From positions 682,001 to 746,000 of the forward strand of contig NEEC01000008.1 in the NCBI GenBank assembly GCA_002189035.1: DNA of 64,000 nucleotides, given 5' to 3'. Positions 1 to 64,000 of this stretch are shown here, one piece after another. Every line of letters starts with the position of its first letter. Position 1 is the first letter of the stretch. This stretch comes from Utricularia gibba. Lineage: Eukaryota > Streptophyta > Magnoliopsida > Lamiales > Lentibulariaceae. The notes beneath the pieces are model-generated. The model was not told the origin of the DNA, ran no database searches, and worked only from the letters and a program-made list of their open reading frames with translations. A program made the translations under genes and the position numbers.

Positions 1-567
1 TGGTTAGGAATGAATGTGTATTTGTGAATGTAGTGATTTTGTAAGGACCCCATACATCCATATGTGCCTTTTCATAAAAGATCTAGTACTATGCCTTCAT
101 TGCTTTCAAACTTCAATCTTGTTAGTTTTCTAGTATGACAGAATTCACAAGGTGTTAATTGCTTCTCATCTCTGGAGGAAATTAATTGAAGTTTTCTCAT
201 TTTGCTGGTGCATGACCCAAATGCATATTCCATAAAACAAGTTTGACAATGGCTGCGTTTGCAAAAGGTGCTCAGATGAAAAGGAAATAGAGTCATTAAA
301 GACATCAAAAGTAGAATCTCCATCAATGAATTGTTCATCTAGCCAATACAAACCTCTAACCAACTTAAGTGATGGCTCCTTGTGAGAATACTTTAAAACA
401 AGATATTTTGCATCCTCTTTTTTTTTAATCCCATTTGCCGCCTGTTTAGGTATAGGGCTACTGGCTATTCTTGTATTTCCATTTCCACTAACTATAGTGC
501 TTTGTCTTAGATCACAGACATGTTTAGTTTTCGTCATATTATAGTTTGCAACAATGATCTGCTTCAT
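1..567 (-). pseudogene. Ty1/copia integrase-region relic
   Basis: Read on the minus strand, this stretch is the pre-integrase zinc region running into the integrase core of a copia polyprotein. Around 130-340 the frame contains CEFCHTRK, a late zinc-binding Cys pair. Continuing below 72, in a shifted frame, it reads HMDVWGPYKITT, the hallmark start of the copia integrase catalytic core with its first Asp. The element continues beyond the left window edge. Frameshifts separate the pieces, so it is not functional. Assignment to copia rests on the order of zinc region and core and on the DVWGP motif. Confidence 0.75.
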
Positions 568-614
568 TACTTACCATGTTCTAGACTTGTCTGTTAGAAG
601 TCGGCCTGGGTCTC

Positions 615-668
615 TATGATCAAAGACATCAGAGAAGTAGAATTCAAAGAAATGACTCTATGGTAACA
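615..668 (+). repeat. Direct repeat copy 1 (partner 1560-1620)
   Basis: The sequence from TATGATCAAAGACAT through GGTAACAAAAG recurs at 1560-1620 with only a few substitutions. Origin unknown; it may be part of an LTR or leader of a lost element. Confidence 0.7.
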
Positions 669-1559
669 AAAGTTAGAATTTCAGGACATTTTTATTCATT
701 TCTGGAAATGCTTACATGGATGTATCTCTTTAGTAATTAAGTTTTCAAATATCAATAAAGGAAAGGTTTTCAATTTTCGAAAACTGCCCTCACATAAACC
801 CAATTTCTGCTTGAAAACTCAATAAAATATAAGACAAGTTATTTCCTCTTTCATTTCTCTATTCGCACTAGATTCTTCTAGATCACACACACAACAGGTA
901 AATGACTTTTAATTTATTCATATTTGGTGAATGTTATGCATTAGATGTGAACGTATTTGTTTCCAACTAGTTGCTATTTTTTTTCTTTCAATTTTTTCTG
1001 TATCTCACTCTCTTTTTGAAAACATGCATTTTGTAATTTGATGGGTGGGAATTAAGATTCTTGTTACATTTAATAAGATTGTTGAATTAGATGGAGTTTC
1101 TTTTATCTTACCCTTTCAATATGGTTCCAAATTTCTCAGGAACTTTCTTTTTCATATTCTCCTGATTTCCTTGTAACTTAAACCCATTATTTTTGTTTAT
1201 GATGTATTTCACTGATTATTAAATCATTTTATTGCTTAATATTAGTAGTTAAAATCAGAATACTGTTTTTGGAATCATTGTTTCAAATCTATGCAATAAC
1301 TTTATTCACACATGATTTTCAAATGTGATTAGAAAATAGTTACATGAATTTGATCAGTCATTTTTATGATATCTTTTGTTGATTATAAATGATTCCTAAG
1401 TATTTAAATGTGTTTTGATGATGTATTTCAATATAATTAGTTGTTTTATTATTTAGAAATCATTTATTACTTCATATTAGCATACAAAATCAAATTTTTT
1501 ACTTCTAGAGTTATTGCTTAAATTAGGAATGATGTGATTATGAATATGCTTATTAATTT

Positions 1560-1620
1560 GTATGATCAAAGACAACTAGAAAAGCAGAATTCGAAGAAAA
1601 TGATTCTACGGTAACAAAAG
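1560..1620 (+). repeat. Direct repeat copy 2 (partner 615-668)
   Basis: Near-identical to 615-668. It lies immediately outside the left LTR of the minus-strand copia element, so it marks the pre-insertion DNA on that side. Confidence 0.7.
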
Positions 1621-1633
1621 GGAGAGCTTCAAC

Positions 1634-1848
1634 AACAGAGCAATATTGAAGAAATTTGAAAACCCAGTTCGAAAGGTCAAGAACCGAAGGGTGAGAAGAA
1701 AACTCTCTATTGATTTCTTAGTTCAAAACAATTGAAATATCCTATTTATATTTTGTACAGAACTCATATAATAAAGGAATTATACAAAAGAACAATCAAG
1801 GTTGTTCTGCACTCTGTGGCCTGCCGCAATTCCCTTGTTGTGATAATA
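1634..1848 (-). repeat. 3' LTR of the 1634-6116 copia element
   Basis: Matches 5912-6116 along its length, from CAATATTGAAGAAAT through TTGTGATAATA. A purine-rich tract (GAGGGGGGG on the minus strand, near 1849-1858) sits just inside it, as expected for the polypurine primer. Confidence 0.85.
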
Positions 1849-2757
1849 TCCCCCCCTCAAGCTGGATGAAGGATGACGGATGCATTCCCAGCTTGCACAC
1901 GAGACTATGGAAAGTAGCAGCAGCTAAAGACTTGGTAAAACAATCAGCTACCTGGGAAGAAGAGCGAACATGCGTGGGCACTAAGAATCCAACCTTAAAT
2001 AGATCGCGAACGAGATGACAATCAATGTCTAAGTGTTTTGTGCGCTCATGGAACATAGGGTTCTTGGTAATATGGATAGTAGATTGGCTATCACATCAAA
2101 GGGTCACAGGATGTGTAAATCAACCATCCAAATCACATACCACATATGAGATCCATAACAACTCAACAGCCGTTGCACCAAGACTACGATACTCAACTTT
2201 CGTGAAAGACTGAGACACCGTTGGTTGTTTCTTGGTCCTCCAAGAAATCAGACTCTCACCCATGAACACACAATAACCACTCATAGACTTTCTGGTTTCA
2301 ATACATGCTCCATAGTCTGCATCTGCATAAGCAGCAAAATGCATTGCTGAGGAGTTTGGAAGTGTCAGATAGAACAAACCAAGGTCTACATGACTTGATA
2401 GATAATTAAGCAGTCTGCGTGCACCTTCCCAGTGTGCTAGTTTTGGCCTTTGAATGAATTGACTCAATTGTTGGACTGAAAATGCCAGATCCGGTCTAGT
2501 GAAACTCAAATAAAGCAATCTACGAATGAGGCATCTGTAACAGTCCGATTGCACATCAGGTTTAGTGTATCAACATGATTGAGTGTATCTGTTCCAAAGT
2601 CATGTAAAATGCCCTAAATATATTTCTGCTGGCTTAAATGGATCCCAATGGGTGAGTGAAGGATTTCAACGCCAAGAAAAAAAGTAGCTTTTCCTAAATC
2701 CTTGATGGTGAAGGTGAAGTGTAAGCCATCTTTCAGTGCTTGGATGTCACATCAAAA
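1849..2757 (-). pseudogene. copia reverse transcriptase C-terminus and RNase H
   Basis: Minus-strand reading, high to low coordinate. About 2560-2755 encodes the RT thumb (KDLGKATFFLGVEI). 2120-2554 encodes the RT-RNase H connection (TRPDLAFSVQQLSQF) and the RNase H core (YADADYGACIETRKS, then the tail motif SWRTKKQPTVSQS, with KVEYRSL where copia usually has AEYRAL). 1796-2056 ends with [10 protein letters not shown] and an LEGG-like terminus next to the polypurine tract. Frameshifts between these blocks and the loss of the RT palm (no YVDD) make it non-functional. Confidence 0.88.
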
Positions 2758-3117
2758 TGATCCCATACCCAAGAAGATCTTCTACTATTAGTAATTTTGG
2801 ATATTATACTTTTATCAGTATAACCAGATTTCTTCTTCTTTGTCCTAGAGGTACTTGGCTTCCAAAAGGATCATTTTTGAGGTGGTTTTGATGTAGAATC
2901 ATGTACATATTCACTATCAATCTTCTCAATAATTTTGTCCTTTTCAGTTTCCATGATATACCTAGCCCCTAAAATTAAAATATATGAATATTTCAACTAT
3001 AAATTACATTCATGTAAAGCAAAAAAACTACTTGAAAAATCACGAAAAAAAAATGTATTTCACTCAATCCAAAGATATAATTGTTATGGTTTGCGACATC
3101 TATTGCTGGAGTTTAGC
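2758..3117. other. Non-copia insert inside the copia element
   Basis: The copia RT reading breaks at about 2757. From here to the solo LTR I recognise no domain; the sequence is AT-rich with poly(A)-like runs near 3047. It is presumably part of a further insertion. Confidence 0.35.
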
Positions 3118-4500
3118 ATAATACCTCTCTAATGATCATGGTTATGTATGAAATCAATAAAGGATGGGGCCCACACCGGTATGGAGGTTGTTTTTATCAA
3201 CCAATAGAGGTGAAGCAGGTGCTATCTAAAGGAAGGGCCATATGACAACCTCAAGATAAGGGGGATGCTGACTCATGATGTCTCTTAGGTTCAGATGGAT
3301 GGAGTCATTTTGGAAAAAACCTGAAGAATCATAGTTGAAGAGGAGGAGGAGGGTAGGAAATACAGCTAGTGAGAAAGGGAAGTTCTTGATTCTAGTTGTG
3401 GGAAGGGATTACTTCTGTAGGGGATAAGGTAAGTGGGATGAGTGCTACTACCTTTTGGAAGCATGCTTTGATGCTTCTCTGGAACACATGTGATAATTGC
3501 CTATGTGTTATTATATGTTATTTTGGAAAGAGTTCTTCCCTGTTTTTATTAACATGTTTTTCCCCCTTGTTCTTCATTGTGTGAAGAGTCTAGCAGGGCA
3601 CGTCCTCTTCTGGTCTTGGTGCCTCAACTCTGTTTAGAGTCCCTAAAATTCTTCTTTCAAAACCTAAGTTGTTTTCTTCCAAGGATTTTGTGCCCTTGTT
3701 GGTCGGTTTCCAAACAAGTGTTTCCTTTCGAGGTGTATAAAGTGTTCAATGTTCATTGTTTATGTGCTATGTGTATATATGTTAGGAAATGGAGAGGAGT
3801 GTGGACCCACACTCCTAGCAACATGATTTTAACCATAGGATTTATGGCTAAATATGTCAGACATGTTTGAGGCATCCCTATGAGATAAGCCAATTAAGAA
3901 AGACCAGGGAACATGTTTTATGCATGCTATGGTCTAAGTTTAGAGGTGGTGTTCGATTGGTGGCTCTTCTGAACACTACTAAAGGACCTAGGCAATAGAT
4001 GACCCTTTTCCTAAGATCTGGAAGTGATGCCTAAACTGAAGGGTCAAGGGGATTGGGCAAAGATAGACAACAGGGCTCACTACTTGGATATGTGCTTGAC
4101 TTCGAGTCTTATGCTCAAACATTTTTTCTTCACTTCATTCATGTTTATCTTTTACCAAACTTCAGTAGCATGACCACTCTATGTTTTAACTTTTTCCAGA
4201 TGTAGAGGGGAATGATGGAAGGTTTGGTGATCAACCAAAGTAGGAGTTTAGCTGTAGAAGTTGTGGTAGATCAAGAATAGCTTTTAGAACCTTAACTACG
4301 TTGTGAGGAATATGCTTAGTAGGCTGGACATAGTTCCTTTTGCATGTTTGAACGGTTGTGAGTTAGTATACATGTAGCCATATTAACGTTATTTCTCCAT
4401 GTTACAAAGGGGTTAAGTTGCCTTGAGTCCTAACGTTGAATGAGACTTGACAGTCATGCCTCATGCCTCTTGGGCCCTGGGCATGGGTCCTGACAATAAT
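3118..4500 (-). mobile_element. Probable solo LTR of a gypsy element, with 5-bp target duplication
   Basis: On the minus strand the segment 4495-3123 begins TGTCAGGACCC, a common start of plant gypsy LTRs. It is flanked by identical 5-base words (ATAAT on the plus strand at 3118-3122 and 4496-4500). About 1.37 kb long and without coding sequence, it fits a solo LTR left by recombination. Weakness: the inner end reads GGT rather than the usual CA, so one terminus may have mutated. Confidence 0.5.
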
Positions 4501-4927
4501 TCAATAGAAGCACATTTTAAAATAAATATAACCAAGATCTAGTGGAAGAATACATACCCAAGAGAATCTGACTTGGATAGAATAAAGAATAGTCACAATC
4601 TTCAAAGAAATAGGTAGAGCGAAAATATATTATTGAGAAGAAAACTGAAACCCTCAAGTCAAAAGGGTCAAGGGTTCTTACTTAAGATGGGAGAAGTAAA
4701 TTTTTAATAAAATTTATTGAATATTATTTAATATATAAATATTATTGACGGGTCGAGTGATTAATGGGTTTTAAAATTAAAATCCATCATCCGACCCAAT
4801 AACAACGGATTGTATTAATTTAATCCACTTAGTTTTTTTATTTTTTGATAATTATCAAATTGCGGGTTTACATATGCGGGTATGATCGGATCGGACGGAT
4901 TTACATTAATTTGCTCACTCCTACCTA
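4501..4927. other. AT-rich segment with no recognisable gene
   Basis: Separates the probable solo LTR from the copia gag. Contains A/T-rich repeats (4730-4870) but no domain that I can support. Confidence 0.3.
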
Positions 4928-5821
4928 CTAATGACCCTTTTTCTTCTTTTTTTTATCAGGATAACCATTCAACTTGTAGCAATTTTCTCGCAAGTGCCCT
5001 TCTTGTTTACAATAGGCATAGTGTCTTCCCTTTGGATCCTTGGTTTGGATTGGAATAGCCGAAGATGGTGATAATTGGTTAATCATAGCATGGCTACCAA
5101 GATGTTGATGTGCCATAAAAGCACTCTCCTGTACTGCCGTCTTAACACCCAGGTTTAGCTGTCCCTCCACCGTTATCATCATAGCATAAGCTTGGTCCAA
5201 ATCTTGTTCCGGCTGCATGGTAATGATCTGATCAGTGATGGCAGGAAATTGCTCATTCAGTCCATTTAGGAACTACACCAGTCTGGTTCGTTGCGCTGCC
5301 TTTGTCTCTTTGCAAATTACACATTGATTTGTAGGCATGAGTCCATACAAATCTGTCCACAAATTTTTCATGCGAGAGTAATACTCGACCAACATTTGCC
5401 CTTGTGAAACATGGTACAATTCACGTTGAATGTGAAAAATTGCTGCTAAATTCATTTTCCCCAATTGCTTCTCCATCGTCTCCCAAAGCTCCTTTGCGTT
5501 TCCTGCTGAATTGAAATTGTTGACCAACTCCTATGATATGGAGTTCATCAACCAACATCTCACCATCACATCTACTCAATTACATGCATTGTAGGTTGGA
5601 TTTGAAACTGGTGCTTGTGGAAGTCTACCATTTACAAACACCAATTTATTATGTGCTTCCAGAGCCATGGTCATACTTCTACGCCAAGAGAGGAAGTTTT
5701 TGGTGGTCAAAGACGGAGTCACCAAGATGAGACTTGGATTTTTAGACCCATGAACATATAATGGGTCTAAAGCATTAAGCCCTTGGTGTTGAAGTATCTG
5801 TAGTAATTTTCTCACATCCAA
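4928..5821 (-). pseudogene. copia Gag (N-terminal and UBN2-like regions, damaged zinc knuckle)
   Basis: Minus-strand reading from 5821 gives the copia Gag N-terminus (GSKNPSLILVTPSL, then LSWRRSMTMALEAHNK). Next comes the UBN2-like capsid region at 5273-5527 (LWETMEKQLGK, YYSRMKNLWTDL) and a zinc-knuckle region at 4928-5218 ending HLRENCYKLNGYP. The knuckle reads YAYCKQEGHLRENC, so the first Cys of the CCHC is replaced by Tyr. Stops and frameshifts split the gene into three frames. Gag would coat the element RNA in virus-like particles; this copy cannot. Confidence 0.82.
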
Positions 5822-5911
5822 GAGGTTACCACGAGTTTCACTTGAAGTTTATGGAGAATCGGTCATTATGTTCGCTCCACACTCACCGCACCATAAACAA
5901 GTGAACAAAAA

Positions 5912-6116
5912 AACAGGGCAATATTGAAGAAATCTAAAAACCCAATTCGGAATGTCAAGAATAGAAGGGTGAGAAGAAAATTCTCTATTGATTTCTTAAT
6001 TAGAAACAATTGAAATATCCTCTTTATATTTTGTACATAACTAATATAATAAAGGAATTATACAAAAGAACACTTGCATTTCTGTGGCATGCCACCATTC
6101 CCTTATTGTGATAATA
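5912..6116 (-). repeat. 5' LTR of the 1634-6116 copia element
   Basis: Partner of 1634-1848. The expected primer site after it (lower coordinates) is not recognisable as the usual initiator-Met tRNA complement, so it is degenerate or was never standard. Confidence 0.85.
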
Positions 6117-6200
6117 GAATCCAACGCCGGTCTCAAATACTTGTAACGGAAATCACGAATACAAACAGAGTGGTTGCGAGTTAAACTGATAGCTGCACGT

Positions 6201-6453
6201 TCACTCTTCCTCGCTGGCTTCCTCGCCGTTCTTCTTGTTGTGCTTCCGGGCATACCTCTGGTTCCTTAAAAACTTAGGGTCCATCTGTGGACAACCCCAC
6301 CGGTCAAGACCCAAGATTGATGATCACATGGGGTGAGAGAAGCACACGAAAATTACCCCTTTTGTCGAGGTATGGCGATGGCGCTTGGTCTTCTTGATCC
6401 CGTTCTTGTGGGCATGACTGGTTGTGCGCCGTATGATTCTTCGACTTCGCCAT
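6201..6453 (-). pseudogene. RPL29: Ribosomal protein eL29 (60S L29) gene, frameshifted
   Basis: Exon 1 is 6357-6453, the intron 6285-6356 (GTAATT...CCACAG) and exon 2 6201-6284. Exon 1 opens MAKSKNHTAHNQS and resumes AHKNGIKKTKRHRHTSTKG. Exon 2 reads [18 protein letters not shown] followed by an acidic tail and TGA. This is the whole ~60-residue eL29, a basic protein of the large ribosomal subunit. Near 6412-6418 five bases are missing compared with the family's NQS-(2 residues)-AHKNG, which shifts the frame and truncates the product. The intron and splice sites are intact, so this is a genuine gene copy, not a retrocopy. It is either recently broken or affected by a sequence error. A copia LTR begins about 85 bp past the stop. 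Confidence 0.88.
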
Positions 6454-6633
6454 TACTTCCTTCTCAGGTCTGCTAAGAAACGGAAGGCAACAGCAATCAA
6501 TACAAATAAATCCACCTGCGCGAACAGACGCTGGTAATCATCTCTGCTGATGCCAGAAGGTAAGGAGATAGATGCTCAACTGCAGGAGGAACGACGGATC
6601 CGCCGATGTCTGTCGTCGACGGAACGATTGAAG

Positions 6634-6673
6634 AAACCCTAACTGCATAAAGCGAATAATGGGCCTTGGCCCA
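6634..6673 (-). promoter_or_regulatory. Site II and telo-box promoter of the eL29 gene
   Basis: On the minus strand, GGGCC AAGGCCCA (6661-6673) gives two overlapping site II-like TGGGCC/GGCCCA boxes. About 20 bases downstream is TTAGGGTTT (6634-6642). This pairing is typical of plant ribosomal-protein promoters. A short 5' UTR intron ending TTCTTAGCAG just above the ATG is likely. Confidence 0.65.
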
Positions 6674-7530
6674 ACCATTTTTCTTGAGCCTCTCAGAACG
6701 AAATATGATCATCCATGGCTCTGGAAACATTGCTGATGTCTGTAAAAAAATGTGGAGATCATCTGAAGAGGCCTCCCAGTCCCCTGATAACGAGAAAGAA
6801 AGCTTTTTGTATTCAAGGGTGTCTTTGTGATGGTGAGTTGAACCAGCAGCAGTTTCCCTTCGGGCTGCAACAAAGCATGGCCTAAAAAATCCTGCCAAAG
6901 AAGAGACCTCTCAGTCTCATCTCAAAGGTGCAATCTTTCATTGGCAAAGAGGCACAGGCGCAGAGTTCCAGTGCACCAACCAGAAATACTAAATAAATGG
7001 CAAACTATGGCTGTCCTGTCAAGCATAACTACGCAACGCTAACCTCCTTGCATTCACGGAGAGTGAGAACCAACCAATTAACTTAAAAAACACACACACA
7101 TACACAAATGGACGACGAGGAACTGATGGGGGCTGATGCTAATCGACTGATCAACATACTTCAGAGATGGCTCTCTCCTCTCTGTCCAGTGATTTCCTGA
7201 TGCAGCTGCATTCTCGCTCCCACGAAAACGGCTTTCTCATCATTCCCATCCATCTCACGGTTAGTTTCAAAAGCCAACACTACAACATCTCAAACTCATA
7301 ATGATGCAATAGCCAACAAGCCCCATTCGAAAAGTCCTCTTTTCATCATCGCCAGCAATGCCTCTTGTCTTCTGAACTTTTGTAACAGCTTTTCAGGAGA
7401 GGCAGGCTTAGCCTTTGTAGTGCTACAGATACAGCTTAAAAATAAATAATAATCCCCAAGCTGATCAGAAGCTTAATTAATTTGACACTCCAGCAGCTAC
7501 TGCATTGGATAACAGCATCGTATCATTAGT
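6674..7530. other. Spacer between the eL29 promoter and the 3' end of the TRM gene
   Basis: No coding exon is supported. Roughly 7300-7530 is probably 3' UTR of the minus-strand TRM gene. A 133-codon open frame at 6497-6898 has no family resemblance and overlaps the eL29 leader, so it was not called. Confidence 0.4.
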
Positions 7531-10489
7531 TCATGTGTCTGTTATCACTTCATCTATCAAAGAATTCAGTATCTGCGTCTCCATTTCAACACCCACTTCA
7601 AAAACTTCAATATCGAAATCAAGCCATCTCCCATGTTGGCTGCTCATCTCCCTATCCAGTAGATCATCAATCATAGAATCCCCTGCCTCGGGCCAACCAC
7701 AGATTTCCTTGCATATTTCTCTCCCTAGTCTCTCCTTTCTTCTAACTGAAACCAACCCCTCAGTCCACAGTTTGTATCCTCCACTAGTGAAATGTTTGAA
7801 CCTCAAATCCAGGCTTTCATTGAGATGGTCATAAAGAATCCTTGGGTTCATGCTAGGAGCGGATCCAGTTGTGTCTAACTTCAGTTTTCTCCTACTTTCC
7901 AGTCGATCAAAAACATGAGGGCTGACGATGTTACTACTTTGACCTAATGCATACTCGACATATGCATTTTCTATGTCATAAAGCATTTCCTTCACAAACT
8001 CTTCTTCCCATGTCCTTGTTGAATTCCTCGCATCAGTTAATATGAGGGCTTCCGGCTGGTTTATTAAGAGATTCATCATATCAGTAGCTGATGAAGCAGA
8101 GTCTGACAAGTCAGCATCCAAGCACTCCTTCGGATGCCTCAGATCAAGCACCTCTGGAGTTTGAGACAATGAAAACTGCTTGATACCTGCATTTATCAAC
8201 ATGAGATTTGGTCCAATGCTTGATGTTTTCGTGAACTAAAAAAACCATACATACCGGTGCTACAACTGTCTATGGTATCAGAACTGCAAATGTCACCAAC
8301 AGAAGAATGCTCAAGGACGGAATCAGGGCTTGGGAACCGGCAACCATGAACCTTCCGGGCTTGCAATATGCTGGCATCGTTCACCTCCTAAGCACAGCAC
8401 ATGAAGATAAACACTGTCAAATTATTTGCTCAACTAAATACAATTGAATGATAAAACGCTCTTGCATAAGCAGCTCACAGTGTAAAATGCACATATCAAT
8501 AGAAACAATTCAAGGTGAACTAATTAAACATTACACGAAACCCCTCAAATTCACATGATTGGTGGAGCATATTTCCCTTACAAAAAAAAAAAAAAAACAT
8601 TCCTCTTCCATCACCCAAACTTTCAAGCGTACCTGGTTGTCCATTTGCTGCATTCTATCCTTAGCTCTTTGTTGAATTTTAGGATGTAAAGTGCTCTCCG
8701 CATTAGACTGCACATCCCCAAATAATTTGGAAAACTCCACCTTCTCAGCTAATCGTTTCAATTTTTGTTCAAGGAGATAACTTAATGCATCAGCTCCATT
8801 CACACTCTTCTTAGTCCATGGATGCTCGCAATTATACTCGCTGTCTGAAAACATGATAGGCCATTTGCACTGAGGGCGCGTTGAACAGAGAAAATGATGA
8901 TCTCCAACTTTTGCGGCCTGAGAAGAACTTTTCATAGGAGCAGTGAAGGTAAAAGACACAACATCTGATCCTGGCAGATTAATATCATGCCCCCAATTAC
9001 TGTGAACTCTCATTGCTAAACTAGGCACACCAGCAAGCCCATCTGGTTCAGTCATCATCTCTTGAAAACTCTGATTTCCTGCTGAATGATAACTTCCGTC
9101 TATAGAGCGTTTCCTACAAGTGATTTTCTGAGAATTAGAACATGATTCGATCCTGTTCTCATCTTTGGAGTCTGAAGATAATTTTCTGGAATCAGATTTA
9201 GTGGCACCGTTAAGTCTACCAGAAGCCCGTTGCCTAGCATAGGAGGTTTCTTCATGAATTTCATTGCACTTCGAGGACTTTCCCCTATAAGCAGAAACAC
9301 AACTTTGCCTTGTATCATTCTGTCCAAGCACACGTGATCCCTTCTGCATGCTCGGTTTCATGACCGCAGATTGACCTGAGAGCAGCCGACTGTGACTAAA
9401 ATTACATGCCTGTTTTTGGTAGTCTCTTTTCTGAGGATTGGTCTTTGATTGCGGCTCGACTGTAATGGTTTTTTCTTGCATGTTTGGTATAAAATTTGTC
9501 GTCGTCCCATACAGAGATCCGCACCAGCTCTTACTCATTGGCAGCTCCTTAAGGTTCTCAAAAACACCGGATTCTTCTTTTCTAAGAGAAGCTTCAAACA
9601 ACTTTCTTGGTTTTTGGGACACTTGGACTTTCTCTTTCAACTCCTTTAGTCTCAAAGGAGCTGAAGATGATCCTACCGAGGGACGTCTCCCTTTTGCACT
9701 AGTATGGGGTGATGACTCAAGGATTCTTGCAGCTGCTTCCATTATCTGAGCAGCATCTTCAGGTGGTATATAAGTAGTCCTCTTAATGGGTGACAGAAGC
9801 TTCTGTTGGGTTACAGGAACTGCTTTAGCTGATTTAGGTGGTTTCACTTCAGTTTGAAACTTGTGCAGTCTCCTGTTAATCACAGATTGGTGCTGTAACC
9901 CATTCATAAGAGAATCGTCCTGCAATGTGCTGGATATCGAGGTTTGATGCTGATGCTGCCCAAGGTTTGATGCACGGCAAAGGGAACCACGAACGGATTG
10001 AGAATCAATGAATGGAGCTGAATGAGGCTCAGGGAATGTAGATTTTGGGAGAGAATCCAACCCCATTAGCCTTGCAACCACACCAGGTTGCCTGGTCCCA
10101 TAGACATCTTCATCAGTGATAGATGGCGGATGACTAGAATCACATGCCCCTTTTAATCTACCTGCTATTTCATGTTCTGCCCTCTGAAGAATGCCAAAAG
10201 AGAATTTCAAACCAGTGACCCGATGAGGGAAAAAATCATCAATACCCTCACCTTTGGTGCCTTGGTTGACTGCAGATTTCCTTCACATCTTTTCTTTCGC
10301 TTAGATTGCTCTACAGGAGGTTGAAAACAAGTAAATATTTTATTTTCTCAAGAGAAACAAGGGCTGTATTTCAAATGACATTTCAGGCATACCAGGCGTA
10401 TTCTGCTTGGTTGGAAGCAGCTGGTTACGAGATCTGGTGTTCCAGTCAAACATTTGGAGGAAGCCACCTCGCTTATCGATTCCCATCAT
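7531..10489 (-). CDS. TRM-family protein (TON1-recruiting motif, DUF4378), microtubule-associated
   Basis: Five coding exons: 10393-10489, 10252-10310, 8633-10183, 8255-8387 and 7531-8186. They total 2496 nt (831 residues) with all phases matching and GT..AG borders. The N-terminus carries the family's GGFLQMFDWNTRSRN block (exon 1). PGVVARLMGLDSLP, the VARLMGL motif of TRM/LONGIFOLIA proteins, lies near residues 85-98. The middle is long, Ser-rich and probably disordered. The last ~170 residues form the DUF4378 region (YDHLNESLDLRF, then KLWTEGLVSVRRKERLG). Family knowledge: TRM proteins recruit TON1 and PP2A to microtubules and affect preprophase-band formation and cell shape. A donor at 10956/10957 and an acceptor at about 10541 suggest a 5' UTR intron. 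The gene appears intact. Which TRM number it matches cannot be decided here. Confidence 0.9.
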
Positions 10490-12060
10490 TCAACAGTGAA
10501 GCAAAGGTGGATTTTTTTTGGAGGGGTTTTCTGATTGAAAACGTAGACTAATGACTGCAATAAAAAAATTTCATCAAAGGATCCATGTATCCAGGAGATA
10601 TATCCGAAACAAAAAATAACAGGGGAATCTTGCGTGGGAGGATATGGTAGCGAGATTCAAATTATATCCAGGAAGGAGAGAAAAGGGCAATGAGACGGAG
10701 CGAGATTCAAATAACGAACCAGCACAGCAGCAGCAGCATTGCAATCTTGGCTGGTTAATGATTCCTCATCGATGCCTGCACTGCAGAAATAGCAAACCTG
10801 GCGTCAGTCAATGCAATGGAGGAAGGACTGTCTTCTCCCCTTTCTGGTCCGGAATCACACCCGGAAGGAAAGACAGATACTTTTTCCAGACCCAGAAAAA
10901 CTAGGCTGTCGTATCTTCTATTCTATCCTTGTATAGGGCAACGGCATACTCCTTACCTAAACAGCGCGTAGCCGGCGGGAGGCGACGAAGACTTGGTAGG
11001 AGGCGCTGGGAGGGGAGGAGCGCCATCAGACAGATATCTTGAAAAGAAGCGGAGTTACACCTTACAGTTGAAACAACAATAAATGCAGTTGTAAAAGAGA
11101 TCGGGGGAGCCGATTTGGCGTCCACTCTGCTCTTCCTCTGCCCGCCCAGCAACGTTAGCTTCTCTCTCCTTCCCCACCCTCCCTATCCCCCTTCTTTTTG
11201 TATTTGAAATAGAAAAGGCAACGTAGTTAACAGGAAAAGGAAAGATGGCATTACGCAGATGACGACCCCAAGAGAAATTCGACACTTTATGCCCCACCAG
11301 CCGCCACGCACATTCGGAGCGGAGGGGGAGCGTTTGCTTTCAAATTAGTCGTGGATCCCACATCCCGGCAACCACCGGAGAACCGCAGCCCACTAGCAGA
11401 TCCAGGCCTGTGGGCTCCGGTCCTTTGGAAGTTGCATGCAGTCAAATCTTCTTTCTGGTTTTGCTTTTAGAAAAGGGTCGCGTTCTACTGAGGATGGATG
11501 AGGATGCCCTGCTGCTTGGATACCCATCCGCTGTTAGTTTTGAATGCGTTTGAGGGAACAAGTGCGGGTCCGATTAGAGACTAAGGAACTCGAATCCAGA
11601 GAAAAGAACACAAAGTGGGAGGTTGATGCCAGGAGTGGCAGGTAATGGGATCTGTTCATGATGCACCATACGCAGAATTTGAGTATTATAATATGTTTCT
11701 TGTCCCCAATCCACCCTCCTTTACTGGAAAAGAATCAAGCCCACCAGCATTCGACGATGATAATGCAGCAGCCAAAAGCATCGGAATTTGCAAAGCCATG
11801 ACCAACTCCACTCCACTTCTAACGCCATGCACCGGCTATGTACAAGCAGGAGGTAGGAGAGGGCAGCAAAGGAGAGCCTACACTTCATTCAGTTCTCGCT
11901 GCTTGCCTTACGGGAATGCTAATCCGTCGAGACTCCTGCAATCGTGTTCCGCCGCCAGTATGCTGCTTTCTGACTGCTGTGCACGCATGAAATAAGTGAT
12001 TGGTTATCTACTTCCTGATCACATAACAAGAACACAAAGTAGGAAAGTTCATATGTAGTG
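10490..12060. other. TRM promoter/5' UTR and downstream flank of the response regulator
   Basis: About 10950-11200 (minus strand) looks like a CT/GC-rich TRM leader exon ending GTTTAG/GTAAGG. Beyond about 11300 I see no TATA box or gene that I can support. 11950-12060 is probably 3' UTR of the response regulator. Several short open frames here lack any family signal. Confidence 0.45.
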
Positions 12061-14423
12061 TTAAAATGAAACCTGTCCCAGAAGCCTGCTAATGACGTCT
12101 TCCCCTTCATAGTGATCATTGAAAAAGTAGTTGTGGATGTCATGGACCACAGGGAGCCCACTTGCAGCCTTGTTTCTTGAAGAACTATCACCTGTACATG
12201 TGGGAACCACCGAGGAGGAGGAGGGGGATGAGTTGTTTTTGGTCTCGGGACAAACTCCTGCTGCTGCTGCTCCTTCTCCTTGGTGTTCCAAATTCCCTCC
12301 TCCTCCTCCTCTTCTATCCAACGCATCGTAGCTAGACATAAAGCTTCCTATAGATACCAGCATTCCCGACTTCATCCCTTCATCTGGAGTAGTCGCATTG
12401 GTAGTAGACAGGCCCATGTTTCTCCAACTTGTGTTACTCACAGGACATAATCTGCTGCTACCTGGGAATTCCGAGCCCTGTTCCCTTGCAAAAGCCAATG
12501 GCTGGGAAGCAGAGGCGCCCAAATTCTGGAGGTGAAGGTTTCCAAATCCACCATGGCCTGCAGCTGCACTAGAAGTTCCTGGAGGCATAGGATTCAAGAC
12601 ACTGGCATCACTCAAGAGGTGCGGGTAAGGTTGAGCCCTGACCGGTGGTTGAACCATCTGAGGCAAACTACTTTGGTTTGAAGAATGTGAAGGAATAAGC
12701 ATGGACATATTTATGTTACTAAATGGCTGCTCAGATTGATGGTGCAAAGCAGCAGCAAGTTGCTTAGAATCTATACTTGTTGGGATCCCATGCAGAAGCT
12801 TATTGCTGCAGTCACTCTGTTGTAAGAAACCAAGTGCTGGATTTTCCGAGCTGAAAATTGTTCTCTGTCCCATGGCACCACCCCGTGGAGAGAGCTGACC
12901 ACCGGCAGCAAAGGGTGGATAATCAAAACCATGGAGAGTCCCAAATGCTGAATCGAATGCACTTGCAACTCCATTGCGTTGTGACAAACTTAGTTTTCTC
13001 AGGTAAATGCGATACTTCTGCAGAATTAACACATACTCGAGTAAGGTAACTAGACACAAACTAACTAAAGAGATGGGTTCCCAAACCTGAAGGTGGCTAG
13101 CCACATTCTCTCTTGTAAGTCCAGGGACATTCATTAGTTCCAGAATTTTCTTGGGCACAGCTTCTGCAACAGGCATCAAAAGATGATGGCTATGAAATGA
13201 TTTAACAGGGAATGAATGTGCAATGGGTAAACAGCTTACTGTCAATTCCCAGTTGATTAACAGCATTCACAAATTGAAGATGGAGCTCAGAAGTCCAAAC
13301 CACCCGCGGTTTCTTCAGAGTAGACGATTCATCCCTTTCTTGGTATTCGTCCTCCTCTTCTTCCTTCCTCTTCTTGGAACTACCACCTTTCCAATGAGCT
13401 TCATTTACTGAAGAGATGTTATCAACATCTTCTGATTGTCTTTGAGCTCTATCCCCATCTTCACTTCCAGAATGCTCCTTGGATCCCTGCTTCTTTCGAC
13501 GAACCACGTGCTGCCAAATATTCTTCAGTGCCTCCATGCTGATTGGTTTTATGAGATAATCGCAGGCGCCATGTGTGACTCCCTTCATCACAACATCTTT
13601 GCTATCGTCTGCTGACATCACTGACAAGCAGGAGAGCATGTGACAACATCCCCTCATACTCAAACACTACAAGGAGAAGAACTGAAGGAGGGACTACTTA
13701 CTGATGACAGGAAGTTCCATCTCCAGACCAACGTGCTTGAGAAGATTGAATCCATCCATGTCTGGCATGTGGACATCACTTAGAACAATATCGTATCCAT
13801 CCTTGTGATCTCTTAGTAACTTCAAAGCATCCTCTGCTCGGCTACATTTGGTCACTGACAGTAGATGCAGAAGACGGTTCAGATAGAATACTCCACACCG
13901 GAAAAACTAAAGGGGTGGGGGGAGGGGGTGTCAAAAGCCACCAAAACATCACAGAGTCGACCAACCGTAGAAAAAAACATATTTTGAAGACCATTCATCC
14001 CGGGGTTGTCTTAGTAATAATCTCCAACAGTTTACAGAACATCCAACTCAATAGAACAGCAAACAGGCAGCAGTATCGGATCTACTATATCGAACAACAG
14101 TAACTAAAAAGGGGCAGAGCGCATGTACGTTGTAATTGGAATAAGAGCGGGCTCACGAAACCAAGTGCGTGGTTTTACATACAACCTTTATAGTGGCAAT
14201 TGATGAGCATCTTCTCCAAGATCTTCAGACACGTAAGGTCATCATCTACTACGAGAACTCTGAGGCCAGCGGGAAACTGTCTCGGAACTCCGTCAGCGGA
14301 CTTCTTCCGAGAAACACAAGAGCCAGCGAAAGACATGGGCTTCTTGGCTACAAGACTCATTCTTTTATCAGCAGAAAGCAAAAAGATCCGAGATTTACAT
14401 TGAGTGGGCTCTGCTAAAACCAC
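12061..14423 (-). CDS. Type-B response regulator (ARR-B), cytokinin signalling transcription factor
   Basis: Five exons: 14186-14423, 13702-13854, 13240-13620, 13087-13163 and 12061-13017, totalling 1806 nt (601 residues) with all phases consistent. Receiver domain at residues ~55-170: acidic triad D60-D62 in VLVVDDD, phospho-acceptor D106 in [12 protein letters not shown], and conserved K155 in YLIKP. A basic acidic-flanked stretch KKRKEEEE (~213) is a likely nuclear signal. The GARP Myb-like DNA-binding domain is at ~233-292 ([15 protein letters not shown], then [17 protein letters not shown]). The C-terminal half is Gln/Ser/Gly-rich and probably activating. By family, phosphorelay from histidine kinases activates it to switch on cytokinin genes. 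The start at 14423 was chosen as the first in-frame Met below a TATA box; Met22 and Met30 are alternatives. It resembles the ARR1/2/10/12 class but is shorter. Confidence 0.94.
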
Positions 14424-14532
14424 CCAAGATGAAATATAACAATCGGCTTTAAAAAAAATGGCGTTGGTTTTGGGTGATGAAGAGAGAAGAGAGATGGGAT
14501 GAGTAAACAGGGAAGAAAAAGATGGCAGCTTC

Positions 14533-14538
14533 TATATA
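14533..14538 (-). promoter_or_regulatory. TATA box of the type-B response regulator
   Basis: Minus-strand TATATA within CCCGTATATAGAAG, about 110 bases above the ATG at 14423. It is followed by a CT-rich initiator-like stretch. Confidence 0.55.
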
Positions 14539-16280
14539 CGGGAGTCTGAGCTCTGCAGACACGGAAGAAAGCTCTCTCCTTTTGCCGTTCCCGTTTCCTT
14601 CCCCTCAACTAAGGAACAATTTGGAATTTGTAGTAAAGGCAATTTAGTTAAGCATGAAGACGAATATTTTGGTGCCATCAATTGGTTACCTAATATCACG
14701 GAAAGATCTTCTTTCCCTTTGGAAATAATTTCAGTATGAACACTGAGTGATGCTGCCATAAAACAAAAAGATTCACCAGAATCATTAACCACTGTTTTCC
14801 AGTTTTAAAGAAATGCGTAGGTAGGTCAACGTGTTTGAAAAATATACTACGCTACGCCGGAGGTCCCGACATTGATGACCGGAAAACGGTGGTCCGTCTT
14901 CGAGCTCTCGTTTTTCCAACCCCCTTTGTATAAACAAACCCCCCACTAGGCACTCGGGGCCGCTGATAAATGTCTTGAGTTGAAATTCGCAGACGCGCCC
15001 GAGATTTTAGATGTTCGCCATCATTTCATGCGTTGTATGGCGCTTCTTAACCGGTTTGAAGAAAGGAGTGAGATAATATACCATGCGTAGGAGCGAAACC
15101 AGAGGGGGGTGGGGGATCGCCGTTGTTCTTGGTACAGAATGACGAAGAAAGGAGTGAGATGTAACATGGCCAGGGAAACTACCGCGGTGGTGGATGGTGG
15201 TGCCGCTCCGATGGGATTTTTTGTGGGGTTGATGCATTGCATTGGCATGTGATGGGATTTTGAGTTGGTCCACAAAAGATCCACCAACACCTACCTACCT
15301 TGGAAACATAACATCATTCCAACAACAAAACACTTGGTACCAGGTTCATAATTCAAGACACGTCCTCCTCATAAAAGGACTCGTTGCATTATTTATTTGG
15401 GGCCTCGTGTGAGCAGAGAGAGAGAGAGAGCATCCATGAAAAAAAAACTCCGAATAGAAGGGATGTCGGAAAGGGACATTTCTCCTCTATCCCTCAAATC
15501 AAGAACTGAGGTGAGGATCATCTGAAGATGCGATTTGTAGTGTTGGGAGTTCATTCATGTTAATTAATTTTGTTGCATTGATCCTACCGGACTAAGAGTA
15601 AGGGGGCATCTCCTCCTCTGGCTCGCTGGATGCTGCACTGGGCTGCGTCTGAAAAAGAAAGAGAGCAGTAGCAGGTAGCCAGCCTCGCATTTGTCTCAAT
15701 CAGGTGTCTCCACGTCTCAAGATGATTGGAAACAAGGCAGGCGTAGCTCTCTACTCTGAGAGTAAGGTGAGAATTAAGGTACTAATGACTCTTCTTTCCA
15801 TAAGAAGAGGAGCAAGCAATTAAACTGCTTGCATTTGGTTATAGTTTTAGTTCAGAGCAGACAGGCGTGCCTTCTTGAGTGGAATGGAAACTGAAAAAGC
15901 AAGTACTTGTATTCTCTGAATCCCATCCCTCCCACTCACAGCACAGCCAAGCACAGAAACTCTGAGCACTGAACTCAACTGGCTCATTTTTTTTTTCTAT
16001 TTTCCAGCAGCAGGCAGGAAAGATTCCCTTTCCAGGCTGGGCTTTGTTTTGAAAGCAAAGTAGGAGGAGTAGGAGTAGAGTGAGTTCCGCGCCATCCCGG
16101 TCGTCTAACTTCTTACTGGAGCATCCTGGAATGCAATTGCGATGCGGCCATGGCAGGAGAGCCCCACTGCCAGTCACGTCCCCGGTTCCCTTCGAGTCTA
16201 CGCTAAAAAATAACGACTGTGGAGAAATTTTTCACTGTCACAATGTTTTACCGCTCTTCTAAGTAAAATTTCAAGACATT
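14539..16280. other. Upstream region of the response regulator; no gene seen
   Basis: Nothing codes convincingly. It holds a GA microsatellite (about 15411-15430) and CT/GA-rich leader-like DNA. Open frames of 60-110 codons on both strands show no family motifs and low-complexity composition. It may contain an upstream 5' UTR exon of the response regulator, but I cannot place one. Confidence 0.4.
15411..15430 (+). repeat. (GA)n microsatellite
   Basis: About nine GA units in succession. A common feature of plant promoters and spacers. Confidence 0.85.
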
Positions 16281-16979
16281 GGAGTGTTTTGCATTACTTA
16301 TAACAAAACTTATAACAAATTAACTTACTAGTAGTAACTAAGATTTAATTTAAAGTAAATAAAAAATAGAAATTATTTATTTTAAGTTACTATAAAAGTT
16401 TTAAATAAAAATTAAGTGTGTTTTATATAATTTTCAAAATTTATATATAAAAGTCTAAACATTCTTATGTGCATATAAATATTTTTAATACTATAACTTA
16501 TATTTATTATTTCTATATAATTATAATTCAATGTTTTTAAGTTATGTATATACATATATATAATTAATAATTATTTTTTTCTAAATATTTTAATATATTT
16601 ATTAATATTTATGTAGTTATATGAATTGTAAATGTAAAAAAATAATATCAACACAAATTTCATTTAATTATAATAACATGCATAATAAATGATAAATTAA
16701 CTTACATAAATTTTGAAAACAACAAAAAATAAACTAAAATTGATACTATGAAACATTTTTAATTCATTGTACTAATTGATGCACATATTACATCACGTAA
16801 AACATTCTTATATCTATCTTGAATTGAGAATGCAAAAGCTTTTATTGCTGATAAAGCTATTTGAGTATTATATGATAGAGTTTAATTATTAGTTTCAACA
16901 CGTAAAGAATCCATATCATTTGAATCAACTCTCTTGATAAATTGTAAATTGCAATAGTTGCTTGTGCAATAATTATTTG

Positions 16980-17650
16980 ATCTTGTCATAAAAATCTAAA
17001 GAAAGTTTGTTAACCATGTCAAATTTTACCTTCCATACCCTATAACAAACGCAATGAAAAATGTCAATATTTATACATTCTATAGGATTTCTAACTCGTG
17101 AATTAGTATGATACTCTTCCAAATGGTACATTTGACCTCTACATGATATAAAAAAATATAGTATTCATGTACCTAGAATCAGTAAGATAAAACTTACCCA
17201 ATAATTACAATGGAAAATTATTATCTGATGAACGTATAACGCATGATAATATTGAACTATCATGCATTTGTCCTTATATATTGAAGCTACAAAAATGCAA
17301 AGCATATTAGAGTTGCTCGCTGCCAAAATCTATGTGGTCTCAAGGTATAGACTAAAAAAGGAACGTCTATCTTTCTTTTTAATTATTGCAAGAATGTGAT
17401 ACCATCAATGATACCGAATACATCTTGAAAATGAGGCCAAAATAGAGAATCATTTCCTATTTTTTGTAAGTGAAGTCAACATATCACTCGTTGGGAATAT
17501 AAATTCAAAAGTTATATTTGCACAAACATTAAGAACTGCACGAAAACTTTCATTTTCATTATATAAAAAATGTTGAAACTATTCTTGAAACCAATTGATG
17601 GGATTGGAAATCAATATATGCTGCATGGAGTAGGTGAGAGGACAAGTTAC
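16980..17650 (-). pseudogene. HARBI1-like DDE transposase relic
   Basis: Minus-strand frames contain SLFWPHFQDVFGIIDG (family: FQDCIGAIDGTH, first catalytic Asp). Further on come FYLTDSRYMNT (family: YYLVDAGYPN, second Asp) and YHLEEYHTNSRVRNPIE (family: YHL..[F/Y]....R.RNP.E). The order and spacing match PIF/Harbinger nuclease-type transposases. Multiple stops separate the blocks, so no protein is made. Confidence 0.7.
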
Positions 17651-18599
17651 ACCCCCCTCGAAATAAGGGGGAATGAGAAGCATTAGTCGAATAACATCAT
17701 CAGCATCAAATTGGAAAAACTGAACACGACACAAGGTGGTAACAGAAATCTATCATAGCAAGAGAATACCTAATTGGGTGTCATAGAACGAAATTAGCTA
17801 AAAGGCATTTGCTAGATTCTGATAATCGACAAATTGGATGGTCATTTGTAGGGGCAGCAAAAGGGTATTATCAAGCCCTGATCGTTTCAATAAAATTTGA
17901 AAAGTGACTGACTTGTAAGATTGAAAAACATGCGACGGTTATGTGTCAGCAGGATCACATGTACGACCGACTTACCTGCCAAGTGCAGAAAGCAACTGAC
18001 ATTCATAGAAATCGATCGATCTAACTTCCTCTATAAATAAGAGAACGTTTGAAGAGAAAAATATTTTGTATTATTGATAATCATTATAAACCTCTTTTTT
18101 TTTTCTCTTCTTAGTGAAACCCGTTTTTTTGGTGAGCTCCCTATTTCGATAAGATATTCTTACAAAAATAAAGTGGTAAATTTTAAGAATGAATTACACT
18201 AGTGCCATTATATAAGAAACTATTTTAGCATTTGGAGCATCAACTTTGTCCTTAGAATTATCAGTATATGGGAAAGAATTGCTAGAAGAAGACATGGATG
18301 CTTAGTATTTGAAAATGATACATAATGCTAATTTTATAAATGAAAAAAGGTAGAATATTTGTAAGAAATCACATAGAATAGTTGCAGAAAAGTATATGTA
18401 ATTGTCGTAGAAAATCAAATACAACTCTTAAAGCATATGGATTTGATGTAGAAAAACACATGGAATTATTAAAGAAAAACAAATTCTATCAAGTATCCAC
18501 ATGAAATAATACAACTTTAAATAAAATGGTGTTCTTGCTATATTTAAAATTCACCTATTAATATTAAAAAAAAACTAGTTTAAATTAGTACTTTTCTAT

Positions 18600-19500
18600 G
18601 CTTTGATAAATATCAATAATTCTTCATTACTTGTCATACTCATAAAGATCACGATAAATACTTTTGCTAAAAGCCAATGCAACAACTCCAAGCACATTTG
18701 GTTCCTCTAGTGACTCTAGAATTTTCCTCTCACTATATCTAAGCAATCTACAATCAAAGATAACTTTGATCTTTGAAACATAAATGAATAAAATATTTTT
18801 TAATTGATTTGTTAAAGCAGCAACTCACTTGGTTAACTTTTCTCTTATTTCTTTAATGGTTCTTCTTTGATGTTTGCTTCTCACATTAGCATTGTTTGCA
18901 CCAACTTTCACATTTTCCTAAATTCTAATGAGTTAGAAACAAATTTTTATAATACATCAATAATTTAGATAATCATATTCTTGTTGTGGACTACCATAAA
19001 ATGATGATTGTTCATTTTTTCGAATATCAATATTATTGAAAAGGAACCTTGCTATTTCACGTATTCCATGCCAAGTCAGTTGTTGTAGTCACCGATGTGA
19101 AGATAACATTTTGTAAGGCAGGATAAATAAGTGGATTGATCTTGAATTTTTTGCATCTTGGCATCTTCTAATAAATTGAAAATAATTGAGTTATAATATA
19201 TTTATCATTTATGCATAAGTGTAAATAAAAAAAAATCACCTTGATCATTCTTAATCATCATTCATATGTTCTAGTTATGATTTCCAAGTTGTCATCTCAC
19301 TTCCAGTTGTCTTTTAAAACTTAATCCATATAGATCAAACTTTTTTCATTGTATTTAATTTATTCTTCAATTTTTCACATAACGATTACCCATCCTTTTA
19401 TTGAACTCCTTCAAAATTCCATACCAGCTTTGAGAATGTTCCAAGCATATTGTGTTGCATAAACTTGATGTATGCAAGCTTCTAAAAATATATGAGTTGC
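18600..19500 (-). pseudogene. Myb/SANT-like ORF1 relic of the Harbinger element
   Basis: Around 19270-19430 the minus strand reads LCEKLKNKLNTMKKV, then SIWIKF, KTTGSEMTTW and EHMNDD. This matches the second half of the Myb/SANT-like domain carried by many plant transposons. Around 18600-18900 it continues with a basic region (RRTIKEIREKL) and a C-terminal helix. Stops interrupt it. In live elements this protein helps the transposase bind DNA. Confidence 0.55.
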
Positions 19501-20143
19501 ATTTTCATTTAAGTAGAACTGGAGTTAGGTGAAAATGGTCCTTATTTATCCATTTGTTCTTTGTATTGATAAATGGTTATTATGTCATTCAACTATAAAT
19601 ATCCAATGGTGTTTCAAATGCATTTTCAAGAACAAAAATAAAGTAACAATTATCAAAACAAAAAAAGATCCTAAAACTTACTAATTCTATTATCAATTAA
19701 TAGAACTCATAGCAAACTAATGACTATTCTAGTTAGCAAGATTTTTTAAATTATTAATTATATATGTTGTATTCTAACATCTCCCACAAACAATTGAAAA
19801 TAAATGAATTGAATATTGTGTTTTAAATCAAAACTCAATTCTAAAATCATTATCAAATCACCAACGAGACTGAATTTTATATTTAAGTATTCATCCATAT
19901 CAATTAAATTTCATATTTAAATAAACACTCATTTCGTATATTGAAACATCAGCATAAGTGTCACAAGTAAGAATTCTGAAATTTTATATTTTAATATCGG
20001 AACATTTAAATAATTTCATAAGAATTTGTTCATTTATTAAGTAATTATTTACCTACTTTTAAAAACTACTTATAATTCATGATTTATAAGAATTTACTAC
20101 TTATAATTTCAGTAAGTTATTTATAAATAATGTAAAACACCCT

Positions 20144-20689
20144 CAATATTGAAAGTATCCTCTTTATGAATATTGTAAAATTGTAAACAAATGAATTTAG
20201 AGAAATTACTACTCTTTCAAGTAAAAAAAAATTCCTCTAAATTCATATAATGATATTTTGTATGAAAAATTATCATATCTAACTCTAAATCTTTAGAGAT
20301 TTTCACGAAGAGACATAGCATTGAATCTTGGAAAATAAATGTTATATTTTCATTATCTATATTTAATAGAAATTAATATTATTAATAAGAGATTCATATG
20401 ACAAACTATCTAAAAATTAAAGAAAACTTAAAAGAGAACTTACAATATCTTGACTTGATAAATCTTATAGATCTAAACAAATTACAATATCTAAGAAATA
20501 TGATATAAACATGGCCGCTGTAGTGGGCATTTTACATTAGAGACTTACTAAGAACATTTTTAACAAAGTGAAATAATGTAAAACACCCAAAAAGACAAGT
20601 TGAACTCTATGAAGTAGTAAAAATTATGAATTGTAAAAACATACTTAAAGATTTTGAGAGAATCAAGATATTTCTATAAGAACAACAAA
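20144..20689. other. AT-rich spacer with one strong hairpin
   Basis: No gene. A 17-bp inverted repeat with one mismatch sits at 20191-20207 and 20230-20246. Confidence 0.45.
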
Positions 20690-22568
20690 TCTCACATCGC
20701 AAAATGAATAGTAGAGTACATAAGAAGTTATGGATCATTAGTAATTGATTAGGTCTAATTTTTTCTAATGTGATTCACGTTTTTAGTATATTTGGGTTTC
20801 ATATGTGCACTCGCTCGATCCATCAAATCTTCAATTTCAACATAGTATTAGAGTATTTACCTTGTGGCATGGCTTGGGTGACCAAGATGGGTTTCTCTTT
20901 TTCCCACAATGGTGGAAATTGAGGAAGGTGCACAAGGTCTTTACACTCTCCTAACGTTGTGTTACCCAACATTTCTGTACAAAGAACACATTCCATGACA
21001 ACAAGGTCTCAAGTTGGCATCCTCAAACCGATTCTGAAGTATGTTCTCTATGTGAAGCAACATTACTCTGTTCCATCATAATCCAAAATGGTTCGAGAGG
21101 CACTTAATCATTCGGGATGGAAGGGCTCCATGGATGATGAAATGGATGCACTTAAGAAGAATAATGCATGGACTTTAGTTCCACGTGTTGAGGGAATTCA
21201 TGTGATTGAGTGTCGATGGATCTATAAAGCAAAGCTGAACCTAGATACAACTCTTGATTGTTTGAAGGCTGGACTCATCGCCAAGGGATATAATTAGATG
21301 GATGGAATTGATTACACAGATACATTTTCACCTATTGTGTGACCAGGTACGATTCGACTTCTCATTTCTATTGCACTTGCGGACAATAGGGAAATCAGAT
21401 AGTTTAATATCAAGAATGTCTTTTTACATAGTGAAATTTAAGAAGGTATATATATGTAACAACCACTAGATATGAAAAATAAAAAACTTTCCAACACATG
21501 TTTGTAAGCTTAACAGGGGATTGTATGGATTAAAACAAGTACATAAAGCTTTGCTTTGATAGGTTTAGCTCTTTTCTTTTGCAATTATGCTTTTTATGCA
21601 TCTTTCTTGATCTCTCACTATTTGTGGCTCATATCGGGAGTGAAATATTAGCATTGCTTCTTTATATTGATGATATCTTTGTCACATGGACAGCTCTCCA
21701 TCTCATACATGACCTCATTGAAGTACCTTGGACCGTTGCATCAATTTCTTGAAGTGTACGTGCCACACTTAAACCAAACTCATTATGCTCTTTCTGTTTT
21801 GGACAGGTTTGGATTAAAAGATTGCAAGTATGTGGTGATGCCACAAGCACTGAAGTTCAAAACCGCTCAAGAGAAAAGGAAACTCAAGGATCCAACACCT
21901 TTTAGGGCATTGGTTGGAACCTTGCAATATCTCACGTTCACACAACCATATATCACACATACTGTGAATTATGTGTCCTTGTCTATGCAAGACCCCAACT
22001 ACATACCATCAAATTCAAGCCAATCGGATTTTACTCTATGCCAAAGGGACATTGAATCTTGGATTCCTATATTCACGGGACTCACCGTTACGTCTTGAGG
22101 CATACTCAGATGCAAACTGTCCTAATTGCCCTCTCACAAGATGCTCGATCACTTGATATTGTGTGTTTCTTGTACAAATACAACCTTCTGGTGTTCAAAG
22201 AAGCATCAAACGGTATCAAGATCTAGCACTGAAGCGGAATATAGAGCAATGGCTCACATAACATCAAAGGTAACCTAGTTGCAGTTTGTGCTAAAAGAAC
22301 TGAAGGTCAAGCTGGATCGCTCACCTATACTACATTGCGACAATTTGAGTGCACTTCATCTCACAGTAAATCTGGTTTTTCATACTAGAAACAAGCATAT
22401 AGAGATACCACTTTGTTCGAGAATGTGTGACGATGAGATATCTAGTAACTCAACATATCTCTACACTATATCAGCTTGTAGATTTCTTCACTAAAAGACT
22501 ATCCTCAACAAGACTCACCTCTCTCAACAGCAAACTTGGGCTTACCTCAACATCAAGTTTGAATGAGG
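20690..22568 (+). mobile_element. Ty1/copia relic, internally deleted
   Basis: Up to 20842 the sequence has the look of an LTR tail (TCTCACATCG, then a CT-rich end finishing CA). TAGTATTAGAG follows at 20843, a one-step-decayed version of the TGGTATCAGAGC initiator-Met primer site. The gag, protease and integrase are gone. From about 20990 the reverse transcriptase begins (MTTRSQVGI, then SGWKGSMDDEMDALKKNNAW and CRWIYKAKLN). It continues through the palm (LLLYIDDI near 21657) and RNase H (SRSSTEAEYRAMAH near 22225). Stops and frameshifts abound. The GAGGGTG at about 22564 is a likely polypurine tract, so a 3' LTR should start near 22569. Confidence 0.78.
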
Positions 22569-24000
22569 GTGTAGAAGAGAAGAAATCAAAGGAGTGATAA
22601 AGTGATAGTAGAAAAAAGTGCACTAATTTCTTAGAGATGAGTTACAAAAAGAACACTGTCACTAGCTCTTGGATAAAGAGGAATTGATTGAGTGTGTTAG
22701 CTACAATCATGGAAGGTCATAATAGTAAGAGGAAGACTAGGCTTGATTAACGGATCTGAAACCAATTGTCATTATATTTAAGTGTATTAAAACCATTGTT
22801 TTAATGTGCAGTGAATAAACATTCCTTTCCCTTACGTGTTGTGCATGCCCTCTTCTTTTGGTCTAGAAGTGCCAAATGAATCAATCCAACAATTCAATGA
22901 AAAACTTCAAAGTTGCTGAGTGATATAAGAGCCTTAACTAGTGATTCAAAGGAAGCAAAAGTGGTTAATAGCCATAGATGCCAAAATTATGTAGTATTGA
23001 AATAATCGTAGAAGTGATAAAGATAAGATATAACCTATTTTTATGGAATTAATAGGAAGACTTCAATTCTCCAAAAAATGAATGGTCCTAAGAGAATCAA
23101 ATACAAATAAAATATTTAGAAAAGAAGTTGATTTGATGACCATAGATGCAAAATGTTATAGCAAGAATATTGATCCTAAAATAAACATTACAAGTGAAGG
23201 CAACAAAATGTCAGAAGGGCAAATAAAATCATTTCTTGAAGAAAAATGTTAGTTTCATGGAAAAAATAATAATAGGATATAAGTATATTGGACTAAGAAA
23301 GAAAATATATATCAACACTATGATAAAGATACACACTTATCTGATTTGATGGCATCCTAACAAATGGATGCAAAGGACAAAAGTCAATAGTGAGAATATG
23401 CTCAAATAAAAAAAATCATTAGAGAAAGAAAAAGAATAATAGTTTATTTTATTTATGTACTATGAGAAAGAAAATAAATGCATATATGATACATCAAATA
23501 TTATAAAGGTTTTAATGATCACACATGAAAAAAAATGAAGGATTGTTTTCTAGATAGCAATGTTTCACAACATAAGTACAATAACATAAATTTTTTTACT
23601 GATTTATGGAAATGATATACTTAAAATGTTTTTGATTCAACTGAGTATACAATAAAAATTATAACAAGAGTAATAATAAATTTCCTTTGAAAAATAGTTT
23701 TATATCTATTGAAAATGTGTGTCATGCTCCAAATTTGATATAGAATTTCCTAAAAATAGATAAATGAAAATTGGAACAAGGCTTCATGTGTTGAGCTATT
23801 TGATAATGGAGTTCAAGTGAAATTTTTTAAAAATGAGCAATCCTTCACCGCTCATATTCTGAACATCAACATATTCAAGATCAAAACTTGTGAGTTATTT
23901 CATGTATTCAAAGCCTCAGACCTATGTATTAATAAGAAAATTCAAATTTATGATTGAGAAACAAATTAGATAGATAAATAAAAGAATGAGATTAAATAAC
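22569..24000 (+). mobile_element. Possible copia 3' LTR followed by a gag/protease relic
   Basis: 22569 to about 22890 may be the 3' LTR of the preceding element, but I cannot align it with a 5' copy. From about 22990 another copia fragment is visible on the plus strand: a gag tail, then near 23540 DCFLDSNVSQHKYNN (family: WFLDSGCSNHM, protease active site with the expected Gly lost). SIENVCHAPNLI follows near 23700 (family: I.DVYYVPEL). It is badly decayed. Confidence 0.5.
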
Positions 24001-25180
24001 AATGTAGAATATATCTCTTCTTTATTAAAGGGTTATGTGAAAATGAGGATATTGTACACTCCATACTGTCCACATGGCTAGACACGTGTAATAAAAGCCC
24101 CCTATTACCATGCTAGAGACACTCATCCACAACTAAAAAGTTGGAATTGTAGCAAATGGATCTCACATCCATAATTGGATAACAGTACCATCGCTCTTTA
24201 TTTTAGGATTGTGTAAAATTAATGGAATTTTAAATACCAAATTGAATTTTATGTTATTGGTATTTGGGATTCAATATTGATATGTGATTTATAGATGATT
24301 CTCAAAAATTTTGGGATTTGATTTAGTATTAGAAGTAGTAAATATAATTTGATATATAGCAAATTTAAATTTTTATATTATTATTTAAATATATATTATT
24401 TGGATTGTATAATTTAGAAGACATTGAAGAAGATACTTTAGAGCAAGATAAATTTGAGAAAGGTAATTATCATGTTATTGGTTTTACTTTTACAGTCATA
24501 TATTATTGTTTTTTTATAGTATTTATCTAAATTAATATTGTGTTTGCTAAATCATATTATTTCAAAGATAGTGAAAATTTCTTCAATCACTTTGGAGTAA
24601 GAAGTTATGAGTTCTTCGTAGAATCTAAGTCATTGCATTTTATTTTGTGAAACTAAACTAATATTTTTTTATATTTTGAAGTTATATATATTTTGTTATG
24701 TATTTATTAAAAATATATTTTTTCGTTACCATGAATATGTTTGATGCATTTTATAAATAATATTTAATAAGATAAAAAATTTAGAACTTCATGAACCAAA
24801 TATCGAATACCGAAATAATTTCAATATTTGATATTTCAGTTGACACCTAATTTTGTTTGAATTTGATATATTATTTTTTATAAATTTCGGTATTTGGTTG
24901 GGTATGTCCAACACTAATAAACGTTCAGCCCTACTTTATTTGGCAATGTTGCTTAGCCTCTAGCCTCCATGAGTAAATGCATGGGCTTTATTCATCTACT
25001 ATTTACATGAACTAGGTTTCATCTAGCGTGCAAATTATGCATTCATTGGATGAAAGTGCAGTTGCACAGAAGCTTCTTGGCTGCTTCCGTGCAAAGCCAT
25101 GGCATATAAGTTTCTTCTGTACGTGTTTTGCATAAATTTTATTATTATTGTGATGGGATACAAATCGGGTATAATCAGCC
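24001..25180. other. AT-rich spacer
   Basis: No gene seen. 24790-24910 holds an inverted repeat built from AACCAAATA..CGAAAT and its complement ATTTCGGTATTTGGTT, suggestive of a small non-autonomous transposon end. Its limits cannot be fixed. Confidence 0.35.
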
Positions 25181-25655
25181 GATCTCTGAAAAGCTGCCAA
25201 AAGATGTTCTGACATGATCGCGCCAGCCAACCACCGAACGTTGCAGGTCAGAGGCACAGTCTGAAAAGCGGCCGAATTGCGGTAGTGCAGACGGCGATCC
25301 TCTGAAAAGCATAATCGTAACGCAGGCACGAAAAGCAATCACCAACCCTAAAATTCAGGGGCTGTCAGTTCGGCCCCTCCTATAAGTAAGATGAATCCTA
25401 AGGAGAAAGGGATTGGCACCCCGAACTTCCCAACCTGTTTCTTATTTTTGCCACCCCCGTCTAGTGGAAATCTTCTTCGGCGAGCTCCGATAACTCCGTA
25501 GTTTTTCCGTCCTTCGGCGATTTCCACGTAAAAATCTTCGCTTACTCTTATTTCAACCGAACCAACCGAGAAAAACGCAATTAAGTGTGATATTCCCGAT
25601 TGCACTTATCACCCTAAAATCGGCCCCCCATCGGACATCGATTTTACCCACAATA

Positions 25656-25676
25656 TTTTGGCGCCCACCGTGGGGC
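25656..25676 (+). other. Primer-binding-site box of the Tat element
   Basis: TTTTGGCGCCCACCGTGGGG immediately follows the LTR tail. The GGCGCCCACCGTGGGGC form is characteristic of Tat/Athila-type gypsy elements. Confidence 0.8.
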
Positions 25677-25730
25677 AGATCTACAACCCCACTCGAGAAA
25701 TCCACGAGAGTCAATCACTAAGTGTTGATC

Positions 25731-27245
25731 ATGGCGGAAAATAGCACAACCACCAACCCTGTCCATGACGGAAGCACCAGCGCACAAGACCTTGGCCTTA
25801 TGATCACCAGCAGGGAACAGCTAAAGGCCCTTCTAACGGAAATCCTCACCGATTTCAGGACACCTTCGAGCCTCAACTCCAACTCCCAGGAGGGGACACT
25901 CGAAACCGCACCACGAGCGGAGAAGCAACCCCCGGTTTCGGAATACCCCTCAGACATAGAGACTGAGTTCGAAACTGAAGAGGAGATACTATGAAGGAAA
26001 AGGCATAACCAAGTCATATATGAGCCAGGAACTGATAGGGAAAACATGACTAGCGAAATCTTGGAAAAAAGAGAAGAAGAGCTGAAGGGAGAGTTAGACC
26101 AGATTCGTGAGAGGAGAAGACTTATCGACAAACGGATGTCGTCATGGAGAAGAGAGGATAGGGGCTTCAGGGATCTTTTCAATCAGAACGTATCCACCGG
26201 GAGAGGGGACGTTCTGGCTGATATTGCTCTGGCCTTGAAGAATGGAGTTGAGGGAGCAGCTGGGACTACAGCGCTGCGCTTTGACCCTTTCTCGGACGAT
26301 TTAGTCGAGGAAGAACCCGAGAGATGATTCAGAGTCCCGGACGGGTTACCCACGTATGATGGAAAAGGGGACCCCATATCACACGTAACCGACTTCAATA
26401 TGAGGATGTCCACGGTTCGACATTCAAAAGCCATGAAGTGTAAGCTGTTCGCTTGCTCGCTCCAAAAGGGAGCAAAGACTTGGTTTAAACAGTTAGAACC
26501 ATGCAGTGTGGCATCCTATCGGGAGTTAGTGCTGCTCTTCACTACCTGATACGCCGTCAACATCGAAGCTCCACCTTCAAAAGCAGCACTGTACTCGAAA
26601 AGAGAGTTTGAGAAGATTTGTCGACCGATTTAATTGCCAAGCGCAAGATGTCCAGCTGGATTTAAAGAAAAGGGTGGAGATAATGAAGCGGGCCTTGAGA
26701 ACATCGAAGTTAGGGCAGAGTCTATCTAAATCCCCCCGAAAAACCTCGGGGAATTGCTAAGGAAAATCATGAAGTACATCTGGGTGGATGATGACCTCAG
26801 GGCCGAAATGCAGAGCCGTGTTGAGATCCCTCCGGCCCCGCAGCAAGAAATGCAGCCTATTCGGGCCAACCAGCCGAATAAACGCCGTGAAGTATATCAC
26901 GTGGAACAGACCAAAACGAATGCCTATTGTGAGATACACAAAACAATAGGGCACAATACGGCCGATTGTCGAATAATGAAAAGGTTGATTGAACAATATC
27001 ATGCCAACGGGGGAACAAACAACACGATACGGAACCCTACGCAAGCGACGGAAAGAAAAAGGGGACGTAATGAGCGTCTGAGGAGTGAGGGTAACCGATA
27101 TCCGAAGTTCCCCCCAAAACCAGTGAGGGAAAATCCGAGAACCAACAGGGAACCGAGTCCCGAAGGAAGACAAGACATACCGGAAAGTTCAAGGAACGCT
27201 CATCAAATACAGGGTAGTCCCCCTCTATTCGGGAAATCCATGTGA
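25731..27245 (+). pseudogene. Tat element Gag
   Basis: Starts at the Met at 25731 (MAENSTTTNP). An acidic/Ser-rich N-terminal part ends in a stop at 25992. It resumes with a charged coiled segment and the capsid region around 26290-26650: FDPFSDD, then LPTYDGKGDPISHVTDFN and SLQKGAKTWFKQL. At 26754-27245 come a nucleocapsid-like basic segment and AYCEIHKTIGHNTADCR (Cys/His cluster near 26930). In-frame stops at about 25992 and 26325, and frameshifts near 26550-26750, disable it. Confidence 0.82.
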
Positions 27246-27830
27246 TATCCGGAGGAACCGAGATAGATGCATCAGGAAAAGCACGGAAGAGATATTTGGA
27301 CGAAACCAGAAGAGGAGAAGTTTTCGAGATCGGGAGTGGTCCGAATGAGAAAGCCGCTTGGGAAAAGGAAGAGGTCAGTTTCTCCGATAGAGACATTCCG
27401 GTAAACCCAGCCACAAGAAACGAGCCTTTGGTGGTATCAGGAATATGCAGGAGCACCAAAGTAAGGAGGATTCTTATTGATCAAGGATCCTCGTGCAACA
27501 TCATGAAGAAGGAAGTAGCCGAGTTACTGGCGTCATCCAAAGAGGGAAATATTCGCCATGCGCGCATGGAATTATACGCATTCGACCAGTGGGCCGTGCA
27601 AACTACTTTTTTGGAAAATAACTCTGCCCGTAACATTCGGATTGGCAGGGCGGAGCCAAACCGAGAGGTTGGAATTCTTGATCCTGGATTCGGAGGTCTC
27701 ATACAACATCATTCTCGGGCAACCCGGCATCAACCAATTCGGTATGTTACCCTCTACTGTACATTTGAAAATTAAATTTCCGACATTGAGGGGCATCTGC
27801 ACGATGGACATTGACCAACCAACCACCCGG
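27246..27830 (+). pseudogene. Tat element aspartic protease region
   Basis: VRRILIDQGSSCNIM near 27455-27510 corresponds to the retropepsin active site (family: [V/I]LIDxGSSxNI, typical of gypsy Tat elements). It is followed by a fold-like segment running into FLILDSEVSYNIILGQPGIN (near 27670-27730, after a frameshift), the protease C-terminal motif. It would cut the polyprotein. Confidence 0.78.
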
Positions 27831-27959
27831 TCCTGTTATGTATCTTCCTGCTGGGACCCCTGCACGAAAAAGCCGAGGGTGATGTATGTAGAAGGAGAAC
27901 CCCAGGAACCTCCCAGACAAGCAATGGAACCGGTGAGGTATAAGTCTATGCAACTAATG

Positions 27960-29230
27960 CCAGGAAATGCGCAGAAGGCAACCCGCATTGGGGTATATTT
28001 TTGCCTGGACTGCTGCAGACTTTGTAGGTATTGATCGATCCATCGTTGAGCATCACATTGATACCTACCCGGGAGCAAAACCGATTCGACAGAAGCAGCG
28101 GCATTTCTCCGAGGAAAAGTGCCGAATCATCAAAGAAAAAACGAGGGAGCTCCTGGAAGCTGGTTACGTGAGGGAGATCCAGTACTCCGAGTGGGTAGTT
28201 AACCCAGTCGTCGTCCCAAAGCCCGGGGGAAAATGGAGAATGTGCGTTAACTTCACCGACCTCAACGCCTGCTGCGAAAGAGATCCTTACCCCTTGCCAA
28301 AGATTGATAAGCTGGTGGACGCCATTGCCAGATCCCGATTCCTGAGCAACATGGATGCCTATTTGGGGTATCATCAAATCTTTGTTGCCGAAAAGGACTA
28401 ACCAAAAACCACCTTCTACACCAAGGATGGGGCTTTTTGCTATGTGACGATGCCCTTCGGTTTGAAGAATGCTGGGGCAACATATCAGAGGTTGGTGAAT
28501 AAGATCTTCTCTTCTGAAATCGGTACCTCGATGGAGGTTTATGTGGACGATATGATCGTGAAATATATGAATGAAGAAGACCATTTAGCGTATTTGGACT
28601 CTTTTTTCTCTCTATGTCGCACGTACGGGTTAATGCTCAACCCGCTGAAATGTTGCTTCAGGGTACAGAGTGGAAAATTCCTTGGCCATTATGTATCGGA
28701 GAGAGGAATCGAAGCAGACCTCGAGAGGATTAAGGTAATATGCGAAATGCAACCCCAAGGACAATCAAGGAGTACCAGAGTCTCACGGGTAAATTGGCTG
28801 CCCTCAGCCGATTCATCTCTCGGTCTGCCGACAAGTCGGCATTTTTCTTCAAGGCCTTGCGAAAGGGAAATACTTTAGAATGGAATGAGGATTGCCGGAT
28901 TGCCTTTGAGAAGCTCAAAGAATATCTCTCATCACCCCTGCTTCTTGTAGCTCCGAAGGAAGGGGAACCCCTAGGACTATATCTATCCATATGATCTGTT
29001 GCGGTCAGCGCGGTTTTGACAACCATCTCGGTAGAGAAACACTTGCCGGTTTATTATGTGAGCAAGGTCCTATTACCGGCCGAAACCCGGTATACGGTGA
29101 CAGAAAAATTCATTTTGGCACTAAAGATGGCGGCCACCAAGTTAAGGTCATATTACCAAGATCGGTACATTGTGGTATTCACAAATCAGCCTCTAAAGAA
29201 TATCCTATCTTGACCAGAGATTTCCGGAAG
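27960..29230 (+). pseudogene. Tat element reverse transcriptase and first RNase H
   Basis: RT motifs in order: NPVVVPKPGGKWRMC, DLNACCERDPYPLP, SRFLSNMDAYLGYHQI (28340), MPFGLKNAGATYQRLV and the catalytic YVDDMIVK (28540), then FLGHYVSERGIEA. The first RNase H follows in broken frames (28740-29210: AFEKLKEYLSSPLLL, then VYYVSKVLLPAETRY). A stop at 28400 and frameshifts at about 28740 and 28990 inactivate it. Confidence 0.88.
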
Positions 29231-29252
29231 GGTTGCCAAGTGGGCGGTCGAA

Positions 29253-29640
29253 TTGAGTACAATGGATATTGAATTTAAGTCGAGAACAGTGATCAACGCC
29301 CAACCTCTCGCCGATTTTGTGGTCGAAATGACCAGACCTATTGATCGTTTCGTAGAGACCAACGACCGATGGACAATGCACATCGACGGCTCCACATACA
29401 ACGGGGCCGGTGGGGGAATTGATATCCAAACTCTAGACGGAGAACATATCTACATCACGGTGAAGTTCCTATTCCCCGCCTCAAACAATGTAGCCGAATA
29501 TGAGGCCTTGGTCGAAGGGATGAAAATCGCCAGGGAGCTTGGTGTTGCAGAGCTCGACGTTTATACGGACTCACGGCTAGTATAAGGACAGTATTCGGAT
29601 GACTATGAAACCCACGACCCCTTGATGGCTCTGTATTGCG
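29253..29640 (+). pseudogene. Second (archaeal-type) RNase H of the Tat element
   Basis: WTMHIDGSTYNGAGGGI (near 29370), then NNVAEYEALVEGMKIARELG and VYTDSRLV, is a complete-looking RNase H catalytic layout (D..E..D) placed after the normal RNase H. A duplicated RNase H here defines the Tat lineage. The frame stops at 29583 right after the third motif. Confidence 0.85.
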
Positions 29641-29929
29641 CAGAGCTTGGCTTTGTCGCATGTCGCACGCAAGGAAAATGGAACTGCGAACAGTCTCGCC
29701 AGATTTGCAGCGGGTTTTCCGAGATTAAAGGAAGAGAGTGTGACAATCCAATTGAGGGATTAGCCTTCGGTAACCTTGCGGGCGGTGAATCATATCACCC
29801 AACGATTAGGAAACGACATCTCTCCGCAGTTGAGCCTCCTTGAAGATTGGACATCACCCTACATCTGATACCTGCAGAACGGAAAAAATCCTCCCGGTAA
29901 AGCGGAAGCCCGACAACTGGAGATTAAGG

Positions 29930-31042
29930 CAAAGAGATATACACTGGTAAACGGAATTCTCTACCGAAAATCGTTAGATGGACCCCTATTGAGGTGTATC
30001 GGGACAAAGCACTCTCAAGAACTTATAACCGATCTGCATGAAGGGGAATGCGGCAGCCACATCGAGATACGATCCTTGTGTAGAAAAGCTTTGAGAACCG
30101 GATATTATTGGCCAACTATGAAGCGGGATATTACCGAAATGGTGAAGAAGTGCAAAGTATGCCAATACCATGCAAGTATACCAAGAAAACCGGTAAACGG
30201 CCTGACCTCTCTTCCATTCTCATGCCCGTTCGATCGGTAGGGAGTGGATATTATAGGGTCGTTCCCCCAAACCTCAGGCCAAAGGAAATTTGTCATCGTA
30301 ATAGTCGGATATTTCTCCAAATGGGTAGAGGCTAAAGCCGTGGCAAAAATATCAGAGGAGACCGTTATTCGGGATTCCTCAAGAACTAGTGACCGATAAT
30401 GGAACCCAATTCGCTGGAGGAAGAATGGATGCATTCCTGGATAAATATTCGGTCAAGCACAACTTCACTTCGGTGTATCACCCGCAGAGCAATGGTCTCA
30501 CGGAGATAACAAACCGAACGCTCAGACTAGGTTTGAAGACTAAGCTTGAGGATTTCGGAGGGTCATGGGCAGCTCGCTTGGAGGTGATGCTGTGATCATA
30601 TTGCACCACCCCTCGAACCACCATGGAAGAGTCTCCTTTCTTATTGGTTTACGGTTCAGAAGCCGTATGCCTGATTGAACTAACCCTGAAAAGCTACCAG
30701 GTGGAGCACTACAATGAAGAGGAAAATGCTGACCTGCGAAAACTGGAGTTGGAGTTGTTGGAAGAAAAACGACAAAGCGTCTATAACCGACTAGGGGCTT
30801 ATCAGAAAAGAACAGAGAGGAGTTACAACAAGTCGGTATACCCAAGGGAATTCTCCGAAGGAGATTTGGTGCTCCGAAGTATCCAACCACAGAGACATGT
30901 TGGGAAATTAAACCGTAATTGGGAAGGCCCTTATCGGATTTCGAGGGTGATCGGAAAAGGAGCGTATCGTCTAGAACAGTTAGATGGCGTGGAATTCCCA
31001 AGGTCGTGGAATGCGTCACACCTAAGGAAATTCTACACCTAA
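29930..31042 (+). pseudogene. Tat element integrase
   Basis: The zinc-binding HHCC region spans 30030-30190 (LHEGECGSH, then CKVCQYHAS). The catalytic core contains TDNGTQFAGGRMD (30390) and VYHPQSNGLTEITNRTL (30470). The C-terminal domain is at 30623-31042 (VLRSIQPQRHVGKLNRNWEGPY). No chromodomain is visible. The core is split by stops and frameshifts near 30240, 30370 and 30595. Confidence 0.85.
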
Positions 31043-31936
31043 CTGGCTCAATATCAATCTCCATCACAGGTTTGTCCAGAATTCGGTATTCTCTTCCTCA
31101 AAACACTCAAGCATCTATAAATTCCTCTAAAGTGGAGATGAGTAAACAAGATCATAAGCCTGGCGATGTCACGTAAGCCCAGGCAAATCTCCTAAGTCTG
31201 CACCCCCTGTTGGACGCAGCGAATTAACTCGGGGTTTCCTCTAATGTATATGTGGCCTCCTAAACCCAAGCGCCAGTGACAAGGGTAAGCCCTGGTACAA
31301 TTCGGGCACTGGTTTCCTCAAACCGCATGCGTAAGCCCCGAAAAGTCCTTAAGTACTCACCTTATTGCCAAGATCTCGAGACGGTAAGAGCACCCAAAGC
31401 GAATCCTCCCATGTTTCAAAACAATGGGGTTTCAGCCAGAAGAAGGCCCAGTCGGATTGGGGAAGTTGCTCAACCCATGAGGGGTTCTGATCCACTTCCC
31501 TAGCAGCGGTTCAGCTCGCATAAGGAAATACTAAGGCAAACTGAAATTAAAAAGTCCAACTAGAAGGTTGGCAAAAGAACACCTACCCTCCGGGCCACAA
31601 TAGCCTGGGCGAAAACCTTCTAAGGCTAAGTCCCACCATGGGAACACCAAATTGACTTGGGGCTTCCCCCGAAAAGTGGCAAGCCCTGGTACAAGCCTTG
31701 GTCACTTTCTTAAACCATCTGCGTAAGCCCCGAAAAGGCCCCTCGAAGTGGCCCCGACAAAGTAAAATTCTCATTATTAGACCTTGAAGTGGCGAACACA
31801 CCCCAAGCAAGACAACCAATAATGAAAAAAGCGATATGCAAAAACTGAATAAACTAAAGAAGGAAGTCTCGAACCAACGTTTCAAGAAGTACAAAACCCT
31901 GAAACTAGGGGTAAAAACATCAGTTTCAGAGAAGAG
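31043..31936 (+). repeat. Tat 3' spacer with two diverged ~400-bp repeat units
   Basis: Similar blocks recur about 400 bases apart. GTAAGCCCTGGTACAA...TTTCCTCAAACC...GCGTAAGCCCCGAAAAG at about 31284-31345 reappears in diverged form at about 31677-31740. An ACTCGGGGTTTCC/ACTTGGGGCTTCC block precedes each. Non-coding tandem repeats at this position are usual in Tat elements. Confidence 0.6.
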
Positions 31937-32596
31937 TTAGGATTCGGGAACGGGATCAGTCGCGGGGCCGACATGCCCTTCCATTCTTGCCCTCAGCTTG
32001 GCATCATTTTCTCGCCCGATTCTAGCGCGAATAAGAGCTATGAGGCGCTCCCTATCAGCCTCAAAACCGAACTTCGGGGCTTGGTACATGTCTGCAATCG
32101 CATCCAGCATGTTTTCGTCCTTCTTCAGAGGATCCACCCTGTCAAAACGCGGATCCATGATCGACAGCCCGAACTCCTGGCTGATTTGATGCCTTTGCTG
32201 GTACAAGAGAAGGCCGATTAAGTCCTCGGCATAAATATCAGATAACTCGGAAAAGCAGGCCAAGTTCACGAAGTCCTCCAAAAGTCTCCCGCGAGATGCC
32301 TCCTGGTTGAGCAGCTCTGCCTCCAGGGCTAAAACACGATCCTTGGCTTGTTTCAACTCTGTCTCAGCCTCTTCAAGTTGCACTTTGAAACCTTCCTTCT
32401 CGGAGTTGGCGTCATCAATTGCCTTCCCCGTTTCACTAACCAGGTTCTGTAACTCTTCTCGGCGGGTATGCTTCCCGAGCATACTTCTCAATGCGCTCCC
32501 TTCCTCCCACATTGACTTTATCTTGGCATCTTGAGCCGCGATTTGAGCTTGAAGCCGAGAAACTTCCTCTGAATGGGACCCCATTTCCTTGGCCAT
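31937..32596 (-). CDS. Antisense accessory ORF of the Tat element, coiled-coil protein
   Basis: An uninterrupted 219-codon frame runs opposite to gag-pol. It is rich in Glu/Lys/Leu/Gln and reads as a long coiled coil (SRLQAQIAAQDAKIKSM, then VQLEEAETELKQAKDRVLAL). A more globular tail follows (ILYAEDL-like region, FGLSIMDPRFDRVDPL). Antisense ORFs in the 3' region are known in Grande/Tat elements, but their role is unknown. It is likely one exon of a longer gene starting near 33454 (pieces at 33280-33454, about 33095-33210 and about 32800-33040). Some of those pieces now hold stops. Confidence 0.6.
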   Translation of the reverse strand: MAKEMGSHSEEVSRLQAQIAAQDAKIKSMWEEGSALRSMLGKHTRREELQNLVSETGKAIDDANSEKEGFKVQLEEAETELKQAKDRVLALEAELLNQEASRGRLLEDFVNLACFSELSDIYAEDLIGLLLYQQRHQISQEFGLSIMDPRFDRVDPLKKDENMLDAIADMYQAPKFGFEADRERLIALIRARIGRENDAKLRARMEGHVGPATDPVPES

Positions 32597-32699
32597 CCCC
32601 CATCAGAATGTCAAAGCCTAGGACAAAATCAGCAAGTGAGGAACCAGATATATATGATTCCAAAAGAGAGAGAGAATACCTGCCAAATCCCTTTAAGTA

Positions 32700-33454
32700 C
32701 AATTTCCGGCTGAACTCCCAAAAGATTCGGGGTAGCCTCTTCTAAGGCTCTTCGCAGCTCTGAGGGGACCGAAGAGGGGGGAAGAGTAGGATCCTCCCTT
32801 ACCTGAATTGGAGGAGTGGAAATCCCCCTGCATTACTCGGAGGGATCGATGTGGAAGCACCGGCCAAAATAAATCCAGTGCCGGGAATGGAATCTTCACT
32901 GGATATCGGTGAGGGGGAAGCCTTTCTTTTCCTTTTCCCGACGGGGAGGAGTCGCTTCCCGAGTCCCGGAAACCTCAACCAATTGATCCTCCAGAAGGTG
33001 ACCGGCAGCATCTGAGTGAGCTGAGGGTGAATCGGCCTAGGAGAAAGTTAAAAGGTTAGAATCAGAGACTCCTAGCAATGGGCCACCAGAAGTCAGACAA
33101 ACCTATGCAGAAGGAGCCGCATCCAATTCCTGCATTCGGCGCATCTCAGCAGAAAAGCGCGCCATCACCGTATCCTCCAAAGCGTTCTGTCGAGCCATCT
33201 TTTCAACTGCATATCAAAGCCAAAAAAATGGTGAAACGCGATAAAGAAATTACAGGATAGGGAAGCAGAACATGGCTACCTCTTTGCTTTTTAGGAGGTC
33301 CCTGCGCAGAAACCTTAACCCTTTTTCTCTTGTTTTGGGTTAAAGGCCGAGTAGAGGACTCGGGGGCCGGATCAGAGGGAAGAGGGGATACCGGATCAGA
33401 GGTAGGGAGTGCAGCCGAGTCAGAAGGAATATTATGTAGAGCCCCATCGGACAT
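32700..33454 (-). pseudogene. Upstream exons of the antisense Tat ORF, decayed
   Basis: Possible start at 33454 (MSDGALHN), encoding a Pro/Ser-rich, Lys/Arg-rich segment with a nuclear-signal-like NKRKRVKV and a donor at 33279/33280. A second piece near 33095-33210 reads MARQNALEDTVMARFSAEM. A third near 32800-33040 contains GKRKRKASPSPISSEDS. A stop after the second piece and a frame change in the third suggest decay. The start codon lies inside the residual LTR tail, so the true N-terminus may be deleted. Confidence 0.45.
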
Positions 33455-33469
33455 CGATTTTACCCACAA

Positions 33470-33999
33470 CATATTGATTTTTAAGTTAATGAACTTATAA
33501 GTCAATTATAAATATATAATGTTTGTTTTGATGTATATATTAAAAACTTAAAAATTAAATTATTTGAATTTGGATATCTTAACTTATTACTATGTTAAAT
33601 AATATTTTACCCCTTATTATTAACTAATATTAAATATGAATATGATTGAAACCCTAAGATAAATATGAACAATTTTTTGATTTAAATAGGTATAATAAAT
33701 ATAGATATTTTGGTAATTAGAATACTTCAATTGATTTCAAAAGAAAAATAGATACGTTTTTTCTACTTATAAACTTAAATTATAAATAACCTAAAAACAT
33801 TTGTTTAAAATCCTTTATAAGTAATAAATAAAATACTTATACAAATTATAAGTAATTTATAATCAATTAAAATAACTTACGAACAATACAAAACATTCCT
33901 TTTATTTGATAACTGTTCCGTAAATGAGCCCGATGAACAGCCCAGATAAACATAATCAAGGAAAACCAATTACAACTGCACATGGTGCTGCTCCAACAG
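33470..33999. other. AT-rich spacer, MITE-like
   Basis: Very AT-rich, no gene. Ends of the form AATGTTTGTTTTG (about 33518) and CAAAACATTCC (about 33890) face each other. Many CTTATAA/TTATAAG words suggest a miniature transposon, but limits and target site are unclear. Confidence 0.35.
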
Positions 34000-35727
34000 T
34001 TACATCATCCCAGAAACATAGGGTACCCCAGCTCTCCGGATCCACTGGTCACCGCCGTAAGCTCTTCCAGGGGTAAAGGATGCAGCAGTCTGTGCTGTGA
34101 TGTGCTTGATCCCCGCCCACTTAACGCGATGAGCAGTGTTGGATCCAGGCCCGCGGTTCATGTACTCTGCATAATACAGTGTATCCAGTGCGAAGTTTCC
34201 AGACCATGGGAACCAACCCTGGGGCGAGATGGAGCCGCCGATGTAGGACTGCATGATGATCGTCCTCGAGTAGATTTTCCATGGGCGTCCCAGATAAGCA
34301 TCGTGCGAGGGTCTGGCATTGATGAAGGCTGGGTCTGACCTGATTTCTCCGTTCTGGATTACTATGACACCATTACTTTTTCTATCCTCGCGACCTTGGG
34401 CTGTCACCATGCAAGACTGCCCTCCCATGGGTTTACGGACGACGAACTGGCAGCTCTGGAAGATGGAGAGAGCATTGCCGAAAACGAAGTCGACGGTACC
34501 GGTGGTGCGACAGTTGCGGTAGAACTGACGGCCGGTGTGTGCGTAGAGAGTATCCTGATACCCGTCCATGTGAACGTTGAAGAAGACACCCAAGTCTCCT
34601 GATGCGCGGAGGGCCACAGCCTGTTCCCCCTCTGGTCCTGCTGTGTTCTCGAAGGCGATGTCCTTGGCCATGAAACCATCCCCATCCACGCCTTTACCAG
34701 CACACAGAAAAGTAGGCTCACGTCATCTCGTAATACTACCAGACAGATGGATATGACAAAACTTACAGACGGTGCAGGATTGGAAGGTCTTGACACCTCC
34801 GGCATAGCACTTCCGACCGGTGACTCTAGTCCTTGTGGGTCCATCTCCTACCAAGACAATGTTGTTCTTTCCTTTGGGAACACTTACGTATTCTTTGTAT
34901 AATCCGGCCTTGACATGAATGACGAATGGAGTAGTGCTCTTAGCAGGGACAGAGTTAATTGCAGCATTGATGCTCCTGAACTTCCCGCTTCCATCAAGCG
35001 CAACCACGACACTTGGGGCGCCCGCCAACATCCTCATCTTGTGCCTGACCCATTCCGGTTCCTCCATTGATAGAAGCTTTCTGTTATTAGTCACGTTTCC
35101 ATTTATAACACCAGTTCCAATCTGCAACTGTCCCAGAATAGAGGAAAGATCAGTCACCATGGCCAAACTATTGCTAGACAACTCTCTCGCTGTTTTCAAA
35201 AGGTTTTTCATCTTCTCTGCTATCTCAGTTGAAGTGGTGTTATCGAATGCATCAGTGCACGTTTCCTCGTTTGTTACCACCCCACTAAGCCAAGTCCGTA
35301 GATCCTCAACATATTCACCAATCTTGCTCTCATCCAACTCTCCCAACTTGTCAAAAGATCTTCTGAGATCATAAATAGCAACATCCAGAACATCTTGGCA
35401 GACAAAAAGTGCGTCCTTGGTGCTGTTATCCTTGGCCGCCTGTTGGAGGAGTGTTGAGTTCTTGAGAACATCCCCAATGGCTTGGATGGTGACTTCAAAC
35501 CCGAGCTTGATGAGCTCCTTAGGGTCTGTGGTGTTGGCACTCGACAGGCTCCTCTCACATGTCTCTCTGTAGTCTGTTGAGGAACAAAGGGCCTGTACTG
35601 CCTTATTGGATGTGGCTGGCGAATCAGCCTCAGAATTCTTTTTCGTGACGGTAATAGCAATGGCAACCACCATAGCCACCACTAGGATGGAGGCCAGACC
35701 TGCAATTACTACCTTATTTCCTGCCAT
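34000..35727 (-). CDS. Pectin methylesterase with N-terminal inhibitor domain (type I PME)
   Basis: Two exons: 34767-35727 and 34000-34691 (intron donor GTAAGT, acceptor AAAG), 1653 nt, 550 residues. Residues 5-27 form a membrane/signal-anchor helix. The PMEI domain spans ~43-200 with its paired Cys (C48, C57, C110, C157). RKLL (216-219) and RMLA (232-235) are subtilase-type processing sites between pro-region and enzyme. The PME catalytic domain has Q344 (GEQAVALRASGD), Q366 and D367 (GYQDTLY), D388 (GTVDFVFG), and R456/W458 (LGRPWK), all present. It de-esterifies cell-wall homogalacturonan, releasing methanol. The family intron position and length fit. The start at MAGNK was chosen because a TATA box lies 56-62 bases upstream. 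Appears intact. Confidence 0.95.
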
Positions 35728-35782
35728 TTTCCTCGAAGAGTCAGCTCCGTTTGAGTTCCCAGGTGGCTCTCCTGGATCACAA

Positions 35783-35789
35783 TTTATAG
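35783..35789 (-). promoter_or_regulatory. TATA box of the pectin methylesterase gene
   Basis: Minus-strand CTATAAAT, about 60 bases before the chosen ATG. This implies a short 5' UTR. Confidence 0.5.
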
Positions 35790-35915
35790 CTGCCAAAACT
35801 ATAATTAGACGATCAGCAAGAATCACAAGCTACCCGCTTCGAATGGAATCCTCAATGGCTATTAACCAACATCCATAAAAAGCTAATGGACAACCATACA
35901 TTCAAACCGTCCGTC

Positions 35916-35961
35916 CATCTTCATCTTCATCTTCATCTTCATCTTCATCTTCATCTTCATT
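35916..35961 (+). repeat. (CATCTT)n hexanucleotide microsatellite
   Basis: Nearly eight perfect six-base units, about 190 bp upstream of the pectin methylesterase start. Likely length-polymorphic. Confidence 0.95.
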
Positions 35962-36846
35962 GGAAGTATGAACCTAAAAGAGCTCCCCTCCTAGAGTCCA
36001 GTAAAGGTGATGTCCACAGCATCTTCACTTTGCACCTTCAAGATGAAAAAGCTCAAGTCGTTGCGCCTGGGACTCCTCCCGGTTTTCAGGAGGCATATCT
36101 CAGTGATTGTCACTATATTCGTTTCAAAAGACCTCTCTTTCTCTCTCTTTCCGAATCCTTTTTTCTTGAATAACCTCTTCTTCCTCATTGGCACGAGCTA
36201 GGCTAGCTGAGCATCCCATTTTTCCCCGATTACCATGGCCGGTATCGGTGCCGTGATTGCAGTGACATAAGTTGCTAGCCGATGCTCACCCACCTCATGA
36301 TCGGGAGGTCGAGAACGGATTAATGTATCAATTCTACGTAAAAGTCCTGCGCACAGCCGGGAAGAGGCTACTGGAGATGCTTGTGTTACTTGGTGAATGG
36401 AACTAACAACGGGTATTTGGGGAGCGTGGCCGGCGGCAACAGGGAAACCACTGAAATCCGGAGTATCAAGTTACTGACACCCTCTGCGAGCTGAATGTAA
36501 AGGTTTCCGGTCTGCCATGGCAGTATCTGAATTAAACTTCAAACTTCAGGGAGTCTGGGTGTATACTAAAGCTAAGAGTTTTCTGGAATTAGGAATCATT
36601 TTGAATCAAACCAATTTCAAAACGACAAGCAATACCAGAAATCAGAAAGAACTTTAATGTTTTACATTTCAAATCAAAGAACCTGATTCTCTTATGAGCT
36701 TGGCCTGCATCAGGCCAAAGCCGAGGTACCAGTGTCAATGGATTTCAAATCCATATGCTTAATTCAACAGAATAACGTGTGAAAACAAGGAAAGAAGAGA
36801 GCTCAACATGCAATGCAGTGTACCCTCAAACCACTGATGCACACAT
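35962..36846. other. Intergenic region between PME promoter and FAHD1 3' end
   Basis: No coding exon. The right-hand part (about 36600-36846) is probably 3' UTR of the minus-strand FAHD1-like gene. The left part is PME upstream sequence with CT-rich tracts. Confidence 0.4.
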
Positions 36847-38473
36847 TCAATTTCTATTTGCCTTGCTACGTCGTGCAACCTCAAACTGCACATCCAGAAA
36901 GCCAGTTATTCCAGCTTCAATCTTTTGGCCGGCCCTAACTGGACCAACCCCAGAAGGAGTGCCTGCCAAACACCCAACATTTCTCACTCTTTCAACACCT
37001 CAAAAAAATAATAATGCCCAAACTGAGGTTTATAGTAGGTTGACACTCATGTTTTTATAGTAAGAAAGACATTAGTGTCAAGCCACCGCCCCAAAGCATG
37101 CACTAGGAAAATCTCCGTACTTGCATCTACAGAACGACCCCATTACCTGTCAGAATGACGTCCCCTTCAACAAGGGTAAACATGGAACTGATGTGGCTAA
37201 TCAAGAATGGGATGCTAAATATCATATCACTTGTAGATCCCTTCTGCTTCATCTCCCCATCAACCTACTAATGAAGCTACAATAAAATATCAAGAAAGGC
37301 AGTACAGCATAAAGAAAGAGACTGCCGTTACCTTCAACCATAGCTCCACATTGTGAGGGTCTGTCAACCTACATTTGGGTAGCTGAAGCAACATAGGGAA
37401 ACTAAACCATAAGCATGTTACAAGAAACATGGAAAAAACTTATGTGGAAAAAGAAAACAAGGATTCAAGAGAAAATTCATGTCTTCCAAGAATCTTTCAA
37501 GGAGCTTCAAAATTTACTGCAACAGAGGTACAAACAACCATACTTACAATAGAGCTGATAGGAGTGAAGGTGTCTTGACCCTTAGCCACAGACCAAGGAA
37601 GTCCTGCAGACTTCGAAACCAAATATAAAATGATGAGGTAGAAGAGCATGCAACCGACCGTAAGAGAGGGGAATAAGAAGGGAAAAAAAGATCTTTTTTG
37701 TGAACCATCATTTCAGGGGATAAAAAATTTCTTTACAAAAGAAAAGAATCCTTTAAAATCCGAGAAAAGCATGTTTATGCACACGAAATGTGCATATACA
37801 CTGCAGTAACTGCTAGTCTCTATGAAAAATTGCACACACCTTGGCAGCCGACTGGATCTCCCTTGCAGTCATATCCAAAGCAAGAGCATAACCTAGCATT
37901 TGCAAAGGCGCATCACCAATTGAAGAAAGAAAAAGCAGGATGTTTTCTTTTCCTTAAGAATTCTAGAAATAAGAATAATTAACGATGTTCCAGAACTCCA
38001 AAATCAAAGAGCATGGGGCAACCCTATATGATCCCGTTGCCACAACACGAGTATAGCTTGACACATGAATTGCAGATCAATACGGGACAACAGCTATTTC
38101 AATTAATGTAAAACATCTCCAGTCACCTCCAACATAGTCCATGGCCGTTGCTTCCGGCACATCCCGACCTCGTCTACCAATGACCACCGCTAACTCAACC
38201 TCATGATCCAGGAACTCCAGCGGCTCAGGAATCTCAATAGTGCCACCGTTCTCTAGATACGAGGTCGTCGGTTTCAGAAACAAAACGGGCTCCTTCAAGA
38301 CAAACGATCAGCCAACATCCAAAAAAGACAGACTTTCTTACGTAATAGATTGACAGTACTTTAGGGACAGCATTTCCCAGTTCCTTCGCGTGCGCCGCGT
38401 AGTTTCGGCCTACGGCGATGATCTTGGTGCCGATGGTCAGAAGTTTCTGCGCCGCAGACGTTGCGGTAGCCAT
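36847..38473 (-). CDS. FAHD1: FAHD1-like acylpyruvase / oxaloacetate decarboxylase (fumarylacetoacetase-fold)
   Basis: Seven exons: 38360-38473, 38127-38292, 37840-37892, 37548-37610, 37332-37382, 37147-37264 and 36847-36962. They total 681 nt (226 residues), all in phase. The protein matches the FAH-domain family along its full length: IIAVGRNYAAHAKELGN, LFLKPTTSYL, DHEVELAVVIG (metal-binding Glu pair), YALALDMTAREIQ (metal-binding Asp), GLPWSVAKGQDTF and EGDVILTGTPSGVGPV. Family knowledge: Mg-dependent hydrolysis of acylpyruvates and decarboxylation of oxaloacetate, mitochondrial in animals and probably so in plants. An in-frame upstream Met (38596) would add about 40 residues that could act as a targeting peptide. 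It is transcribed divergently from the dihydroorotate dehydrogenase gene 520 bp away. Confidence 0.94.
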
Positions 38474-38993
38474 TTTTGTCAAAACTGGAGTTCTTACAAG
38501 CCTAGCCCCGGAGCTGAGCGGCGGCGGCACAAAAGGCAAAAATTGTTGTGCCTGCATAAAATTGGAGAAGAAATCCCCCGATTGGCAGCTTTTCACTTGG
38601 ACAGAAATAAGAAAAGAATATTAAATTAAAATTAAAATTAAAATTATTTTTTTTCTGATTAAAATTTAATTCGTATTTAATCTCCAAATTAAATCCGGGT
38701 TTGCTCTCAGCATCATAAACCCTAGAAAGAATATTTTTTTGGCAGGGTTTTGTGGTATGTTGATGGGGGTAAAACCACCCGGGCGACACTGCAAGACGCC
38801 ACCTTTTCTCTGCAAGATTCCTTTTTTCATCGTTAGATCTTTCTCTCAAAGTGCCCATGTAGAATCTCCGTCCGTTCCTGTGATCTATCCGCTTGCCAAA
38901 TAGCGTGAATAATACTGAGACTTGTTGTGACTCCTACTAATTGCTAGGAAGGAACAATTTTCGTTTGTTAAACCTTTTGCTTCTTCTGAGAAA
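38474..38993. promoter_or_regulatory. Shared divergent promoter of FAHD1 and DHODH genes
   Basis: Only 520 bases separate the two start codons, which point away from each other. The interval contains an AT-rich centre with a short (TTAAAA)n-like tandem (38619-38646) and no third gene. It must carry both 5' UTRs, so the core promoters are very close or overlapping. Confidence 0.6.
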
Positions 38994-41714
38994 ATGGCCC
39001 GGAGGGTAGGCCTGTATCTGACGCGGCAGTGCACTCTGATGAGATACTCCAATTGTATTACCAGGCGGTTGTTTTGCGCTACCTCTTCCGCAGATCAAAT
39101 TCCAAAGAAAGTCCCTCAATTTTCCAAAAAGGTTGATTTTTTTTTTATTTATTTTGGGTATGTTATTGGGTTTCTGTCCGGTATATCGGCTTGTTGATGA
39201 TAAAACTTTCAATAAAATTTGTGATACTAGTGAAACTACCACCTGTTTCTGCACTCATTTTCAGGGCAGGATATTTACAGGAGTTGCTATTGGCCTGCTA
39301 ATCGGCGGTGGGGCGTATGCAAGTACCGTGGATGAAGCAACATTCTGGTATTGATTATTTCAGATTCCAGCATTGTCCAGGTCATTCAGTATTTGAACTT
39401 GGCTCTTTTTCATATAAATCCTCACCCGTGAGCTATTGTGTGTGCGTTGTTATTATTATTATTACTCTCTGGGAATTGGAACTCTTCCTGAAGGATTTAA
39501 AGTAAGCGCGTCACACCAATGTGATAAAACAATACAAGTTTATGGAAACTTGGTTTGCTGATGATTGATATATTTTGGAGTTACTTCTTTGACATCTCAT
39601 TAAACTGCAGTGGATGGCTGTTTTCTGCAACAAAACTTGTCAATCCCTTCTTTGCATACATGGATCCCGAGGTTGCTCACCGGTTGGCAGTTTCTGCTGC
39701 TGCTCTTGGATGGGTCCCCGTAGAGAAGAGGCCGGACCCACATATCTTGGGAATCAGAGTTTGGGGAGGGGGTTCTCTAATCCAATTGGTCTTGCTGCCG
39801 GCTTTGACAAGAATGCTGAGGCTGTTGAAGGCTTGCTTGGGCTAGGTTTTGGCTTTGTAGAGGTTGGATCAGTCACACCCATTCCTCAGGAGGGTAATCC
39901 AAAACCTCGTATTTTTAGACTTCCAAATGAAGGGTAAGGTGGTCCTTGTTTTGGTTCTTTAGTTTGTAGATCTGTAGTACTCAGGCTATTTTGGATTGTA
40001 AAACTTTACCTTTGGGGATTTATGGCAGTGCTATCATCAATAGATGTGGCTTCAATAGTGAGGGCATTGTTGCTGTTGCAAAACGGCTTGGAGCTCAGCA
40101 TGGTAAAAGAATGTTAGAAACATCCAGTGCTGCATCTCCTGCGGGTGATGAGGTTGCTCATGGTGGGAAGTCTGGCCCAGGCATTCTGGGAGTTAACCTG
40201 GGAAAAAATAAGACCAGTGAAGATGCTGGGGCTGATTATGTGCAAGGAGTTCACACATTGTCACAGTATGCTGATTACCTGGTAAAAATACATCTGCTGT
40301 TTTTTCAAGATATCCTATTCATTCAAATCGTTTATGTGCTTTCTTCTGATTTTTAGCAAATCTTATGTACTGGGTGATTTTTGTAGTAATTGATCATTAA
40401 CTTTTTAGAAATGGGACTATGCTCATGGTGTGCACGACATCCTTTGGTTTCCTTGAGCTCTTTCGTGTAATATGCTGAATTGCATTTAACTTATATTTTT
40501 GTTTTCATATTCCTGTGTGAGTGCATAGTACACAGAGATACCTTTCCTTGGGGGCATATTGAGGTTTTAATTCTTCATGATCTTAAAGCTTTGTTGGTTT
40601 GTTTTTATGTCACTGGATGTATATTTGTAATCTTACAAATGTCCTGCTCATTTTATAGGTTATTAATGTATCATCCCCAAATACTCCTGGACTGAGACAA
40701 CTTCAGGGAAGAAAACAGTTGAAAGACCTTGTGAAGAGGGTAACATCCTGGCGCTTTTGTCATCTACTCTTGATATTCGGGATTGACCATTTTCAAAATT
40801 GGTTTACATTACCATTTTTCAGGTTCAAGCAGCTCGGGATGAAATGCAATGGGGTGAAGAAGGACCACCTCCATTGCTCGTTAAAATTGCTCCAGATTTG
40901 TCCAAACAGGATATTGAAGACGTGGCAGCAGTATGCACAACATTTTTTTTTTTATTGGGCATCCTCTGCAACAGCTTTTGATTGCTTCCCATTTTGTTTT
41001 GCTGCAGGTGGCTCTTGCCTTGCGTGTAGATGGATTGGTATGTTGTGTCTGCTCTTGAAACCCAAAATTTGTATGCTTCGAATTGTTAGTAGCATGCTGT
41101 ACTAATTCATATCCCCCCTCAGATCATTACAAATACAACCATTCAAAGACCAGATACCGTGAGTAACAATCCGGTTTCTGTCGAATCGGGTGGCCTGAGT
41201 GGAAAGCCACTTTTTAGTTTATCAACAAACGTACTCAGGGACATGTACATTCTGACAAAGGTATTCATTTTTTGTCGCAACCTGTGTATCACATCCTGGC
41301 ATGCCGGATGTGTTGCTTCTCTCCGAAAGTCTTGATTCATCTTGCTGGTCTCTCAGGGTAGGATCCCATTGATTGGCTGTGGAGGAGTTAGCAGGTAAAC
41401 GTTGTCTTAAATGCGGTAATCATAGTTTGGGCCGTTTTTTCATTTCCTTGGTGGATTCGTTTTATTCAGTGGAGAGGATGCATATAGAAAAATACGAGCA
41501 GGGGCAACTCTTGTTCAGCTGTATACTGAATTTGCATATGGAGGGCCTGCTCTCATCCCTCAGATAAAGGTACAGAAGTTGGGCTTCAGAGATCCAAGCA
41601 GTATTCAACGAATAGTCCTTGATGCATGTCATTTTTCAGGCTGAACTTGCTGCATGCTTGGAAAGAGATGGGTTCGCGTCTGTGTCCGAGGCAATTGGAG
41701 CAGATTACAGATAG
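38994..41714 (+). CDS. PYRD: Mitochondrial dihydroorotate dehydrogenase (class 2), one apparent frameshift
   Basis: Eleven exons: 38994-39131, 39265-39347, 39611-39933, 40029-40281, 40659-40739, 40823-40930, 41008-41037, 41123-41260, 41357-41394, 41470-41569 and 41640-41714. Phases agree throughout, but exon 3 lacks one base, giving about 455 residues when that is allowed for. The N-terminus is Arg-rich and presequence-like, followed by a membrane helix ([17 protein letters not shown]). Then come the FMN barrel motifs [49 protein letters not shown] (active-site region), [16 protein letters not shown] and [11 protein letters not shown]. The enzyme oxidises dihydroorotate to orotate in pyrimidine synthesis, passing electrons to ubiquinone. 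The missing base lies in a G run at 39763-39770; without it the frame would stop early. Confidence 0.93.
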
Positions 41715-42366
41715 AGCTTCACCTGAACCTGGCCACCACAAAAAAAAAAAAAAAAACCCCATTCACTGATGCACTTAGCACTACTCTCACTTATTGCTTT
41801 TTTTTGTTTCTTTTCCTATAAATGTACAGCACATCTTATTGTTTCTACCACACAACAATGAGTGCCAGCGCCATTTCGTGACTGGAAGTCTTTTCAGTAG
41901 CTCTTTTTGTATATTAATGAGTGCCAGCACCTTCCCATGTCCAGGGCAGTGCCACGCTGAGGAAGGCATCTACAGTAACCTGGATTTGCAGCCCAATCGC
42001 AAGAGGATGTTGAATGTATATAAGATAAGAAGGTGATAAATGGCATGGGCATTGAGGTAGATGATGAGTCAATTCCACTTCTCTTAATTTGCCCACAGTT
42101 GAGCTGCCAAGATGGCCCACGGGGACTCATCCGGTGGACGGTGAACCTTCTGTTCTCCATTCTCTTTGCTACTGGTCACAGCATCCTCCTGTTCCTATTG
42201 CTATACACGTGCTGAACCTGCTGAAACTCTGGGTCATTTGCTCATCCTCACCACCTACGTGTTGTCGCATCTCTTTTATCTCCACGGGATGGAGCTGAGC
42301 CTGAAGTAGCAGCCCCAACAGCACAAATGGATTAGATTTCCTTTTTGAATCAGCGGCCTGCTTTTT
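41715..42366. other. DHODH 3' UTR and upstream region of the next gene
   Basis: Includes a 17-A run at about 41739. No coding exon recognised. Open frames on both strands are short and featureless. Confidence 0.4.
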
Positions 42367-42387
42367 TTGCCTTCCTTCCTTTCGAAG

Positions 42388-43363
42388 ATGGTGATGGAAG
42401 TTATGCATGGGGACACCGCTGCGTGTGCAAATCATCCCTTCAGAAACACCACCACCCCAGATAGGGGTGGGATCTGTGCCTTTTGTCTGCGGGAGAAGCT
42501 CAGAAACCTCATTTCATCCTCTTTTCCTGAGGCTGCGTTCCCTTCATCCTCTTCTTCTTCCTCCCCATTTCCAGATCTGACGTTGTTGTACTCCAATCAC
42601 AGAGTAGCAGCACGTACAAGGATATCGCTAAGCTACCTGCGCATCACCACCACCAGAAGGTAACGATGAACAATCAAGTTGCCGGGATCATGGTTTCAGA
42701 TTCCACACAGCATGTCCTTGATGAGCATTGCACTTCAAAAAACTCCCGCAGAAGAGGCTTCTGGTCATTTCTTCAATACAGGCGAACGAAAGTTAGTGGG
42801 TTTCATAAAGATGTCAACTTCACACAAAGCACCATTAATAGAGGATCCAGAAATAGGGAGCTGCTGATGAAGAAGAAGATAATGATGATCAGGCTTCACC
42901 TGACCCCAGGATTTCAAGATCCAGATCTATGGGCTGCGGCAGGAACTTCTCAGGTGATTTATTTGATACATTGTCGACGGGCTTTGGCGGTTGGTCTCTC
43001 CGCCGAGTAGCTTCCCAGAGAGAAGAAAAGCAGCAGCAGAAGGGTCCAAACAGAATTCACGAGAATGGCTCAACCCCCACTGATGGGCGTGAAAGCATCA
43101 AAGAAAGAGTCGTACAGGGTGGGATATCGAGTGGATCCACGATGACTCCCTCATCATCTTCCTCACATCGTGTTGCACCATCCCTTCAAGGGCGCCGGAA
43201 GTCAATATCGTATGTGGGGAAAATTACCACCCATTCCCATTCGTGGAGCAAAAGCTGGGGCTGGGCATCTGCAAGTCCACTGAGAGCCTCCGCAAGGCCT
43301 CCCTCACGAAAAAAGGAAGCTTCTTCTTCCAACAAGAGTTCAACTCCGAGTTTGTCACTGTGA
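42388..43363 (+). CDS. Uncharacterised plant protein with N-terminal Cys/His motif, frame disrupted
   Basis: I recognise the type but not a function. Near the start is a zinc-like CANHPFRNTT...GGICAFCLREKLRNL, followed by a Ser-rich stretch. After a probable 92-bp intron (42660-42751, AAG/GTAACG...CCGCAG) comes RGFWSFLQYRRTKV. The next block, in another frame, is SRSRSMGCGRNFSGDLF, then STGFGGWSLRRVASQREEK and the C-terminal SWSKSWGWASASPLRA. Together these blocks recur, in this order, in a family of ~250-350-residue plant proteins of unknown role. The frame changes at 42856-42858 (GGG), consistent with one missing base. Start could also be Met at 42367. No signal peptide or membrane segment is seen. 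Confidence 0.7.
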
Positions 43364-45440
43364 GCTTGAAAAAAAAAAGCCTGTTACAAAACTTGAAAAG
43401 AAACTACAGCTTCTCTCACAATATTTTACAGTCCTAGTCCTGCTGTTTCCTCTACCTCCTTTGTACTATGTTCTTCGTCTATCTCGAATTGGTTTGTCTG
43501 TTCATGTTGGTTTTGCTTACTATAGTTGGGCTCTGGTTTCTACTACAACAGGTGAACTTGATCAGCCTGACCAAGCCATATCTTTCGTCTGTTGGCTGAT
43601 TTGTTTTCGTCTTCGTTCTGGTTGCCAAAATTAATTCATATGGGGACTGGTTAGTGGGTACACGCATGATAAAATAACAAAGTCCTGGATGCAAGGTCGC
43701 TACCTTCTCATGTACAGGGCCCCTACAGCATCTGTCCAGTCATCGCCATTATTGCTGTCATTTCTGCATTTCTTCGAATACAAGAGCCGCACCTGTTTTG
43801 GGGAGATGTGGAACCAAAACCAGAACCAGAGCCAGTCGAATAGATAGTGAATAGCGACACCCCTGATGAAATCTCTCAAGCTTATTCCAGCCCATGTATT
43901 TGTCTAGAAATGATCAGATTGATGAGGATCACTACTAGCTCATGAAATCAATTTACAAAGCTAATGTTTTAGCATCAAGCACCTTAGTGACTAAGGTAAT
44001 GTCATTGTCAGTCTCGCCATAAGAAATTCTTGAGTTAATTTGTGAGGTGTTCATCTATCGCAACCAAATATGATAAATGGTTACCTTTAAAAATTTCTTT
44101 GCAAATTGATCATCCTTTTCATTTAATTATTTAATTATATATATTATACAGAATGCTATAAAATATTTAATTTATTTCATTAAGTTTTCAGATGTGTTAT
44201 GATTATAAAAGATGAATATATAATTTTTCGATTAACCAAGTAAGGGGCATTGGCATTATTAAATAATATATGTTTTAAATTGATCTAAAATCGAATAGTT
44301 ATTCGAAATAAATGTTTCAAACGTTATTATTGGGGTGCTTTTGCTAATTTTCATTTCGAAACATATGTATGTCAAAAGCTTCTAGAAGCATATTAATTTG
44401 AAAGAGTGATACAATGTGAACAAAAGAGGCCAATTTTATACATTATTTTGGAAACTCATAAATCGAAATAGTAATGTAATTTTAACATAAAAAAGAAACT
44501 AATAATGAAAGGTTCTTTTTGTAAACATTTCAATCATCATTATATTTTAAATTATTTTATTATTCATTAAAATTATGTTTATAGATTATTGTATTTTTTA
44601 ATAAAATTGAAATAACAAGTTATTCTAATACAATTTACATAATATAACAAATTTATATATTCTTATATTTTAGAGACTCAACACTCTTAGGCAGCCATTA
44701 GTTGAGGATATAAAGGAGGATTAATTAATAGGTATTAGATTTATGACTTTCTACATTTAGATGTTGCACACATTAAAATGTTTATATATAACTAAACATA
44801 TCATTTGCTTCATATAATCCTTCAAAAAAATAATTAAATGTATTCATTACTCTATAGCACACTATTGTACCTTTATGTCATCTTATAAAAAACAAAAAAT
44901 ATTGCATTGTTTAACTATTAAATATGATAAAAAAATTAACTAAGGTGAATTAATAAAAGTTCTATAAAATGACAAGTACGTTACCAGATTTAGAAGTAAT
45001 TTCTCTGATTCATTATCAATCAACAATGTATTACTTATGTTGTAACAATAATTTGACGGTTATATCATCATTTCAAATCCCTCGCAAGTTTTTAAATTTA
45101 AAGATGTTAAATCTATCGTCAATGCATGCTACTATTAGGGATGATCAATTTGGTAGGTATTGAAGCATAGATATACTAATGAATGAAAATTGGGTATCTT
45201 ATTTCATATTGTTAGATGGTATGCCTCAATTGTGAATTTCATCTCTAGTTACATGAAGTTTTAAATGTATTTAGATAACATCATTCATTCATTTCTTGAG
45301 TATAGACAAACTCATAGTCTCTTTCTCATATTTCCTGAAATTTCATTGACTTTCTATTCTTTTGGTCAAGTTTACATAGTACTTATCTTATAAGAATTGT
45401 CACACCATATAGGGATTGAGTCTCTGAAATTTGTAATCAA
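43364..45440. other. Downstream flank and AT-rich spacer
   Basis: 43364 to about 43860 is probably 3' UTR. From about 43900 on, DNA is strongly AT-rich and I see no gene or recognisable transposon up to the copia insertion at 45441. Confidence 0.4.
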
Positions 45441-45445
45441 TGGTT

Positions 45446-45903
45446 TGTTAGAGTTTGCAATAAGGTAGGATATTCGGCTATTTTGAGACAGGTTTTGAGA
45501 CTTTGAAAATATTGAACAAAGGCAGAGAAGAATATTGGTTGCTTATGCAGTTCCTTAGGGGGGTACATGAATATTTATAAGCGTAGAAACTAGTTGTTGT
45601 TGAGAACTGTTGCACCAGTCTGTCCATTACGTAGTCAGACTACTGGAATAGCAGTCAGACTGAGTGAGCCGGTGGGAGGTGCAGAGATGTTGTTGGGCAG
45701 TTGACAGCCCATCATGGTATTGGTTGGCCCAGAAGAGCAGAGTCCACTGTCTTTCCTACTTTCTGTCCAGATTGCTTCTCGGCGGGTGTTCTTTACCGCT
45801 GGGTCTCGTCTCTCGCGCGAGTTCTCAGACACTTTCTATAAATTAACAGTCGGGTATTCTCCGGTCTTTGAGCCGTCCTTCACCTCCATATCGATCACCG
45901 ACA
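45446..45903 (-). repeat. 3' LTR of the nested-host copia element
   Basis: About 458 bp, TG...CA ends, near-identical to 57143-57565. The polypurine tract GAGGAGGAA (minus strand) lies just inside at about 45904-45915. Confidence 0.95.
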
Positions 45904-48900
45904 TTCCTCCTCGATGGGTTGGTGAAGGATTGGTTGTTTCACTTGCAAGGTTTAATCGGAGCCCTAGAAGCTGGTGGATTCTGCAGAACGATTTGGGAAA
46001 CAGACATTTTGTGAGGATGTCTGCTGCTTGGCCTTCTAACGCTATGTACTCGCTTTATTGTGTCTTCCTGTACGTAGTCTCTTAACAAATGGTATTTGAC
46101 CTTAATGTGCTCCGTTCTTCCAAACATGACCGGCTTTTAGGCAATGCTAATTGCTGATTTGTTGTCAATTCGTAGGATTACTGGGCTGCTGATTTGTATC
46201 TTCAGGTCAACACAAAGTTTAATTAACCACTGAGTGTGGTTTGCTGCTGTTGAAGCTGCGATATATTCTACCTCCACCGACGATTGTGTGACAACATCTT
46301 GTCTTCTACTATTCCAGGCGAACAGAGCAGATCCTAAGTTGAACAGGTATCCGATCGTTGATTTGCATCCAATTTTGTCACCTGCAAAGTCTGAGTCGAC
46401 GAATCCCTGCAGAATCGGGTGAGTTCCCTTATTATAAAACAGTCCTAAATTGATAGTAGAGTTCATATATCTCAGGATTTTTCTAGCTATTTCCATGTGA
46501 ATCGTATGTGGTTTGTGCATGTATCTGGAGAGAAAGGATACTGCAAACGTGATGTCGGGTCTGGTGGCCATTAGATATAGCAAAGAACCAATGAGTTTCT
46601 AGTAGTCTTGTGTGTCAATAGGCTTTGTATCCAGATCATTCATCTTTTGTCTATCCTCAGGTGAAAATGGCACTGACGCCGCTTTTGTTTTCTCCATATT
46701 CACTCGCTTCAATAGGTCAACAGTATATTTCCTTTGATTAATAAATATCGACTCTTCATTTTGCAATATTTCAATTCCAAGGAAGTATCTTGCGAGGCCA
46801 AGAACTGTGAGATCGAACCGTTGCTTCAATAAGTCCTTTTGCTCAGAAATAAATTTTTCACTACTTCCTGTGATCAATATGTCGTCGACATAGAGTGTAA
46901 TAACGATCTTTCCTTTTGAGTTTTCCAATATATATAAAGTGGTGTCGTTCTTGCTTCGGTAGTACCTTGATCTAGGAAGAATTTGTCGATGGTAGAGTAC
47001 CACCCTTTCGGCGCCTATTTGAGGCCATATAGGGTCTTATTTAGTTTTAAGACATACTCAAGGTGGTCTTGAATTAGAAATCCGGGGGGGGGGTGTCTTC
47101 ACATATATGTCTTCGTTCAGATCTCCATTAAGAAATGCACTCTTGATGTCTAAGTGGTGAAGTTTCCATCTATTGCAGGGGACAAGGCTATTATGAGCTT
47201 GACGGTGTCTAGTCTGGCAACAGGCATAAACGTCTTCAGGTAATCTATTCCGGCTTTTTGGAGGTAGTCCTTTACTACCAGTCTGGCTTTGAGTTTGTTG
47301 AGTATCCCATCGGAGTTTAGTTTGGTCTTGAAAATCCACTTCAATTCCAAGGGTCTTGTATTCTTTGGCTTAGGGACGGCCACCCATACTTCGTGATCAT
47401 GTATGGATTTCAGTTCGGCATCCATGGTGCTTCTCCACTCAGGATATTTCAAGGCTTCAGTCACGCTGTTGGGTTCATGCACCAATAAGCAGCGATCTAA
47501 AATATTTTGGACTGAGCGATAGCCCCTTCTAGGAGGCTCATCTTCACGTTCGCGGGGACTAGTGTAGAGGTGATAAGCCAAGTAGGGCAGGTCTTCATGG
47601 CTTATCCCATAATCTTCTAGATAATTGTATTTTCAGATTCGGGAAGTAATATGGGGTTTCTGATGGCTTAGGGCGGACACCTCAACAAGAGAGCGTCTTC
47701 ATGTTGGTTCAGGGCTCCGTCCAAAGTTTCGAAATCGGAGTCAGTACTGTGGGTAGGCTGCACAGGTATATTGTCTGAGCCTCCTTCTTCAGCATATGAA
47801 AGCGTGACTTCAGGTGTGGATTTTACAGAATCTGAAAACTGTCGACATGTTTCTTCTGCATTTGAGGTTTGGGTAGAAATTTCCAGTCTTGGTGTCGATT
47901 CTAATTCTATTGTGAGGGGGCTGTGTTTCATGATAAGGATCAAGGCCTAAGTCTTGATTAAGAATTCCTCCTGAGTCCTGATTAAGAATTCCTCCTGAGT
48001 CGGATAACATATATACTTGTTGTTGACTCACTTCGTTTGTCGAGTTGTCTTCTTCAGAAATTTCTATCTGCTGTACGGTATGCGGTCCTTGACTTGTTTG
48101 GTCAAGAGAGTCATTTCCAAGACCAGATATAAGTTCCACAGAAGGAAATAGGTTACGAATACCACTGGATAAGCTGGGAGATTCTCATTGGGTAACAGAA
48201 TGTTTTTCCAGTCCCAGGTTTTGTCTTCCTCCACTATGACATCACGGCTGATTTCTACTGCATTCTTTCACAGGTTTAGCACTCGGTACGCTTTACGTGT
48301 ATCGGCATATCCCAAAAAATACCAGGTTCGGATCTGTTATCCAGTTTCGTTCGCTTTTCCTTGGGAATGTAGATATAGCATGGAGAGCCAAAGACTTTAA
48401 TATGATCTAACACTGGGATCTTACCGTGCCAGAGCTCATAAGGGGTCTTGTTGTTCTCGATGCCTTTTGTAGGAAGGTGATTCAAGAGGTATACTGTTGT
48501 GTTTACTGCTTCTCCCCAAAACTCCTTAGGTAACCCCTTTTGGTGTAGCAGACATCGAGCCATATTGATTATGGTTTGATTTTTCCTTTCGCATATTCCG
48601 TTTTGCTCCGATGAGTAGGAGGCTGTAAATTGATGGACAATGCCATTGCTTTCACATAATCTCTTCAGCTCAGTGGATTTATATTCTCCTCCATTGTCTT
48701 ATCTGAGAGTGAGAATTTTGCAGTTGCTCTGAGTTTCTGCAAGAGACTTGAAGATGTTGAAATAGTGCAGCACTTCGGCCTTTCGTTTTAGTAGATAAAT
48801 CCAGGTATATTTTGAATATTCATCCACAAAAATAACATAGTATTTGTTTCCTGCCCTTGTAGGTGTAGCCATCGGGCCCCAGACGTCACTGGTTACAACC

Positions 48901-50471
48901 TCAAGTTTCTCCTTCGAATGAGAGCTGAATTCTGGGAAGGGTTTTCTGTTCATTTTGCATTCGATACAGGTCGGGCACTTTCCGTCTTCTGGACTCAACT
49001 CAGGTAGGCTTTCGCGAGATTCTGCCTTTTCAAAGTTAAAAGGGATGCATAGTGGTGATGTCCTAGTCTCTCATGCCACAGTTTGGTTTTTTCGATTGTC
49101 ACCAGACATACATCTTCAATGAGAGTAGGCATAGAGAGTGTCAAATGAAAGATTATGTTAATCATTTCGCCTATGAGTATTATATTGTTTGCTTCATCTC
49201 TTATAATACACCTGTTGAGTTCCAGGTGAACCTTATATCCTTTTTCCACCAACTGTCCTGTGCTCAATAAGTTATGAGATATGTTTGGTACCAGATACAC
49301 ATCCAAGATTTTGATCAGTCTGTGTGCAGTTTCTATGCACACGGTTCCCACACCCTCAACAGGTAGCTGCTTTCCATCTGAAATCTCAATAAATTTATTT
49401 GAGAGCTTTGAGATGTGCAAGAATATACTTTTTTCGTTTGTAAGGTGGCGATTGCAGCCACTGTCAACCAACCATACCACCCGTTTTCGGAGATCAGTGA
49501 AGGAGGTAATTAGGGTGTGTTGATACTCGAGATAAAGGTCGACTTTCCTCTTATTAACTTCAGCGTTGAAGGATACATCATTGAAAGAATTAACTAGTTT
49601 TTCCATAGGATCGTCGGACATCCCCACAAGCTGATGATATTTCTTGAGTGGATAGACCTGGTCGACATGGCCTTTGAGCGAACAGTAGGAGCAGCTGACA
49701 TCCGGATTTGAGAAGCATTTGGAGGGTGAGTGTCCTTTCCGCTTGCAATAAGGGCAGAGACCGTTTTGAGGAATCTTCTCAGGTTTGGCTTGAATAAACA
49801 CAGGAGGTTGAGAGGTTTCGGCACATGGCTCCTTCTTGGGAAGTCGAGACTCATGAGCATGAAAGGCAAGTTCTGAGGCGTGCAGTTGATCAGCAGCATA
49901 AGGTTTGATTTCCACCCCTTTTAACCCCTAGAGGAGTTGTTTAGAGCTCATGGAATGGATGCGGCCATCAAACTTATGGAGCCAACACATACTCGAATTG
50001 TTGCAGTACAAGGCTGATTATTTTTGCACATAGGCGACTGTCTTCGATCTTCTCACTCAAGCGTTCTAGACCTGAAACAATTTTTGTTAGTTCTTCTGAA
50101 AAACTAGCAATGGACTAACCTGGATGGATCTCGAGCATCTCGTATTGTTTCCACATGTGAGACTTCTCAATAGCTGCAATTTGTATATCTCGACCATATA
50201 TTGAAGCAAGGGTGTCCCAAGTCTGCTTAGGGGAGGTGCAGTTCATTATGGGATCGTAAGTGTTCCCAGGTATTGCTCCACCTAAGATTGCTTGAGCTTG
50301 ATCTGCTTTTTCGTCCCAGGCTGTCTTTTCATCTTATGTTTTTCCTGAGTATTCTGTTGATACAACTGCCCATAGCTTGCATGCACGTAAATAAAGGGTC
50401 ATTTTGTTTGCTCAGCGTTCATATTCACTGCCGGTGAATGTTGGTGCAGGTTGATTGAAGTTAGAGGCCAT
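45904..50471 (-). pseudogene. copia gag-pol polyprotein, interrupted by stops
   Basis: Starts at ATG 50471 (MASNFNQPAPTFTG). The Gag UBN2 region lies at about 50450-50030. Two zinc knuckles follow at about 49770-49640, CPYCKRKGHSPSKC and then CSYCSLKGHVDQVYP, whose last Cys is lost. The protease reads VVWLVDSGCNRHLTN (near 49470). The integrase zinc region begins LWHERLGHHHY. The integrase core reads VTSDVWGPMATPT, then DNGGEY and the glutamate-bearing SEQNGICERKNQT (48900-48560). RT motifs are LKWIFKTKLNSDG, HHLDIKSAFLNGDL and the catalytic TLYVDDILITGS (47340-46880). RNase H reads FVDSDFAGDKIGCKS, then SSVEVEYIAA (46420-46270). It ends THRGGM beside the polypurine tract. Domain order PR-IN-RT-RH proves copia. 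Stops and frameshifts occur near 49995, 48700, 47585, 47100 and 46600. Confidence 0.93.
47953..48001 (-). repeat. 24-bp in-frame tandem duplication within copia pol
   Basis: Two adjacent copies of a 24-base unit encode an eight-residue repeat (DSGGILNQ twice) in the variable linker between integrase and RT. Probably replication slippage. Confidence 0.85.
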
Positions 50472-50561
50472 GGCATCTTCTTGAGAGGAGTGATTGATGC
50501 TTTGAGATTCTGAACAGAAGGTTTTGTGGGAGGACTACGACTTCACGTCGAGTTCATCATG
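50472..50561. other. copia 5' leader remnant between gag start and the nested element
   Basis: Contains the copia leader and the two terminal LTR bases (CA on the minus strand), now separated from the rest of the 5' LTR by the insertion. The usual initiator-Met primer site is not evident. Confidence 0.6.
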
Positions 50562-50564
50562 TTA

Positions 50565-52456
50565 GGGCGCGTTTGCTTGTTGGGTTTTGCCTAAACCCAG
50601 ATTTAGTTTATTTGGGTTTAGGGAACCCGGTTTTGTGGGTTTAGTCTCTGTGAATCATTTTTTGTTGATGGGTTTACATTATTTGGGTTTAAATAAACCC
50701 ACGTTTGCTTGGTGGGTATAAAATTGGGTTTATACATAATTTTCATGGGAATTTACTAATATAGCCTTTCACACTCGTGCACCGACTTTCACACCCACTT
50801 TACCCATTCAGACATATTCCTCTTTCTTACCATTACCCCCTTCGTCCAACGACTTTCACAGTCCATTGTCGCGGTGCTGCCGGTCGACGAGATCTCTCGT
50901 TTTCACAAGTAATTGAGAGTGAAGAGCCATGGGTTACGTCCAGTTTGTATACTCCCTTCGTTGCACAGGGTTTCTTGTTTAAAATCCGTTGAATTTTGAG
51001 TGAATTTTACGGTTTACTTGTGGTAAGTGTTCGGTGTAGATGCTTTGTTCTTGCTGTTTTATTTCCTCCAGCACAGATTGCAAATATGCATAGCCCAAAC
51101 GTGATGGAAGAGTCTCACAAAAAAACGAAACGCGCCTGGAAGCCAGATGAGGAGAAAGACTTGTTGCACGCTTTGAAGCAGATCGTGAAAAAAGGTTGGA
51201 AAATTGAGAATGGTTTCAGGTGTGGGTATCACCGAGCGTTAGAGACAGAGTTTTTGAAACTCCTACCTAGAACCGACATCCGCGCACACCCCCATATATC
51301 TAGCAAGGTGCACACCTGGAAAAAAGACTACTACCTCCTTGTAGATTTTTTATCACGATCAGACACCGGTTTCAGTGAGCTGACCTACACCGTAGACGCA
51401 GACAATGAGGTTTGGAAGGAGATTGATCAGGTATGTATGCTCTGTTGTTGTTGTGTTATATCCGGTGCTGACCGTGTTATTATGTCAGCATGCACCCAGA
51501 CTGCGTGCCCTAAGACACAAGGCGTGGCCGTATTACATGGAGTGGCAGGAAATCTTTGGAAAGGATCGGGTTACAGGAGAAAAAATGAAGAGCTATGTAG
51601 CCGCGATCAAGAAGAGGAAATTCATGGAAGATGTGGGGGAGAATCTGGAAGTATCTTCGGATTGCCCTCTGGACCCGGATAGCACTGGACACGATATGAA
51701 CTTCTCGTATGCTGACACACCTTGTGACCCAATTGGTTGTGCTGCGGAGGGTTTCAACATCACGCCTAGTAGGGACTCTGAATCACACAACAGCACCAAC
51801 TCGTCGCGGCGCACTGGACGAAGCGGCAGGGGACCGAGGGGAATTGATGATGATGTGCAGTTTATCACAGAAATCAAGGAGCTTAACATGCGCACATGCG
51901 AAGAGCTACGTCACTTGGGATTAACAGTGGTGCAGCAAGCGCGGGACTTGATGGATAATCAGCGTCAGGCAGGGGAGATCATTAGAGGTATGCCGGTGCA
52001 ATTAACTGCCATCGAACGTTTTACCATAGCAGAGACGATTAGTTCCAACCCTGCGAGGTTGCGCTATTTCCTTGCCTCTAGCGACTGTGAGAGAGAGCTA
52101 ATTGTGCGTGGTTTAGTATCCGAATGTTGATCTTAAATCTGTTGTGTGGTGCTCCGCCTTATGTTGGAGTCATGGACTAGATGTATTTCGTCTTCTAATT
52201 ATCTTTTAAACTGATATGAGCACTGCAAAGGGTAGACAGTGTTCTAACTTCGTATGTGGAAGCACCGCATAATAGCAATCGCGGTGCTTCGTTGTTGAGC
52301 ACTCATCCGCAAACGTGGTGCTGCAACTATGGGTAAATTCATAGCAGTGCTATCGAGTAGTGATGGACTAGCACCGCGTTGGTTTTGCGTATTACGAAGC
52401 ACCACGTCTAGACACAAGGTTTCAAATCCATAGATGGCACCGGATGTTACAACATG
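50565..52456 (+). repeat. Left arm of the ~1.9-kb inverted repeat
   Basis: Matches the reverse complement of 55305-57139. The outer 150 bases are packed with GGGTTTA/TAAACCC words (telomere-like subterminal repeats). The inner 220 bases carry many GCACCG/CGGTGC words. Confidence 0.9.
51086..52130 (+). CDS. Myb/SANT-like transposon protein (Harbinger ORF1 type), intact copy
   Basis: Two exons, 51086-51430 and 51489-52130 (intron GTATGT...TGTCAG), giving 328 residues with no stop. The N-terminal Myb/SANT-like domain (~10-115) has the conserved Trp scaffold: AWKPDEEKDLL, GFRCGYHRALETEFLK, HISSKVHTWKKDYYLL and VDADNEVWKEID. Exon 2 opens RHKAWPYYMEWQEIFGKDR, equivalent to the family's [R/K]NKPFPYYD.L..IFGKDRATG. 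A Ser/Thr/Arg-rich linker follows, then a C-terminal helical domain (LTAIERFTIAETISSNPARL, then FFLAS-like YFLASSDCERELIVRG). In PIF/Harbinger elements this protein binds element ends and carries the transposase into the nucleus. An in-frame Met at 50996 lies upstream, but 51086 fits the family start better. Confidence 0.87.
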
Positions 52457-52480
52457 CGGTGCCACCGCGAATAGTGATCG
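52244..52480. repeat. Cluster of GCACCG/CGGTGC words, left
   Basis: About eight occurrences of GCACCGCG-like or CGGTGCT-like words (some with one change) in both orientations within 240 bases. Similar clusters sit at 55305-55510 and, more loosely, at 54090-54470. Confidence 0.6.
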
Positions 52481-52599
52481 ATTAAAAACTAACAAGGTCA
52501 GCATACGATAGTTCACGCAAGATCCATGCAATTGCAAAGGTGCGCCGTCGATTAGACAAGAGCCTTGTAATGCTTCCACAATGGGTGTTCCTCATCTAT

Positions 52600-53550
52600 T
52601 GGACGTTGACCTACCCGACGTCGATTGACGTACGTGGGTACATCCATGTTGTCAATGAGGGCTTTCAGGAACGACCTAATATCTCCCCTCGAACCAGCGA
52701 ACAATCATTCGCCGCGGTGTACTTGAATGTGGTTGGGAATATGGCATTTTCGGGCTGTTCAGTGAAAGTAAACAATCATCGGATGCAAGACGGTGGAGAA
52801 TGAGCGCTACCGAAAACTCACCGGATTGTGTAGTGACTTGTATGGCGCATCATCGATGAGAAGCATATTAACACGGTGATATTTGCCCTTGAACTCGGTG
52901 TTGGCGCCCATACATGATTCAACAGCTTAAGCTTAACCGTGTTGTTCCTGTTGTCGTGCATCGGATAGCCAGTGTCCACACACCTGGATCCATCCCATTG
53001 GAAGACGAGCTTGCTAGCTACTGCAGTCCCTAGTAACCACTGAATCACATCGTGCAATTGTTCACTGTCACACGTCGTCAGAAAAAAAAAATGTCAGTAG
53101 GAATGCGGACCCCCTTGTCTGCTAGGTGGTCAGTCTTACCGCCCTCTTGAAGACCAGATAGCGAGGTCAAAGTGTTCCATGCAAAATTGTATCAACTCAC
53201 ATGCACCTGGTCGAAGATACACTACAACCACAAGAAATAGTACTGACACATGAACCAAATATTAAATGCATATCAATGACATTGCATTACCGTTTCGCCC
53301 GTAAATGACGGCATCCGGCTTTGGCGCTCCCCATATGACTTCGCGAGGATACACAATGTCCGCAAGTACGCCATTCATGTCAAATATAAGCAACTTCCGT
53401 GGTGGGGCCGTGTTATCACTAGACAGTCCACCATATGGCCACCTTGCTTCATACCATGCAAGCCGACCACAAAGATCAAGATTCTCTGCGTACAGTCTCT
53501 CCACTTCGATATATTTTGCAGTGACAACACCACACCCGTCATCGTGAGTC
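52600..53550 (-). pseudogene. Captured fragment of a host HAD/FCP1-like phosphatase gene, introns retained
   Basis: Minus-strand exons in order. The first ends at 53291 and contains RKLLIFDMNGVLADIVYP (the DxNGxLxD HAD nucleophile motif) and KPDAVIYGRN, followed by donor GTAATG. The second is 53140-53221 (VYLRPGACELIQFCMEHFDLAIWSSR, here joined to donor GTAAGA). The third is about 52833-53060 (DVIQWLLGTAVASKLVFQWD, then after a one-base shift GKYHRVNMLLIDDAPYKSLH). The fourth is about 52625-52735 (PENAIFPTTFKY, then GDIRSFLKALIDNMDVP after another shift). The order matches plant FCP1-homology HAD phosphatases, which act on phospho-Ser/Thr of RNA polymerase II or related targets. Two frameshifts mean no full protein is made. 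Introns show genomic DNA was captured, not cDNA. Confidence 0.78.
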
Positions 53551-53639
53551 CAGATCGGTGTTGGCGTGTCCGTGTTGCCCCTGACTTCTGGCTGCACATC
53601 TTCTTGCTCTTCATGGGTCATCTCCTCAGGATCATCATT

Positions 53640-53884
53640 TGTACTCGTACGTTATCGACGGTGTCGAGGGGTTCCGCACCACAAATGTTGTGTCCTAGGG
53701 GCATTGACGAAGGGGGGCAAGACGTCCTCCAAGGACTTTGTTCTGCAAGAGAACAAATTCACGAACCTCCTTGCCGCACGTTTTGGCAACACCTCTATAC
53801 CTACAATGAAAACAGCAACAAACATGAGTACGGTTGCACAAGATGTGTGCAACACCGAAATTATTCTGTATGGTTACCTGATGG
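53640..53884 (-). other. Unassigned exon-like segment inside the TIR element
   Basis: On the minus strand an acceptor (TTTTCATTGTAG) at about 53801 is followed by an open stretch reading RGVAKTCGKEVREFVLLQNK or, in another frame, IEVLPKRAARRFVNLFSCR. It lies just upstream of the captured phosphatase exons and might be their preceding exon, but I do not recognise it. Confidence 0.3.
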
Positions 53885-54030
53885 ATGTCCTACATTCTCT
53901 AACACTGTCAACGTTGTTGGCCATTCTGCAGCGGTGGGTGGGCATACCCATACAAAACTGGTCCATCAATCATCATATGCACTTCTCACGTCTGTAACCA
54001 GAATCACACCATGTTTTCCATGAAGCGAGT
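53885..54030 (+). repeat. Inner inverted-repeat block (partner 55120-55290)
   Basis: GTCAACGTTGTTGGCCATTC through TTTTCCATGAAGCGAGTAG matches the reverse complement of 55290 to 55120 with a few changes. So the inverted arrangement extends past the captured gene, which interrupts the left side only. Confidence 0.8.
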
Positions 54031-54119
54031 AGTGTGGATCATTGGAGCCAACACCACGATCTTCAGTTGAGGTGCTTCCACATAGGCTTGTACGACACCA
54101 ACGTTGTGGGCAGCACCAT

Positions 54120-54470
54120 GTGTTTCATCGTATCCGGTGCTCATAAAATTGAAGATTAGATGAGTGTGAAGCTGGTGCATAGTAGTGAGGGTATTTGGTA
54201 CTACAGCAAAGCGTCATTTGACCGAACACCGCGATCCGTAAACTCCGGTGCTTCTGTACGCTTGGGCTATGCTGCGTTCAGTGCTGCACCGAATGTTTCC
54301 TCGTATCCAGTGCTGTCAAATCTTAGAAGTAGATGTGTACGCAGCTCGTACATGTTAGCATGGGTGATTGGTAGTACAATAATACTCCATTTGACCAAAC
54401 ACCGCGATCCGTAATATGCGATGTTTCCAAATACCTGAGGTATGCTACACATTCCACAGCATCGCGAAAA
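54120..54470 (+). repeat. Two diverged ~165-bp tandem units
   Basis: The unit TGTTTCATCGTATCCGGTGC...CATTTGACCGAACACCGCGATCCGTAA (from about 54119) recurs from about 54293 as TGTTTCCTCGTATCCAGTGC...CATTTGACCAAACACCGCGATCCGTAA. Non-coding. No function known. Confidence 0.7.
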
Positions 54471-54760
54471 CCTAATCCGATGTTCTGAGTTCCAAAAACA
54501 AAATGCCATAAGATATTGCAGTTATCCAGCATTAAATGCGAAGGGCGGTTGACAACCGCCCAGCGCTATTAATACCCCCCTGCGCACAATAAAGACGCCT
54601 GACATTGTGCACTTTCCAAAATAACTTCATTAATTCTGCCATCCAACTCCACCCTTTCAGCAAACATGCAACAACACCACGAAAACAGTCTCCTCGGCAA
54701 CCTCTCTAGAACAGCGTCGCGACGGTAGACACCTTTGCCCTTTGCATTTCAAATTCTTCG

Positions 54761-55249
54761 TTGCCATTGTCGAGTAACACGTCTATTGTTTTCCAGATGT
54801 TGACATGTGAGAAACTACGTGTCCGCTTCTCAATTCCCGACGGTTACACGATGTGGGATAAACAGTCGGGCGAAACGTCGGACGGCGAACCACCATCCAG
54901 AGTTGGCGGTTCGGGATTCGCCGTCAGCACCGAGCACTTTCGGTGTGGATTGCGACTCCCCCCACCCCCTTTCTTAGTGCAAATACTTGCTGCACTTCAG
55001 ATCCCACTCTCCCACCTAACACCGCGTTATGTGGCACACGTTCTCGCATTTTTGCAGATCTGTGAAGAGGAGGACATAACCCCGGAAATGCATGTCTTCT
55101 TTGTGGTTTCTATTTGTGTCCAACGCAAGGGGGGTCCGCACTACTCGCTTCATGGAAAACCTGGTGTGGTACTGGTTATAGACGTGAGAAGCGCATATGA
55201 TGATTGGTGGACCAGTTTTGTATGGGTATGCCCACCCACCGCTGCATAA
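54761..55249 (+). CDS. ORF with gypsy-type transposon gag-like domain (Transposase_28-like)
   Basis: An open frame of 162 codons. The part EHFRCGLRLPPPPFLVQIL, followed by IPLSHLTPRYVAHVLAFLQ and a hydrophobic/aromatic tail with DDWWTSFVW, resembles the plant 'putative gypsy type transposon' domain, an RNA-element gag-like segment of uncertain role. The usual GWYYF-like stretch is lacking. The last 100 bases overlap the inner inverted repeat, so the ORF end is shared with 53885-54030. Probably a transposon fragment with no function of its own. Confidence 0.45.
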   Translation: MPLSSNTSIVFQMLTCEKLRVRFSIPDGYTMWDKQSGETSDGEPPSRVGGSGFAVSTEHFRCGLRLPPPPFLVQILAALQIPLSHLTPRYVAHVLAFLQICEEEDITPEMHVFFVVSICVQRKGGPHYSLHGKPGVVLVIDVRSAYDDWWTSFVWVCPPTAA

Positions 55250-55290
55250 TGGCCAACAACGTTGACAGTGTCAGAAAATGTGGGACACCC
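55120..55290 (-). repeat. Inner inverted-repeat block (partner 53885-54030)
   Basis: Reverse complement of 53885-54030, as described there. Together with the outer arm it shows that the right half keeps the ancestral, uninterrupted arrangement. Confidence 0.8.
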
Positions 55291-55304
55291 ATGTCAGAGG
55301 ATGT

Positions 55305-57139
55305 TCAACATCCGGTGCCGTCTCTGGATATGAAACCTTGTGTCTAGACATGGTGCTTCGTAATATGCAGCACCAACACGGTGCTAGTCCATCACTTCTC
55401 GATAGCACCGCTGTGAATGTGGCGGTAGTTGCAGTACAATGTTTGCAAAAAAGTGCTCAAGAACGAAGCACCGCGCTTGTTCATACGCGGTGCTTCCACA
55501 TACGAAGTCAGAACACTGTCTACCCTTTGCAGTGCTCATACCAGTTTAAAGGAGGAAAAGAAGATGAAATACATCTAGTCCATAAGTCTAACATAAGGCG
55601 GAGCACCACACAACAGATTTAAGATCTACGTTCTGATGCTAAACCACGCACAATAAGCTCTCTTTCACAGTCACTGGAGGCAAGGAAGTAGCGCAACCTC
55701 GCAGGGTTGGAACTAATTGTCTCTGCTACGGTAAAACGTTCGATGGCAGTTAATTGCACCGACATATCTCTAATGATTTCACAGTCACCAACTCCCGCGC
55801 TTGCTGCACTACTGTTAATCCCAAGTGACATAGCTCTTCGCATGTGCGCACGTTAAGCTCCTTCATTTCTTTGATGAACTGCACATCATCGTCGATTCCC
55901 CTCGGTCCCCTGCCTCTTCGTCTAGTCCGCCGCGACGAGTCGGTGCTATTGTGTGGCTCGGAGTCCCTACTAGGTGTGACGTTCACACCCTCCACAGCGC
56001 AACCAATTGGGTCACAAGGTGTGTCAGCATACGAGAAGTTCATATCGTGTCCAGTGCTATCCGGGTCCAGAGGGCAATCCGAAGATACTTCCAGATTCTC
56101 CCCAACATCTTCCATGAATTTTCTCTTCCTGGTCCCGTGAACATAGCTCATTGTTTTTTCTCCATGTAATACGGCCACGCCTTGTGTCTTAGGGCGCGCA
56201 GTCTGGGTGCATGCTGACATAATAACACGGTCAGCACCGGATATAACACAGCGACAACAAGGCATATGTACCTGATCAATCTCCTTCCAAACCTCATCAT
56301 CTGCGTCTACGGTGTAGGTCAGCTCACTGAAACCGGTGCCCGACCTAGATAAAAAATCTACAAGGAGGTAGTAGTCTTTTTTCTAGGTATGCACCTTGCT
56401 AGATATATGCGGGTGTGCGCGAATGTCGGTTCTAGGGCGGAGTTTCAAGAACTCTGTCTCTAACGCTCAGTGATACCCACCCCTAAAACCATTCTCAATT
56501 TTCCAACCTTCTTTCACTATCTGCTTCAAAGCATGCAACAAGTCTTTCTCCTCGTCTGGCTTCTAGGCGCGTTTCGTTTTCTTGTGAGACTCTTCCACCA
56601 CGATTGGGCTGTGCATACCTGCAATCTGTGATAGAGGAAAGAAAAAAGCAAGAACAAAGCACCTACACCGAGCACTTACCACAAGTAAACCGTAAAATTC
56701 ACTCAAAATTCAACGGATTTCAAACGACAAACTCTGCGCAACGAAGAGAGTATACAAACTAGACTTAACCCATAGCTCTTCACTCTCAGTTACTTGTGAA
56801 ATCGAGAGATCTCGTCAACCGACAGCACCAAGACAACCGAGTGTGAAAGTCGGTGGACAAATTGGGAAAACTAGGTAATAAAGAGGAATATGTCTGATTG
56901 GTTAAGTCGGTGTGGAAGGCGGTGGACGAGTGTAAAAGGCTATATTGGTAAATTCTCATGAAAATTATGTATAAACCGAATTTTATACCCACCAACCAAA
57001 CGTGGGTTCATTTAAACCCAAATAATGTAAACCCATCAACCAAACATGATTTCTAAACCCTAAACCCACGAAACCGGGTTCCCTAAACCCAAATAAACTA
57101 AACCTGGGTTTAGGCCAAACTCAGCAACCAAACGCGCCC
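55305..57139 (-). repeat. Right arm of the ~1.9-kb inverted repeat
   Basis: Reverse complement of 50565-52456 with many substitutions and at least two internal deletions within the gene copy. Confidence 0.9.
55619..56616 (-). pseudogene. Second, degenerate copy of the Myb/SANT-like transposon protein
   Basis: The mirror-image copy of 51086-52130. It opens at 56616 (MHSPIVVEESHKKTKRA). Its Myb-like domain is interrupted at least three times: two TGG Trp codons read TAG (near 56564 and 56384) and one CGA reads TGA (near 56467). All three are C-to-T type changes. Exon 2 has lost the stretch around the IFGKDR motif (near 56150) and another segment near 55770. The C-terminal part (LTAIERFTVAETISSNPARL) is still well conserved. 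It cannot make the full protein. Confidence 0.88.
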
Positions 57140-57142
57140 TTA

Positions 57143-57565
57143 GAGTTTGCAATAAGGTAGGATATTTGGCTGTTTTGAGACAGGTTTTGAGACTTTGAAA
57201 ATATTGAACAAAGGCAGAGAAGAATATTGGTTGCTTATGCAGTTACTTAGGGGGGGTACATGAATATTTGTAAGCGGAGAAACTAGTCGTTGTTGAAAAC
57301 TGTTGCACCAGTCTGTCCGTTACGTAGCCAGGCTACTAGAACAGTGGTCAGACTGAGTGGGCCGCTAGGAGTTGACAGCCCATCATGGTATTGGTTGGCC
57401 CAGAAGAGCAGAGTCCACTGTCTTTCCTACTTTCTGTCCAGATTGCTTCTTGGCGGGTGTTCTTCATAGCTGGGTCTTGTCTCTCGCGCAAGTTCTTAGA
57501 CACTTTCTCAGTCGGGTATTCTCCGGTCTTTGAGCCATCCTTCACCTCCATATCGATCACTGACA
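57143..57565 (-). repeat. 5' LTR of the copia element, split by the TIR element
   Basis: Partner of 45446-45903. The nested insertion duplicated TTA within the LTR terminus CTCTAACA, so the final CA now lies at 50560-50561 on the far side of the 6.6-kb insert. Confidence 0.95.
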
Positions 57566-57570
57566 TGGTT

Positions 57571-59760
57571 TAATATCTACTCATTGCATGTCTTTCACTA
57601 CTACTAATGTTCCAAAACACCCTTTGTCATCTTCATCTAAGGGTTGCACACCACACAATATAACAATTTCAGTCAAAAATATCAAAAATTATGCAAATCA
57701 AAAGATATTTATAAAGGAAATACTAGTTAGTCTTCCAATATTTGATAAGTTCAATATGTATCTAACTATTATAAACATTACATCTTCTAGCAAAGTGAAC
57801 CATTTGAAATTAATTCATCAATCTCTATAAAAGTCTCATAAATTTATCGCCATGATAATTCCACCATTCAATGATATTGAAAAATAATGTCTCAAGACAA
57901 CTTTTGAGCACTTTTCAATGTCAAACAATGTATCAATACTAAGTATAAACTTGTCATTTTAGCATAACTTAATAAAAATCAACAATATTATTGATGAGAC
58001 ACAATATTAAATAAAATAGTGGAACATGCAACAAATGAAACGCCAACTGAATTAAAGATTGAATTGTAATTTCAATCCACATTTAAAATGCTCTGTATTT
58101 ATATTAAAAGCATGGGAGCCAATATTGTGTGGTTCATCAGAAATTTTCTCACCATCTTTATTGTTTGATATTACACATTTTTTGGGGCCAAATTTGTGAA
58201 GAAATTGTGTCAGAAGAATTAGATTTGTAAAGTAACTGGGTTTTAGATTAGCAATGTTTACAAAAATATTTGCAATATAGCTTAACATTCTAAATATATT
58301 GATTTGATATTGCTTTTCGAAATATTAATTAATTATAAATATTATTTATAATATTTAAATGAATTAAAATATTAAAAATATAGTTTATAAAATATTTTGC
58401 ATCATATTATATTTTAAATTAATATAATATTTTAATATATCAGTCGAATGCATAATATATCATTAATATAATATTTTAATAATTTTTTGATAATATTATT
58501 ATAAAAAATCACAATCCAATGTAATAAAATATACCATTTTAATATATAAAATATACACATAAAATTGTGTATGTTCTTAGTTATTTTACAAATAAAATTA
58601 AAAACCTCAGTTACTTTGAAAATATCATATTCAAATTAGTTACTTCGCCAACAATATTTACTGACATTAGTCATTTTCCCAATTTACTCCATTTTTTGAC
58701 ATCAGTCTATTTGTTTGATTTTATTTGCAATAATCATCAATTGTAATGAATGTTACAAATAAAATAGAACATAACAATATACATAAAATCAGTTATTAAT
58801 CAAAAAAATGTGAAAAAAATTGGAAAATAGTTGATAATGTAAAAAATGTAAACTAACTTTAAACAAAATCATTGGTTTTAAAAAATAAAAATATATTATA
58901 CTAATTTAATAAATTGATAATAAAAATTAAAGAAATTGTTATTAATCAATTCAAAAAGTCACAGAATATTTTTTTATATTTTAATATAAAAAATTAGGTA
59001 AAAATTTCGAAAAATTTGAAAAAAATTCTGTAAATTTTAAGGTCATCACCCTTAGTTGGTACTTCCATTTAAACTTGATCTACAAAAATATCAAATTTCA
59101 TTTATACATAAATTGGATTGAAAGTAGTCTTAATTGGAAATAATACTCAGACCTAGCATACAACTGAAGAAAAACTCTGAAAATTGAAATATTATTTAGA
59201 TTGCAGATTGTCTTGAGTTTATATTATAGACTAAAATTATTTATTCTAGTAAAGAATTTAATGGCATGATACAACTGAAACTTCGAATGCATAGTAGTAG
59301 TGATTCACACAATGAAACCAGTTAAATCTATCTATTTATTTGCAATAACTAAGACCAACTTTGGAATAAATAAAAAGAATGAAGCTGCATGATTGCAAAA
59401 TTTGTAAAAAGACAATATATTTATAAGGTAACAAAGCACAAATGTTGTGTCAACTCATCTAATGTATTGGTGTATGACTTAAGGTGCAAATAGGATCAAC
59501 ATATATTTTGTATTCAATCCATTTTTACTTTATGTAAAATTAATAATATATTGATTTTTAAATGATTATAGTGATTTAAAAATATTTTATAATGCAAATA
59601 ATGTAAATTTAATAATATATTGTTTATCTCTAATATGTAAATGCAAATAATGTAAATATATTATTAATTCTATGTGTTTATCTTTGCATACCCTTCCCAT
59701 TTTTTTTCTTTTTAAAATTTACTATCATTTATATTATAAATTAAGTAATGATTTTTAAAA
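57571..59760. other. AT-rich spacer
   Basis: No host gene seen. Strongly AT-rich, with many ATAATATTTTAAT-type words at 58320-58600. One transposon-like fragment is noted separately at 58052-58288. Confidence 0.4.
58052..58288 (-). pseudogene. Fragment resembling the gypsy-type domain seen at 54761-55249
   Basis: The end of this open frame, SHAFNINTEHFKCGLKLQF, parallels GSGFAVSTEHFRCGLRLPP in the TIR element. It is a decayed piece of the same domain family, outside any element whose ends I can see. Confidence 0.4.
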
Positions 59761-60253
59761 ACAGGGATGCCAAATTAGTGAATCTGCTAGGCAGTGATGC
59801 TCTAATCACTGGCCTGGGGTCATCTCTGTGCTGTCTAGGGACAGTTTCTTGCGAATCGCCCAATTTGATGGCTTCCCTGGGTCGGTGAATCTTGGATGCC
59901 GTTTCGTATTGGTTTTTCTCCCCCTCGGAGGCCCGGTTGATTTTTGTTGCCTCCGTTGGTTTCCCCTCCAATTTCAGTGCCTCTGTCGGCTGCCCGGCTC
60001 TTCCACAGGTGGGGTTGGGGTTTGGTTCGCGTTTTAATATGCTTGCCGGTGATTGATTCCTGATTTCCTCTTTGGTTGTTTGAATCACTTTGTAATCTAA
60101 GCCTTTGTGTATGGTCGATTAGTGGAATTTCGAGGGGCTTTCGTTGTAACTAATTCGGTGGTTCGCGCGTGATACTTACTTCCCTTGATTTATTGCATCA
60201 TGATACCCTGAAACTCTATGCAGATTGTAAACTGATGGTGAGTAACTGAAAAG
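59761..60253 (+). promoter_or_regulatory. Promoter and 5' UTR region of CUL1
   Basis: Composition shifts from AT-rich spacer to balanced, CT-rich leader-like DNA. An acceptor (CTCTATGCAG) at about 60222 suggests a 5' UTR intron ending 31 bases before the start codon. The donor is not certain. Confidence 0.45.
60235..60249 (+). promoter_or_regulatory. Four-codon upstream ORF before CUL1
   Basis: ATG GTG AGT AAC TGA ends four bases before the main ATG at 60254. If it is in the mature leader, it would be a minimal uORF. Confidence 0.5.

Positions 60254-64000
<3,747 letters not shown>

Follow-up and report, generated by a model that had tools for sequence, protein, structure and literature searches.

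We analysed a 64,000-nucleotide stretch of DNA from Utricularia gibba (the window) and found that the 6.6-kb locus at positions 50562-57142 is a chimera in which the left parts of two non-identical copies from a single PIF/Harbinger family are joined tail-to-tail; both copies lack the transposase and the right terminus. We give a probability of about 0.8 to a chimera of two family copies with insertion, second insertion, and deletion as the favoured history. An earlier note on this DNA had described a distinct type of element, which does not hold: the arms come from two subfamilies, only 1 of 31 end pairs has this arrangement, the centre is element DNA, and only one ORF1 is open. The locus is a one-off wreck and does not represent a novel class of mobile element; it illustrates how a pair of ordinary DNA transposon copies can turn into a large inverted repeat resembling a new element type.

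Comparison of the window with itself bore out the geometry of a giant inverted repeat. Its arms (50564-52448 and 55307-57140) were 87.2% identical over 1,888 alignment columns (E = 0), with a K2P distance of 0.110, and shared 16 uninterrupted exact matches of 21 nt or longer (602 nt altogether, the longest being 104 nt). A second inverted pair (53881-54038 and 55135-55292; 92% identical) had been overlooked in the earlier note. Both outer termini read GGGCGCGTTTG, and each is flanked by TTA, so the matching ends and flanks that the note had reported stand.

We searched a 100-Mb assembly of 516 contigs for related sequences. The left arm alone had more than 40 matches, and both the arms and the centre proved to be family sequence whose order is fixed in other copies: left end, ORF1, a third gene that is NIF-phosphatase-like, DDE_Tnp_4 transposase, and right end. 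In terms of segments, a normal copy runs from the left end through A (equal to window 50565-54038), B′ (the reverse complement of window 54034-55134), and C to the right end; segment C, which carries the transposase, is missing at the locus. The parent family is PIF/Harbinger according to published membership criteria (PMC2213677, PMC4482050): its short terminal inverted repeat has the G(N)5GTT motif (PMC2213677), present in GGGCGCGTTTG at both ends of the locus; the 3-bp TWA target duplication is TTA/TTA here; a Myb/SANT ORF1 lies at the locus; and a DDE_Tnp_4 (HARBI1-like) transposase occurs in normal copies and is absent from the truncated locus. The Harbinger-like assignment made earlier was thus upheld, and relatives with a transposase, of the kind that the note had proposed to look for, were found as normal copies with DDE_Tnp_4 (in copy L011, positions 5143-5640, PF13359, E = 1.7e-14; PF13359 matches also lie inside many other copies). 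Accordingly, the remark that no transposase is visible is right for the 6.6-kb locus itself, where the transposase is absent because the element is truncated, and wrong for the family, whose normal copies carry it in the segment lost here. The idea that host DNA fills the centre was rejected, since 52449-55134 aligns with the interior of tens of family copies at 69-93% identity and the family has more than 40 matches. Target duplications in the family are mostly TAA or TTA (TAA/TAA in L009, L011, L013, and L015), with TGA/TGA in L007 and ATA/ATA in L006 as exceptions. The left and right ends have about the first 23 bases in common and differ after approximately position 23.

We also observed short left-right pairs that carry the family's end signatures and measure approximately 0.35-0.9 kb, several of them near 865-898 bp (at, among others, G000 C1:5564746, C413:2874287, C413:3973579, C4:1047445, C142:864758, C255:1260164, and C304:289420); they are likely a set of non-autonomous deletion derivatives of the same Harbinger family.

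The two copies and their junction are as follows.
50565-54038, plus strand: left copy (subfamily L006/L014/L024), with left terminal region, ORF1, and the 3′ part of the NIF-like gene
54034-57139, minus strand: right copy (subfamily L007/L021), inverted, with left terminal region, ORF1 pseudogene, and segment B
54034-54038, no strand: fusion junction, with an overlap of 1 exact base and at most 5 tolerant bases

The left copy is truncated at 54034-54038, where A-type sequence (AGTAGTG...) gives way to B′-type sequence in reverse complement (...GTGGATCATTGG), and the right copy has an internal deletion at 55291-55292 that took out the NIF part. In trees built on 12-15 rows, the left arm grouped with L006/L014/L024 (100/100) and the right arm with L007 (95/91). 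The inner segments agreed with their respective arms: A2 of the left copy was placed with L006 (100/100) and segment B with L007/L021 (95/91). Constraining the arms to one clade cost 228 log units (AU test, p-AU = 2.9e-47). Because the arms fall in different clades and the AU test rejects their union, two subfamilies were joined here, and palindromic duplication of a single copy was rejected. No second genomic match spanned the junction at 54034-54038 among the candidates scored (40/61); for large families the lists of candidates give minimum numbers, and another fused copy may have escaped detection.

The two ORF1 copies differ in condition.
51086-52130, plus strand: left ORF1, Myb/SANT-like, join(51086..51430,51489..52130), 328 aa, two exons, open
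55619-56616, minus strand: right-copy ORF1 pseudogene, with exon 1 interrupted by three in-frame stops and with 37 and 16 bases deleted

The left ORF1 matched Myb_DNA-bind_3 (PF12776) above the cut-off in a profile search (E = 3.1e-6). The claim of a full ORF1 in each arm is therefore correct for the left arm, with its open frame of 328 aa, and incorrect for the right, with its stops and deletions. The exon 1 stops of the right arm (window 56160-56616) comprise two changes from TGG to TAG and one from CGA to TGA; all three are C-to-T/G-to-A changes, as expected for deamination of methylated cytosines.

The insertion point of the element is a TTA within an LTR of an older copia-like retrotransposon. 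These 3 bp were duplicated, and the flanking LTR and retrotransposon sequence was retained without loss; the copia label reflects ORFs read by eye. The features of the site are listed below.
45446-45903, minus strand: intact LTR (3′ LTR in the retrotransposon's orientation), aligned to the rejoined other LTR; empty-site control TG-TTA-GAG
45904-50559, minus strand: retrotransposon internal region, with gag zinc knuckle/protease, reverse transcriptase, and RNase H fragments, read by eye
50560-50561, minus strand: TG end of the second LTR, on the left-hand side of the insertion
50562-50564, no strand: TTA target-site duplication, left
57140-57142, no strand: TTA target-site duplication, right
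57140-57565, minus strand: remainder of the LTR that the element interrupts (5′ in the retrotransposon's orientation), ending in CA and followed by TGGTT (57566-57570)

Joining 50561 to 57140 rebuilds an LTR that begins TGTTAGAG, which places the insertion 2 bp inside one LTR; the other LTR is the empty site (TG-TTA-GAG), answering the earlier call for an empty TTA site and providing the insertion event with an internal control. The LTRs differ by a K2P of 0.065 over 425 nt. The TGGTT duplication occurs at both outer sides of the retrotransposon (at 45441-45445 it borders the intact LTR). Together with the rejoining of the LTR, this indicates that the flanks are contiguous and that the insertion added the element and one TTA; an origin of the flanks from different loci was rejected by the same duplications. 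The ORFs of the internal region lie at 46137-46598, 47150-47632, and 48995-49927, and related copies of this region elsewhere in the genome are 65-90% identical. A collinear relative of the retrotransposon (window 45446-57565) is present at G000 C1:6566562-6571614 with a deletion at the LTR junction. Part of it (C1:6566562-6567534) was tried as an empty site and rejected, as it joins 50211 to 57251 and represents a deleted relative of the retrotransposon.

How the two copies came together can be read in several ways, and the split among these histories is our judgement and not a computed result. The earlier note held that the whole structure moved, or was created, as one unit. Its single TTA duplication stands and is backed by the internal empty site, but it does not establish joint movement, because insertion beside a first copy followed by deletion leaves ends and flanks identical to those of fusion elsewhere followed by one jump. 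We consider a stepwise history the most likely, at slightly better than even odds. Copy 1 would have inserted at the TTA in the LTR; copy 2, in opposite orientation, would then have inserted into the TTA beside the right end of copy 1; and one deletion of several kilobases, sealed with little homology, would have taken out both right parts, leaving two left ends facing outward. Family ends do abut other elements across a single TTA/TAA (G000 C505:345332, C317:1470202, and C505:220522). Each represents an insertion into the target duplication of an element already present, although the partners in all three pairs belong to other element families and are not two copies of the same family. Moreover, neighbouring same-cluster PIF pairs in maize are mostly in the same orientation, not in opposite orientations (PMC8903248), and the order of insertion, insertion, and deletion leaves no record in the sequence. 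A possible but clearly less probable course is that fusion came first: oppositely oriented neighbours elsewhere would have behaved as a single element bounded by the two outer left ends, or would have been fused by template switching during gap repair, with the composite then inserted in one event. The single TTA duplication and the precise empty site are what one jump predicts, the approximately 23 bases common to both end types might make two left ends usable, and remobilised fused neighbours have been proposed for Pack-TYPE elements, PIF included (PMC8903248). Against this, neither a donor nor a second copy with the junction was found among the candidates scored (40/61). The earlier note had also suggested searching for other copies with the same ends; the census of end signatures in the assembly found such pairs, but 30 of the 31 were left-right and the only left-left pair was this locus.

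Conversion in place would require two template switches: the right part of a normal copy would have been replaced, during break repair, by the inverted left part of another element, with re-entry at the shared terminal bases. The 23 or so common terminal bases would be enough for switching, and abortive gap repair is a proposed route to deletion derivatives of PIF/Harbinger in Medicago (PMC2213677), but a clear right-end signature is absent from the terminal bases, and we consider this course unlikely. An assembly artefact is more improbable still. Repeats of approximately 90% identity can be misjoined, and a genuine pair of copies may have collapsed internally, yet the sequences to the left and right of the locus belong to a single retrotransposon bounded by matching TGGTT duplications, which indicates that distant loci were not joined. 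Least credible of all is a genuine PIF/Harbinger family of the foldback type, whose terminal inverted repeats are kilobases long and which spreads in that state. This reading has the geometry of this single locus in its favour, but the arms are not sisters in the AU test, and dispersed copies with long terminal inverted repeats were refuted, for the copies reached, by the census (1 left-left against 30 left-right pairs) and by the junction, which occurs at this locus only among the matches scored.

The locus and its parent family resemble several known systems in part. The family is like the two-gene PIF/Harbinger elements (maize PIF, rice Ping/Pong, and Medicago Master/MtPH) in its TTA/TAA duplication, G(N)5GTT terminal repeat, Myb/SANT ORF1, and, in normal copies, DDE_Tnp_4; it differs in carrying a third gene (PF04195 plus NIF-like), and the locus differs in that both of its ends are left ends, it lacks a transposase, and one of its ORF1 copies is dead. 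Foldback elements (Galileo, Tetris, and FB) likewise have very long terminal inverted repeats, whereas the repeat here is a one-off accident and not the structure of a family. The Pack-TYPE model, in which neighbouring insertions fuse (PMC8903248), likewise has two copies of the same family joined and their internal ends lost, but the locus is inverted instead of tandem, has no captured host DNA at the junction, and is a single copy. The MuDR-derived Mu killer of maize has two ends that are both from the mudrA side and partial mudrA copies in inverted arrangement (PMC3440606). Our locus is likewise an inverted partial duplication of an element gene between two same-side ends, but it belongs to another superfamily, its repeated gene is ORF1 and not the transposase, and its arms are approximately 90% identical without gaps and come from two subfamilies. 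By analogy with Mu killer, production of dsRNA and silencing by the inverted arms are possible, and fusions of this kind, if transcribed, would naturally supply dsRNA directed at the family they derive from, which is what has been proposed for Mu killer. Movement of the locus would require transposase in trans and a pair of left ends being enough for transposition; the locus is probably a relic and inert.

The third gene may be a more lasting point than the fusion, given that PIF/Harbinger elements are described with two genes (PMC4482050). Its parts at the locus are the following.
52818-53651, minus strand: exons for the NIF/FCP1-like phosphatase domain of the element's third gene (PF03031, E = 8.3e-5, hand-joined exons)
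54710-55249, plus strand: PF04195 (Transposase_28) part, the 5′ half of the third gene, right copy (E = 8.5e-10)

The NIF assignment is modest; in a diverged copy the match (E = 0.0015) was below the cut-off. The domain exons also occur in tens of other copies. Pack-TYPE elements are defined by a captured host gene fragment and the lack of a transposase; the present locus has no transposase, and its NIF-like gene is a component of the whole family instead of having been captured by this copy in particular. A query of 72 residues from the domain gave 122 matches in the genome, and 39 of the 116 places entered had a DDE_Tnp_4 match within 6 kb (by chance, approximately 1.8% each), on the same strand in 37 of the 39. 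Recurrence of the gene beside DDE_Tnp_4 transposases extends to diverged Harbinger lineages. Our search of the literature found no paper tying NIF-like phosphatases to Harbinger elements. At a little under even odds, we tentatively propose that the third gene (PF04195 plus NIF/FCP1-like) may be a regular, functional part of a PIF/Harbinger lineage, on the transposase strand and under purifying selection; repeated capture from a host gene is a possible alternative. The dN/dS of the NIF-like gene was 0.16-0.37 between lineages where computable, with dS near saturation, and 0.4-1.5 within one diverged lineage; these values hint at purifying selection but do not establish it. Diverged NIF-like copies lie mostly 1.2-2.7 kb downstream of the transposase.
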